Positions 1-64,000 of a stretch of DNA of 64,000 nucleotides are shown piece after piece. A program made the translations under genes and the position numbers. Source of the stretch: Caenorhabditis elegans (lineage: Eukaryota; Nematoda; Chromadorea; Rhabditida; Rhabditidae); the NCBI RefSeq assembly GCF_000002985.6, contig NC_003282.8, positions 12,214,001 through 12,278,000 of the forward strand, in the 5' to 3' direction. The notes under the pieces are model-generated. The model was not told the origin of the DNA. It did no database searches and saw only the letters and a list, made by a program, of their open reading frames with translations. Numbering within the stretch: position 1 is the first letter of the stretch; each line of letters begins with the position of its first letter.

Positions 1-1986
1 TCAGAATCATGAATGACATTCTTGAAAAGAACAGCCAATGGATCGAATCTAAGAATCTCGACCTTGATTGGAGCAAGCTTCAGGAATGGCTTGTCTCTCT
101 TCAGATAACATCTCAGCTTGTTCTTCCATTTTGGCTCAACTGGTGGAATCTCTCCCCGACACAAAGCTTCATATGCATCTCTCTCAACAATTCCATCGTA
201 CTCAACTCTCTGCAAACAAAAATTTAAATTATAAAATACTAAGCAAAAAACCTTGTTAACAATTGGTGGCAAATCTCCAACCATATCCTTTCCTTGAAGC
301 ATGTCCTCATACCATTTCACATTTCCTTTGGCTCTCGGGTGATTTGGAGCAATTTTTGCGAGTCGTTTGGTGAGAGAAAGTGCACGACGAACATTTCCTT
401 GTTGGTAAAGAGAATATGCAAGATACTCGAGAATTTCCCATTCCTCAATTGTTGGTGGGTTCTCGTTTTCGATCTGGAAAATGTTTGATTAGGATTTGTT
501 GTTGGAATTTTGCTATGGAAAAAGTCCAGCTTAAGGTACGATAGATCATCAATCAAAAAATTGAGTAAGTACAAAGAAACCACCGTTAATATGATAGTTC
601 TCGTAGTGGTGCATAATTACAAATCTCAAGCAGCAAAAAACTTACTTTTTATACGAATAAATGGAGTTGAAAATGCTTTTCGCTTCCTGCGTGCCTGCCT
701 ACGCGTTTAAGTGCTCATATTTTTTGGTTTTAGGTTCGGCTTGAAAGCCGTATTTTCTAAACCAGGCTTACCTTAACCAACGCAACCTGCATCCACATCA
801 AGCAATGATAATAATCCTTCTGGTTATATGCAGATCTTCCAACTTCAAAAGTATCATGTCCAGAAAGCTTATTAGAAACCTTTTCTCCTCCAATAATACC
901 ATTTGACAAATCAAGAGTATCAAGACTGTAAGTATCCTGGAGTCTCAGAAGAGCAGTTGCTGCTCCACTCAAATCCTCTTCTCCTGGGAATTTGACCTCA
1001 CTACGAACTCGGTTATCAGTGATGTTCTTGAGGAAAGTTGAAGCTTTGTTATTCAACATTATATTTTCGACTTTCTTCCATTCGGTTGTTAATCTTTTGA
1101 TGAGAAGATAAGCATTGATTGGGTTCGTCACAAATTCTGGACCAACTGATTCGGCGTGAGCGTTTCGGTGCACGTATTCGTGAGCGTATCTGTAAAATGA
1201 TTTGTTTATTTGAGTCACCTTGATGTCCGAAAATGTTTAGTTTTTGTTAAAGTGAGACTTTCATGATATCACGTATTTCTTGGTATTGGCGAACATTTTT
1301 ATTCTTGGTGTGTGTACAATTTAGAAATTTAAGAATTTTTTGTGGCGTTTTGGTGGCCCTTGCGGACTGTCTAATCAAAAATAACTTGTTAAAAGTTCAA
1401 TAGATTTTGTGTACTTTGTCAATCGGTAATCGTGTAGGCAATAGACAGGCGTAAGATGTGCCCACGTGGAAGACTTTTTATCAAAAATTTAAAAAAAAAC
1501 CTATATTTCGAACCTACCAGAGGGGACATTTGATAAATATGGAGTTCAATCAATTTTGAATCAAAAACTCAACAATCAGCAAAAAACTAATTTTTACTGT
1601 AGCAAATGTTTTCATCTGTTGAAGAAACATAACTTTATTTTCTCCCAACACATGAAAATCAGAAAATTTTAATTCTAGATTCTGAGAATTGGAAATTTTG
1701 TTATAATCTACAATTCGGTTACTAAACGGCATTCTATCCCTGGAACCTACTCAATTTTGCAGTTCTACAGTACTCACCTCCTCAAGTCATCCAGCCTGGC
1801 TCTCTCTGCTTCGATATATTGGTCGATGATTGTTGTTACATCCTTCTCTGCTCCCAGCATATGCTGAAATCTCTAACTTAATTACATAATCATAGATTAA
1901 CTACTCACCTGCAAATCAGCAATTGCAGTGAACAAATCTGCATGAGCAAGTCCTGCCAAAAGGCAGACTAGCAAAACTGCTCTCAT
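1..1986 (-). CDS. phy-2: prolyl 4-hydroxylase alpha subunit, 5' part (PHY-2)
   Basis: This ER enzyme subunit hydroxylates proline in collagen, here mainly cuticle collagen, using Fe(II) and 2-oxoglutarate together with a PDI beta subunit. Exons read on the minus strand are 1909-1986, 1778-1863, 772-1189, 252-473 and 1-209; all phases join. The start encodes a signal peptide (MRAVLLVCLLAGLAHA) followed by the N-terminal dimerisation segment (DLFTAIADLQ). The large third exon and the fourth hold the coiled N-terminal and TPR-like peptide-binding domain (for example YNQKDYYHCLMWMQVALVK, YSLYQQGNVRRALSL). About 337 residues are visible. The catalytic double-stranded beta helix with its His-Asp-His iron ligands lies beyond base 1. 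I recognise the sequence as C. elegans PHY-2 from memory; a close paralogue such as DPY-18 is much less likely. Confidence 0.93.
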
Positions 1987-3122
1987 TCTGAAAGACAAAT
2001 CGATTTGTTTCCGAAATTTGAAAAGCTGTAGAACGTGAGAAATAGGGGGTCAAAATCAGTGCACAACTGACATGTTCGAGGTCAAAATCGGTGGCGAGAG
2101 AGTGAGAGACTACGAGAAAAAGATGAACACAGCAGATGAGAAGTGTAGAGAGCAGCCGTCTGCACCAGCACTTTTTGTATATTTTTACAATTTGAGGGGG
2201 GATGATGATGAAGAGGGAGGTGTACGTGGAACGGATGTTGAAGTTTATAAACAAAAGTTGCATTGTGTGACACATTTATATGAATATATTTATGAAAAAG
2301 AAGAATAGACAAAGAATAATAGAGTTTAGCATTCACCTGTCAACCTTGTCTGGAGGCAGGATAGAGTTAGGCCAGACACCGCCTGTCTATATGGGAAAAG
2401 TTCATTCCCATTTTGCCAGTAGGCACGTCCGTCGCCTTGTAGGCAGGTAGACAAGTATGTACCTACATAAAGGCCTACGTGATTTATTGTGTGATCCTTT
2501 TTTCCTTATCTCTGGAGCTTCAAAAAATGGTTTTTTTTTTCAGAATAATTTAATTCCAAGAGTTCTAAAATATGAAGGAATAAATCTAGATGAAACCGCA
2601 AAAAACTATCTCTTCCAGTTTTGATTAGTGCCTCAAAGACCAAATAAATATAAAAGGATATCTGAGGTCACCTTAGATCTCAATCTTTTATAGATTACCA
2701 CTACAGAGATATAGATGAACTCAGTATTTTTTTGTGGAAAATGTATGTGTTCAAAATGCGTTTCAAGCTTTTTATACAAAACTTTAAAAAAATTATTCAA
2801 TTTTTAGGTTCATAGTGTTCCAAAACTGTATGGTCATCTGATTTTTGGAAACATTTCACTTGGTTATGCCTTATTAAAATTCTGTAAATATGGTTAATAG
2901 AGAATAGAAAATGGTAAAAATATACTAGATAAAATGCGAATAAATAATATTATTTTCAACAGCAAGACAGATTGATAACCCTTGTTTACAGCATGATGAT
3001 TTCAGATAAAATGAGGTTTCTTAGAATTTTTAGAACTATAAATTTCAAAACCTGGACTAAAAAAGTTAAATGATACACTGACATTCGATTTTTAATTTTT
3101 ACATTTTCAAGTTTGATTTTAA

Positions 3123-3398
3123 CTAAAAATACAGAATGTACACATTCCTAAAGAATATAAAACCTTCAAACTTTGGAATATATGTCAAGATTAATAGCGG
3201 ATTCGCTAAAAAAAACAGAGAAAAGCAATCAGACCGTCTAAGGTGATGTGGAAGTCTTTTCGCCGCGTCGCGCGATTCTCGAAGAAGAAGAAACTTCCTG
3301 ATTGCCTGCGTTTCCGATCTCTCAATTAGATTTTGCACGTAGGAACGGACGGTGTCTTCTCGATCCAGTGGATGATTGACCTCCATTAACAATACCAA
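3123..3398 (-). CDS. weak candidate exon, unknown
   Basis: The first ~53 codons (MEVNHPLDREDTVRSYVQNL, then an arginine-rich helix-like stretch ending KRLPHHLRR) are GC-richer than the surroundings and look like coding sequence. After that the frame becomes hydrophobic and AT-rich, which looks like read-through into an intron. I see no convincing partner exon. It may be a first exon, a relic, or an unrelated conserved block upstream of phy-2. I do not recognise it. Confidence 0.25.
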   Translation of the reverse strand: MVLLMEVNHPLDREDTVRSYVQNLIERSETQAIRKFLLLRESRDAAKRLPHHLRRSDCFSLFFLANPLLILTYIPKFEGFIFFRNVYILYF

Positions 3399-4471
3399 TA
3401 ACTAGGTTGAATCGCGCAAGATTTATGGATGACGTGGAAATGAAAAGAATGAAAATGGGAAGGTGAGGATAATTGGAGATTGATGAGGAAATTGGGTATT
3501 AATTAGTTTTCAATTTAATTAAATTAATTAGGGGGAATTCAAAGTTTTGAGTTTTCTTAACCAATACATGTATTGCAAAGTCAGATAAAAAGCTAAAAGT
3601 AGAAAAATTATGATGAAATTCTTTAATAATCATAGAATTTGAAAAAAAAAAGAATCAGATAAAACTTGATTTTCAGCGTTTTCAGCTATAGACTATAGTC
3701 TAAAGCTTTGATATATTTTCATAGATCTTTGCTATTTATTAAATTTATTAAATTGATTAAAACAAAAGTTAATCTTGATTTAGACGGAGTTTGTTGCTCC
3801 ACTTCCAAAACGATAATTCAGGTCTTGAAAAAATTAAATAAATGTTAAATGAATTTCGGTAAATTTCCTGACAATTTCAGTGTGCTAGCAAAAGCATAAA
3901 TTTACTTGTAATGGTCCAACATCACCGAAAATCACAATAAAACAATTAAAAACTTTTCTGAATCACCTCTACGATTTTTGAAAGGTTTCAGTCAAAGTTT
4001 TGGTTTGGTACACTTCCTAACCTAATATTAAATGAGTCAATTGAAAACTTCCAAATTTCTAAAATAAAAATTTCGACACATTTGGAAATATTGAAGAAAT
4101 GTTGCATTTTCAAATCACTGTGACATTTGAATGCAATAAAAGCTGTGTAAGAATAGTTAGAAATTTGTTGAATAAACATTTTTGGATATCTTCTGAAAAT
4201 ATATATAGGAATAACTGGCGATTTGCCACTTTTTGACTTAAAAAAAGGCAACTTTTCGGACTGAAAAACCAAAAACGGAAGCTGAAAAGGCGCGAAGCCG
4301 CTGAAGTGTGTAGATCTTTATATAAGATGGGGGCGCAGACGTGAGAAGAAGCCGAGACGGTTTACACCCTGTCGCACAGTCTCTCTCTTCCTCCTTTATT
4401 TCCAACTTCTACGTGTCAGATGCGCAGTCGACGTGCATATTCCGATGCCTACGTGACTGTGATGCTGCAGT

Positions 4472-4741
4472 TTGGTAGTAATGTTTGTGAATAAGAAAGA
4501 GGATGAGGAGACGCCACCACTCGATCAGCGGGTGCCAGATGGTGAAAGAGAAAGACCAGAAGCACTAGGCAACTGGGAGGAGGAGAAGCGGATTGAAAAA
4601 CTTTCTGAGGATGTGATGGATGAAAGGATATTTGGAAAAGGAGACAGAGACCGGTATTACCGGAAGAAAACTATTAATTGTTTTACAACTGATACGGTTT
4701 CTGAAATTAAAAATATTGGAAATTCATTTTTCCATCGTTGA
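4472..4741 (+). CDS. weak candidate ORF, acidic/charged, unknown
   Basis: This 89-codon frame is rich in E, R and D (for example EALGNWEEEKRIEKLSEDVM), which is unusual for random AT-rich worm DNA. A TATA-like box and CT-rich tract lie 100-150 bp upstream. There is no recognised domain, no clear splice sites and no signal peptide. It could be a chance frame in a GC-rich promoter block. Confidence 0.2.
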   Translation: MVVMFVNKKEDEETPPLDQRVPDGERERPEALGNWEEEKRIEKLSEDVMDERIFGKGDRDRYYRKKTINCFTTDTVSEIKNIGNSFFHR

Positions 4742-5683
4742 AAACAGGGCGAACAAAATAAATAGGAAGAAGTCTAACATTTAATAGTCTTCAAAATGAT
4801 TTAGATCTAGACTTAGGCAAACCTACGTAGTTGGTACTGCCTGCCAATGAGGCAGCCTATACCTACGCGCCTAGCCCAATCTTAACCTTTCAGGTAGGCA
4901 GCTAAAGTACCAACCATTTTCCAAAACAGGAGAGATTTGAATTACTTTTTCAATTTCCTTCATCAGCATATTGATATGATAGAATTGGCAAAAGAAATCT
5001 AAAAAAAACGGAACTGGTCAGCTAAACAGGTTTTCTTTCTCGCTTGATGGGCAGAAAGGCATCCAAATCTAATGAATTTTGTTTCGTTGTGAAACATGAG
5101 AAATTGAGGAGAGGACAGAAAAAGGGAAGTGCCAAGAGGAAGTAGATGTAGGTAAAATAAAGATGAAAACTATAGACAGAAAGTAATAAAAAAGGAAGGC
5201 AGCACAACCGAATAAGTGTGAAGTTTTCAGGTACATCGTAACGCCTTTGTGCTTGCCAGAAGATTTAGGCAAGCTTGTAGGCGCGAGGCAGGCAAAGGTC
5301 TTGAGAAAAACTAATATTTTTGTGCCTTCCTCTGATTGTGAGCAAAAATTAAATGATTTCACAGTCCCGAAAATAAGTGCTGTCGAAAAATTATTTATTT
5401 ATTTTGAAAACTTTTATTCGCAACTTAAAAAAATAAAGACTCGAACTCAATAAGAAATTTGAAAATGAGATAGTTTTCAACTCACTTAATTTTAAAGCCT
5501 AGAATTAAAAATTAACAAAACAAAAATCCACGTAGTACCTTCCCTAGTGTGTCAAATTGAGATTACATCTCCTTCTTACCTGCTTTTGTTTCTTTTCTCC
5601 CCAAATGTTCTCACTCATCCCGAAATTCATTCAATTTTCCTGATTTTTCTCATCCTGGTTTCCCTTTTTCCACTACTCCAAAC

Positions 5684-8600
5684 ATGATGATCGATCGACG
5701 AAACAAACGAAGTGTTCATATATTTTTGTTACTTATCACTTTTCTCGGAATTTCAGGTGTTTGCTTCTGGTTTTATAGGTAATTTCTTAAAATAACAAAT
5801 ATTAAAATTCTGAAATTTTACAGCAATCCCGACGATGATGTGTTTGATTTCTTTCCACGTAAGTCAAATAAATTTGGAGCAATTTGGAGCAATTTAAAAT
5901 TTATACATGAAACTTTTAAAAAAATTTACCTACTCAAATCTATATCTGGCAACAAGAAAAAATTATATACCTTACTTATACCAAAATGTGAAATATTTAA
6001 AATTTTCAGCTGAAGTAAAAGCCAATCAAAGAACAGAACAGCAAATTGCGCTTGAAAAAGTTCGACAACTACAACTGAATGGTAAGTAGAACAGAAAAAC
6101 AAATGTAGCTTGAGAAATAAAAATTATCAACTATGAAGTTGTAGGAAAGCAGGTGACAATTATTTAGGTAGATGAAATCTGTCAGAAAAAATTACCTTAC
6201 AATCCGAGTTATACCATTTAAAATTATTTGATTTTAAAAAAATCAGGATTTGGAAACGTGGCGGCTGAAACCTATTACGATGATCAACCAAATAGACATA
6301 ACTCCGACAACTCACCAAATTCGGAATTCGAGAGCGCAAAAATCCTTTTTCAACAAAGGAATTTATCGATAAAAAGAGACAGTTGGTTATATTTTTTTTT
6401 CAAGTTTTGCAGTTTTCAATTATTGTCAGCCACGTGTGTATAATTCTTGCAGTTCCCCTGAATGAAAGTGGTGAAAAACTGACAATCGATTCGTTTTATG
6501 ATGACAAGTTGAAACAGAAGCAGGAAGAGGAACAAGTTGTCGTGCCGAGTAAGCTTTTTTAAATTTTAGTCATCTGAAATTTTTCTTAAATATTTGGTCA
6601 ATTTTAATTTCAGGACCTGAAATTGATAATGAGGAGATAACAACAATAAACCTTGAAGAACGAATGAATTCAAAGTTTGCAGAAACTGAAAAAGGTTAGT
6701 ACTTTACTGAATAAGTTGGTACAGAAATTTCAACTAAATGTTTCCGTATTTTTTGCTGAAATTTTTTTAAACTTTGCTTGAATTGCCAAAGTTAACTATT
6801 CCAGGTACCGAAGATAATCACGAGGAGCCGACTACAATTAAATTTGAAGAAAATACGACGTTGAGAAACCCTGAAAGTTCTGAAAAAGGTAGAACTTTGG
6901 AATTTTATTCCCCAGTCATGTCTTTCCTCTCCGTGTGTGCCTCAGCCATGTCCCGGAATTTTTTTTGGAGAATTAAAAAATTTATTTAAATTAAAAAATG
7001 ATTAATAAGATATTTCAGAACCCAAAATTGATCAAAATGATTCGATAACCATTAGCTTTGAAAAAATGTTGACTCCAAAAAATGAAGAGTATGAGAGAGG
7101 TTAGTGAGATTTAAATTTTTACAGTATAATTTAAAAAAATGTACTTCACAAGGATTTCATGAAAATATATTAATAACAACACGAAATCACTAAATATAAT
7201 GATACAGAATTTCAAATTTTAAAACCATTGCCAATTTACTGTCAATAATTTTTGAAATTTGATTTTAGAGCAATTTTGCATGTTTTAGAGCAATTTTTTA
7301 GAGCAATTTTGCAGAAAATTCGAATAGTTGACGCATACATAGTTAGAATATATTATAAAATTTTACTGTTACAGAAATTTGATATAATCTGCAAAATTGA
7401 ATCACTTTGTAAAAAACTATCGTTCTGGGCTCCTCGATGTCATGCATGATTCAAAGTAATTTTTACGATAGTCTGGTGCACAAGCCAGTTGAAATTTAGA
7501 CGCCCCCGGTTTTTATCTAAAATTTCAAACAATAAAGTATTTAAGCTCACCTCTAAAAAAGGTCCCTTTTCAAGTTGATATGCATGTTTTCCTTACAATT
7601 AGTTTTCTCCCTTCATTCATCATTTATAAATATTTAAATGAAGTCTTATTAAATGAGACCACCCATCTTCGTTCCAAATCATCCACTTTATTAAAAAAAA
7701 ATCATCATAAAAAGTTCAAAAAGTAGAGAGATAAAAATCGTCATGCAAAATGTGGATGTGAAGTTATTCCTTTTTTCTCTTCTTTGAAACGAAACAAAAT
7801 GACCATGCCAGTCCGTACAGAACATGTAATCGCTTATAGAAATCTAAACAAAAGAAGCTGTCGTTTCTCTCTTCCCTGTTTCAAAATATCAGATTTATTC
7901 CGTCTTCTTGACGTTCTGCTTTTTCACCAAAAATACGTAAACCTCATTTCTGATCATTCTCATTCCACTGTTGAATGAGATTTTGATGAAATAGTGGTGA
8001 CATAATCCACAATGAACCCAAACTATTTATTAAGATCTTGTTTATATGGTGTCATATTCTTTTCACTTGTTGTTACTGCTAAAATTCTAATTAGTTATTA
8101 TAGTTATGGTAAGCTTTGTATTTCTTTCATTGTTGGTTTTGGGTTTTAAACTTTTGATAACTCTCTGATATTAGCTTTCAAAGTCTTTTTGTTTCATAAA
8201 TAAGTTGCCCCAGAATGAATTTCTATGAATTTCTAGTGTAATTCTCAGACTTTCTTGACATCTAGATTTTCGGTAAATTTGACACTGGCGATTTTGTACT
8301 CGTATAATTTAAAAAAAAAACTGTTTAGAACTGAGAAAAAACCCGTGAAAATGTATTATTTCAGAGGCAAAACCCCTTCAATCTGTGTATTTTCGTAATT
8401 GTCTTCCGTTTTCATTAGATATTTTAACAGAATTTTCTTCATTTTCCAGATAGTTCTGATAAACAATTCTGCGCTAGATTCTGTAATTTAAAGTTCTCAC
8501 TAAACCACCCAATAAAAAATATTTTCTAAAACCTTTATCTTCCAATTTTTAGGCGCAGAAGAATCCATCACTGCAAGTAGTGATGATTTCGAGATGATTC

Positions 8601-8821
8601 CAAAAAATGAGACAGATTCATTGGATATTATTGGAAAATCTGAAGCAGTAAAATCATGGCTTGAAAAACGAAAAAATCTCCCCAAATCACTATCAGAAGT
8701 AGAATCATCTCTTCATGTTGATGAAGCTGCTCAATTAAGTCATAAAAGAAATCAAATAGTTGAGCCATCAGATCCAGACATTGAGAGAAGACAAAATCGA
8801 ATGCACCAGTTTAAGTTTTAG
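5684..8821 (+). CDS. single-pass membrane protein with repeated acidic modules, unknown function
   Basis: Nine exons join in phase: 5684-5778, 5824-5858, 6010-6081, 6247-6381, 6453-6548, 6614-6694, 6805-6888, 7019-7099, 8553-8821, giving 315 residues. A short basic N-terminus (MMIDRRNKRS) precedes one hydrophobic segment (VHIFLLLITFLGISGVCFWF, residues ~11-31), so type II anchoring or a signal anchor is likely. The rest is acidic and low complexity. Exons 6, 7 and 8 are 81, 84 and 81 bp, are all phase-1 symmetric, and encode related modules with the pattern E-x-x-T-x-x-F/L-E-E followed by xE-K/R; exon 5 looks like a fourth, diverged copy. The last exon is a helical charged region (SEAVKSWLEKRKNLPKSL). 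I know no family for it. The last intron is 1453 bp. Confidence 0.8.
7100..8552 (+). other. long last intron of the 5684 gene
   Basis: This 1453-bp intron is bounded by AGAG|GTTAGT and TTTTTAG|GC. It is AT-rich with short direct repeats near 7260-7310 (TTTAGAGCAATTTT). No further copy of the acidic exon module and no gene was found in it. Confidence 0.6.
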
Positions 8822-8922
8822 CTAATTTTTGTTGGTTTTTTTTTTGGAAATTGTATGAAAATACTTGAATTAAATCTTAAATTTATTAAACTTTAAACTT
8901 TCTCAAAAAAAAAAAATTAAAA

Positions 8923-11900
8923 TCAAACATGTGAGGAAACTTTTAAACTAATCGTTTCCACGTTGTTCAGAATGCTGATCAATTGAGCACGAACTCTGAA
9001 AATTGAAATATATTAGTTGAAATTAATTCAAAAAAATACTCACTTATCCTGACCGGATCCTAAGCTCTCCAGAGCTGTCATCACAGATTTCTTGGTTTCT
9101 TGATTCAATTCCTTGATGGATTTCAGAGTTGCTGTTGTTTTTTCACTGCTTTCGCGGGTCTGAAAATATTTTAGCGTTGATAATTTGATGACTGACTTTT
9201 TCCTACTTTTGAAACAGAAAATTTTTTCTACGAGAAAATTTCTAGTTGTAATTTATTTTTCGAAAGTTCAAATGAAAAAATAGTAACTTGTACTTTGTAG
9301 TAGGCACATGTACGAGGCATAAGGCAGGAATATTTTTTTCCAATAACAATACTGTAATGATTTTTTCATATTCAAAACTTACAGAACTTCCTTTGGTAGA
9401 CATTGCAGTTCCTTGTGGTGCATCAAAAGCATCGGAACGAATAACTCCAGTCTTTTTATATCTCTCAATAACATCCAACATTCTCTTTTTTGGGCCGTAT
9501 GCAATGTTCATATCAACAAAATCTTGCTCTTTCAACTCAAAAAACACTTCCAAATCGACATTTTCATGTTTAAACTGATCGATGTATCGACTTAAATCCA
9601 TTTCTTCCAACAACTCGGAGAGTCTTCGAGGTCCTCGATTTCCAGTTTTAGATGATTGTTTCGCAATCTCGGCTTGATGTTCGCTGATTAGTTGTAGAAT
9701 TTTATTGTTATCACACGCAAGTGCAGCTGCATTTTCTCCTTTTGCATTTTTCAATTCAAGATTTCCTCCTTTCTCTAAAAGTGCAATAAATGTGATTTCA
9801 TGCCCAGCCATTGCAGCTTCATGAACTGGTGTTGTTCCTTCGGAATCTGCTGCATTTGGGTCACATCCGGCTGCCAATAGAGTATCCACAACCTTAAATT
9901 GCACAATTTTAACGGTTTAGGCCTAGCTACAGTAGTGTTCTGTACCTATGGTTTCTGTTCATACTTAAAATTAAATAAAAATGGCTGTGCATTCAATGAG
10001 CGTCACATGTGAAAAAAGTTCAAGCATAAAAATAAAGCAAATAGATTTTTTGGTTAAATTAATTTAGATACACAGGTGATTCGCGAGTACGAGTTTTATG
10101 CTTCATCCGAAGTTCGCGCGTGCTTCGAATGGGTACTTGAAAACATAAGCAAAAATGAAGCAAAATGCTCGTCTTTGCGAACAAACTCGAGCATAAAGGG
10201 CACATTGCGAAAACAATTTATGCTTCCTTTTTTAACTTATATCAGCTGAAAAATTTAATAACAGTTGATAGTTCATATAAATTTTATTTTTTAAAAAAAT
10301 TAAACAAATTTTGAAAAAAAAAGGAAAAAAATCGATAATTATTCGGACGCTCGGCGAAGTCGCATTCGGAGATCACAAATTGGGATTGCATCCATCTCCA
10401 GATATCCAGTGTGATGAATTAGAGACGATTTCGATGCAACTGTCGCGGCTACTTGACGATGACGGTTTAAAGTGAGATTATGACGAGCTGATCTTGGATT
10501 TTATCTGAAAAATAATAGTTGGTTATCGAGAATCCAGTAACTTTTCGAATATTTTATCAACAAAACCAACCGTTTCCCAAGTTTTCCAATCAATAACGTC
10601 GTTCATTCTCGGCGGGCTTTCCGGTTCATCCAATTGAGGCTCAATGCCGGCGTTGAGCGTTTGGCGGATTTTCATCATCGGAAAAATCGAATCGAGCCAC
10701 AATTTGAGATGCTTGGCAAATAGCAACTCCGGTGAGAGATTCCATATAAACTTTAGACGTCTCTGGAGTTTGGATGGGAGTGCTGCTAATTCTGAAAATT
10801 CGAGTTGATAAAACTTTGGGTTAAAAAATTAATGATTACATTGATAAATTGAGCACAAATTTCCGACTTCCGGTCTTTAATTGTAGCATGGAAGCGAGCA
10901 ATCGGATGGAAGAGCACCGAGAAGAATTATCCAGATCGTTTGGCTGAAAATCGAGTTAATAAAATCAGAATATCAAAATAGCAGCAACTTACTTGGCATC
11001 AGTGTCAAAAGCAGTTGCGATGGATTCCGTGTCGGATCCGCTGATGAATCGACGCCTCAACGTCGGAAATGCTGAAACACGAGTATATTTACGGAAAATA
11101 ATTATTTTTGCCAAAAAATCAAAGAATTGGTGAAGAAAACTATGAAAAATCGAAGAAAAAGAAAACAATATATAAAAAATAATTTCGAAAATGAGGAGGA
11201 TTTACGGTAAAGAGGGCGCGTAAGGGGGGACCCTTATGAATTTCAAAAATCCGAAAAATTTTTTTTTTGAAAACTTGCTTTTAAATCATCAGATACAGTA
11301 GTAAATGATATTTACTCTATTTGTGTCAATTTAAACGTTAGAAAGAAAGTTTTTAGCTGAGAAAATGACTATTTCTTGAAGGGTTCAAAAAATAGTATAT
11401 GTTTTTGAAGCTGTGAGCGTCCTTGGACATACAAGATATCAAAAAACGATCAACTACAAATTTGTTTAGCTTGTTATGGAAAATGTTTTAAAAATAAAAA
11501 ATTTTTCTTATATGTGTAATGTGCCAAAATATGGCTTGTTGAAGTCAGTGATGTTTTGCTCTTACTCAACTGTGCCCACTTCTTGAACATGCAAGATAGA
11601 AAAATATTGCCAACTAATAACTCGTTGTTCAGTTGATTTCTGACAACTTTTCAGTTGAAGAAAGTTTTGTATTTTACGTCTCAAGGAAGTTAGGAGCTCT
11701 CAAACATACTATGTTTCAATGACCCAACTCTAGACTTTCCATGATTTCTTGGCTGAACATTCATTGTGAACTCTCACACTTGTAGAAAATATCAAACTGA
11801 TCATTTTCTACACGTTCACCATGTTTTCGAAAAAATTTTCAAAACAAAAAAATTTCATCAAAAATTTTATATCATAAGGGGGGACCCTTATGATTTTCGA

Positions 11901-13052
11901 AATCTGACAAGTTCCTTCTAAATCGAGAGTTTTGTTTTTCAGAAACTTTAGTATCAGCAAAAAAACAGTCAATAAACAGAGAACTCAAACAAAAATGGCT
12001 TTAAACTAACTGAAATGAGCACTTTAATGATGGGAATAACGGCCAAACAAAATGCGCACATTGCGAGAGTTCGCATTGTGCCCTTTATGCTTGCCACTGT
12101 GGCGCACGTTTTCGCAAACACGAGCATTGTGTGCGTCGAAGCATTTTGCTTACACTGCGAATCACCTGTGTACATAAAAGTATTTTGTTGAGATCATTTT
12201 TTCATCTCGTTGTCAGTTTCTTATGAAATTTGACAATTTCTCGAACAAGGAAAAAATTTGTACACAATTTCCCAAGAAACAAGGACCAGAAATTCTTTGA
12301 AAACATCCACCAATATGCCACTTATTTTTGTTTTCAAAATTTTGGTTCTTTTATAAAAATAACTTACCACATTCTGACAACAACTTGATGCGTAATGAAT
12401 TGCTTGACGTTTTTCTTTATCGCAAAGTCTGGGATTTGCTCCTCTACCTAACAACAATCGAACAACCTGAGAAAAATAATTAAAAATTTTTGATAGATTC
12501 CAAAAATCATAAAACCGACGCTAATATTTCCGCATGCTGAAGCCATCATCAGCGGAGTTTGCCAGCGGCTTTCTGTAGAGTCATCAACCTGCATTTGAGA
12601 GAAAATCAATTTTTGGGGAGACAATCATTCAAGAATTTTGAATCATCTTTCAAGATCTTTTGGTTGAAAAAATACGGTTCATTTTTTTATATTTTACAGC
12701 AAAATTGTCACTGATTGTTAAAACTTCTTGAAATTCGTACCTTGGCGCCATTATCCAGTAAAAATGCAGCAACACTATTATGGCCCAAATAAGCAGCATA
12801 CAAAAGTGGCGTCCATCCATCATGATTCTTCATAATCATTGTATTCGGGTTAATTTTCATTAATTCTTTAAGTTTATTCTCATCTCCAATACTTGCTGCA
12901 GTACATGCATCCATAAGAACATGATCTTCATTTCGAATTATTGGCATTGGTTTTGAGAAAATATCATTAAAAAGGTCAGTATTGCCAGATCTACTCGATG
13001 GAACATATGTGACTCCGGGACGTTCTTGTGAAAAACGGACACGAAACGACAT
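8923..13052 (-). CDS. ankyrin-repeat and SAM-domain protein, ANKS3-like
   Basis: Six exons (12741-13052, 12520-12588, 12368-12466, 9383-9892, 9044-9159, 8923-8995) join in phase to 392 residues from ATG at 13052. After ~50 leader residues come about five ankyrin repeats, visible in segments such as DGWTPLLYAAYLGHNSVAAF, RWQTPLMMASACGNISVVRL and GTTPVHEAAMAGHEITFIAL. A SAM domain follows around residues 245-305 (RRLSELLEEMDLSRYIDQF, then GPKKRMLDVIERYKK). The C-terminus is a short helical, Ser/Thr/Lys-rich tail likely to form a coiled coil. The order ANK-SAM-coil and overall similarity fit ANKS3, a cilium-associated scaffold that binds ANKS6/BICC1 in vertebrates; that role is inferred here. 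The 2475-bp intron 9893-12367 carries a transposon. Confidence 0.88.
10071..12170. mobile_element. 2.1 kb terminal-inverted-repeat element in ankyrin/SAM gene intron
   Basis: Both ends carry CACAGGTGATTCGC (10071-10084, and its reverse complement ending at 12170), flanked by TA on each side, as in Tc1/mariner-like TA insertions. Further subterminal inverted similarity (GCATAAAGGGCACATTGCG near 10191; its counterpart near 12054-12092) extends the arms to roughly 150 bp. No transposase frame is visible, so it is non-autonomous. The interior at 10340-11075 contains exon-like coding blocks (separate entry). A short palindromic motif around GGGGGGACCCTTAT occurs twice, at about 11222 and 11878. 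Confidence 0.75.
10340..11075 (-). pseudogene. exon-like gene fragment captured inside the transposon
   Basis: Four GC-richer blocks separated by intron-like gaps with good acceptors (GTGTTTCAG, ATTTTCAG, TTTTTCAG) lie inside the element: about 10984-11071, 10850-10946, 10523-10795 and 10349-10508. The longest frame contains LWNLSPELL-like sequence running into LFAKHLKLWLDSIFPMMKIR and NDVIDWKTWETVGFVDKIF. The block phases do not join cleanly: a stop or a missing phase appears between blocks 2 and 3 and between 3 and 4. I infer a piece of a host gene acquired by the element. I could not name the parent gene. Confidence 0.45.
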
Positions 13053-13224
13053 AATCAATAATAAGATGTTGGAAGAAATAGAATAAGAAGATAATGTTGA
13101 TAGATAGAAAATGAGATCATCATTTTGGAACTAGTTTCCCGTGATTTGAGAGACTGTAGACACAGAGAGGACAGTTTTTGAGGGGGAAAAAGTGGATGAC
13201 TCATGATAAAAAATAATAATTGTA

Positions 13225-13325
13225 TTAGGTTGAACCGGAAGTCTTTGTGACTTTTTCAATCATTTATTTCTCGAAGCAAGAGAAACGACAGGAAACCAGT
13301 CACAAAGACTTCCGGTTCAACCTAA
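13225..13325. mobile_element. 101-bp palindromic MITE
   Basis: The 28-bp terminal inverted repeats (TTAGGTTGAACCGGAAGTCT at the left, then TTGTGACT; 13225-13252 and 13298-13325) are perfect and enclose a 45-bp spacer. It sits ~170 bp upstream of the ankyrin/SAM gene start. It is too short to encode anything. It resembles the short palindromic elements common in worm genomes. Confidence 0.8.
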
Positions 13326-13399
13326 ATCTTTTTTGAAACTCGCGTCTAACAACAATCAAAACTATACTTTCAAGATTGCGAATTATGGGTGCTCGCCAA

Positions 13400-13535
13400 C
13401 TGCCGTTCGGTAATCGAACCTTCGGCAATTTCGGCAATTTCGTCAATTGCCGAAGTTGCCAATTGATGAATTTTCAAATTTAGAACGGTAGATGAATTTG
13501 CAAATTTAGAACGGTAGATGAATTTGCAAATTTAG
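13400..13535. repeat. GGCAATTTC and 29-bp tandem repeats
   Basis: GGCAATTT/GCAATTGCC repeats at ~13432-13475 are followed by two to three tandem copies of a unit like AGAACGGTAGATGAATTTGC (13483-13535). This is similar to the GCAATTGCCG repeat seen at 18270-18325 and 28255-28280. Confidence 0.6.
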
Positions 13536-13911
13536 CATTGAAATAGTCATAAATGAATAGCTGTTTATAAATTCTGAAATACCGCTATATCACACCAATG
13601 TAGCTCTGTGGAGCCATTTTGTGGGTGGGGCTTTAAAGATATTATAATTTTTTGCGACACTATTTGCTACGAGACCTTGAGGGGGAAATGTTGAAAACAC
13701 CTAAAAATCTGTCTAAATTCGCCAAAGTTTCATACATATGGTGCTATAAATACAACGTTATATTGAAAAACTTTTAGAATAAAAAACAAAGAAAAACCAT
13801 TGAAAATCAGAGAAATACAATTCAATTTAAATTTCTAACTGTATCTTTGACAGCATTCGATGATAAATCATCCCATGAAGCTTTCAATTGATTAAAATAT
13901 ACATCAGTGTG

Positions 13912-15779
13912 CTAATTCATTTCCACATTAATATCCTCTCCAAATGTCCCTTTCAATTTCCTCGAACTATATCGAACACTTTGAATTTTGTTCGGTTTTC
14001 TCAACCCTATCTGAAAAAATTTTGAGTATGACCGATCACAATGACTAGTCACTCACCTTGACATATATTCTATGAAGCTCATTTTGCCATGCTTCACTCA
14101 TTTTGTATGTCAGGTAAGGAGCAAGGAAGCATAATCTGTGACGAATTATTGGGAATGGGCAAAGAAAATATTAAATGAACTTACAATGTGAAACTTAAAT
14201 CAAAAATAATTTGATAAATTTCTCGTAACAAAAAATTTGAATTGAAAGAGTCGAGGACAATGGTTAAGGTACAAATGATGGGGAAAACAGCCATTACGAA
14301 AAGGTAGTGCGAGAAAAACTGAAAACATATATTTTGTGAATTTATGTTGAAAAATTATCGAATTTTCTGTACGTGCGCATTTTTGAACAAAAAAACTATG
14401 TAACAATAATAATCATTGACTAATAAGAATATATTATGCATGCCCAAATTTGCAGTCCTCAACGTTAAATTCTACGTCGCCGAGAATACGTACATTTTGC
14501 GGGCGGAGTGAATCCTATTATCGCTTCGAGATCTTGAGACCTTGGCGGGAATTCGAATTTACATTTTTTTTTAACTTCAGTGTTTCGAAGAATGTTTGCA
14601 AAACTCGAGAAACTTTTTACTAATAGTTACTCACGAAATGTCGGTCATAATATATTTTTCCATGGCAAGTATGGAATGCACTTACTATTAGTTAGTTAAC
14701 CGTCTGTTCTAAAGAAATATATAATGCTGAACTTTAAAACATCCTTTTAAACTTCTATTGTATCGCTCACCATGTAAAGCCGAAGATTTTCAGAAATTTG
14801 ATATCGTTCTCCCAATGAATATGAATGTTGGTCTACACGATTATTATAGTAATACCTTCGATTTGTTCGATACGTTATTACTGAGACAATGTAGCATACA
14901 AAAATAAATGAGAAATGACAGACACCAAAATATAACACCATACCAACTGAAAATCCAATTAACGTTTTGATTCATAACATATTACCCTACCAGAAGTAAA
15001 GACAGTTGATGCTATAAAGGATAGTATTATTAGAAAAATTATTATCAAAAATGGAATGATTGGCCGCTGATTTTTCTCATAATCCTTCACATAATATGTT
15101 GCGCAAAGACGCTCCAACATTATTGCAGTCAGTGCAAAAAGAGCTAAAAAGTTAGTTTTCACGATTAAAGACAAGTCTACACACGATTCAACTCACGAGG
15201 GGATTTTATAAATGCACGAAACATAAAATAAGATGGTGGCAGCAATCGAAGTTCTGAAAATTAAGGATTTTCAAGAAAGTAGCCTGTTGTCTATATTGAG
15301 GAGTAGTTTGATTGGATTTTTTGAATTTTAACGCAAATATGCATTATTTTTGAAATTTACATTTCAAATATGCAAACAAAAAAAAACTATATTCCATTAA
15401 GTTCTTTCTGTCTTTTAAAATCCATGTTTTATTATTTTTCACCGAAAATTTCATACATTTAAATACTTCTAAAAGTTTACCTTCTCTTTTTTCAAAAATT
15501 CCACAGACATTATCAATTATAATATAAGCTGAACTAAACGGACATGTCGCATAAATAGCTTGATGAAGAATTTTAATGTTATTTTTGTAATGCTTCACTC
15601 GGATAGTTACATATAAATTGAAAATATAATATAAAATTCTGAAACATTGTGTGAACCTATTGGATGGGTATTCTCGACTGAACTTACGAAATGACGTTTG
15701 ATATTGCGACAAACGCGAACAATACTGCGAAAATAGGGTAATATTCAGTTTTATACAAAGCATGAGCATCAACTTTCAT
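13912..15779 (-). CDS. serpentine receptor class e (sre), locus A, with premature stop
   Basis: This is a seven-transmembrane chemoreceptor of the Sre family. Eight exons join in phase: 15688-15779, 15481-15638, 15197-15253, 14991-15143, 14771-14946, 14185-14318, 14057-14135, 13912-14010. The diagnostic TM3/loop motif MLERLCATYYVKDYEKNQR is present, as is SLGERYQISEN after TM4-5. The frame stops at a TAG (13912-13914) after 315 residues, right after TFGEDINVEMN. Immediately downstream the same frame still encodes the conserved family tail (TDVYFNQLKASW) to a TGA at 13822. The other loci here make 337-347 residues. It may be a recent nonsense allele, a read-through site or a slightly shortened functional receptor. 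Confidence 0.82.
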
Positions 15780-18700
15780 TTTTGGCGACCTTAAAATCAA
15801 GGAAATAAAAGAAAAACGAGAAGTCGGAAACCAAAAAACCCGTCACGCTTGAGATACCGATGTCTGAACCGAATACAAAGACATATATGAGTACGTATTC
15901 CCACGTATAATGAAAAAAATATTGAGCGCTGAAACAAAAAAAAACAACTGAAAACATACAGCTTTTAATTTCCGATGAATATATAAGTGTCTGATTGAAA
16001 ACTATATTGTTTTCATTGTATGTATGAGGTAACACTGATGTCTGTTTCAAGATAATAATTTTTTAAACTATAATATCTCTAATATATAAAAGCATATTCT
16101 ATAGAAAAAAACTTATTAGTGACGAATCTTTAATGCACAAGCATTTATCTGAAGTAACTTTGAAAATAGATCTAGAATTTCAGATAGTTCGAAAAGCTAA
16201 ATGTTCTTTTCTGGAGTTACAAAATCCAGAATCGCTTCGAATAATTATAAACGTTTTGAATGTTCATATATGTACCTTTTTTAGAATGTGTTGTTTTGAA
16301 CATAAATTACATGTAAATTGGAATCTTTTTGAGCAGTAACCCTAAAAGCGGTTGTATGAATTTAAAAATATTTTTTCAAAACAAGCTCAGAGACGTTTTT
16401 TTTTTTAAACAAAAACATGAAGAGTCATACTTGATGGCCATAATGATATCATGCTTGAGCAATGTTTGTACATTTTAAAGTTTATAAAATCTTTCATAGA
16501 ATTTTTTTCATTCAGCTTTTTCAATATTGAATGTTCGTCAATAGATCGTATTATTTAAATTTATAGTGGCTAACAAACCACAACATATTTGAAAGTTATT
16601 ATCTCAAACAAAACAAATCTGTCAATTCCTGGAGTGTATTTTTGAACAAGTACGGTTAAAGGTCAGAACAGTTTGATGTATCAAACTGTCGACGTGCGAT
16701 ATGCGTTCCTTTTTTGAAACGGGTTGGTTTGACCTGTGAACAGAAATCGAGTAGTAGAAAGAACCTGCCAATAACTGAACCAAACCAAATTGTAGAACTT
16801 GCATTTCAATTAGTCTGGGCAAAAATCGTGGATCTCTAAATGATTTTAAAAAAACATACACCGGATCGTCTAGAATCCGAAAAAAACCGGACGGACGAGC
16901 CAGTTTGCCAGTCCAAAATTCCAAAAGTCACTATAGTACCATATCACTAATTTTTAAAGTAAAATTCTGTTGAAAATTTTTTTGAGAAGTCTTATTACAA
17001 AATTCGTTTTTTACATTTTGGGTCTGTACGTTTCAAATCGTCCAAACCGTTAATCCTCTTTTAAGACACGTTGTGAAAACTTAAAAACGTTTACTCAAAT
17101 CTAGAATGTTCATTGTGAATTGTATAAGGTCAATCGTTCAGTTTGTAGAACAAAGGGATTATGTGCACGTTTGTTGGTTGATCTCGTCTAGTTTGAAATA
17201 GGTTTTTTATTGCACTGGACAGTTCAGTTTAAGAGTTGATTTCTTTCCACCAATTGTTTCGAATACAAACGTTGGGTGCAGCTATTTATTTTATTCTCGT
17301 TGCAATCGTATGCTCTACGTTTCAACAAAATCTAACCTATAATTGTATCAAAAATTTCTGTTCTTTGAAACGAAATGATATTGCGGAATGTGTCAATGAT
17401 TTTTCATTTTATTCGGTTTGTATACAGTGATTATATCTACATCAACAATGCTGTTTAAGACCGATCCAGCCACTCAACAAATCGGGTTCCGCGATGGAAA
17501 ACTGTGCTTCTTTTATATTGCAGTTTTGAGCAATCCTAGAGAAACAATTGATGATATTGGATACAATTATGATGTTATTTTGAATAGCATAACAGCAACA
17601 CCTACAAATGAGAATACAGTATGTTTCATATTTGCTGAAATAGGAAAAGTTGTTAAAATAGTTATTTAGAGACGTTGAAAAGTGTAGTTTTGAGATGTTT
17701 TGAAGTATGGAACGCAAAGAATTATAATTAGATGTTTTTGTTTGTTTCAGTTAATAACAAAATAAAATGTGAAGCTTCACTAGCCGGAAGTTACCCTATT
17801 CCTTCTATTATTCTTACACTTTTGCAAGCCATTCAAAAATTAGACTTGCATGCACGACTGAAAAAGGAAATACGATAGATGAAAGTTTATTTAAAAATTT
17901 ATCTTTTGGAAAACTGAAAAAAAATTCATTAAAACATTAGGAAAATAAATAAATTTTCAAACAGTTACATTAACAATTCATTTTCTATCGTTTGAAGTAA
18001 AATTTCTAAACGACTCTACGAATAACTTTTTGTACTACACTGTAAAAGTGAGGCATAACAAAAAACTAAGTGAATTAAAAACAATAAGTAACTTGACGAG
18101 AAAAACACTTCCTGGTTTCATAAATTAATTTTATAAATACGTTTAAAATGTGAGAATTGTTTTTTGTTTTTAGTTAAAAATAGAAAATATGTGGTATATT
18201 AGATATTCTACATAGTTGTGGTTTTTTGAATTTGTATTAGAGCATTGGAAGCAGGAATTTGCGACAATCGAAATTTTGGCAATTGCCGATTGCCGAAAAT
18301 TTTGAAAACCGGCAATTGCCGGAAATGAAAATTTGAAACTTTTTGTAGATTTAGAGCCTAAAATTTTACTGATTTTTTTTCAAATCATTGTCGAAAAAGC
18401 CGGCAGGGCGATAGAAAGGCGAGTAAAAAGGCGCGGAGAAGGCGCTCTTTTGACGCCTGAATGGCAAAGAATGGAAATAAATAGAATTGCATTATAATAT
18501 TTTCTATTCAAATTGTATATCCATAATAAAACAAAATATGATATCAAATCTAAAGTTAAATGGATGAAAGTGCATATGAGTAAATATGACGCTGCAAGTA
18601 GTATTGATCAGTTCTCTTGAACAATGTCAATAATGTTTTTCATGTTAGCCTTCAAAGTAGGCATAGAAACGTTATTGAAAATTTATGAACCTAACTTTAA

Positions 18701-18823
18701 AATTTCAAAATTAAAAGAATATTGATTTGATAGGTCATGAACCAATAGGTGGCAAATGTAAATGCTCTAATGTTTACAGTTGTATTTTGGCAGTATTGAA
18801 TGAAAAGCCATTCTTATACTTAC
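15780..18823. other. 3 kb gap between sre loci A and B
   Basis: The region is AT-rich. The first part holds a 93-codon minus frame that overlaps the start of sre locus A and looks like its 5' UTR or a chance frame. A weak plus-strand gene candidate lies at 17236-17764. A GCAATTGCCG/CGGCAATTGCCGG repeat and an AAGGCGCGGAGAAGGCGC block lie at 18255-18460. The missing exons 5-8 of sre locus B were searched for here and not found. Confidence 0.6.
17236..17764 (+). CDS. weak candidate small secreted-type gene, unknown
   Basis: Three blocks could splice in phase: 17236-17412 (hydrophobic LGAAIYFILVAIVCSTF followed by a Cys-containing segment), 17457-17617, and 17750-17764. The donors are GTTTGT and GTATGT, with acceptors TTTAAG and TTTCAG, and an intron of 44 bp then 132 bp. 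The product would be ~117 residues with a signal-like N-terminus and three or four cysteines. The first block has no ATG, so a start exon is missing or the locus is a relic. Confidence 0.28.
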
Positions 18824-19408
18824 TGAAATGAACAACATATGCAGTTATAGCAGATGAAACACATAGTAAAATAATTAGAGAATGTCCTATATATTTTCTT
18901 GGATTCTTCTCATAATCCTTGATATAGTATGTTGCAAATATTCTTTCCAACATTGTGAACATCAAAGAATAAAATGCTGAAAAAAGCTTCAATTTTCAAT
19001 AATTTTTTTCTGTTTCAGACTTACGAACAGACGAAAGTGCTGTCCGTAGATGTAGGAGTTGATTGTAAATCTCATTAGAATTTTCAAAATCTGAATATAA
19101 ACATTGAATTAACGTGTCTAGAAGTTTATTGAATTACCATCTCGTATTTCCAAAAAAACCAATACTTTTTCAAAAATCAAAAACCCTGAAGTGATTGGGC
19201 AGGAAATATACATTGCTTGATGTACAAGATGAATATTTCTTTTCAAATAACCCCCTTTTATGCTTACAAATGTGTTTAATATATAGTATAAAATTCTGAA
19301 AACTCGACAATTGACTTGTCTTCGGAATAAAACCTACGAGAAAATGTAGAGAAGTATGACAAAAACGTATGAGGCAGTAAAAAACGAATATGTTCCGAAA
19401 GATTCCAT
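18824..19408 (-). pseudogene. truncated sre locus B (exons 1-4 only)
   Basis: Exons 19338-19408, 19138-19295, 19025-19090 and 18824-18976 match the lengths of the intact family members (71, 158, 66, 153 bp) and join in phase. They contain the motif MLERIFATYYIKDYEKNPR. No counterpart of exons 5-8 (TM5-7 and the TFGE tail) was found in the 2.9 kb downstream, which is occupied by AT-rich sequence and repeats. The open reading frame of the remaining exons suggests the loss was recent or that the remnant is under little time pressure. Most likely a 3'-truncated pseudogene. Confidence 0.72.
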
Positions 19409-20138
19409 TTTGCTAAAAAAAGATTCCAGAAAAGTTTTTAAAAAACCTATTTAGAGAAGACGAAAAATTTTAATAAAATGTTTTTTTGTGTTTCAGATAA
19501 CAAAAAAAAGTTCTATCCAAATTACCAACACCTTGGCAAAAAATCAAAACTTTTAAAAATGTTATCAAAATACGCGCCGTTTATGCCATAACCTGTTTGC
19601 AATTGGATTTTCAAATGGCACCGTAATTTCTTTATATTTGTTCCTGAAAGAAAATGATATTATGAACATGTAATAAAAAATTTGGATCAGAAAGTGAGAA
19701 AATTATGACGGTGGAAAACTCATTTTCTAACACTAATTTCAAAAAAACAAGAAAGCGTAAATATTAAACGGAAGCGAGTTTTAAGATTAAAATTGTCTGG
19801 GTTCCGCTAATCGAAAATTTAGTTCATTTCATTTTAATGCCTTCTAAGTAGGCCTGACAATATAGAAACCTGAAAAAATATAAGGTTTTGTATTTTGAAA
19901 CATAGAATAAAGGCCTACATTGTGCCTGCATGATATTGCTGCACAAGTATAAAAACGTTTTTAAATAGAAAGACTTACACGCACTGTGTAAACACTAGGA
20001 TTCATGTCAAAATTCAGGTAATAGAGGAACTTAGAATATAATGACGCAGGCACATAGGTATTAAATATACCTGCCTACAAGTGATTAAATTGAATTTTTT
20101 ATTCATAAAATTCAAAATAAAAATTTAAAAAGTTTCAC
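19409..20138. other. intergenic, dispersed GTAGGC/GCCTAC repeat
   Basis: Upstream of sre locus B and downstream of locus C. Short inverted pieces with TAGGCCTGAC, AAGGCCTACATTGTGCCTGC and TACCTGCCTAC occur at 19848-20085. These belong to the same dispersed family seen at ~690, 2340, 4815, 5230, 25730, 29570, 47690, 51170 and 51750. No gene seen. Confidence 0.55.
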
Positions 20139-22111
20139 TTAAAAAATTCGAGATTTATTCGGTTGTCTTGACTGATTCCAAGAAGTTTTCAACTGTTCAA
20201 AGTATACGTCACAATGCTTCTTCCTCTCAAAATCCATTTGTTTTCCAAACGTATTTCTCAAACTCTTTGCCTTAGCAGCAATGTCTTGAATTTTTGACTT
20301 TTTTCTCAATCGAACCTGAATCTCAATAGTGAGTTATTAAAAATTATACTTCAGTACCTTGGAAAGAATTTCATGCAACTCATTTTGCCAAGAATCGCTC
20401 ATTTGAAGAAAAAAGAATGGCCCAAAAATAGTTAATCTGAAATCAAATTTTAAAGCTGAAAATATGAAAATACTTACAAAGTATAGCTGAGATTGAAAAT
20501 AAATTTCAAGAGGCGTTGAACATTGGGGGTAGCAGAAAATGAAAAAATAACACTTAATATGCATACAATTATAAAAAACGTCAAAATGGATACATAACGG
20601 GTGTAATACTGAAATTAAAACTTCAGTTTTATCAATTGATAGATCTCTAACCTTGAAAACTCGAATATTTTCAGATATCTGATATCGTTCTCCGAGAGAG
20701 TACGTGTGATTAGATACACGGCGATTATCATGATAATATTTACGATTTAGTTTTTGGTTCCATATTAAAAATATATAAGAAACAATGTTCATAATTACAT
20801 CACATATTGCAAAGTGTAGAATATAGGAAGCTAAAAATGGTCTTTTAATCAATTTCTTTCAAAAAATTACAGACTGAACAACGCTTAATTTTTTCAATTT
20901 TTATGCAAACAAGCGATCAATTTCTGATTGGTTATGGAAACTGCTAATCGACCTTAATCTCACATTTTGCTGTAAACCTGCCTACGTGCCGAAAATTTGT
21001 ATAAAATCCATTCAAACTCACTGAATTTAATAATACAGGCTGTAAGTATAGATGAAGCATAGAGACCACCAATCAAAGAGAATCCAATGAAAAATCTAGG
21101 ATTCCGTTCGTAATCTTTAATATAATAAGTTGCACATAGCCTCTCTAACACTGTGATCGCTAGAGAGTGAAACGCTAAAAAAGCGTTGTATTATTTTAAA
21201 TTAAACTTTGATTATTTGAAACTAACGGGTAGATATGAGTGCAGTTCTGACAAACTGTAGAAAAATGTATGGTTGATTGGATGATTCATATTCTGAAAGG
21301 TTTAAAAAATTGTTTTCGGAGGACATCATCTAAAGAAAACTTGGTTCGACGGTTGTTTTTGAAATAGAAAGTTACCTATGAATAAGGTATATTCTCAACT
21401 TTTCAGAACCTCCTCGGCAAAAAAAGTTTCGATTGTTTACTAGGAAAAAAATGTCAAAAAAGAATTCGATTTTAACAGCGAGAAAATCTAGATTCATTAA
21501 ATGTTTAATGACAAAAATATAATAGGGTTTTACAAGTAGTGTCGGAAAATTAAAAACTGTGTTTATATACAATTTGTTGATTATTCAAGTACCCAAAAAC
21601 ATGTTTAATACAGTTGTGACGTCATGAACGTATTAAAATATTTTTCACAAAAATACTTGAATAAACCCATAAGAAACAAAAACTATCTTCAAAACGTAAA
21701 AAAAAATAGCAAATTTGCTTATTGGTTCAAAACTGAAGGCAAGCCATGACTTGCCAGAATGTTCATGTTTGAAAATGTTTATCAAGGGTTATGCTCCACT
21801 TTTACACAGCAAAGAAAAATCGAGAAAAAACTACCTTCTACTTTTCCCATAATTTCCAGAATCTTTTCCAAGATCATTAGAGTTGAAATAATTGGACAAC
21901 AAACATAAATTGCATGGTGTAGAATATGAATGTTCCGTTTGAAACAACCAGCTTTTATGCTTATAGTTGTATTGAAAATGTAGTATAGAATGCTAAAATT
22001 GTCCTATGTATTAAAATGCGCTGATGATTTTTTAACTTACGAAATAGCATTCAAAATTATTAAAAAATAGTACGAAGCATTTTCATAGAATTCAATTGAA
22101 AGTAGAACCAT
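20139..22111 (-). CDS. serpentine receptor class e (sre), locus C
   Basis: An intact Sre chemoreceptor of 337 residues. Exons 22041-22111, 21835-21992, 21227-21292, 21022-21174, 20652-20830, 20478-20608, 20358-20436 and 20139-20315 have matching phases and lengths nearly identical to the other loci. Family landmarks: MLERLCATYYIKDYERNPR after TM3, NRKYYHDNRRVSNHTYSLGE and RYQISENIRVFK between TM4 and TM5, and the tail NTFGKQMDFERKKHCDVYF. As a member of a clustered, fast-evolving family it is likely expressed in chemosensory neurons, but ligand and exact family number cannot be read from the sequence. Confidence 0.9.
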
Positions 22112-23174
22112 TATTTCAGAGGAAAATATGCAAATAGTGAATCAAAAAGTTTTTTTTTTTCGAGATTCAATGCATGGCTGGTGTTACCTAGAAGAAAACT
22201 TATATTCTTATATGAGAAACATGTGAGTAAAGAACGAAGATTAAAAAAATGAAAAAAGATATTTCAAGAATTTCAAGTTCAATAAGCAAAAATGGAAACA
22301 GAAAAAACCCCTAATGAGTGCTTTTTAGGGATAACTGCTCTGCGACGTGTATTCAAAAAGGTTCCCAAAATGCTGAAAAATTAGCATTTATATAGTTCTC
22401 AATTTATCAATTTCCTGTGTTCACTTTTTAAAAAACAAGCAGAAAGCAACATTTGAAAAAAAATGTGCTCGACTCAAATAATTCACTAAATTTTTCTTTA
22501 GAATGCTTTTAAAAATGCGTGTTTTGGGTGATTTTTGCAGATAAAATTAATATGGAAAAGTTTTGCTAATCTCGCTTTCCAAAACTTTTACCAAGTTCTC
22601 GAAAAGTTTTTTTAAACAAAAAAATATTGAACAAATTGTTTCTGGTACATCTGATAATAAGTTTAACATTATTCAGATGTCATGAACTTAAAGTAGCACA
22701 TTGATGGTGATCTTGAAACTTTTCAACGTCTAGGGAAAATGATGCAGATGTTTCCCATTCCCACCCAAAACTTAAAAAACATTTTGTTTTGCAGCGAGAA
22801 ATGAGACTTCAATGATTTCACTTAAAAAATACTTCGTAATTACAATTTTTTGTTAGATATTTGCTTTTAATTATGGGTTAGATTTTCTTCCAATATCACT
22901 TGATAACTTTGTTACAGTTAGTTCAAATTATCAGACCTTCAACCCGATGTTTTAGAAATCAAATTTAAAGCCGACATATACTGAACCAACTTGGTTCAAA
23001 AGTCACTTAAAACATTCAATAATTAGTTATCTGTGGCGACCCAGATTAAATATTTTGAGGAATTATTGGCGATTTCGCCTATGTTGTACTGCTGAAAACC
23101 AGTTTTTTGTTGCAAAAAATCGAGACATTTTTTAGTGTAGATTCTTCATAATTAAGAGAATGAATATTCACAAA
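22112..23174. other. 1 kb intergenic, nothing recognised
   Basis: AT-rich sequence upstream of sre locus C and downstream of locus D. I see no ORF, repeat array or RNA gene worth calling. Confidence 0.6.
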
Positions 23175-24951
23175 CTAAACCAAAACGACTCTATTAGATT
23201 CCTTATTCCATGATTTTTGTAACTGATTAAAGTACATATCACTATGTTGACTCGTTTCAAATTCCATCGCTTCTCCAAATGTATTTTTCAATGTTTTCGA
23301 TCGTTCCAATATAGTTTCCACTTTTGAAGCTCGTAGAATACCCGCCTGAAACAATTCACTATTAACAATAATTTTTAGTGACTAGTATTACTTTTGAAAG
23401 GATTTGCTCAAGATCATTTTGCCACGGTTCATTTGTTTTTAGTATAAGGTATGGCGCCAGAATACAAAGTCTGAAAGTAGGAACTTAAATTTGACGTATT
23501 AAAAATGCGAACTTACAACGTGAAGCTTAGATCAAACACAACAAACATGATTTCTCGATGAAGCGGAGATGAATCATATTGGATAAAAAGTGCACAAGCT
23601 GTGCAGGTGAATGGGAAAAATGCGAGCACGAAGAGGTAATGAGAGAAAAACTGAAAATATTTAAGGTTATTGAACTTGCCAAAAAGGGTTGTAACTTCGA
23701 ATTTGAAATTAAGACTTTCCCAAAAATATCTTAACCTAATTGTTTTCCATCTTCTTAATTAAAAATAATAAACAAGGGAGAAAATACGTTTCACTATGAA
23801 TTTTTAGTTTCCCTGTTTGATCTCCAACAATTGCGGAAAATTTCAGCCTTATTAATTTTACAGTTTCAAACAAAATTTTTAAGCCAAAAATGATTTCACT
23901 CACTTTGTAAACCTTTATGTTCTCCGATATTTGAAACCGAGTACCCAAAGAGTAATCATGTTTGTTTTCACGGTTATCATTATACCAATTTCGATTTATT
24001 CTATACGTGATAATTGAAACAATATAACAAACAATGTTCAGCAGGAAATGAGCACCGACGTAGGCAAATATTAGATTCGCTGAAAATAAATATTATACAA
24101 TACCGATTCGATTATTTGAACTCACTGGAATTAAAGACGTAAGCTGTAAGCATAGAGATAAACGTCATTAGAGCAATGATACCATATGCAATATAATGCC
24201 TTTGTTTCTGTTCGTAATCTTTTATGAACCACGTGGCAAATATCCGTTCCAACATGATAGCAGTTAGAGCAAATAATGCTGAAAACATTTCCGGCTAGTT
24301 TTAAAATTTTGTTATTGAAATCTGGTTTAAAATTCAAATACCAGCAAACTAACTGAAATATGCCCCTATTATCAATTTTGAACTATTTTTTGCCTTTTTG
24401 TTGACAACCGTTCTAGTAAAATTTTTGGTTAACTTGTCAATTTTTAGGGTAAAATACGCTCTGTGGGGCATTCAAAAATTAGTCTTACATTCAAGTTTAT
24501 TTAAATCTCTTTTTTACCAGAACTTACGTGGGCACATGATTGCTGTTCGGAAGTATTGCTTGTACATGAAAAGTGAACTGTCTGAAGTCAACACTGAAAT
24601 TTAAAAAAAAATTCAAATTTCTTATAGTTCATTAAATCTTACCTTCACTTTTCTCCATAACATCAAAAATCTTCTCAATGATCAAGATAACTGAACTAAA
24701 GGGACACGTGGCATAAATCGCTTGATGAATTATTTGTAGATTAGTTTTGTAGTACTTGACACGAACAGTGATTGCCAGATTAAAGAAATAATACATCAAT
24801 CTGATATTTAGTAGTGAACTTCCTGTTACTTTTTACTATTAACTTACGAGAATATATTCAATATAATGATTATGAGAAATACAATGAGAAAATACACGTA
24901 GCATCCATTTTTATTAAAAGCTCGTTCATTAAATTGATCGATTGACAACAT
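23175..24951 (-). CDS. serpentine receptor class e (sre), locus D
   Basis: An intact Sre receptor of 342 residues. Exons are 24848-24951, 24643-24800, 24528-24581, 24126-24278, 23904-24079, 23517-23650, 23392-23470 and 23175-23345; all phases close. Motifs: MLERIFATWFIKDYEQKQR, HDYSLGTRFQISENIKVYK and the tail NTFGEAMEFETSQHSDMYF. Exon 3 is short (54 bp against 57-66 in relatives). Order and orientation match the neighbouring loci, consistent with tandem duplication. Confidence 0.9.
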
Positions 24952-27362
24952 TTCTTTGCTTAAGGAATTGAAAATAATATCAGATTGCGGAACTATAAAA
25001 GATTTCGAGGTGATTTCCGTTCACGAATAGACTATACGATTCTGGTTATCATTTGGGAATTGAGGGTAAGTTTTGAGACAAAAAACAATTAGAAGCAGAG
25101 ACGAGGAATGTGATGTTTTAAGTTTTCTATTGATTGTGAGGTATTTGTAATAATTATGACGAAAATTTTACTTAGTGACGTACCTACTATATAGTACTAG
25201 GGTGGACCTATAGGTATGGGGACTTTTTGGATTATGGAGTGAAAGTTTTGAAAAGTTTAGCTTAAAGAATCACAGAAACAGTAGAAAAATAACGGCAGTG
25301 GAATTGAATCTGAGTTCAAAATGACCGAAATTTCTAGTTGATTTAACAATAAAACAACTATTACTTGGCCAAACATAGAAAACAAACCAAAAAAATTGAA
25401 ACCAAGAGCAATTTTGGTGAACTTTCAAATTTTCGAACGAGCATTTTTTCGCATTGCAATCAGACATAAAAACGTCCAAAATAAAATTAATTTTGGATTT
25501 TCAGAAATTTAAATAACAATCTGAAAAAAAATCGAATAATTTTTTTCAATTTTTTCAATTTGTCAATATTCAGGAAAAATATTCAAAAACGCCCGAAAAA
25601 ATACAAAAAAAAATTGTATTGAAAATTATCCTTTGATTTGCTGTCATAAATTCATTGAGTTCGAAAACAAAGATTAACCAAATAAAATGAAAAGCTCGCC
25701 GAAAAATCAAACTATCTTCGTACCTACGGACCTACCGCGCATGCCTACCTCCTATATTTCAAAATCTACCAAACAGATACACAAGTATTTTGGTAGCAGG
25801 CAGATAGTCGCCTGCTCGGCATTTCGTGCCTACTTTCTCCCACCTTTTTGCCGGAAGGCGGAAAATGACCATAACTAGGCGGCAAAAAGGTGGTAGAAAG
25901 GTGGCAAAAAGGTGAGAGGAAGGTGGAAAAAAGGCGTACAGAAGGTGGGAAGCCCAAAAACAGTGAATCCGCCGTTTTTTGACCTTCCCACTTTCTGTAA
26001 ACCTTTCTACCACCTTTTTGCCGCCTAGTTATCGCCATTGTTCGCCTTCCGGCAAAAAGGTGGGAGAAAGAAGACGCGAAATGCCAAGTGGGCTATAAAT
26101 TTCTTTAAAAAACTTTTTGAGCAGACACTCGGAAGCAGAAGCAATTTTGTAGAAATATAAAAATACGTTCTTTAAGGATATTTTTTAAAAAAAGCGTGGA
26201 GGGTATAAGAAATTGAAATGAAACTAAAAATTATGAGAAGTTGTACGTGTTTTTATTTATGTCCACTATGGATCGGAAATGTGCATTTCCTTTATTCAAA
26301 AGACGAGTGTCTTTTTTTAGTTTTTTCATTAAATTTTGTTCTAGAAAATGAAGATAGACTACACGCTAAAATTAGAGATACTTTGTGGACATGGGAAAAA
26401 GTAAATGAATAGATATATATCGTTTCTTCTCGCATCCTTTTATTATGGTTTTCAATTGGTAATGACGATGTCAATAGATTAGACCTATGAGCTGTAAAAG
26501 GATTAGTTTTGTATTCTTTCTAGTGACATAGGCGCGTTTTGTTCAAGTTTTGGCATATTCGTAAGAAAGAAGCAAAGGACGTATATGACTATTGAGAAAA
26601 GAGGAGGAATTGCAGTTCATTGCACTTGTCAAAACAGTTGGCAGTGGTAAGATCTGGTAAGAGCAGTGTAGGATCTGGGTGCATTTCAATAATTAATAAG
26701 CAAATTCAAATTCTGAAATTTTAATACTATCAGGAAGTTGTTATACTAATTTCTAAAAAGATCGGATTTAGCAAATTTTAATTTTTTACAAACTCTCACT
26801 TCTATGCGAAATTTGGATTAGACATTGAAGGAAATATTTTCATTTTTTTAATCTTAAAAATTATGTTCTGCAAAATCCACCGTGTGAATATGTCTTCAGA
26901 TAATATAATTGAAACCTACACGGAGTAGGAATTTTCTCCAAAATTGGAATTTTGAAATAAGACTTCTCAAAACTTAATTAGTCAAGAAAAACGCATTTAA
27001 ATTTCGTTTAAATATTCGAAATATGAAATATTATATTTAAGAAATATTGCCGTCATGTTGCAGTAAGGTGCAACTAAATTAACAAAAAACTCGGCAAAAT
27101 TAGCAAAATGTTAAAAGGGCTGCGAAATTGATAAATAGGATGTTCGATGTTCCAGCTTAATTCGACCTTTTTTGAATTTTGGGAATAAACTGTACAAAGT
27201 TTTTCAATTAAAGAAATGCATATTTATCTGTTTTAATTTTGAGTACCGTAAAATTAGCGGAAGTGATTTTTTGGGGACAATTTCCAACACATAAAAACAC
27301 AGTAAAAAAATTTATTCATAACAAATTAGAAAAAAAAATTAAATCTTTTAAAAATTATCTTC
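24952..27362. other. 2.4 kb intergenic between sre loci D and E
   Basis: This holds a GCCTAC-family repeat piece at 25720-25835 and a 240-bp inverted-repeat element at 25833-26075 (separate entry). The rest is AT-rich. A 64-codon plus frame at 26218-26412 has no coding character. Confidence 0.6.
25833..26075. mobile_element. inverted-repeat MITE with CACCTTTTTGCCG motif
   Basis: The left arm (CTTTCTCCCACCTTTTTGCC, continuing with GGAAGGCG and AACTAGGCGGCAAAAAGGTG) is repeated in reverse complement at 25985-26075. The centre carries repeated GGCAAAAAGGTG/AAGGTGG units. It folds into a near-continuous ~100-bp hairpin. No coding capacity. Confidence 0.7.
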
Positions 27363-30300
27363 TTATGTCGGGATATTATTAGGTTTTGTCGTATTCCATG
27401 AGTTTGTCAATTGACTAAAATAAACATCCGTTTGAACATTTTTTCCCACATTCATCCGTTCGCCAAATGTTGTTTTTAATTGTAAACTCGGTTTTCCAAT
27501 AGCTAAACTTGAACACTTCACTTCCGATGTGTACTGAATAGTATTTTTAGGTAACAAACTGGCAATCCTAGAATGCAACTCACCAGTTTCAAACATTTTT
27601 TGAACTCGTGCTGCCACGTGGTATTATTTTTATAATGAAGGTACGGACAGACTAGAATGAAAATTGTGTAGATTGTATCAAAAGAGAGTAGAAAAATATT
27701 CTTTTCCGAGGCAGTAAATGACAAGCTGGTGAGCATCAGGAGAAGTGAGCAAACTGTGGCAAAAACAGCAACCGTTAAGGCAAATATGTGGAAGAACTGT
27801 AAAACAGGAATTTTGCGATGACGACAAGGACTATTAGGTTTTTATGTTGAGAATGTTTTTCCTGTTACTGATTTCTCATGATAGTAGTTCCCACAGAATT
27901 GGGCGATTCATTTTCAGAGCATATCGGGTAAGTTTAAAGGCGGAGTGGTGCCAGTGGGAAAATGATTAAAACCACTTATATGAAACCAAAATAACCAAAT
28001 ATCATAGTAAAACTTTTAAAAACATCAGAACATTTGTTATTTTATTTCAAAAAGTAGTAATTACTCATAGTCAGTTTTTGCCACTTTTATCGAAATTGTA
28101 GAACGGCATTTGACGCACATTTCTGTAACACGTGAAACAGTAAAATTTATATATTTAAAAAACTCTGTTTTTAACTGTTTCCGCGGTAACTTTGAAAGCT
28201 TTTTTTGTATTAAGAAAAACAATGTTCCAATCATCATAAATTCGATCAGGCGTGCGCGGCAATTGCCGACCGGCAATTCTACAAAATGAGACGTTTGGGC
28301 ATGTTCCCCCGATATTTTTTATTAAAATTTAATGATACAATATAGAAAAATACTTGCTTTATTTGTAAATAATTTTTATTAGACTTGGAAGAACCGAGAA
28401 AGTGTTCAAAAATTGTCCGAATGCTGAAATTTGCCGGTGAAAATTGCCGTCAATTTTCCGGCAATGTTCAACATTCAGACTATTTTTGAAGATTTTTCCA
28501 ATTTTTTCTACTAAAATAACAGTTATTTTCAAATAAAAGAAATATTTTTCTATATTGTATCATTAAATTTTACAGAAAAATATCGGGGAAACATGTCCAA
28601 CCGTCTGATTTTGTATAATTGCCGCGCACCCCCCGAATTCCATACATTTCATATTGCTTGAGTTAACTTGTTTTTTTCTTGTTTCAAAAATTTCAAATTT
28701 TGTATCGATTATAAAAATTCCACTTTTCCCAATATTGTCATAAACTCTTAAACTTTCAATTTTATGATTACTCACTTTGGCAAATTGAATGTTTTCTGAA
28801 ATTTGGTAACGTTCCGTCAGCGAATACGTATGTAATTTTCGAAGTGAGCAATTGTAGTAGTAGCGATTCAGTTTGTAGTTAATTATATTTACCTACGAAT
28901 TATCAGATATTATGTGTATTTTATGTCAAGGCGTATGGAAATATTTTCTACTTACAATGTAGCTAATGATATTGCTCATGAATAATACAAGAAATGGATA
29001 GAATGTTGTCGAGACTGAAAATCACGTGGTTTTGATGCGAAAACAGGGGTAAACTTACATTGTGTGCAGACAAGAACGGATATAATTGAGATGAGATAAA
29101 TGAGAAAACTCATGGTATAGCCAATATATGAACGATTCTCTTTTTCATAATCATGAAGGAAATAAGTGGCAAGTGAACGTTCAATGGCATAAGCTGGCAG
29201 ACACATGAATCCTGGAAAATGTCAAATTATTATAGGAACTTTTGAGAGATTTCAATACCTATAGATGAGGTCATGAGTCGAATAAACTGGATAATTTGAA
29301 ATAAGTATGTGTTTGGGTTGTAACCTGGAAATGGCAAGTTTTATGTAAAGTTCATCAATTTTTAAACTAAATTGGTCGGGGCGCTTATTCAGAGAAATTT
29401 TCAAACTTTTATACATTTGGTTTGGTTTGGTTTGGTTTTTGACTTGGATTTGTCTTGGCTCTCCGAGAGACGTGCCGAAGCACGAATTATCTAACGATAT
29501 TTAACGATAGATTTTCCACGTTGGCACAAAGAGCTATGTCACTCCAAAGCACCCAAGTTAAAAATAAAAACAGGCAATTGCCAGTAGGCAGGCACGTGCG
29601 CATGAAGGCCTACCACTTTCCGGTCGAGGCGGCATGGGGGGGGCTCTGCACCTTGCTGTTCCCCCTGGCGACCCACCAGCAGTTCGAAAAATAAGGATCG
29701 ATCATACATTTAAATTTTAACCGAAGAACAAAAATTTCATTCGACTTCCTCCTAGCTCCCCACGAATTTTGCAAAAATTATCCGAATAACTTGAACTCCG
29801 GTTGATTCTTCGTTTCCTTTTCCTTTTAAAAACATAATCTCCTTTTTGCCATTTTATGATCTTTTATATTCCTTCTCTCTTTCACACAAACCTTCTTTAA
29901 AATCCCAGATTATCAATATCTTTTCAACAATGAAAACGATATGATTAATTGGGCACGTGACATAGACAAACTGATGAATTCGTCGAATATTATTCATTGA
30001 GCCTCTTGTCCGATAGTCAATACACACATTTAACATGTAGTACAAGATTCTGGAAAGTTAGAATTTTGGTTTTTTTCAGGTTTTTGCATTATGTCGCAAT
30101 GACGAACGCTTTTACGGTGATTGTTTTGAAGAAACAGTCGAAAATAAGTTGCGTAACTTCATATCTCATTAAATATGACAGACATCAGTTTCAAATTGTT
30201 TCAAAAATATTTTTAATAAGAAACGCCTGTCATAATTTATGTTTGTGTTAAAAAATAATCAAATTTTTGGTTCCTTCTGGTTTTGGTTCCTGGCACGAGC

Positions 30301-30798
30301 GATTTTTTAGTTGCCGTACCCGCGAGTACGGTAGCTGGAAAGTATTTATCATTTTATTTGCAGTGTGTCCGCTTTATTAGATGACAGTTTTCAGATAAAA
30401 ATTCCAAAAAATTAGATAATTTTAAAGTGCTGACGGTACTTGGTAAAGTTCTACTCGTACAAGGACCCAATGTTGCAGTTTTGGCAAAAAAGACAATATT
30501 ATATTACACTAGTCTGACTATTTCGAAATGTTAGATTTTTAGAATTATATTATTTTAAACGCATTCTGTCAGGGACACAAAGATCTACTTGACAAATACA
30601 AGCGTCTACAAAAAATACAGAAAAAAGGCGGTAGGTAGGCAGGTAATCAGAAAACCGTTCAGTATTATATTTCACTTTTTGAATCCTTACTCACCCAATA
30701 AAATTTGCAGTTATCTCTAGTTTAAATATGAGTGAAAATATTTCAATTGTACCATTCTCAACTGCTTCATTTCTATCAAAACGGAGCACATTCAGCAT
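27363..30798 (-). CDS. serpentine receptor class e (sre), locus E, diverged exon structure
   Basis: An intact diverged Sre receptor of 346 residues. Exons are 30695-30798, 29892-30049, 29259-29324, 29059-29211, 28956-29014, 28776-28892, 27584-27796 and 27363-27533. The DYE motif is AIERSLATYFLHDYEKENR, the later loop is TYSLTERYQISENIQFAK, and the tail is TTFGERMNVGKNVQTDVYF. Relative to loci A, C and D, exon 5 is split by an intron (59+117 = 176 bp) and exons 6 and 7 are fused (213 = 134+79 bp). Three introns carry repeat insertions: 30050-30694, 29325-29891 (GC-rich block at ~29560-29690), and 27797-28775 (a MITE). The 50-bp last intron (27534-27583) restores the correct tail frame. Confidence 0.88.
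28252..28629. mobile_element. 378-bp MITE in sre locus E intron
   Basis: The terminal inverted repeats begin GTGCGCGGCAATT (28252 onward, and the reverse complement ending at 28629). Similarity continues inward through ACAAAATGAGACG and AAATTTAATGATAC, so most of the element folds back. A related element lies in the tag-335 intron at 62744-63060. Confidence 0.75.
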
Positions 30799-32288
30799 GA
30801 TGACCTATAAGCATGAAATTATAACTCTCAGAAGATATGATAGATAAAAAAGAAATAAAATTGAATAAAAAATGGAGATTAGAAAGACAACCTGGTGAGT
30901 TGAATGATTAGAAAATGCATTGTGATGCAAGTCTCGCTGCAGCATAAAAAAGTAATGAAAAGAAGAAGGAGGAGTTAGGGGTCTTCCCGTCTACTATTCT
31001 GATTCAAATTTGGAGGTAATGCTGACGTACTGGTTTGAAATTGATCGAATTGTATCCAGTCACTATAAAATATTGGAAAATAATGGTCTCGGTTTCTTGG
31101 AAGATATCTAAGTGCTTACTTTGAAGAAAGATTTCGCAAGAAAAAATGAAGGAGGTCAAGACAAAAATGAACAGAACGTATTAGTTACACATGGTCTAGT
31201 TGGTCTTTCAGAGGTAGGGTGCACTTCTTTTTGTTACTTTCTGTAGTGTTTTTTCAGAATAATGCTCATTTAGTAAGGTCAGCTCGTACCAAAGTTCAAT
31301 TTTAGCATCGCTTTTTTCCTAGTTTCTTTTGTTTGATAATTTATGTAAGATTATATAATGACTAAACATATTTTGAAGTTTTCTAAATTCGAAATAAGTA
31401 GTACAATTTTTCAGCAAGTACCGATAACACACATTTTTTACATCGGAAACCTTTTTTTTTGAAAAATGAAGAACAAAATATCTTTAAAAAATTAAAACGT
31501 TTTCTTGCAAACTTAAAATATTTTGACCATAAATTAAGTTTGTGATTGTTTGAAAAAGTGCGCAAACTTATGTACATATTTATGAGTTTTTTCTGTTTGA
31601 CAGGTAACAAACATTTGTCGTATTTTTTTCCTTTTTGTCGCGAACTTTTTTTGAAAAAAAAACCTCCGCAAAAACCAATTTCCCACTGAAAAGTGTTGGA
31701 AATGTAAAACTTTTAGACATGTTTTATTTACCCAATTAAAAAATCTCAATCGAAAAATACAAAAGATAACAAAAACAAACATGGGAAAATGAACTGGAAG
31801 AAAAAATAATTAAATCGTACAACTTGAATACTTTGCAATTTTTTTTTCCAAAAAGTGTTCGGACAGGATTTTTGATTTTCAAAAATTCCAAAAAAAAACA
31901 GGGAAATATCACATATTTCCACAATTTTTCCACATTATACCTGTACAGAGAGTGTAGATAGTTAGAGAGTGTCAGACATCCGGGACCCAAAGGGGCGGGC
32001 GCGCGGAAGAGCCGATTTGTGTCGATTTACGGAATGTTGTCAACGAGAAAAATTTGGTAAATCGATGCAAATCGTCTCTTCCGCGCGCCCGCCCCTTTGG
32101 GTCCCGGATGTCTGTCACTCTCTAACTATCTACACTCTCTGTACCGGTAATATACCAAATGTGGAATGTTAACTTTTGTAAGTTGTAAGAACAAATTTGC
32201 AATGTGGGGAAAAAGTTAACTAGAACATATTAGTGAAGACATTTGAAAACGTTGGCATTTCATTCGGAATTCTTCTTAATTGCCCTAC
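30799..32288. other. intergenic downstream of DnaJ-like relic H and upstream of sre locus E
   Basis: AT-rich, with a palindromic element at 31939-32152 (separate entry). Minus frames at 31383-31990 are phenylalanine/lysine-rich AT artefacts. No gene called. Confidence 0.55.
31939..32152. mobile_element. palindromic MITE with GC-rich arms
   Basis: The arms run from about TGTACAGAGAGTGTAGATAG to GGGCGCGCGGAAGAG... and reappear in reverse complement at 32072-32145 (CTCTTCCGCGCGCCC through CTACACTCTCTGTA). Each arm is ~75 bp with one or two mismatches. The central part contains TGTCGATTTACG, a motif also seen near 39090 and 54525. Confidence 0.8.
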
Positions 32289-33160
32289 TCATATTTTGAT
32301 AATCTCCCGCAAAATCGATATATTATCCTTGAACCAATCATTAATTTCCTTAAATTGATCTACAAAACTGCTCCAGCAATAAATGATAAATTCACTAAAA
32401 TAGTTCCAAAATACTTCCACGTTGGTCCATGTAAAACTTGAAGTCGATTTGAGCATGTTGTAGCAAAACTGTTTAATCCCATCAAAGTCCTCACAAAAAT
32501 TATTCGAAAATTTTTTTCTATTTTCATAAAAGAGTTGAAGAATCGTTCCGAAGATGTGGATAGGTTTGAAAAAACGTCTCTAAAGTTTTCGTGGCCGAAT
32601 ATATTCGAAATGACTGAGCCAATGAACTTCAGAACTGCTAGTAAGACATTCCATAGAGACCAGAAGACGATAGTTGTGAGATTCCACACAAATGATGCAA
32701 ATGCCACGCAAACTCGAGAAATGAGCTTCACGAAGAATTGAAAAATTAAGGCAGATATTTGAATAAGATATCCAGTATTTCTGAATAAAGCGATTTTAAA
32801 ATAGTACACCTTTTTAGCTGTTAGATATTGTAGAAAATCATTTAAGTGAATGATTTTCTACAATATCGCCACAACTAGAAGTTTTAGCAGAGAAACTGGT
32901 TGAGATTTTTTTTGAATTTGAAGTTTAAAAAATATTAATACTACAGACATAATGCAACCAAACCGCAGTAACCACAACGAATCCAAATATGCAATGCAAT
33001 CTTGTCTCTGTCTTGTCGATAACGTAGGAATTATCCGTGTCAATTTCATAATTTCTTTTGTTTCACATTTTGTGAGCGAGGTACGTATTGGTTGTTACTG
33101 GTAAAAGTGTTTCCACGTTCAAAGTCTTCTGAAATTTCTGTGGTTATGATTATTTGGTAA
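32289..33160 (-). pseudogene. DnaJ-like family relic H (membrane C-terminal part only)
   Basis: Coding-like blocks resemble the C-terminal half of the J-protein at 37248-38648. One block (33060-33140) has FERGNTFTSNNQYVPRSQ. A second, in a different frame, has NSYVIDKTETR followed by a hydrophobic segment (FGFVVVTAVWLHYV). A third is a hydrophobic stretch beginning RNTGYLIQISALIFQFFVKL, parallel to [18 protein letters not shown] in the intact gene. The 3' part, in another frame, ends SSFVDQFKEINDWFKDN, which resembles the repeat protein at 43528. Joining the blocks needs a frameshift near 33055 and doubtful short introns, and no J domain is found upstream. A functional gene with unusual introns cannot be excluded. 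Confidence 0.45.
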
Positions 33161-33891
33161 CACAAATACTTTTATTTATTCCAAGTGGTTGGAAAACTCC
33201 AAATGTTCAATTTAAAAAACTGAAATTCAGGCATTTAAAGGCCAATATTCCTATGCTGTCATATTCTTATGCTGACGTCTTCTTATGCTGTCAATTTTTT
33301 TGCATCTTCTTATGCTGTCACGTTCTTATGCTGTCGCCCAGTACATTGAAATCTTCTTATGCTGACATTATTTTTGCCAGCATAAGAATACAAGAGAATT
33401 GGGTCATTTTTGAGAAATATTCTTATGCTGGCAAAAATTTTTTCTGTGGATTTCGTGCTCCAAAAAGAGCACAATACCAAATTTCGAGCTCTTTTGGCTT
33501 TATTTACTATTTATTACGAGTTTGGAATCGACGTAGACACGCTTGAGAACAAAAATTTACTTTTGAATTTGTTTTTATAGCAATTCGAGCATCCTGACAA
33601 CGACGGAAAAGTCTTATTTTAATTCGAAAATGAATTTTACAGACCATTATTCTTATATAGAGAGAGAAAATAGATTTTCTGGCCCATTTTCAAATTTGAG
33701 ATAATTTTTGGAGAAATCTCATTGCCAACTATCCTATGCTGAAACCTTTGAAATATGCTTATGCTGACGTTTTGAATATGCTTATGCTGACGTGCGCTTA
33801 TGCTGACATGAGCTCTCACGAGAATTTCGTGATCCAAAAAACACATTGAAAGCTTATATCAGGACACTTGACGATGGAAAAGAAAACTGAA

Positions 33892-33960
33892 CCTATCCAG
33901 ATTCGAACCAGCAATGACTGTATCTGAAGACCGCGCCCTTAACCACTACACCAAAAGGGC
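33892..33960 (-). other. tRNA-like segment, element 1 left arm
   Basis: Read on the minus strand it begins GCCCTTTTGG, has an A-box-like TGGTGTAGTGG and a B-box GGTTCGAATC, and ends GGATAGG. The two ends do not pair as an acceptor stem, so it is probably not a working tRNA. Its 'GGGCGCGG' tract differs from the other three copies, which read GCGCACGG. Confidence 0.6.
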
Positions 33961-35038
33961 GAGAGGTGCGCGCGTTCTCAAGGAATATATGAAATCAGTC
34001 GAGCTGTATGACAGCTAGAGCTTCTCTCGATTGGAAGATATCTAGTACTTGAAAATGTGTTCATAAGGATTGGAACTACTACAGAATAAGTCATTAAGTT
34101 ATTTTCTGTTCCTATTGTTCAGTTTCTACAAGTAATCTATTCCACATTGACTTTTATTGTGAATTTGAACCTTCCGTTGGCCTAAAATACTTCTGGAGAG
34201 CTACTTTTTTCGAGAGTATTCTTAAGTCTTCTACAAATTCAACTTGTTGGAATATCGGGAACTTCTCCGATTCCTCGAAAATACTGTTGTTTAAAAAAAA
34301 ATTTTGGCCTAAATTTTTTTTCCTCAAAAACACCTTCATTCTGGTATTTTCTAGGAGCATATGTCATCTGTATTGTTTAATGATTTTTTTTGCTTCAAAA
34401 GCTCTGTTTTTGTGCTTAAAACTCTCATTTTTGTCGATTTCCTAATTTAAAACATGGAAATTAAAAACATTTCGGAGTACGGTACACATCGGTGTTTGCG
34501 TACCTTTGCGTATCGTGCATTTAATTCGACTTTTTAATGTACCATGTTTTATGCTAGAAACTCCACAAAAGTTCTTTTTCAGCACACAAACAGAGCTTTT
34601 GAAGCGCAAAAAAATTCTTAAACAATACAGATGACATATGCTCCTAGAAAATACCAGAATGGAGGTGTTTTTGAAGAAAAAAAAATTTAGGCCAAAATTT
34701 TTTTTTAAACAACAATATTTTCGAGGAATCAGAGAAGTTCCCGATTTTCCAACAAGTTGAATTTGTAGAAGACTTAAGAATACTCTCGAAAAAAGTAGCT
34801 CTCCAGAAGTATTTTAGGCCAACGGAAGGTTCAAATTCACAATAAAAGTCAATGTGGAATAGATTTCTTGTAGAAACTGAACATTAGGAACAGAAAATAG
34901 CTCAATGACTTATTCTGTAGTAGTTCCAATCTTTATGAACACATTTTCAAGTACTAGATATCTTCCAATCGAGAGAAGCTCTAGTTGTCATACAGCTCGA
35001 CTGATTTCATATATTCCTTGAGAACGCGCGCACCTTTC

Positions 35039-35107
35039 GCCCTTTTGGTGTAGTGGTTAAGCGCACGGTCTTCAGATACAGTCATTGCTGGTTCGAATCT
35101 GGATAGG
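35039..35107 (+). other. tRNA-like segment, element 1 right arm
   Basis: Mirror copy of the left-arm segment. The A-box TGGTGTAGTGG lies at 35046-35056 and fits TRGYNNANNNG; the B-box GGTTCGAATC is at 35090-35099. Spacing of ~34 bases between boxes is normal for a tRNA-type RNA polymerase III promoter. The acceptor ends do not pair. Confidence 0.6.
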
Positions 35108-36050
35108 TTCAGTTTTCTTTTCCATCGTCAAGTGTCCTGATATAAGCTTTCAATGTGTTTTTTGGATCACGAAATTCTCGTGAGAGCTCTTGTCAGCATA
35201 AGCGCACGTCAGCATAAGCATATTCAAAACGTCAGCATAAGCATATTTCAAAGGTTTCAACATAGGATAGTTGGCAATGAGATTGTGCAATAATATGTGT
35301 CCAACTGAAATGTTGTTGGCGATAGTGTCAAAAACATTTGGTTTTTTAGGTTTCAATATATTTTCGATTTATGAAAAAAAATCCAAAGGGTACCCCTTAC
35401 AAAAATTTTCAAAATTCTTTTTTGTTTTTTTGAAAACTTTTTAAAATTTGATCAGATGTTATAGAAAAATGCAAAGTTTGTAGTTGATCTAGTTTAGATG
35501 TTCCGAACACGATTTCAGACAGAAACCTGAGGTATAGTAGAACCTCAAAATTCAAAATACGCACTCACTTCGGATGTATATATCTCCGTGGGAATATTTT
35601 TTAAGACAAAGTAATAAACTACAAAGTTGTATATCTTAATCTGAAGTACAACTTTGTAGTTGATTGTTTTTCATTAAAAAATTTTTTGGTTGAGATATGA
35701 ACAGAAAAAGAAGAAGAAAATACAAGCATGAAGGTGCCGAACTTTACACAACTTTATCTCGACCAACAAATTTTTTGATAAAAAACAATCAACTACAAAG
35801 TTGTACTTTAGATTAAGATAAACAACTTTGTAGTTGATCACTTTGTCATAAAAAATTTTTCCACGGAGATATCAGCATCCGAAGTGAGTGCGTTTTTTGA
35901 GCTTAGGGGTTCTACTATACCTCAGGTTTTCGTCTGCAATAGTGTGCAGAACATCCAAACTAGAAAAAACTACAAACATTGCATTTTTCTGATCAAATTT
36001 TGAAAAGTTTTCAAAAAAAATAAATTTTGGAAAATTTTATTAGATAGAGG

Positions 36051-36369
36051 TAGTCAAAGAGCATTTGAAGGTAGTCAATGAGCATATATACATCAGATCT
36101 CATCTCCATTTTTCCGGAATTTCAGGAAATGAGAAAGTGCTCGACCCTCTTAGACATCAAAAAGTAACATGTTATTGAAAATTCTGATTTTTCAGCGAAA
36201 AAAACTGAAAATTCTGAAAAATTAGATAAAGGTAGTCAATGAGCCGAAAGGTGGTCAATGATCTAAGGTAGTCAATGAGCAAAGGTAGTCAATGAGCCGA
36301 AAGGTAGTCAATGATCTAAGGTAGTCAAAGAGCAAAAGGTAGTCAAAGAGAAGGTAGTCAAAGAGTGTT
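36051..36369. repeat. GGTAGTCAATGAGC tandem motif array
   Basis: At least nine copies of a 12-20 bp unit around GGTAGTCAATGAG (variant GTCAAAGAG) end at GTGTTTGCC, the same terminus as the GGCAAACACT ends inside element 2. It looks like the subterminal array of a related element whose other end is not visible here. Confidence 0.7.
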
Positions 36370-36942
36370 TGCCCCTAATTTACCGGTTTCACTTCACTCA
36401 TTCCCCTCGTCTTTATGTTTCCTAGTTTTTATCCCCATTTATTGTAAGGGTTTTTCTAGATGAATCGGAATAAAAAAAATCATCTTTATAGTAAATAAAG
36501 CCAAAAGAGCTCGAAATTTGGTATTGTGCTCTTTTTGGAGCACGAAATCCGCAGAAAAAAATTTTGCCAGCATAAGAATATTTTTCAAAACGGGCCAATT
36601 TTCTTGTATTCTTATGCTGACTTCTTTGTCAGCATAAGAAGATTTCAATGTACTGGGCGCCAGCATAAGAAGAAACGACAGCATAAGAATAGACAAAAAA
36701 CCATTGACAGCATAAGAAGACGTCAGCATAAGAATATGACAGCATAGGAATATTGGGCGCATTTATATGGCCGTATTTTTTATTGGGAGATTTATTTATT
36801 TTTCCTAATTTTAAAAATTAATATCTGACTTAAAATTAACTTTTTTAAAAATGTTTCTTCGGGGATTTGTTTGGAATTTTGAGAGCTTTCAGAATTTAAT
36901 TACAAAATTGTTCTAGGTGCCAGAAGCTTCGAGTTCAATCAA

Positions 36943-36992
36943 AAAAACTGAAATTCAGGCATTTATATGACCGTATTTTTTATTGGGAGATT
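36943..36992. repeat. unoccupied paralogous copy of element 1's target site
   Basis: The string AACTGAAATTCAGGCATTTA here continues into TATGACCGTATTTTTTATTG. The left flank of element 1 (33220-33239) and its right flank (36759-36797) match the two halves. So this copy shows the site without the insert and confirms the element boundaries. Confidence 0.7.
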
Positions 36993-37247
36993 TATTTATA
37001 ACCCGTTCTCCCTTAATCAGCAACTTTCTTCTAAGTTTTTATTTACTTTAAAAACATTATATTTTGTATTTTGATACGTTAAAAAGACTTCAAAAATTTC
37101 TAAAATTTTTATTATAATATTAAATACAAGCGATAACAATTCTTGTAAACTGGAAATCCAACAAAAACAAATACAAAATTAATTCAGAAAAAAAAACATT
37201 TTTGAGTGATTTGATAAAACCCGACTCTAATATTGAGCTGCTGATGA

Positions 37248-38648
37248 TTAAAACGTTGTCAAAAAGCTCCAAATCCAACATGGCACTCCTTTCGAAAAGC
37301 TCCACAAGAAACCAAAACAGCTCGAAACTACTTCAGCAGTAATTGAAATCGTTTTTAAAACAACAGGAATTGCTATCCTTGTAACACTTTTCCAGGAAAG
37401 GTTCACGATCAATTGGAATATTTTCCATGAGATCCAACAAAATACTCCAAAAATTCCAGCTATGATTCTCAAATATGTTATGACAAGGTTGAAAACAGTT
37501 CGCAAAAGGCTTCCGGTGTACCTGAAAAAGAAAATTTTCATTTTTTTTTGGATAAGGAATATTGAAAAACTCACATTCCATGTACAATTAATCCAAATAG
37601 AACAATCGTCACTACAATGAAAAAGATAACAACAAGATACTCCTCTTTCTCAACATCGGAATTATGAGATTTATCGTGAAAAGGCTCATTGCTGGTAGAG
37701 TGTGGATTTGAACTTGACGAATATTTGAATCCATCTGAAAATACATTTGTTCATGAAGATCGGGAAAAAAAGGATTCAGCAAAATAATGAATAAATTCAC
37801 ATTCCACATTTCGACTTGAACGAAAAATACTACTAAAAATATAAAAATCATCATACCTGTATATTCTTCATGTCGTCGCCTTGCGTACTGATTTTGTTGT
37901 TGTTGCTGATAAGACTGATAATTTCTATAAACAAAATCCTCGTAATCATCAGCACTTCCTGTATTCCAACTAAATCCACTTTTCTCTTCACGATAATCCT
38001 TTCTTGTATTATTAAAATTATTCTGATTTGAATATGGATTTGATTTCTTATTTTTAGTCTTTTGGTGATTGGATTGATGGTTCTTACTGTTGTGGTCCTG
38101 TTTGAATGATGAATTTTGCTCATTTCTTTTTCCATTACTTGGCTCAGATTTCTTGTGGTTTTGTCTTTGAGTATTTGAATATTCCTGTTTTCGTTGATTT
38201 TTATTACGATTACAACGCTTATAAAGATTCTCATTTGATGTTTCAGCGTTTTGTAGATCATACTGTCTTCGCTTGGCCGGATCCATAAGAAGTGAAAATG
38301 CATTATTGACAACTGAAATTTTGAATTCGGATTAAGATTTTTAAACACTTAATTAAGAAATTGATGGAAGTTTTTTTTTTTCATTTATATTTTCAGTCAT
38401 TACAAGAAAGTTGTTCAATTTCAGATATTTTTGAGCTCACCTTTCGATGCTTCAGTAGCACTTGGATGCTTGCATTTGTCCGGATGAACTTCTCGAATTC
38501 GTTTTCTAAATGCAATACGAATCTCGTCTGGACTGGCTTTCTTATCAACGTTGAGGATTTTGTAGAAATCCTTGCACTGGCAAATATTTCCAACCAAGTC
38601 TTTTTGCTCTTTTGTGTAATCGGATTTTGCAGATTTTGGTATTGGCAT
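37248..38648 (-). CDS. DNAJB12/14-like J-domain membrane protein
   Basis: Four exons (38441-38648, 37857-38312, 37575-37734, 37248-37521) join to 365 residues. A short N-terminus leads into a J domain at residues ~25-95: [20 protein letters not shown], an intact HPD ([11 protein letters not shown]), then [11 protein letters not shown], with the intron inside the domain. An Asn/Gln/Lys-rich low-complexity linker of about 110 residues follows, then a transmembrane segment ([20 protein letters not shown]) and a C-terminal region with more hydrophobic helices. The opening [17 protein letters not shown] resembles DNAJB12/14, ER-membrane J-proteins that recruit Hsp70 to the cytosolic face. The C-terminus differs from the usual DUF1977, so this is a diverged paralogue. 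A possible SL acceptor (TTTTTTCAG) lies ~24 bp upstream of the ATG. Confidence 0.87.
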
Positions 38649-39768
38649 TTCAACGATAGAGTCACTGTTGTGCTGAAAAAACTTGGTTTATATGTAAATT
38701 TTTCAGAGAGGAAAACAGTGGAATATTACGATTTTGCTAAAAGTAAAATGTTAGAACAGTTTTGAAGAATTAATTTCACATTTTTAGTTTTTAAAAACAG
38801 GAATACGGTTTTTTTTAATTTGAATGTTTTTTGGTTTGTACATTGACAACTTTATTTCTATACTTCCCAATTTGAATATCAGAGGAATTATTACCAGAAA
38901 ATAGCAAAATTAAATGGAAAGTAAACAAACATGTTTCATTGTTCTGACATAAAAAAACGAATTTTCGAAAGTTTTATGTTAGTTGGGCACGAAAAAAATA
39001 TTTTTCAAAAAAAACCCGATAAAAACCGACAAAAATGAAGAAAATTAGTTGATAAAACATAAATCGGCACGAAAGAAAGTTTAAATAGATTGGCTAATCT
39101 CGTAAATCGACACGAACACAGTTCGCTCCAATGAGACGTCTCTGGCGCGCATTTGAAAAATCTTTGGGTGCACAAAAAAATTCGCAATTGAAGTTTAAAA
39201 TCAGGGATTTTTAAAAAAATGTTTTCACATCGATATTCGAATTCAGGGATAAATTCGGAGTCGTTTAATTTTCCATATTTCGGTACCGATCTTCCACCAT
39301 TATGAAGCTGGAAGTTTAGAGGAGTTATTGCTTCAATGGGAGCTTTCCGAACTTACCGAGTAGTTTTATATTTTCAATCGAAACCTGTAGATTTTTTGTA
39401 GTAGTTGTGTAATATCCTCTCATTTTAAAATTAAATCAAATTTCTGTTTAAACTTGATGGGCATTTTTAATGTTAAGGCTTAGTTAGAAATTGTAATTTC
39501 CTAATCCTAAAAATACAAGTGCATGCCGCACGTTTTCATTTTTACTTCTTAAAAAGGTCCTTTTAAAATGATGCACAAGTGCCTTTTTTTGAGAACTATA
39601 TCTTCTGAACTGAACAGTTTTGTTGTTATGGAAATCAGAATTGTAGCTCAAAAAAGATCAGAGAAAATTGAAAAAATTCAAGTTGAAAAGCTGGCAAAGG
39701 AATGTATATAAAAACAACAATATGAACTAAAAAGAAAAGTGACAGAGTTTGGAAATAAGTTGAGTTGT
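38649..39768. other. intergenic upstream of the J-protein gene
   Basis: AT-rich, with a TCGTAAATCGACACGAACAC motif near 39100 shared with other repeats in the window. No gene seen. Confidence 0.55.
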
Positions 39769-40984
39769 TCAGGAAACATATTTTTTAATTGATTCGCAAG
39801 TGTTCCAAAATTGTTCAGTCCACGTTTCAATGGTGCTCGATTCATAGTTTCTACTGGCCCAAAGTTGCTCCATCAAAGTTTTCAATAAATTCATTATGTC
39901 TTTAATTTCATTTGAGCTGCTCCAAAATTGTGGCAAATACTGTTTTACTACTTGATCTTTTACTACGCATCTCTTTTACTACAGGATCTCTTTTACTACG
40001 GAATCTCTTTTACTACGAATTCCACATCTAGATCTTTTACTACAATTGGATCTTTTACTACGGAATCTCTTTTACTACGAATTCCACATCTAGATCTTTT
40101 ACTACAATTGGATCTTTTACTACGGAATCTCTTTTACTACGGTTTACCAACATAGCTCTTTTACTACAGTACGAAAATTTTCAATTTAAGAATTAAATTT
40201 TCAACAACATTATGCCGGCAAACACTCATTGACTACCTTCTCATTGACTACCTTTGCTCATTGACTACCTCTATCTAATAAAATTTTCCAAAATTTTTTT
40301 TGAAAACTTTTCAAAATTTGATCAGAAAAATGCAATGTTTGTAGTTTTTCTAGTTTGGATGTTCTGCACACGATTGCAGACGAAAACCTGAGGTTTAGTA
40401 GAACACCTAAGCTCAAAAAACGCACTCACTTCGGATGCTGATATCTCCGTGGAAAAATTTTTTATGACAAAGTGATCAACTACAAAGTTGTTTATCTTAA
40501 TCTAAAGTACAACTTTGTAGTTGATTGTTTTTTATCAAAAAATTTGTTGGTCGAGATAAAGTTGTGTAAAGTTCGGCACCTTCATGCTTGTATTTTCTTC
40601 TTCTTTTTCTGTTCATATCTCAACCAACAAATTTTTTGATAAAAAACGATTAACTACAAAATTGTACTTTATATTAAGATAAACAACTTTGTAGTTGATC
40701 ACTTTGTCATAAAAAATTATTACACGGAGATATCAGCATCCGAAGTGAGTGCGTTTTTTGAATTTTGAGGTTCTACTATACCTCAGGTTTTAGTCAGAAT
40801 TCGTGTTCAGAACATCTAAACTAGATAAACTACAAACATTGCATTTTTCTATAACATCTGATCAAATTTTTAAAAGTTTTGAAAAAAATTTTGAAACTTT
40901 TTGTAAGGGGACGAGAATTTCGTGATCCAAAAAACACATTGAAAGCTTATATCAGGACACTTGACGCTGTAAAAGAAAACTGAA

Positions 40985-41053
40985 CCTATCCAGATTCGAA
41001 CCAGCAATGACTGTATCTGAAGACCGTGCGCTTAACCACTACACCAAAAGGGC
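40985..41053 (-). other. tRNA-like segment, element 2 left arm
   Basis: Same 69-base segment as in element 1, minus orientation, with intact A-box and B-box matches. Ends do not pair as an acceptor stem. Confidence 0.6.
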
Positions 41054-42058
41054 GAGAGGTGCGCGCGTTCTCAAGGAATATATGAAATCAGTCGAGCTGT
41101 ATGACAACTAGAGCTTCTCTCGATTGGAAGATATCTAGTACTTGAAAATGTGTTCATAAAGCTTGGAACTACTACAGAATAAATCATTAAGCTATTTTCA
41201 TTCCTAAAACTTCTGGAGAGCTACTTTTTTCGAGAGTATTCTTAAGTCTTCTACAAATTCAACTTGTTGGAAAATCGAGAACTTCTCTGATTCCTCGAAA
41301 ATATTGTTGTTTAAAAAAAAATTTTGGCCTAAATTTTTTTTTCCTCAAAAACACCTCCATTCTGGTATTTTCTAGGAGCATATGTCATCTGTATTGTTTA
41401 ATAATTTTTTTCTGCTTCAAAAGCTCTGTTTTTGTGCTTAAAACTCTCATTTTTGTCGATTTCCTAATTTAAAACAAGGAAATTAAAAACATTTCGGAGT
41501 ACGGTACACATCGGTGTTTGCGTACCTTTGCGTATCGTGCATTTAATTCGACGACGTTTGTATATTTTTAAATGCAAAAATCAACGAAAAAGTTCTTTTT
41601 TAGCACAAAAACAGAGCTTTTGAAGCAGAAAAAAATTATTAAACAGGACAGATGACATATGCTCCTAGAAAATACCAGAATGAAGGTGTTTTTGAGGAAA
41701 AAAAATTTAGGCCAAAATTTTTTTTTAAACAACAGTATTTTCGAGGAATCGGAGAAGTTCCCGATATTCCAACAAGTTGAATTTGTAGAAGACTTAAGAA
41801 TACTCTCGAAAAAAGTAGCTCTCCAGAAGTATTTTAGGCCAACGGAAGGTTCAAATTCACAATAAAAGTCAATGTGGAATAGATTTCTTGTAGAAACTGA
41901 ACATTAGGAACAGAAAATAGCTCAATGACTTATTCTGTAGTAGTTCCAATCTTTATGAACACATTTTCAAGTACTAGATATCTTCCAATCGAGAGAAGCT
42001 CTAGTTGTCATACAGCTCGACTGATTTCATATATTCCTTGAGAACGCGCGCACCTTTC

Positions 42059-42127
42059 GCCCTTTTGGTGTAGTGGTTAAGCGCACGGTCTTCAGATACA
42101 GTCATTGCTGGTTCGAATCTGGATAGG
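42059..42127 (+). other. tRNA-like segment, element 2 right arm
   Basis: Plus-strand mirror copy, identical over the 69 bases to the right-arm copy in element 1. A-box TGGTGTAGTGG at 42066-42076, B-box GGTTCGAATC at 42110-42119. Confidence 0.6.
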
Positions 42128-43722
42128 TTCAGTTTTCTTTTCCATCGTCAAGTGTCCTGATATAAGCTTTCAATGTGTTTTTTGGATCACGAAATTCTCG
42201 TCCCCTTACAAAAAGTTTCAAAATTTTTTTGAAAACTTTTTAAAATTTGATCAGATGTTATAGAAAAATGCAATGTTTGTAGTTTATCTAGTTTAGATGT
42301 TCTGAACACGAATTCTGACTAAAACCTGAGGTATAGTAGAACCTCAAAATTCAAAAAACGCACTCACTTCGGATGCTGATATCTCCGTGTAATAATTTTT
42401 TATGACAAAGTGATCAACTACAAAGTTGTTTATCTTAATATAAAGTACAATTTTGTAGTTAATCGTTTTTTATCAAAAAATTTGTTGGTTGAGATATGAA
42501 CAGAAAAAGAAGAAGAAAATACAAGCATGAAGGTGCCGAACTTTACACAACTTTATCTCGACCAACAAATTTTTTGATAAAAAACAATCAACTACAAAGT
42601 TGTACTTTAGATTAAGATAAACAACTTTGTAGTTGATCACTTTGTCATAAAAAATTTTTCCACGGAGATATCAGCATCCGAAGTGAGTGCGTTTTTTGAG
42701 CTTAGGTGTTCTACTAAACCTCAGGTTTTCGTCTGCAATCGTGTGCAGAACATCCAAACTAGAAAAACTACAAACATTGCATTTTTCTGATCAAATTTTG
42801 AAAAGTTTTCAAAAAAAATTTTGGAAAATTTTATTAGATAGAGGTAGTCAATGAGCAAAGGTAGTCAATGAGAAGGTAGTCAATGAGTGTTTGCCGGCAT
42901 AATGTTGTTGAAAATTTAATTCTTAAATTGAAAATTTTCGTACTGTAGTAAAAGAGCTATGTTGGTAAACCGTAGTAAAAGAGATTCCGTAGTAAAAGAT
43001 CCAATTGTAGTAAAAGATCTAGATGTGGAATTCGTAGTAAAAGAGATTCCGTAGTAAAAGATCCAATTGTAGTAAAAGATCTAGATGTGGAATTCGTAGT
43101 AAAAGAGATTCCGTAGTAAAAGATCCAATTGTAGTAAAAGATCTAGATGTGGAATTCGTAGTAAAAGAGATTCCGTAGTAAAAGATCCAATTGTAGTAAA
43201 AGATCTAGATGTGGAATTCGTAGTAAAAGAGATTCCGTAGTAAAAGAGATCCTGTAGTAAAAGAGATGCGTAGTAAAAGATCAAGTAGTAAAACAGTATT
43301 TGCCCAAAATTGTTTATTCCACGTTCCAATGGTGTTCGATGCATCACTCTTACTCGTCCAAAGTTGCTCCGACAAAGTTTTGAAAATGTTCAATTTTTCT
43401 AGGTTTTCAGTCGAACTGCTCCAAAATGTTTTTGGAAAATTTCCAATGATGTAAAATTTTTCTATGAGATCATTCGAACTGATCCAAAGTTGTTCATTCA
43501 GAGTATTGAAAATATTCAATTTACTCATTAATTAAAAAATTTTATTTTGCCAAAAATTCACTAAAACGCAAAACGTAATGTTACAATTACAGAGATGAAG
43601 CGAATAATGAGTTTTATAGATATTTATATAATATATATTTAACAAAAATTATTCATGAAAACTCGAAAAATGAGGTGACAAAAAAAGTTGAAGAAAAAAA
43701 TATTTTGAGCCATTTACAACTG

Positions 43723-45192
43723 TTACAAAGTTACTAAGTCGTAATCAAAGATTCTGGCATTTCTCAAAAATATACTTGGGCTGCTCAAAAATTGATTCGT
43801 CCGAGTGAAAGATGAATCAAAAATGTTTGAGATAGCTTCCTTTGCTGGAGGAACCACAGTGTCTTCGAAAAACCTCCAGAAAAACTTCAGAATTGAAACT
43901 GCCGTCCTTCCCATTCTTTTAAAAAAGAATACAGTTACAGTCCACCGAATCAGAAACATAGCAGCACGTTTGAGCAATCGGCCATTATCATCATCGTCGC
44001 CCTCCGATGGAGTGTCGGTTATTCGTTGAGGTGCATCTTAATATATAAATGTATATTTAAAAGAGATCTATCACTTGTGGGTTTCATAACTTAATTTGAT
44101 GTGCTCATTTATATCAATGAGAATATAAAAAGAAGTACAAAATGTTTTTTTGAAAAGTCTTGTATCGATTGTTTTCTTCGAATAATGCTAACGAGTTTAA
44201 AACTAACTAAATGTCGATTTTTGTCTAGAAGTTTATCGAAAATTCGGGTAACACGAAATCATCGACGTTTTTTTGTTGTGAATTAGTAAGGAATCCTCGT
44301 AAAACGAATGAAAAATAGAATATTATTGAAATTTTAAAAATAATGTAAAGATTTTGGAACAAAAAAGTAGATGTGCAACAATTATGGAGACTGCAATACT
44401 GATTTTCAAAGGTGTCTTTGGGCAATCGTAACGGATACGCAATACTAATAGATAATAAACGGTATTTTCTCACGGTTATCAAAATATGAACGTACTTGAA
44501 GGTTCGCCATAACGTTGTCTCAATTGATGATCTAGTGCTAGTTGGAGTTTATCAAGGTCACACCCGGTATAATCGTAAGGACTTCCAGTATTTGGATGAT
44601 AATATGTTTGTCTCATATTATCCAAACTCCTATTTGAATGAGAAATGCGTGAGTTCCTTGATATTCCATCAAGCTGTCTATCATATTCTTCGCGTAGGCC
44701 TGGATCGGAAAGCGTAGAATATGCCAGACCGAAGGCTGAAATTATTGTTTTTGATTAAACGTGGACAGTCGTGACAGGTGGGATAATTTTCAAAAAAGTC
44801 ACAATTTATAATTTTCAACAATGTAGTCAGTTTTCCCTGTGTTCCATGCGAAAATTAAATCCCTTGTCACTATCATAAAATAAAAATAAAATAATTTTGA
44901 ACATTTTTTGAATACCCGTTTCAGATTTTGCGGTTTTGTAGCACAATTTATCAATTCAATCAGAAAAAAAATTCTTCATCAAAATATTCGTCAACCTCCT
45001 AGTCTTCATTAAGTTCTCAGTAAATTTCAAGTGCAATTTTTGTCACGTACCTAAATCCTTTTTAAACACGTATGGATCATTCGGGTCTACTTTTGCCATT
45101 GAATTCATATATGCATTATAAATTTCAAAGTGAGTTGCATTCTTGCGAACTTTCAGAACTTGGTAATGATTCTGATTTTCAAATGAAGACAT
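43723..45192 (-). CDS. J-like protein lacking the HPD motif, hydrophobic C-terminus
   Basis: Three exons join in phase: 45051-45192, 44496-44735 and 43723-44036, giving 231 residues. The N-terminus reads NHYQVLKVRKNATHFEIYNA, like helices I-II of a J domain, and exon 2 continues AFGLAYSTLSDPGLREEYDR, like helix IV and the end. Between them, the expected HPD is replaced by KVDPNDPYVF, and the region is shortened, so stimulation of Hsp70 ATPase by the usual mechanism is unlikely. An acidic stretch (SEGDDDDNG) precedes a hydrophobic helix (MFLIRWTVTVFFF) and an aromatic amphipathic tail. It lies beside a canonical J-protein and two relics on the same strand, so local duplication and divergence is likely. 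The exon 3 acceptor is TTAAG rather than TTTCAG. Confidence 0.72.
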
Positions 45193-45891
45193 TTCAATTG
45201 TCGACCTGAAAAATTCAGTTTACTTAAAAAACAAATTAATTGAAATACTTAACGATTTGGTAATTTGTAAAAAGAAAAAGGAAGTTGTTTTTTTATTAAC
45301 TGGGATATAATATAATTTCTATTTCTTTGATTTCGTATGTTTTTCTTGAAATTCTTAAAAATTGTCAAAGAATTTTGTGAAGGTTCCGGTGAAAAGGGGC
45401 ACGTTTGTTTCAAGGTCCTGTTATGTTAAAAAATCGATACAAATCAATTTTTATACTAAACTATCCAAACAATATTCCGATTAAGCTTCGTAGTTATTGT
45501 TACATGTAAGTTCTACTAGCTTTGTACTCCAATTTTCTTTTTGAAAGTTTCAAAAGTAACAAATTCGGGTGATATCGTAAAATGAGATTATGAGCATCGG
45601 AAAAGTCGAATAGACGACAGAAAAGATGTATTGCATAGTTGGCCGCATTTTTCTCTGCAGTCTCTCGGTGCGATATTTAACACGCAAAGGGCCGTACCAC
45701 GACACCCGCCGAATTGAGGTAAATGCGGTCACGGCCACCAAGGGGATTTTAAATTCAGAGTTTTTCTTCGAGAGACTCTGAATACTGACAACATTTGATT
45801 AAAAACTTTTTATTGTAATTAATGTACCCGAAAGATAACAGGATATGATTGAAGAATTAAATGTTATATCACAAACTCAAGATATAAATAA
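45193..45891. other. intergenic, partial inverted repeat
   Basis: A GC-richer block at 45640-45745 has TTGGCCGCATTT near its start and AAATGCGGTCACGGCC near its end, a loose inverted repeat around ATTTAACACGCAAAGGGCCG. It is probably a repeat fragment. No gene seen. Confidence 0.5.
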
Positions 45892-47449
45892 TTATAAGCA
45901 AGGTTTCTGCATACTCCAGGATGAATTCAATTGTTCGAAATAAGTATCCGACTGTCTTTTGATATCAATATTCATCTCAACTCCGAAAGTGTTTCGCAAA
46001 TTGAGATTACTCGCTTCGGGTCCGATTTCTGTCACGTCGATTCGTTTTGTTTTGAAACGGGCGGTTATCTGGTGAGTTTAATTTGGCCTCGGATTCTGGG
46101 ACTGTAGTTTTCCTATATACATACCTTCGACAAAACTCTCTTGAACTCTTGATGCCACCGAATATTGAACTTGTATATAATATAAGGTGTAAGTATTGTG
46201 TATCTGAAATTTATCTTTTAAGGTCATTTGAAAATAGTACTAAAACTTACACGCTGAAGCTCAACTCGAACAAAGTGATGCAGAGATTCCGGTAGAACCA
46301 ATCTATTTCAAAACTGGCCACTAACATCAGAACCGGACAGAGAATTGTGAAGAAGAAGATACTTGAAGCAAACCGAATGAAAAACTGGAGAAATTGGATT
46401 TTATGAATTGTGGTTTGTTTTCTTACAAAACTTACAAAGTAAAAATGAATATTATCAGAAATCTGATACCTTTCAGCCAAACAGTATTTCCCGTTGTAAC
46501 TTTGTTGGCAGGCTCGATAGTATTTCTGATTTATTTTGTAGTTCAACATGTTACCCTGGAAAAATTTAAATAACTATGTTAGGGATTATTTCCGAACATA
46601 CCAAGCAACTAGTCGCACTCAAAACAAGTAGAAAAACTGTGTGGTAGAAACTTGTTGCAACTGAAATTTGAATTTTTTGGTTTTGAATTTTATTTTCTTT
46701 GAAAGTTAATTTTAACACAAAGCTGTTTTTTTTCCAAATATTATCTGCTCACCAATTGCCAGTGAATATGCCAAAAGACCTCCTGCTGTGTACAACCCGA
46801 TTCCAATTATAATCCCAATCCACCATCTATTTTTACGCTCATAATCCTTCAAGTACAATGTGGCCAAAAACCGTTCTATCACGAAAGCAGTCAAGCATAT
46901 TAATCCTGAAACTGGTACGTGAGAATTGATTCCAGATTTATGATAATTACCTGGAAATACAGTGGAAGTTCTTAGATGGTGTAGAAATTGAAATGTTGGA
47001 TAGTCATAATCATATCCTCCCGGTATTTTTGCAATGATCATCACTTTTTGAGCAATCATAACAATTGATCCAATGGGGCAAGTGATGTAGATAAATTGGT
47101 GGATTTTTATAACATTCGTGTCAAATTTTCCAATTCGAATGTCAATTGAAACATTTACTAGGTAGTAGAGGATTCTGAAAATTGATTTTTATTGAGATTT
47201 ATAAATGATTTTTTTATTCTATACATTTCAATCAGAGTTTAAAATTTTCAAACTATATAGTTATAGGTCGCATGCTCTGAGAGATTAAACTCCTTCTCGT
47301 AGAACGTGCCGGACTCAAATTTTTGGAAATTTTATTAATCATAAAACTCACGAGACAATATTGATAAAAATAATGATGACGAATCCCAAATTGAAATATT
47401 CGAGAGTATTATCTTCTTGTGCCGCGGTGTAGTTGAATGAAAGAATCAT
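45892..47449 (-). CDS. serpentine receptor class e (sre), locus F
   Basis: An intact Sre receptor of 347 residues, separated from the main cluster by the DnaJ-like region. Exons: 47352-47449, 46951-47174, 46753-46905, 46602-46660, 46436-46555, 46251-46384, 46125-46203 and 45892-46068. Exon 5 is split at the same place as in locus E (59+120 bp). Exons 2 and 3 are fused (224 = 158+66 bp), which is unique here. Motifs: FVIERFLATLYLKDYERKNR, YCLAERYQISDNIHFYF and the tail NTFGVEMNIDIKRQSDTYF. Sequence and intron pattern place it closer to locus E than to A-D. Confidence 0.9.
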
Positions 47450-50400
47450 CTCTGAAACAGGAAACAAATTAGAAGATATAACTTTTTCATTTGATGAAAA
47501 AAACCACGAAATTGATGGACAGAAAGCACTTCCGTCTACTCGAGGGGAGGGCGTGCGGAACTCTAATGAGACATTTATTTTGATAGAGCAAGAAAAGGAG
47601 AATCGGGTTGAAGGAAATTAAAAGATCACGTTTCGTGGAAAAAATATTCTCACATAAATCATTCCCCCACCTTTGAAGTTTGTTTGTGCAGAGTATGCAG
47701 GCAGGTAGAGTTTTTGACAGGCAGGTCGTCTTATGAGTGTCCTGTCTATAAGCTTTTTTACCTGCCTGCCTACTTGCCTGCCTACCGCACTCACTATTGA
47801 TGTTTGGCGTACGTTGAACAGTTTAAACTTATGCGTTTCCTACTTTTGTATGTATCGTACTTCAACTATTAGAAGACCCTCATTGCTGTTTTTTAACGGC
47901 ATATATCTCGATTGTTTTAAATTTTACCAACAAATATTTAATTGCAGAATTTCAGTGAAACACTTTTCTCGTATTTTGACAATAAATTAATTTTTTGACA
48001 CTACAGGTTGTAAAAAAATTTTAAAGATATGTTTTTAATAAAATGTAACTGTTTCAATATTATTATTTATAAGAGAGAATTTTAAAAAAATATATTGGTT
48101 TTCTAAAAACTCAAAATTGTTTTGAAAAAATACACTGTTTCATTATAATAATTAATTGTGACGTCTTAGTTGGGAAATTACATATTGATACGAGGCAGAT
48201 GAAACACGTTTCAAAGGCAGACATTATTCCTCCAATACCAAATAATTGCAATTTTTTATTATGTCCAAAAACAAATTCAAATTTGCAGAAAAAAAAAATG
48301 GAAGAAGCAGACTCTGTGGGCAACCAGAATTCACAACAATTTGAGAATAACGAGAATAACAAAAATGTGGTTCGAGCAGTATAAAATTCTAATTTTGTAA
48401 AATATTGTAGCCTAAATAAAATCAAAAATAAAATGATTTGATCAGTTGAAGCAGTCAACCATCGCGAAGCTCATCTACCCGAAAATAAATTTTTCTTTCA
48501 AAGTTGTGTACCCAATCTGCACTCGTCAAAACAAAAGTTGTTTTTTGACTATCAGGAAAACTCTCTAGACATTGATTAGTAAAATCGCACGGAAAAGGTT
48601 TTTAGTGCAGAACAGAAGAATTCTGATTGAATTTCTCATTAAGTGACGTCCTCAGTACAAGTAGTCAGTAAACATGGCAAGGAGGGCACCACTCACGCCC
48701 GTCCGTATCTCGCCCAGAAAAGGTTAAAAAATTTGAACGAAAACATAAAAAACATTAAAAGAAGTAGTTCAGAACTGTGAAGCTAATGTGACGAAAAATT
48801 GCACACAAGAATTTTGTCTGCCGCGAGGAGGGCGAACAATAATTTCTAGTACTTACGGAACATCTACATTCTAGAAAATTCGGGCAGTTTTTTTGCGGAT
48901 CTCGTAGAGCAGTATTATCTCCATGAAGGTACCAAAATGCCTCCCCGCCTGCCTGGACAGAAAGTGACCGGACCCGATGGAAATCTTTATTCTTGACCAA
49001 TAATGGGTGGCTTTTCAGACTCTCAGACTGCTTAGATGACTTCACAACTTTCTTAAACGAAACTTGTCGCAGTTTCTTTAGCCAAGACACAGAGAAGAAA
49101 GCACATGGGAAATGACTAACAAATCACAAATTTTTGGAAACAAGTGACTCGAATGGGGATTCATGATTAGCGTCATTGAGAGAGGACGGATATTGTTTTG
49201 AGGTTGAATCTCTTTCGATTAACCAATAATCAAAATACTTGAGTTGCTTACAGGTTCCATCGATACTTTTGTCAGTTCTGTGAACCTTCTCATTCTAATG
49301 AATTCAGGTGGTATTATTTTTAGCACTATACAGAAATTATTATATGTAGGCGATAAAAGAAGATTCTAGAAAAGTAGGTAAATTTATGATACAGAATTGT
49401 TTTTTAATAGTTGTGTTAGAAATTGCATAAATATGAAAACTTGTATTATCTTATCTCAGATTTTATCAAAATATTAGCAACATTTACAATTCGAGTGAAA
49501 CAATATAATCAACTTACATTAGAAAACAGTAAAAAATGTGGCAATTGGAAACAATCGAGGTAGACGGAAACAGTTTAATTAAGGGAGTACCATGTGGTAT
49601 TGCTTTTCCGTCTTGTCAGACTCGAGCGGTTAAAAAATGAAAGGATTTTTGAAATTGTATCTACTCCGCTCACAAGATTCAGACAGAAAAGAGGTAAAAC
49701 CCGAAAGTCGAAAAAAGGAGACACCCCATTTCAATGAGATTAGTTCAAAGACATCGTGTGAAAAAAAAGAAAGAACTTATATTCATGTCGCGTCATTTTA
49801 AATTTGTGGGAGTTTCCGGAAGTGATATTTGATTTGAGTTGATATCTTAACTCGATTATAGCCGGATTAAAAAATATTCTAAAAATATGAATACCAAGTA
49901 CGCTCACGGAATTCGGTCATTGGAATAGTTTTATGGCCTATTATTGATCAGAGTGAGACAATTTCCGTAGGAAGTTGATAATTTGCGACAGAAAGTTGAG
50001 AAGAAAAATTGGCTCTGATAGTAAAGCTACACGAAAATGTGATATGTATGAATTTCAAAAAACATGTTTTTTTCTTTTCAATGTTTGAAATTTGATTAAT
50101 GATCAGCTAATTCATGTTTCTTTTTTTAGGGCTTCCATATTTTTTTTAATCTTAAACTGTTAAAACCTTTAATTTACTAGAGATAGTTTCAAAATATAGT
50201 TTAATATTTTTTAGACAAAAAATAGTCGTATTTATTACTACAATTATGGCTCCTGACTCAGAACATTTCTGAGTTTTCTATCTTATTAGCCTCTGCAATC
50301 AACAAAATTGAACAGAAAAAAATGAAATACTGAAAAACAAATTTCTCTCATTTCCATAGAATACATCAAAATCAACAAAAGCTCAAAAGTATGGGAGTTG

Positions 50401-51607
50401 AATTGAAATTTTTATTTTACTGCGGTTTTTCGAAAAAAATAAAGTTTTTTTTCCACATGGGAAACCAAATTGAGACTGATATCAAGCACACTCTGTTGAA
50501 TCTAAAATTATATGTTTCGTGTGTTGCTTACAGAAAAGATTCATATATGTTCTAGACACTAATTTCCTTCGGTAGTTATGTGCGAATACATATTATTAGT
50601 CTGATGTTAGAAAAATTAAAAATACTTGTATAAAAACTTGGCAAAAAAAATTGGAAAAAAAACATTTTTCATAAATTTTGTGGAAGATTGGAATGACTAA
50701 AAACACATGTTAACAATTCGAGAAAAACAATAAAAATATTGAAAAAATTTTATGCAAATACCAAAAGAAGCTGTAGGGGCGGATTCGTATTTGGTAATTT
50801 TCTTTCTAAAATGAACCGAAAAAAGTTAATTTCAGAAAGTTTCAGTCTAATGATAACTAAAAACCAACAAAGTGGAACAAAAGGAGAAGCTCGTAAAAGC
50901 CAACGTCAAACATTCATATTTTTTTTCAAATTATCTTTCGATTTTTCTAATGAATATTGCTATGAGTAACACACATATTATTCCAAGAACTACAAAATAG
51001 TCAGAACACATTTTTTGATGAAAGATCTCTCATTGCCGGGAGTTGAAAACAAAAATGAAGCCTTTTGGGATTTGCAAAAGGTTTCGTAAACAATAATTAA
51101 AAGTTCGATATATGATTCATTATATGTGCAATAAATCTAATTTTGGTATCACATAGTATACAGACGCGTAGGCGTGCGGACCTTGTGCCTGCCTACCACG
51201 CAGATAGGTACGAGGCAGGCGTAGGCCTTGAACTTAAGAAAGCAGGCATTTTTTGCAAACCAGAACTGAATTCGAAAATTTTCCGAAAAAATGTTACCCA
51301 AAATTTCTAAAATACTTAGCTTCATATGTAGTTTGTTAGAAGAGATATGCCGCTGGGCACACTAAGATTTTTCCGGTTCAAGAAATCGCAGACTATACTT
51401 ATGAATCGAGAAGTAAATGCTGAGTTCATTTGTTCGAGAGGAAACTGCGAATTTTTAATAAGTTACTGAAAATAAGTATGATTATTAAAAATTTCCAAGA
51501 ATAAGTGAAAGAATGACGTAGAAAGGGGAAAAATAAAGAAAGACAGCAGAAAATGTGTCACATCCAGAGAAATAAATTATTATTATAAGTTTGTGAGAGG
51601 GCTCTAA
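47450..51607. other. 4.2 kb gene-poor stretch upstream of sre locus F and downstream of the phosphatase
   Basis: Holds GCAGGCAGGTAG/CTGCCTGCCTAC repeat pieces at 47694-47790 and GTAGGCGTGCGGAC... at 51165-51245, otherwise AT-rich. One credible isolated coding-like exon (48857-49090) is listed separately. No RNA genes recognised. Confidence 0.55.
48857..49090 (-). CDS. isolated candidate first exon, unknown basic protein
   Basis: From ATG at 49090 the frame reads MSWLKKLRQVSFKKVVKSSK, then a stretch containing LSVQAGGEAFWYLHGDNT and NCPNFLECRCS. It ends at a strong donor (CC|GTAAGTACT, 48851-48856). Codon and residue use look like coding sequence and GC content exceeds the surroundings. No in-phase second exon was found with confidence; downstream exons may lie far into the gene-poor region. 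I do not recognise the protein. Confidence 0.4.
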
Positions 51608-54306
51608 TTACTCAAGACTCAGCATCTCATCGTCTTCCTCATCTTCCATGTTAGTTGGTGGAGCAGCACAGTATTTTAATGGGATCACAAATACCTGAAA
51701 ATTAATCATAAAGTTATTTGAAATTAGTTGAATAGATAAATTTAGGTGCCTATGCCTACCTTATGCCTACACGAGTACAAGTGGCGCGTGGTAGGTTCAG
51801 TTTATAGCAATTTTATTTCAAAAAAATTTCAAATTTGTTCGTGCACTAACTTAATACATCGTCACAATATTCTTTGCATAATTTTGAAAAGGGCCTTCTG
51901 AATTTCACATGGAAATTGTTTACAGAAATTCTAGCTTCAAATCAAAGCCTAAAACTCACTGTGATATCATCATAGCTCGCATGTCCACCGGTATTCATAA
52001 CCCATCTCTTCAGATTTCCAGATGCTTGTTGCCCTCGAGCAGCTGCCACAAGATCCTGCGCCGCCTGGGTGTATCTAGAAGGATCAGCAGAATCAGTTGA
52101 TCCTAATGTACTTCTGACAATCAATCCTGCATCCTCATTGCTCAGAACATCCCAAAGACCATCTGATGCCACGATTACCACGTCTTTATCGGTTAGGGTA
52201 TTCATATCTCGCAGATTAGTGACGGAAATTTCGGGAACTGCTGATAGAAATGGTTTGATACTCAGTCTCTCATCAACAGTTAACAAGTGATGATCTCCGA
52301 ATCCACGTGAAACTCCAATTGTATTCAAAAGTCGTTTTTTCCGAGAAGTTTCACTGATCAATGATGGTCTAAGATCACATTCTTTCACTGTTTTCACTGC
52401 CCATCCATCCATAAACCAGTCTCTGAAATGCCAAATGATTCCAATTGGCTTCACGGTATTTTCAAGAAAATACCTGTAAAGCACACGAGATTTCAAATCA
52501 TGAATTGTTAATCGTTTGGAATATTCAAGTCTAGAAAACGAGTTTCCTATTAGTTCCGGGTTACGGTAGGCCAGTTCCTGTAGACGTTTCCGTTCCGAAG
52601 CTGGAGTTAGATCCTTTGATAGTGCCCGAGAACCATCAGATGTTACGAGAATGGCTCGACAGTCGCCGGCGTTTGCTGAACAACTCTGAGATTTGGAATT
52701 CGTACATTCATAAATTGTTGTTTTTCAACATAGTTTTCTTGTGTTATTAATTTTTTCTACGTTAATTGAATTTGGAAAAATTGTGATATCTAGATATCTA
52801 GATAAAGTTTCCAATATTTCAAGAAATTACGACAACCTTCAGAAAGTTCAAAAAAATTTTTGAAATCTCCACCTAAAACTTTGGAATTACTTTTCGTCTA
52901 GAATAAAGAACACATACCTATATAAAGTTTTCCTAAAAATACAAGAACGGATATAACTGCACATCCACCGGGAAGTCTCCATACTTGTTTATCCTGTGCA
53001 ATTTGCTCATCCATATCCAAAAATGCAGTCTCTAGAGCTCCTTTCACCAAATGCTCACTTCGAATTCGGTTTTCGTCTTCCCGACTCATCTAAAAAAGAT
53101 TACGAGAAAATGAAAACCACTGTGGGGGTTTACCTCACTCATACTGTACGATGATTCGGATCGGTGCTTCCCAAAGTTTAAATTCTCATGTCGATCCATG
53201 TGAAGAATAGTGTCGAGTACTTCACATAACCGAGACTTTACGTGCTCATGAAGGCACTTACTGGCGACAACAGCAACTGCCGAGCCAGCATGACCATCGA
53301 ATAAACTGAATAGAGCTCCGTCGGCTCGTGGAGCAAACATGCTGGATTTTTCCTGGAACCGAGAAATATATTCTGATGAAACAAGAGAGAGGGGGCCAAC
53401 TAATAATTGGAATTCAATTTCTACTTTATCGTACGGATTGATTTGAATAGGTTGCCGCGGGAATTGTGTTAAACATCACTTTTTGGAATTTTCACTGCCA
53501 TTTTTTTGTTCGGGATTTCGTTATAGCAAACTTCTTTTCGTTACTGTAAACTTTAAAAGCTGCAAAAAATGCTTGATTGTTTTCGTGGTGAAATCAATCC
53601 GCATAAGTCTGTGCGCCTTTAAGTACGTGTTCCAGAATAGTGAGAAATTACAATATTTTTAAAGTTGGAAACATTTAAAAAAAACTATTTACAATTCACA
53701 TTTACGACATTCAGATAGCTCACGGTATCATCTCCTCCAGGCGTTAACATTGGATCATCATCATTTTCATTGGAATTTCTTTTTCTCGTTTCAGATTTCT
53801 TTTCGTCGGACGAAAACCCGTTCATTTCGTTTCCCTGGTGTTGTGTCAGAACTAACATTTTTGCAGAGGCTTGATCCTCATTTTGGACAGTTTTTCCTAA
53901 ATTTTATTTTTTTTCCAACAAAATTGAAGATTTTCTCAATAATACCCGCATTTATTGCTTCTGCATAACCAACATAAAGGGGCATTCGGTGTGGAAATCT
54001 GGGACAAAGAACAGGACGGACAGAATGATCAGATGATAATGCGATTTCTTCTTCAGAAAAATACAAAAATTCGGGGCGACTGTATGGATATCTTTGTTTT
54101 TCGATTAGTGCTGGAATTCGAGGCTTTCATATTGAAAAGATTGCAAAACTACGAGAATTCTTACATGGAATGAATCCACCAATAAAAACACCATCACTGA
54201 CATCCATCACTCTTCCCACTTTTGGTGGATTACTAGAAGAAGCCGTTGACGGATCAGAAGTTGATGTTCGACCGACAACGGATATCACCCGTGCAGCAAT
54301 ATCCAT
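51608..54306 (-). CDS. ppm-1.H: PP2C-family serine/threonine phosphatase, PPM1H/J/M type
   Basis: A metal-dependent phosphatase. Exons: 54165-54306, 53946-54110, 53724-53896, 53134-53352, 52918-53089, 52474-52675, 51960-52422 and 51608-51694. Diagnostic PPM1H-type segments in order are RPEFLYFSEEEIALSSDH, GYAEAINAG with NEDQASAKM, the metal-binding LFSLFDGHAGS, NAGDCRAILV, the DGWAVKTV loop, TIGVSRGFGDH and VVIASDGLWDVLS, plus a late GGHASYDDIT. These match the family over its full length; human PPM1H dephosphorylates LRRK2-phosphorylated Rab GTPases, a role only inferred here. The tail is acidic (MEDEEDDEMLSLE). A 51-bp intron (52423-52473) interrupts YR|DW. The symbol is assigned by orthology and memory. 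It shares a ~0.7 kb divergent promoter region with rpl-34. Confidence 0.9.
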
Positions 54307-54993
54307 CTTTAACTTTCTTAAATGAAAATATTTATACTTTTAAAATTTCCAAACGCTTTGAAATTCAGGAAATATTGAAAATCTACTAAAACTAAAATAG
54401 AAATCTCGATGAGACATTTCCGAAGAAAATGATGTTCTGTTTTAAGCCCTCTTTCCTTCGTTAGCTCTTATTGATTCGGCGTTATTCTGCTGGTTAAGCC
54501 AGAGACACTCCGTCTCTCCTCTTGTGTCGATTTACGAGCGAAATGAATGCAACGACACATGGTAAACGAGTGTTACCGTAGTCTTCGCGCCGAGGAACAG
54601 CCGTCTCACTAAATTGAGAAATTTTTCCTTTTCCTACTCTTTTTTGTTGATTTTTTAAGGTTTTGACCGATTTTATCATACAAAATACGTATTAAAAATT
54701 CAATATAATGTTCGTATTCATGTAAAATCCATAATCGATGAAAAAACGCCTATTAAATGCCCAAAAAGTGATAATTGTCGAAAAATTAGATTTTAATCGT
54801 TTTCCTATTTTAAGTGGTGTTTCAAACGAATTACAAGAACATTTTACGTGTTTAGTATTATTTCAGCCCTGCTAAATTAATTCCAGTTGAAATTCGGCGT
54901 TTTAGCATGCATATAATGATAATTTCAAATATTCTTTCTCTAATTTTCGTATCTGTATTTTTTTGTTTCGAAATAATACTTGCATATTTTTCA
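54307..54993. promoter_or_regulatory. divergent promoter region, phosphatase / rpl-34
   Basis: 690 bp between the two start regions. It holds a GC-rich block at 54450-54610 (TGTCGATTTACGAGCG, GTCTTCGCGCCGAGG) that resembles dispersed repeat sequence, and AT-rich sequence next to rpl-34. No clear TATA box. Confidence 0.5.
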
Positions 54994-54994
54994 G
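54984..54994 (+). promoter_or_regulatory. spliced-leader acceptor of rpl-34
   Basis: TATTTTTCAG followed by G, 7 bases before the ATG at 55002, is a typical worm trans-splice acceptor; SL1 is expected for a ribosomal-protein gene. Inferred from sequence only. Confidence 0.6.
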
Positions 54995-55001
54995 GTAAAA
55001 A

Positions 55002-55461
55002 ATGTCCCTCCGCGTTACCTACAGACGCCGTTTGTCGTACAACACCACCTCCAACAAGAAGCGTCTTGTCAAGACCCCAGGAGGACGTCTCGTTGTCCAA
55101 TACATCAAGAAGAGAGGACAAATTCCAAAGTGCAGAGACACCGGAGTCAAGCTCCACGGAGTACGTTTTTACTTCTAATTATTTTTATTTCAAGTAGTTT
55201 ATCACAATATAGGCACCTTAATTGTAAATTGAAATCTGAGTTTTGAACATCAACAAGAATTTTCAAATTAATTATTGTCGCTTTCAGATCACCCCAGCTC
55301 GCCCAATCGCTCTCCGCCTTCTCAAGAGAAACGAGCGTACCGTCACCAGAGCCTACGGAGGATGCCTCTCACCAAACGCCGTTAAGGAGCGCATTACCCG
55401 TGCTTTCCTCGTCGAGGAGCAGAAGATCGTCAACAAGGTCATCAAGCACCAGAAGGACTAA
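55002..55461 (+). CDS. rpl-34: 60S ribosomal protein L34 (eL34)
   Basis: A structural protein of the large ribosomal subunit. Two exons, 55002-55160 and 55288-55461, join in phase 0 to 110 residues. The N-terminus is very basic ([20 protein letters not shown]), followed by [15 protein letters not shown] and the conserved [13 protein letters not shown], ending exon 1. Exon 2 has [20 protein letters not shown] and [15 protein letters not shown]. Codon use is strongly biased (GTC, CTC, AAG, CGT), unlike all neighbours, as expected for a highly expressed gene. Length fits the family (about 110-120). An AATAAA lies at 55484-55489. Confidence 0.98.
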
Positions 55462-55483
55462 GCTCGTTCGTTTTGTTGTTTTC

Positions 55484-55489
55484 AATAAA
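55484..55489 (+). terminator. rpl-34: rpl-34 polyadenylation signal
   Basis: AATAAA 23 bases after the stop codon. The opposing gene's stop at 55594 lies ~100 bp further, so the two genes converge tightly. Confidence 0.7.
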
Positions 55490-55593
55490 TTGTTATGAAA
55501 GAAACTAGTTTAATCGAGCAAAACATAAATATATATATCACAGGGAAATGTAAGTTAAGTTAGATTTAGTTATATAATATTAAAAATATAGTG

Positions 55594-56405
55594 TTACAAC
55601 GAATTGCATCCACTACTAGACGAATCTATGCCAGAAATTGATTTTGAGTGCTTCTTGCAACTCGTCTTTTTCTCTCTTTTCGACTTCTGAAAAAAAAAAC
55701 AAAATGTAGGTACACCAGAGTTCGAATATTACCATTATAGCATTTTTAACGACAGAACTATGCTGATGTGGTGCAATTTTTGACAGTTTACTTCCTTGCA
55801 TCTTGTCAAGTGGCAGAATTACTTCTTCGAATAACGCTACCCATTGTGATTGTTTATGCAAATCTTCGTAGTCGAACTGCCGGGGACATACACCATTCTG
55901 GAATTAAATTTTGAAAAATTAGTTTAAGAGATGCATATTATACGAACCTGCGTTACGTATAGACAAAAAGGTATTTCTACAGAAGTATTCCAATCTGAAC
56001 GCAGTTGATCTTTCGAAGCAAGACGCATTGTTGCTTGTGCACCTGCTTGAGAAATTAGACAGGGATGATTGTGCAGGTTGTTACTTCTGAAATCATAGTA
56101 ATTAAAAACACAATAAACTCAAAAACTACATACGAAATTAGTTCATCTAATCTTATGAGTACACTTTTAATTTCTTCCATAGATAATATATTTGAAACGG
56201 CAGCATTCGAGAAAATGAACGTTGGTGGATGGACAGGAAACGAAGCAAAATGTTCTACTGCGAGAAATGGTGCCACATGTGGATAATCATCGTAACAACT
56301 GAAACTGAATACAAAGATTGCAGTTTTATAGCCTGAAAATGTTCCAACTAACCCGAACGTTTCATTAAACTTCCACAACTTTCCGCCAAAAACAAAACGC
56401 TGCAT
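55594..56405 (-). CDS. unidentified 204-residue protein
   Basis: Five exons (56353-56405, 56134-56298, 55948-56086, 55733-55897, 55594-55686) join in phase. The N-terminal half has YDDYPHVAPFLAVEHFASFP followed by VHPPTFIFSN, vaguely like the Y-P-x-x-x-P-x-x-x-F/HPP layout of RWD or UBC-like folds, but I see no catalytic cysteine in the usual place. The middle has FCLYVTQNGVCPRQFDYEDL and a helical stretch (QSQWVALFEEVILPLDKM). The C-terminus is basic then serine-rich (KSKREKKTSCKKHSKS). It starts ~285 bp downstream of the vps-8 stop on the same strand, close enough for an operon. No confident family. Confidence 0.78.
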
Positions 56406-56689
56406 AACAAAATTTAAAAAATTTCCATTTATATTTGCCTTCTTTTTATCAACTTTAAAATGTACACTTGGAATACGTGGGGACTAGATAATATTTAATA
56501 ATTTATTGCAGGTTATGAAAAAATGACAAATTCCCGTGAAAAATAGAAACAATATGTATTTATGTCTATTCACAAAATAAAATTTAGCACCAATCACAAT
56601 TGTAGGAGACACCGTTTATAGGGGGCAGAATAAACACTGGTACAAACCAGACTAGAAATTTGAAGGACACTTTTGGATATTTACAGGAT

Positions 56690-59600
56690 CTAGGAAGAAT
56701 CTTTAGGAAAAACTCGACAGTTCAGCTTCGTGTCCCAATTTTCAAAAATATTTCGCTTCTCCGGCCTATCAGGCTTTTCGCGTGGCACAACGAGTCGATC
56801 AGGTATTCCATCACAAGTACAAGTACGATCAATGTTTGTCGAGCATTCAATGTGTTGGAAATGACCGCATCTGCAATAGAAACATAAATTTAACTTTAGA
56901 AAAATATAAGACAATTTACCGGAAGACGTATCCACTTTTGTGCATAGGCTGCTCACATGTGATGCAGTTCGGATTGTGCATCAAAGGTGCACGACGACTC
57001 ACTTCCATCTCTAGTTTCTGAGCAAGGGACAGATTTTCTTCTCTCTGAAACAAAAAATATAGATAGAATGCAATTATTATCGTAATAATTTCACAAGATT
57101 TTGGCACACTTAAAGGCGAACGGATTTATTCAGATGGGTCTCGGCTCGCAATAAAAGTTTATGGCAGTCTAATTGAATTCTTGCGGCTTTCTCGTTTTGT
57201 TGGCTAAAAAATTAAGTACATTTATTGAAAAATCCAAGGAAAATAAACGAGAACCGCAATTGCAAAAAAAGACTACCACAAACTTTTTTCGCGCCGAGAC
57301 CTAATCGAAGAAAACCATGCGCCTTTAAGAAGGCTTGTCGAAATCTTCTGAAATTATAATTACGAATCAATATAAAACCATACTATTAAATATATCATTT
57401 CTTGATACAATTCGGCTTCATATTCACAAGACGCCATTATATCGAGAAGAAGGCCACCATTGTCTCTGGAAAAATTTCGTTTAAAAATTCCAGATTTTTA
57501 AAAACTAAAAACTCACTCGAAGGTTGACTCAACAAAAGATGGACTTTCAAGTAATTTATCCACTAGTTGTTTCGCATATTTTGTTCCAGTCGACAATATC
57601 TGTCTGCACATTGTTCGAAGACTCTCGTCCATCTTTTTCTGCTTTTCAGAATCTTCTTCAAATTCTGCGACTCTTTCAGAAACAAATTGAAACACTCGCA
57701 TCATTCGATCACTAGTTTCGTTTTTTGAAGACTGCCGAGAGCAAAACTTCATCGTCTCGTCGAGCCATTCTGCTGAAAAATTGAACTTATTTTGAGTCTA
57801 TAAGAGAAAAAATCTCTTGTCACTGCTTACACATGATATTATCGTGATCTTTGTTCTTTTCCAATTGTTCAAACAATAAATCAAATGCTCTTTCCAGATG
57901 TTGCCTTGCTTCAAGAAGCCGGATTACTGTACGAACGCAATGCTCATTTCCAACAGCAATATTCAAACAGAAATCAGTACTCGCGGCAAGTTGAAGCCAA
58001 AAAGGAAATAGAGCAATGAGTTGGCGATCAGCATATTCTGGATCTTCAGATGATGGCATCCAGCTTGGCCATCCTTTACAGATTCCTTCAAAAACGATTC
58101 CAAATAGCTTTTCATCTAGTTCATCGTCATTGCAAAAAGATGGTTGATTTGAGACTTTTCTCAATTGTGCAATTCCAGCGAGAACCGGGAATACCATTTT
58201 CCGTTCTTCTTCGTTGCTTTTCGCCATAGATGCTATTACATCTCGGAAATGATCGTTGATAAGGTTAGCGCAAAGCCATCCATCTATTTTGAACAAATTC
58301 TGAAATTTATTAATATTTACTAGTAAGAACTGAACAAAATTACCTCCATGATGCTCATCAAATACTTCCTGAACTCTGCTGACTCATCATCAGTTAATTC
58401 AGCTTCTTTCAGAATTCCACCAATCGAGGAATACACTTCGGTACTATTCGATTCCAAGTAGCATTTGATCAAATCTTCGAATTTTCTATCATTTAGATAA
58501 AGAAAACTAAGAATTGTTGGACGCATTGGATTTTGAGCCGCGCGGATTATTCTTCTTTTATCATCAGGAGTCACATGGTATAGTGCAGTTAAAATTGAAT
58601 TTTCCGTGCTTGAATGTTCCCAAGGAGACATTCTCAGTAGAGTTATCACTGAATCTTGGACATGTTCGATTGGTGGAGCTATCAAAACTCGCTCGGAGAG
58701 TTGTACCACGAGGTTGAGAAAGTGAATGAGGGATAATTCACATTTCATATTTACACATAGTTGTCCTATCTGAAATTGATTAGAAATAGATCATGGATAT
58801 TATATCAAAAACTCATCGCACTTACCGTATCCACAAACCGTTGTAGCCGATTATCCAATTGAAAAAGAAGAACATCTGCGCAAGTGCTCACCACGTTTAG
58901 AAACTGTTGTGGATCATATTTCAGCAGCAATCTCAAATATGGATATTGTTCATCGGATTCACTTCCATCTTTCTCTTTTAAAGAACTGATACATCGAAAT
59001 GTTTCAAGTGGAACTCTCTTTCGATTCTCTTCATCAAGAGCACCAAATGGATATGCCATTCCAGAAAGACAACAGTTTAGATAAACGAGAACTTTATTTC
59101 CTAGAATTTGTTCGCTATCCGAAAACATGTCTCGATGTGCAAATGTTCGCATTTCTGCCAGCATGTTCTGAAAAAAAACATTGATTTTTATTTTGAATTT
59201 TATGATTTTGAATATATTTTTAACCTCTAATGGAGTTATATAATCATTAAGTGCCTTGTTATTCACATAAATGATTCCATCATATATTGAATTCTGCTTG
59301 CAAATTGACATAACTGTATGAAGATCAAGCGTATGAATTGGAAAGCGAACAACTGCTGACTGAAACTGTGAGAAATGTCCTTCTGCAGCAAGATGTTGTA
59401 GATATTCGTTGACAAGTGGAGGTGGAGGGTCAATGAGAGCTCCATCGAGAACATATTCATCCAGATGATCCAAGAATACAGTTTTCGAAAGAGAATCCAT
59501 AGATAGTCGATCCCAACAAGCTATGTAAAGAAAATCCAATAGTCGTCCAGTGATACAGACTTTCAGTAGAACTCGAATATATTTTCTGTAATGAGCCAAC

Positions 59601-61983
59601 AGATCTGACAATGCACCTCCACCGACTCCTGCTACTGTTTCGGTTAGAAGACTGTGCGCTTTTTCAGCTAAAAGACTATGTGATTCTCGTTTGAACATCT
59701 CACTGGCTCGTACTTTATCACGACAGACATCCAATAGATAAAGGGATGCTGAAATCACATCGTTTCGTTCTTTATATCTTTCTAATTGCTCCCATTCATG
59801 AACTTTCTCCAAATATTTGAGACCATCGTGAGCCAAGACGATAAGTCGTTCTGAAGTAGATGTTGCTGACGTCACAGATTGATAACATGCGAATTCTGCA
59901 ACAGCTTTTACTGCTTCACTGACTCTTCCTCCTGTTGCTGATCCTTTAAGAATTGGTGTTGAAAAGACTAGTTGAAGATCTTCAATATCTTGTTTTTTCG
60001 CTGTCCCCTTTTCAGGATCAATTTGCCAAACGGCTCCAAATGAATCGATTCCAACAATCATGTGATTACTCATCCAGTGAATATTTACAAGTGAGCATGG
60101 TAATTCTAGTTGTCGGATTACGGTAGCACGTCGCTGCAAATTTAATTTTCAGTAGTAAGTATTTAACTACATCTATTTTTTCTTTTCTAAACTTACATAT
60201 TTGGTGAAAAAGTTGTTCGCGTGTATTCTGAGAATTGCCAACTTGTTTCCACGACTTATGCAAACTCGGAAGTCTTTCAAAGTTGTTGAATAAAGAGAGT
60301 TTAGCGGTGAGTTGATAGCTGTTTTCGGAGTTCCTAGCCAGAATGAGCAGGCAGGCGGAAATTGGTATTCGAATTTGATAGGGAAAATGCCAAGAATTTG
60401 ACCTCGAGGTTTCAGAATATAGAAAATTAGCCTATGAACTGATAAAAGTGCAATAACATCTCCAGGCATCATTTTCATCGAGATAACCTCTCCATTGCAT
60501 CCCGACACGTGACATCTTAGCTTATCTTTTCGTTTTTGAAGCCAAGGTTTACTGATTGTACATTCGTAAAAACTTCCACCATTATCGAGAGTCAGCACAG
60601 TGTGATTGTCTTTTGTGTAGATAACTTGTATAATTCCCTGTCCAGGCTGCCCACCTTCGTCAATCATATGATAGAGCTTATTGTCGATGGTCATTATCTG
60701 AAATAATTTTTTTTAAATTTAAATTTTAACTTTTTGTTGAGTTCCCCACTTTAATAGCTCCTTTCTGCAAGCCAATCGCCAGAAATTTTCCATCCAACGA
60801 AAACGTCACACAGCTTGCTCCTCCCATTGTCTCATCGCCACGATGAAATTGATTAAGATTTCCATTTAAATCGAAAAGAAGCAGTTGTCCTTTACTTGTG
60901 ACCACTGCGATCCATCCATTTCTTTCAGCAACAGCAATCACTCGTCCAGTCTTCTTTTCATTTGAGAGAATTTGATGGGATATTACTTCTGAACAAAATA
61001 TTGAATTTTATGTGTATGTAATATTATAAAGATGCGAAAAAAATTAGGATCTTGAGACGACCAAAACGTTTTTTAAGAGTCAAAAAATGACCCAAATGTC
61101 TGAAAATTTCGAAAAAAAAGATAACATTTTGCTGAAAGATCGTAAACGTTGTTCTCGTGGTGGTGGCTGGTAGCCAGTTTTCATTGAAATATCACCATTT
61201 TATGGCAAATTTTTTGAACATTATAAACATTTCGTGTATTCAGGCACATTTTAAGCCGATAAACATCCAATTTCGATTATTTTTGATTGAGATATCCTCG
61301 AAATGTGCCTAAACCAACGATTTAATGCGAGATAAACTATCAAAATATGCAATAAAGGTGATAATAGAATAAAAAATGTATTCCAGCTGCTGCGGCAAAG
61401 AAAAGTTGGCAAAATTTCAGATTTCAGCAAGCTCTGGTTTTTTTTGAAAGTTTGAAATAAAATGTTTTTAAAATTTAATTTAAATCCAGTACTTTTGGGT
61501 TACTTCCTCTTTCATTAAATTTGAAAATATGCAAAGAACTCTAGAAAAAACAAAGCGAAAACTTTTTAAAAAACAATGAAAGAATACGACAGTATTCCTT
61601 AAAGGCGCACGCACTTTCTTCAGTCGTGTCGAGACCCTTGAGTCCTAAATCTTAAAAATTCGTTTTTTTGTCTATTTTCTTACGATGTGGTTGAATTACA
61701 AACGCTGAATCGAGTTTATATGTCAGAGAGTGTGAATCTGGAGAGTGTGCAGTCGATTCTGTCAAATTAGAGACTGATCCGAATTCTCCATCAACTGCGA
61801 ATTGTTCATCCAAAAACGGATCACTCAGGTTTTCTGTCTGAAATTTAATAGATTTACTTTCAGCTTTATCATTTTTATATCGATTACATCATTCAGTGCA
61901 TCTTCCAGTGAAAATGTTGGAGCATTGTTAAGATCACCCAAATCGAGCCAGTCTTCCTTTTCTAATGAGCCAGATGTGCTCAT
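56690..61983 (-). CDS. vps-8: CORVET subunit VPS8 homologue
   Basis: An endosomal tethering subunit that helps RAB-5-dependent early endosome fusion. Fourteen exons on the minus strand: 61888-61983, 61684-61837, 60750-60988, 60197-60697, 59225-60133, 58826-59168, 58344-58769, 57831-58299, 57517-57772, about 57391-57467, about 57279-57348, about 57112-57204, 56920-57044 and 56690-56870; ~1312 residues. The N-terminus is acidic, then WD40-like blades (RVIAVAERNGWIAVVTSKGQ; TVLTLDNGGSFYECTISKPW). The CHCR core has segments matching human VPS8, such as NNKALNDYITPLEVKN and GNKVLVYLNCCLSGMAYPFG. A C-terminal RING-like domain has CITCEQ, then CGHFQHIECS and CTC. Length is close to vertebrate VPS8 (~1430). 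Small exons in the C-terminal third are the least certain limits. Confidence 0.93.
60989..61683 (-). other. vps-8: largest vps-8 intron
   Basis: 695 bp, AT-rich, between TTCTTAC (donor side, 61676-61683) and TGTTCAG (acceptor side). It has a GCGCACGCACTTTCTTCAG-like block near 61605. No gene or clear repeat. Confidence 0.6.
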
Positions 61984-62434
61984 TTATCGAGACTGGAGTT
62001 GCCAATTATTTTTTTCGAAGGGAATAAACTTCATTTCATCAATATTTTTCAATTTTGGCGTTTACCAAGCAATTTTCTATGATTAACGAATAACCACAAT
62101 AATTTATTTAACAAGAAATCAACCGGCGCAATCAAGAAAACAGAGAAAGAAAAACATGCCATGATTAAAAATAAATAAAAACAATAAAATTCCTGAAGAA
62201 TACAATTAATCACCCAGTAGATTGTATAGATTAATCTATAGATTTTAGATTTTCGAGTAAGTGGAAAGAGAAAATTTGGATTTTTAGCCCGCCTATCAGG
62301 AAACAAAAACTGATTTTCACATAATTAAATTAATTCAAATAATACAATAAATATCACAAGTTTGAAAGTTGGCACTTTGGTAAAATGAGTTATGACTAAA
62401 GAGTGCGATAAAGAATCAATAAAATTGATATATT
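61984..62434. other. short intergenic between tag-335 and vps-8
   Basis: 450 bp separating two minus-strand genes. It contains several TTTATT/AATAAA strings usable as the tag-335 polyadenylation signal. Spacing is somewhat long for a standard worm operon (usually ~100 bp) but not excluded. Confidence 0.5.
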
Positions 62435-64000
62435 TTACATAATAATGTCTTTCGACGGAACATTCACAGCAATCGACTTGTGTGGCAAGACACTGGCACC
62501 GTTGAGATATAATTCATCCTTTACAACCTGTAATTTAAAATGTTTAAGTTTTCAATTAGAACAAACGAATTCATGTCGTCTTACCACATCATCTCCAATA
62601 ACACAAATATTCTCGATACGAACCCAGCTTCCAATGTGACATTTTCGACCAACTATACTTCCAGAAACCCATGAATAGTTGCCAATTGACTGCAAAAAAA
62701 ATTGATGAAATTTAATAATTTTATGTAGCACAATAAATTTTGAACCATGGGCGCATTGCCGACCAACAATTCTAGAAAATGAGCCGGGGTGGCATCAATA
62801 TTTTTAATCAAAATTTAAAATTGAAAATAGACTTTATTTCAATTTGAAAAATCGAAAAAAGTGCTCCAAAATTGTCTGGAGTTGAAAATTACTGGAATAC
62901 TGGAATATAGATAATTTGAAGAAGTTTTTTCGGTAAGTTTCAACTGAAATAAAAGCTATTTTCAAATGAAGCAATTCTTTTTCCACACTCCATCACTAAA
63001 TTTTAATTTTAAAAAAATTGATTCCACACTGGCTCATTGTGTAGAAATACAGGCCGGCACTAGCTGACAAGATCAACTCATACCGAATCGGAAAGAATTG
63101 TCGAGTGCAGGATTCGAACTCCACCTTCGATCTTCACACGTGGACCAATAACGACATCTGGCCCAATCACACAATTTTCTCCAACAGTAGCCGATGGGTC
63201 AACTGAAAAATTGAACAAAATATTTAATTTCTGCTAATTAATTCATTTACCCATCACATTTCCACGAATAGTAGCTGTTGGATGTATGTTTGATCCTGTT
63301 TCGAGTTTATCGGATTTTGTAGTATGACAATGATTTAGGAAAAGGGACATTCCTTTGAGAAAATCTTTCGGTTGACCTACATCCATCCAAAAGCCAGGAA
63401 GTACAAAAGCGTACAAATTTCCAGAGAATGCCATTTCGGGGAAAATTTCCTTCTCGATACTAGTAGGTTTCAGTGGGATGCGGTCGAGAATTTTGGAGCT
63501 AAAAATGTAGAGACCTGCATTGATCTTGTTACCAACGTATTCCTGTGGTTTCTCCACAAAATCATCAATTTTTCCTTTATCTTGATCGAAAACTACTACT
63601 CCATATTTCGATGGTTCTTCTACTTTTGTAACGGCAATTGTTCCTTCTTTTCCGTGATTCTTGTGGAATTCAACCATTTGTTTGAAGGGAAAATCACAAA
63701 TTACGTCGCTGTTCAAAACGAAAAACGGTGCATCGCCTTCCAAATGTTTTCGAGCAAGAGCCAGTGGGCCAGCAGTTCCCAGAGGTTCCTCTTCTAAAGA
63801 GAATATCAGTTTGACTCCAAGTCTATCTGCATGAACTGTCATTTCTTGCTCCAACTGTTCTGCTCTGTAACTGACAGCGAGAACAACTGTATCGACTCCT
63901 ACTTCAGCCAACGCTTCCATCTGATGCAACATCATCGGCTTGTTGGCAAATTCGACCAGAGGTTTTGGCTGGGTTAGTGTAAGCGGCCTCAACCGTGTTC
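62435..64000 (-). CDS. tag-335: mannose-1-phosphate guanylyltransferase beta (GDP-mannose pyrophosphorylase), 5' end cut
   Basis: Makes GDP-mannose from mannose-1-phosphate and GTP in the cytosol, feeding N-glycan, GPI and O-mannose pathways. Exons 63251-64000 (continuing beyond the window), 63084-63202, 62585-62689 and 62435-62527 give 354 visible residues; about 11 N-terminal residues are missing. The nucleotidyltransferase part shows [35 protein letters not shown] and [14 protein letters not shown], then [19 protein letters not shown]. The C-terminal left-handed beta helix has hexapeptides such as [19 protein letters not shown] and [20 protein letters not shown]. Length agrees with GMPPB (~360). 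The intron 62690-63083 carries a MITE. The C. elegans symbol is from memory. Confidence 0.95.
62744..63060. mobile_element. MITE in tag-335 intron, related to 28252-28629
   Basis: Left end GGGCGCATTGCCGACCAACA and an inner AATTCTAGAAAATGAGCC; the right part has GGCTCATTGTGTAGAAATAC and GGCCGGCAC, giving an imperfect hairpin. The order of blocks (GCATTGCCGACC, AATTCT, AAAATGAG, central AAATTTAA) follows that of the element in sre locus E. It is more decayed. Confidence 0.6.

Follow-up and report, generated by a model that had tools for sequence, protein, structure and literature searches.

The element at positions 39932..43304 of the window (the whole stretch of 64,000 nucleotides analyzed here, C4:12214001-12278000) is an ordinary, clean transposon insertion made by a well-known process: very probably a non-autonomous foldback DNA transposon, presumably moved by a Mutator-like activity, inserted by transposition into a tryptophan-rich reading frame and duplicated 9 bp of its target. 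Genome searches covering 100,286,401 bp in 7 contigs, together with the window itself, yielded the ends and arms of the element, an in-frame empty site, and a 9-bp duplication length that recurs across the family. At this locus, a precise insertion comes with its own internal control for the empty site, and a foldback family of Caenorhabditis elegans that makes 9-bp duplications is tied to a candidate source element.

Insertion site and target-site duplication

Two identical copies of CAAAATTGT abut the element, the left at 39923..39931 and the right at 43305..43313, and the direct repeat is exactly 9 bp long. Once the element and one copy are taken out, reading from the minus-strand ATG at 43528-43526 continues without a shift as far as the stop codon at 39771-39769, a stop-free frame of 125 residues in which the duplicated 9-mer spans codons 72-75, the insertion point lying inside a codon. 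The landing scar of this 3.4-kilobase element in the Trp-rich frame is genuine and the evidence at the junction is strong; the exact repeat and the exact rejoining of the frame bear out the first-pass annotation, which had proposed a clean past insertion of a foldback element between two identical 9-bp flanks.

A neighboring, unoccupied repeat unit on the minus strand (39784..39928), in overlap with the frame's 3' part, serves as a related empty site within the locus itself. An ungapped alignment of this unit to the joined flanks gives 108 matches in 145 positions, CAAAATTGT being common to both, and the count drops to 47-60 when the right flank is slid by 1-6 bases; the slide is chiefly a check on the register of that flank, the left part being short. 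The left part alone matches at 13 of 22 positions, a value equalled by 43 of 20,000 random 22-mers from the window. On the simplest reading of this alignment, the extra DNA would consist of precisely the element and one 9-mer.

The family was surveyed genome-wide using the 24-base tip GGCAAATACTGTTTTACTACTTGA as seed, with at most one mismatch allowed, which gave 51 occurrences against 0 for the same tip read backwards. On the retrieved loci, these 51 ends paired into 19 two-ended copies and left 13 single; two more copies with both ends and one more single end, carrying a sibling tip (described below), were met by chance rather than by systematic search and were added. The duplication counts rest on the resulting 21 two-ended copies, the present element included, the 14 single ends being outside the count. 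Exact 9-bp duplications, all different, flank 16 of the 21; L015 has an 11-bp repeat in poly-A, L027 has a 9-mer with one mismatch, and no duplication was found in L017, L035, and L063 (3/21). In a chance control, a 9-mer was shared by none of 420 mismatched left/right flank pairs. The family is accordingly present at unrelated sites with target-site duplications, as expected of foldback elements, and the mostly 9-bp length is that of Mutator-like elements (MULEs). Because exact and mutually different 9-bp repeats are carried by so many of the two-ended copies, the 9-bp repeats around the present element are a true target-site duplication. As a separate observation, one copy of 194 bp (L020:557-750) is little more than two tips placed back to back; it is flanked by a 9-bp duplication and is a possible minimal substrate.

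The interrupted frame and alternative readings

The target is a minus-strand Trp-rich tandem-repeat frame downstream of a DnaJ-like gene, the 5' part of which now lies at 43314..43528 and the 3' part at 39769..39931. At present, the 5' part reads into the element arm and ends after 107 residues; a ribosome would pass from it into the arm and stop there. Related Trp-rich repeats, already described in the first-pass annotation, are apparent when the joined frame is shifted against itself by 39 residues (30/86 identical), 21 residues (19/104), and 42 residues (17/83). Two minus-strand genes, which we take to encode DnaJ domains, flank the insertion at 37200-38700 and 43723-45200 (by eye); Pfam found nothing in the two right-hand DnaJ-like exon pieces.

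Whether a gene was broken is a question apart from the insertion itself, and the possibility that the frame is a degenerate 63/126-bp tandem repeat that lacks stops by chance is a serious one, falling somewhat short of probable. The open frame alone is only mildly surprising, because open runs of at least 126 codons arose in 43 of 4,000 random 700-nt sequences (dinucleotide model, one strand) and, among random tandem arrays of six 63-bp units, 532, 301, and 167 of 4,000 (4-13%) had one of the three frames open at unit divergences of 10, 15, and 20%, respectively; on the other hand, the three units of the frame were all stop-free in just 1-6% of neutral simulation trials at 10-18% per-branch divergence. 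The differences between units are spread evenly over the codon positions (9, 12, and 10 for units 2-3; 6, 6, and 8 for units 1-2), and the dN/dS ratio (NG86) of ~0.7 for units 2-3 also fits a noncoding repeat, whereas the ratio of ~0.4 for units 1-2 (21 codons), the spacing of successive Trp-rich units by 42 and 39 whole codons, and an acceptor-like TTTTAG 32 nt before the ATG (read by eye) point to a coding frame. Comparisons over 12 codons of the repeat units, with very few sites, ranged from ~0.3 to 1.9. Apart from its own two halves, a genome search for a protein paralogue returned just two matches, neither significant (E 0.22 and 2.2), and Pfam gave three matches to the frame, all below the cut-off (best E 0.021). 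Taken together with a paralogue search by DNA that covered the right flank only, the evidence on coding status is mixed, and the paralogue, Pfam, and constraint results do not establish the earlier claim that removal of the element defines the ancestral gene.

Two further readings concern the origin of the frame and of the repeats. It is unlikely that the frame is the C-terminal repeat region, or a duplicate thereof, of the DnaJ-like gene directly upstream (exon 43723-44037), with which it shares strand, adjacency, and a 22-nt in-phase match (NQFLSSP versus KQFWSSS) whose score was reached by 1 of 300 shuffles; however, that exon has its own terminal stop codon and no protein-level similarity to the frame (486/500 shuffles as good), and the left-hand DnaJ-like exon shows no protein-level similarity either (481/500 shuffles, with 29/300 for nucleotides). 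Far less probable still is that the 9-bp repeats are two local tandem-repeat units between which the element arrived by recombination rather than transposition. Of eight occurrences of CAAAATTGT on the plus strand of the window, one does lie at 39806, in the neighboring Trp-rich unit, but the repeat at the junctions is limited to exactly 9 bp, 9-bp duplications are found family-wide at unrelated sites, and the junction alignment is in register solely at exact removal. The family census and the unoccupied repeat unit likewise argue against the 9-bp repeats being part of a longer unrelated duplication, an outcome that the first-pass annotation had named as a refutation.

Structure and age of the element

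Insertion by transposition, the preferred reading, would have been that of a foldback transposon with long inverted arms made up partly of short tandem repeats. The element (39932..43304) is a composite, noncoding foldback of 3373 bp, delimited by its inverted arms, its tips, and its family copies, which starts with GGCAAATACTG and ends with CAGTATTTGCC; its inverted arms, of near-full length and with internal tandem repeats in the manner of foldback elements, agree at 98.8% of 1240 aligned positions and at 97.1% of the outermost 239. The left outer arm (39932..40180, plus strand) comprises the tip GGCAAATACTG and 17/62-bp tandem repeats of the TCTTTTACTACG kind, with 2.9 copies of the 62-bp unit, and the right outer arm (42932..43304, minus strand) is its inverse, with 4.9 copies. 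An inner stretch (40217..42895) is bounded by the sibling tip GGCAAACACTCATTGACTACC; since its flanks are mirror images and not direct repeats, it seems to belong to the arms and not to have been inserted separately and recently. The central palindromic module (40911..42201) is also present in the neighboring foldback, at 33818-35181, and elsewhere, with at least 70 matching pieces genome-wide, the element's own included. Among pieces of at least 150 bp, L035, L036, and L037 have the outer layers without the central module and L013 has both; the element looks assembled from layers, through events whose sequence we infer.

The neighboring foldback (33240-36758) has CTTATGCTGTC repeats and near-identical 9-mer flanks, GCATTTAAA and GCATTTATA, and an element-free duplicate of its target is present at ~36940-37000. 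Both arms of the central module of the present element contain a tRNA-like stretch (40980-41054 and 42058-42132) with sequences that we take to be A-box- and B-box-like; the stretch has 40 scored places genome-wide, its own two included, at 83-100% identity, two of them inside an element with the sibling tip (L032). In the window, ARAGORN reported 0 tRNA genes and Rfam reported 0 RNA genes at the gathering threshold. A tRNA identity was rejected in 40900-42220, where a permissive Rfam search gave 12 matches, all below the gathering score and none to tRNA, and the stretch folds no better than its shuffles (z 0.80; 156/200 shuffles fold at least as well).

The low decay of the frame on both sides had been taken in the first-pass annotation as a sign of a recent insertion, possibly polymorphic between wild isolates; this is not established, since simulated frame survival limits the age just loosely. 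In a neutral model of uniform substitution, with 0.15 indels per substitution of which 80% were taken to disrupt, the frame remained intact in 1743, 996, 259, and 65 of 2,000 trials at 0.2, 1, 3, and 5% divergence, respectively, and, given the survival at 1% and 3%, an intact frame alone cannot tell whether the insertion is polymorphic or far older. The 98.8% arm identity is not a clock either, because palindrome arms can homogenize. Sampled every 75 bases, with one sampled point lacking coverage, the best matches among the retrieved family copies stood at 96.7-98.1% along most of its length, rising to 98.6-100% close to the tips, and elsewhere in the genome there is a 98% match to the leading 296 bases of the central module. 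Polymorphism of the insertion within the species is possible; should there be isolates that lack the element, the site would amount to a natural gene disruption and would report directly on the activity of the family.

Candidate mobilizer and known systems

The transposase that moved the element would have been Mutator-like and supplied in trans, for instance the apparent product of a related element at C5:14901805-14907303. This element of 5499 bp has its own 9-bp duplication, and a transposase of its type is proposed as the mover because the ends of the two elements are alike (~80% over 239 bp); judged by sequence, the 5.5-kb C5 element is the likely mobilizer. Fifteen exon candidates were picked in it by eye, each open in at least one frame; joined by script, they lost the frame at several joints, with stops in all three frames, so the splice sites are guesses, and a protein was chained by hand from 14 of the 15, the last being omitted. 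In this protein, the motifs D-T-T-Y (from 280), M-D-G-E (355), C-x2-H (375), and N-x-S-E-x-F-N (470) follow one another, presumably the order of DDE-type residues and C-x2-H that is usual for Mutator-like transposases. By eye, the protein matches only roughly the 25-residue MULE signature as printed in PMC2725143, the stretch being 2 residues short and having S where G is expected. With introns ignored, a six-frame search of the genome gave no match to the Pfam MULE model (PF10551) at E values up to 1, and hmmscan of the hand-chained protein and two of its parts found no family.

A second copy shows 97% identity across the 158 residues compared, and no transposase-bearing copy with exactly the tip of the present element was found. 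Seven relatives of the transposase stretch (35-49% identity) had no sibling tip, at up to 5 mismatches, within ~1.5 kb on either side, and their real ends may lie further out. The second transposase-bearing copy (L073:521 to ~6144) is missing most of its right repeat arm, and its tip-like end, CATTTGCC, is present twice, in a poly-A setting. Inside the C5 element, beside the transposase exons, lies an exon candidate with an MSP-like domain (L031:4836-5198); this last candidate scores 25.3 bits, just under the Pfam cut-off of 25.9, and its place in one transcript with the transposase exons is a guess. A more far-reaching scenario, in which a still-mobile family with a divergent Mutator-like transposase missed by Pfam, beside an MSP-like exon, stacks repeat shells around shared palindromic cores and in which the present, still polymorphic copy broke a real lineage-specific Trp-repeat gene, strikes us as improbable.

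Among known systems, the FB/NOF foldback elements of Drosophila have long tandem-repeat arms, 9-bp duplications, and, in NOF, a transposase related to Mutator; the present family resembles them in its tandem-repeat arms and 9-bp duplications, a likeness of description and not of sequence. In the literature search, in which most titles were judged unopened, no paper was recognized as describing this C. elegans family, which may have an existing name in Repbase. CEMUDR1 and CEMUDR2 are listed as Repbase Mutator-type transposons of C. elegans in PMC2725143, and CEMUDR1 is also named in PMC7917558 and PMC6873666; the C5 element, apparently likewise of Mutator type and from the same host, may be one of the two, the likeness being one of description and not of sequence. 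The closest described kind that we found is the Tm1 Mutator/Foldback family of root-knot nematodes, as presented in PMC3169594. Membership of Tm1 itself was rejected by eye, the family tips having other terminal motifs and another repeat unit than the terminal motifs and 14-bp repeat given there, and the Tm1-A transposase, which is described as Phantom/Mutator-like, has a FLYWCH domain detected by Pfam, whereas Pfam matches nothing in the candidate from C. elegans. What the two share, on the same account, is (i) composite inverted ends of short tandem repeats that differ in repeat number, (ii) target-site duplications without a clear consensus, 8-10 bp long and mostly 9 (45/53 in Tm1), and (iii) noncoding groups alongside a transposase-coding group.
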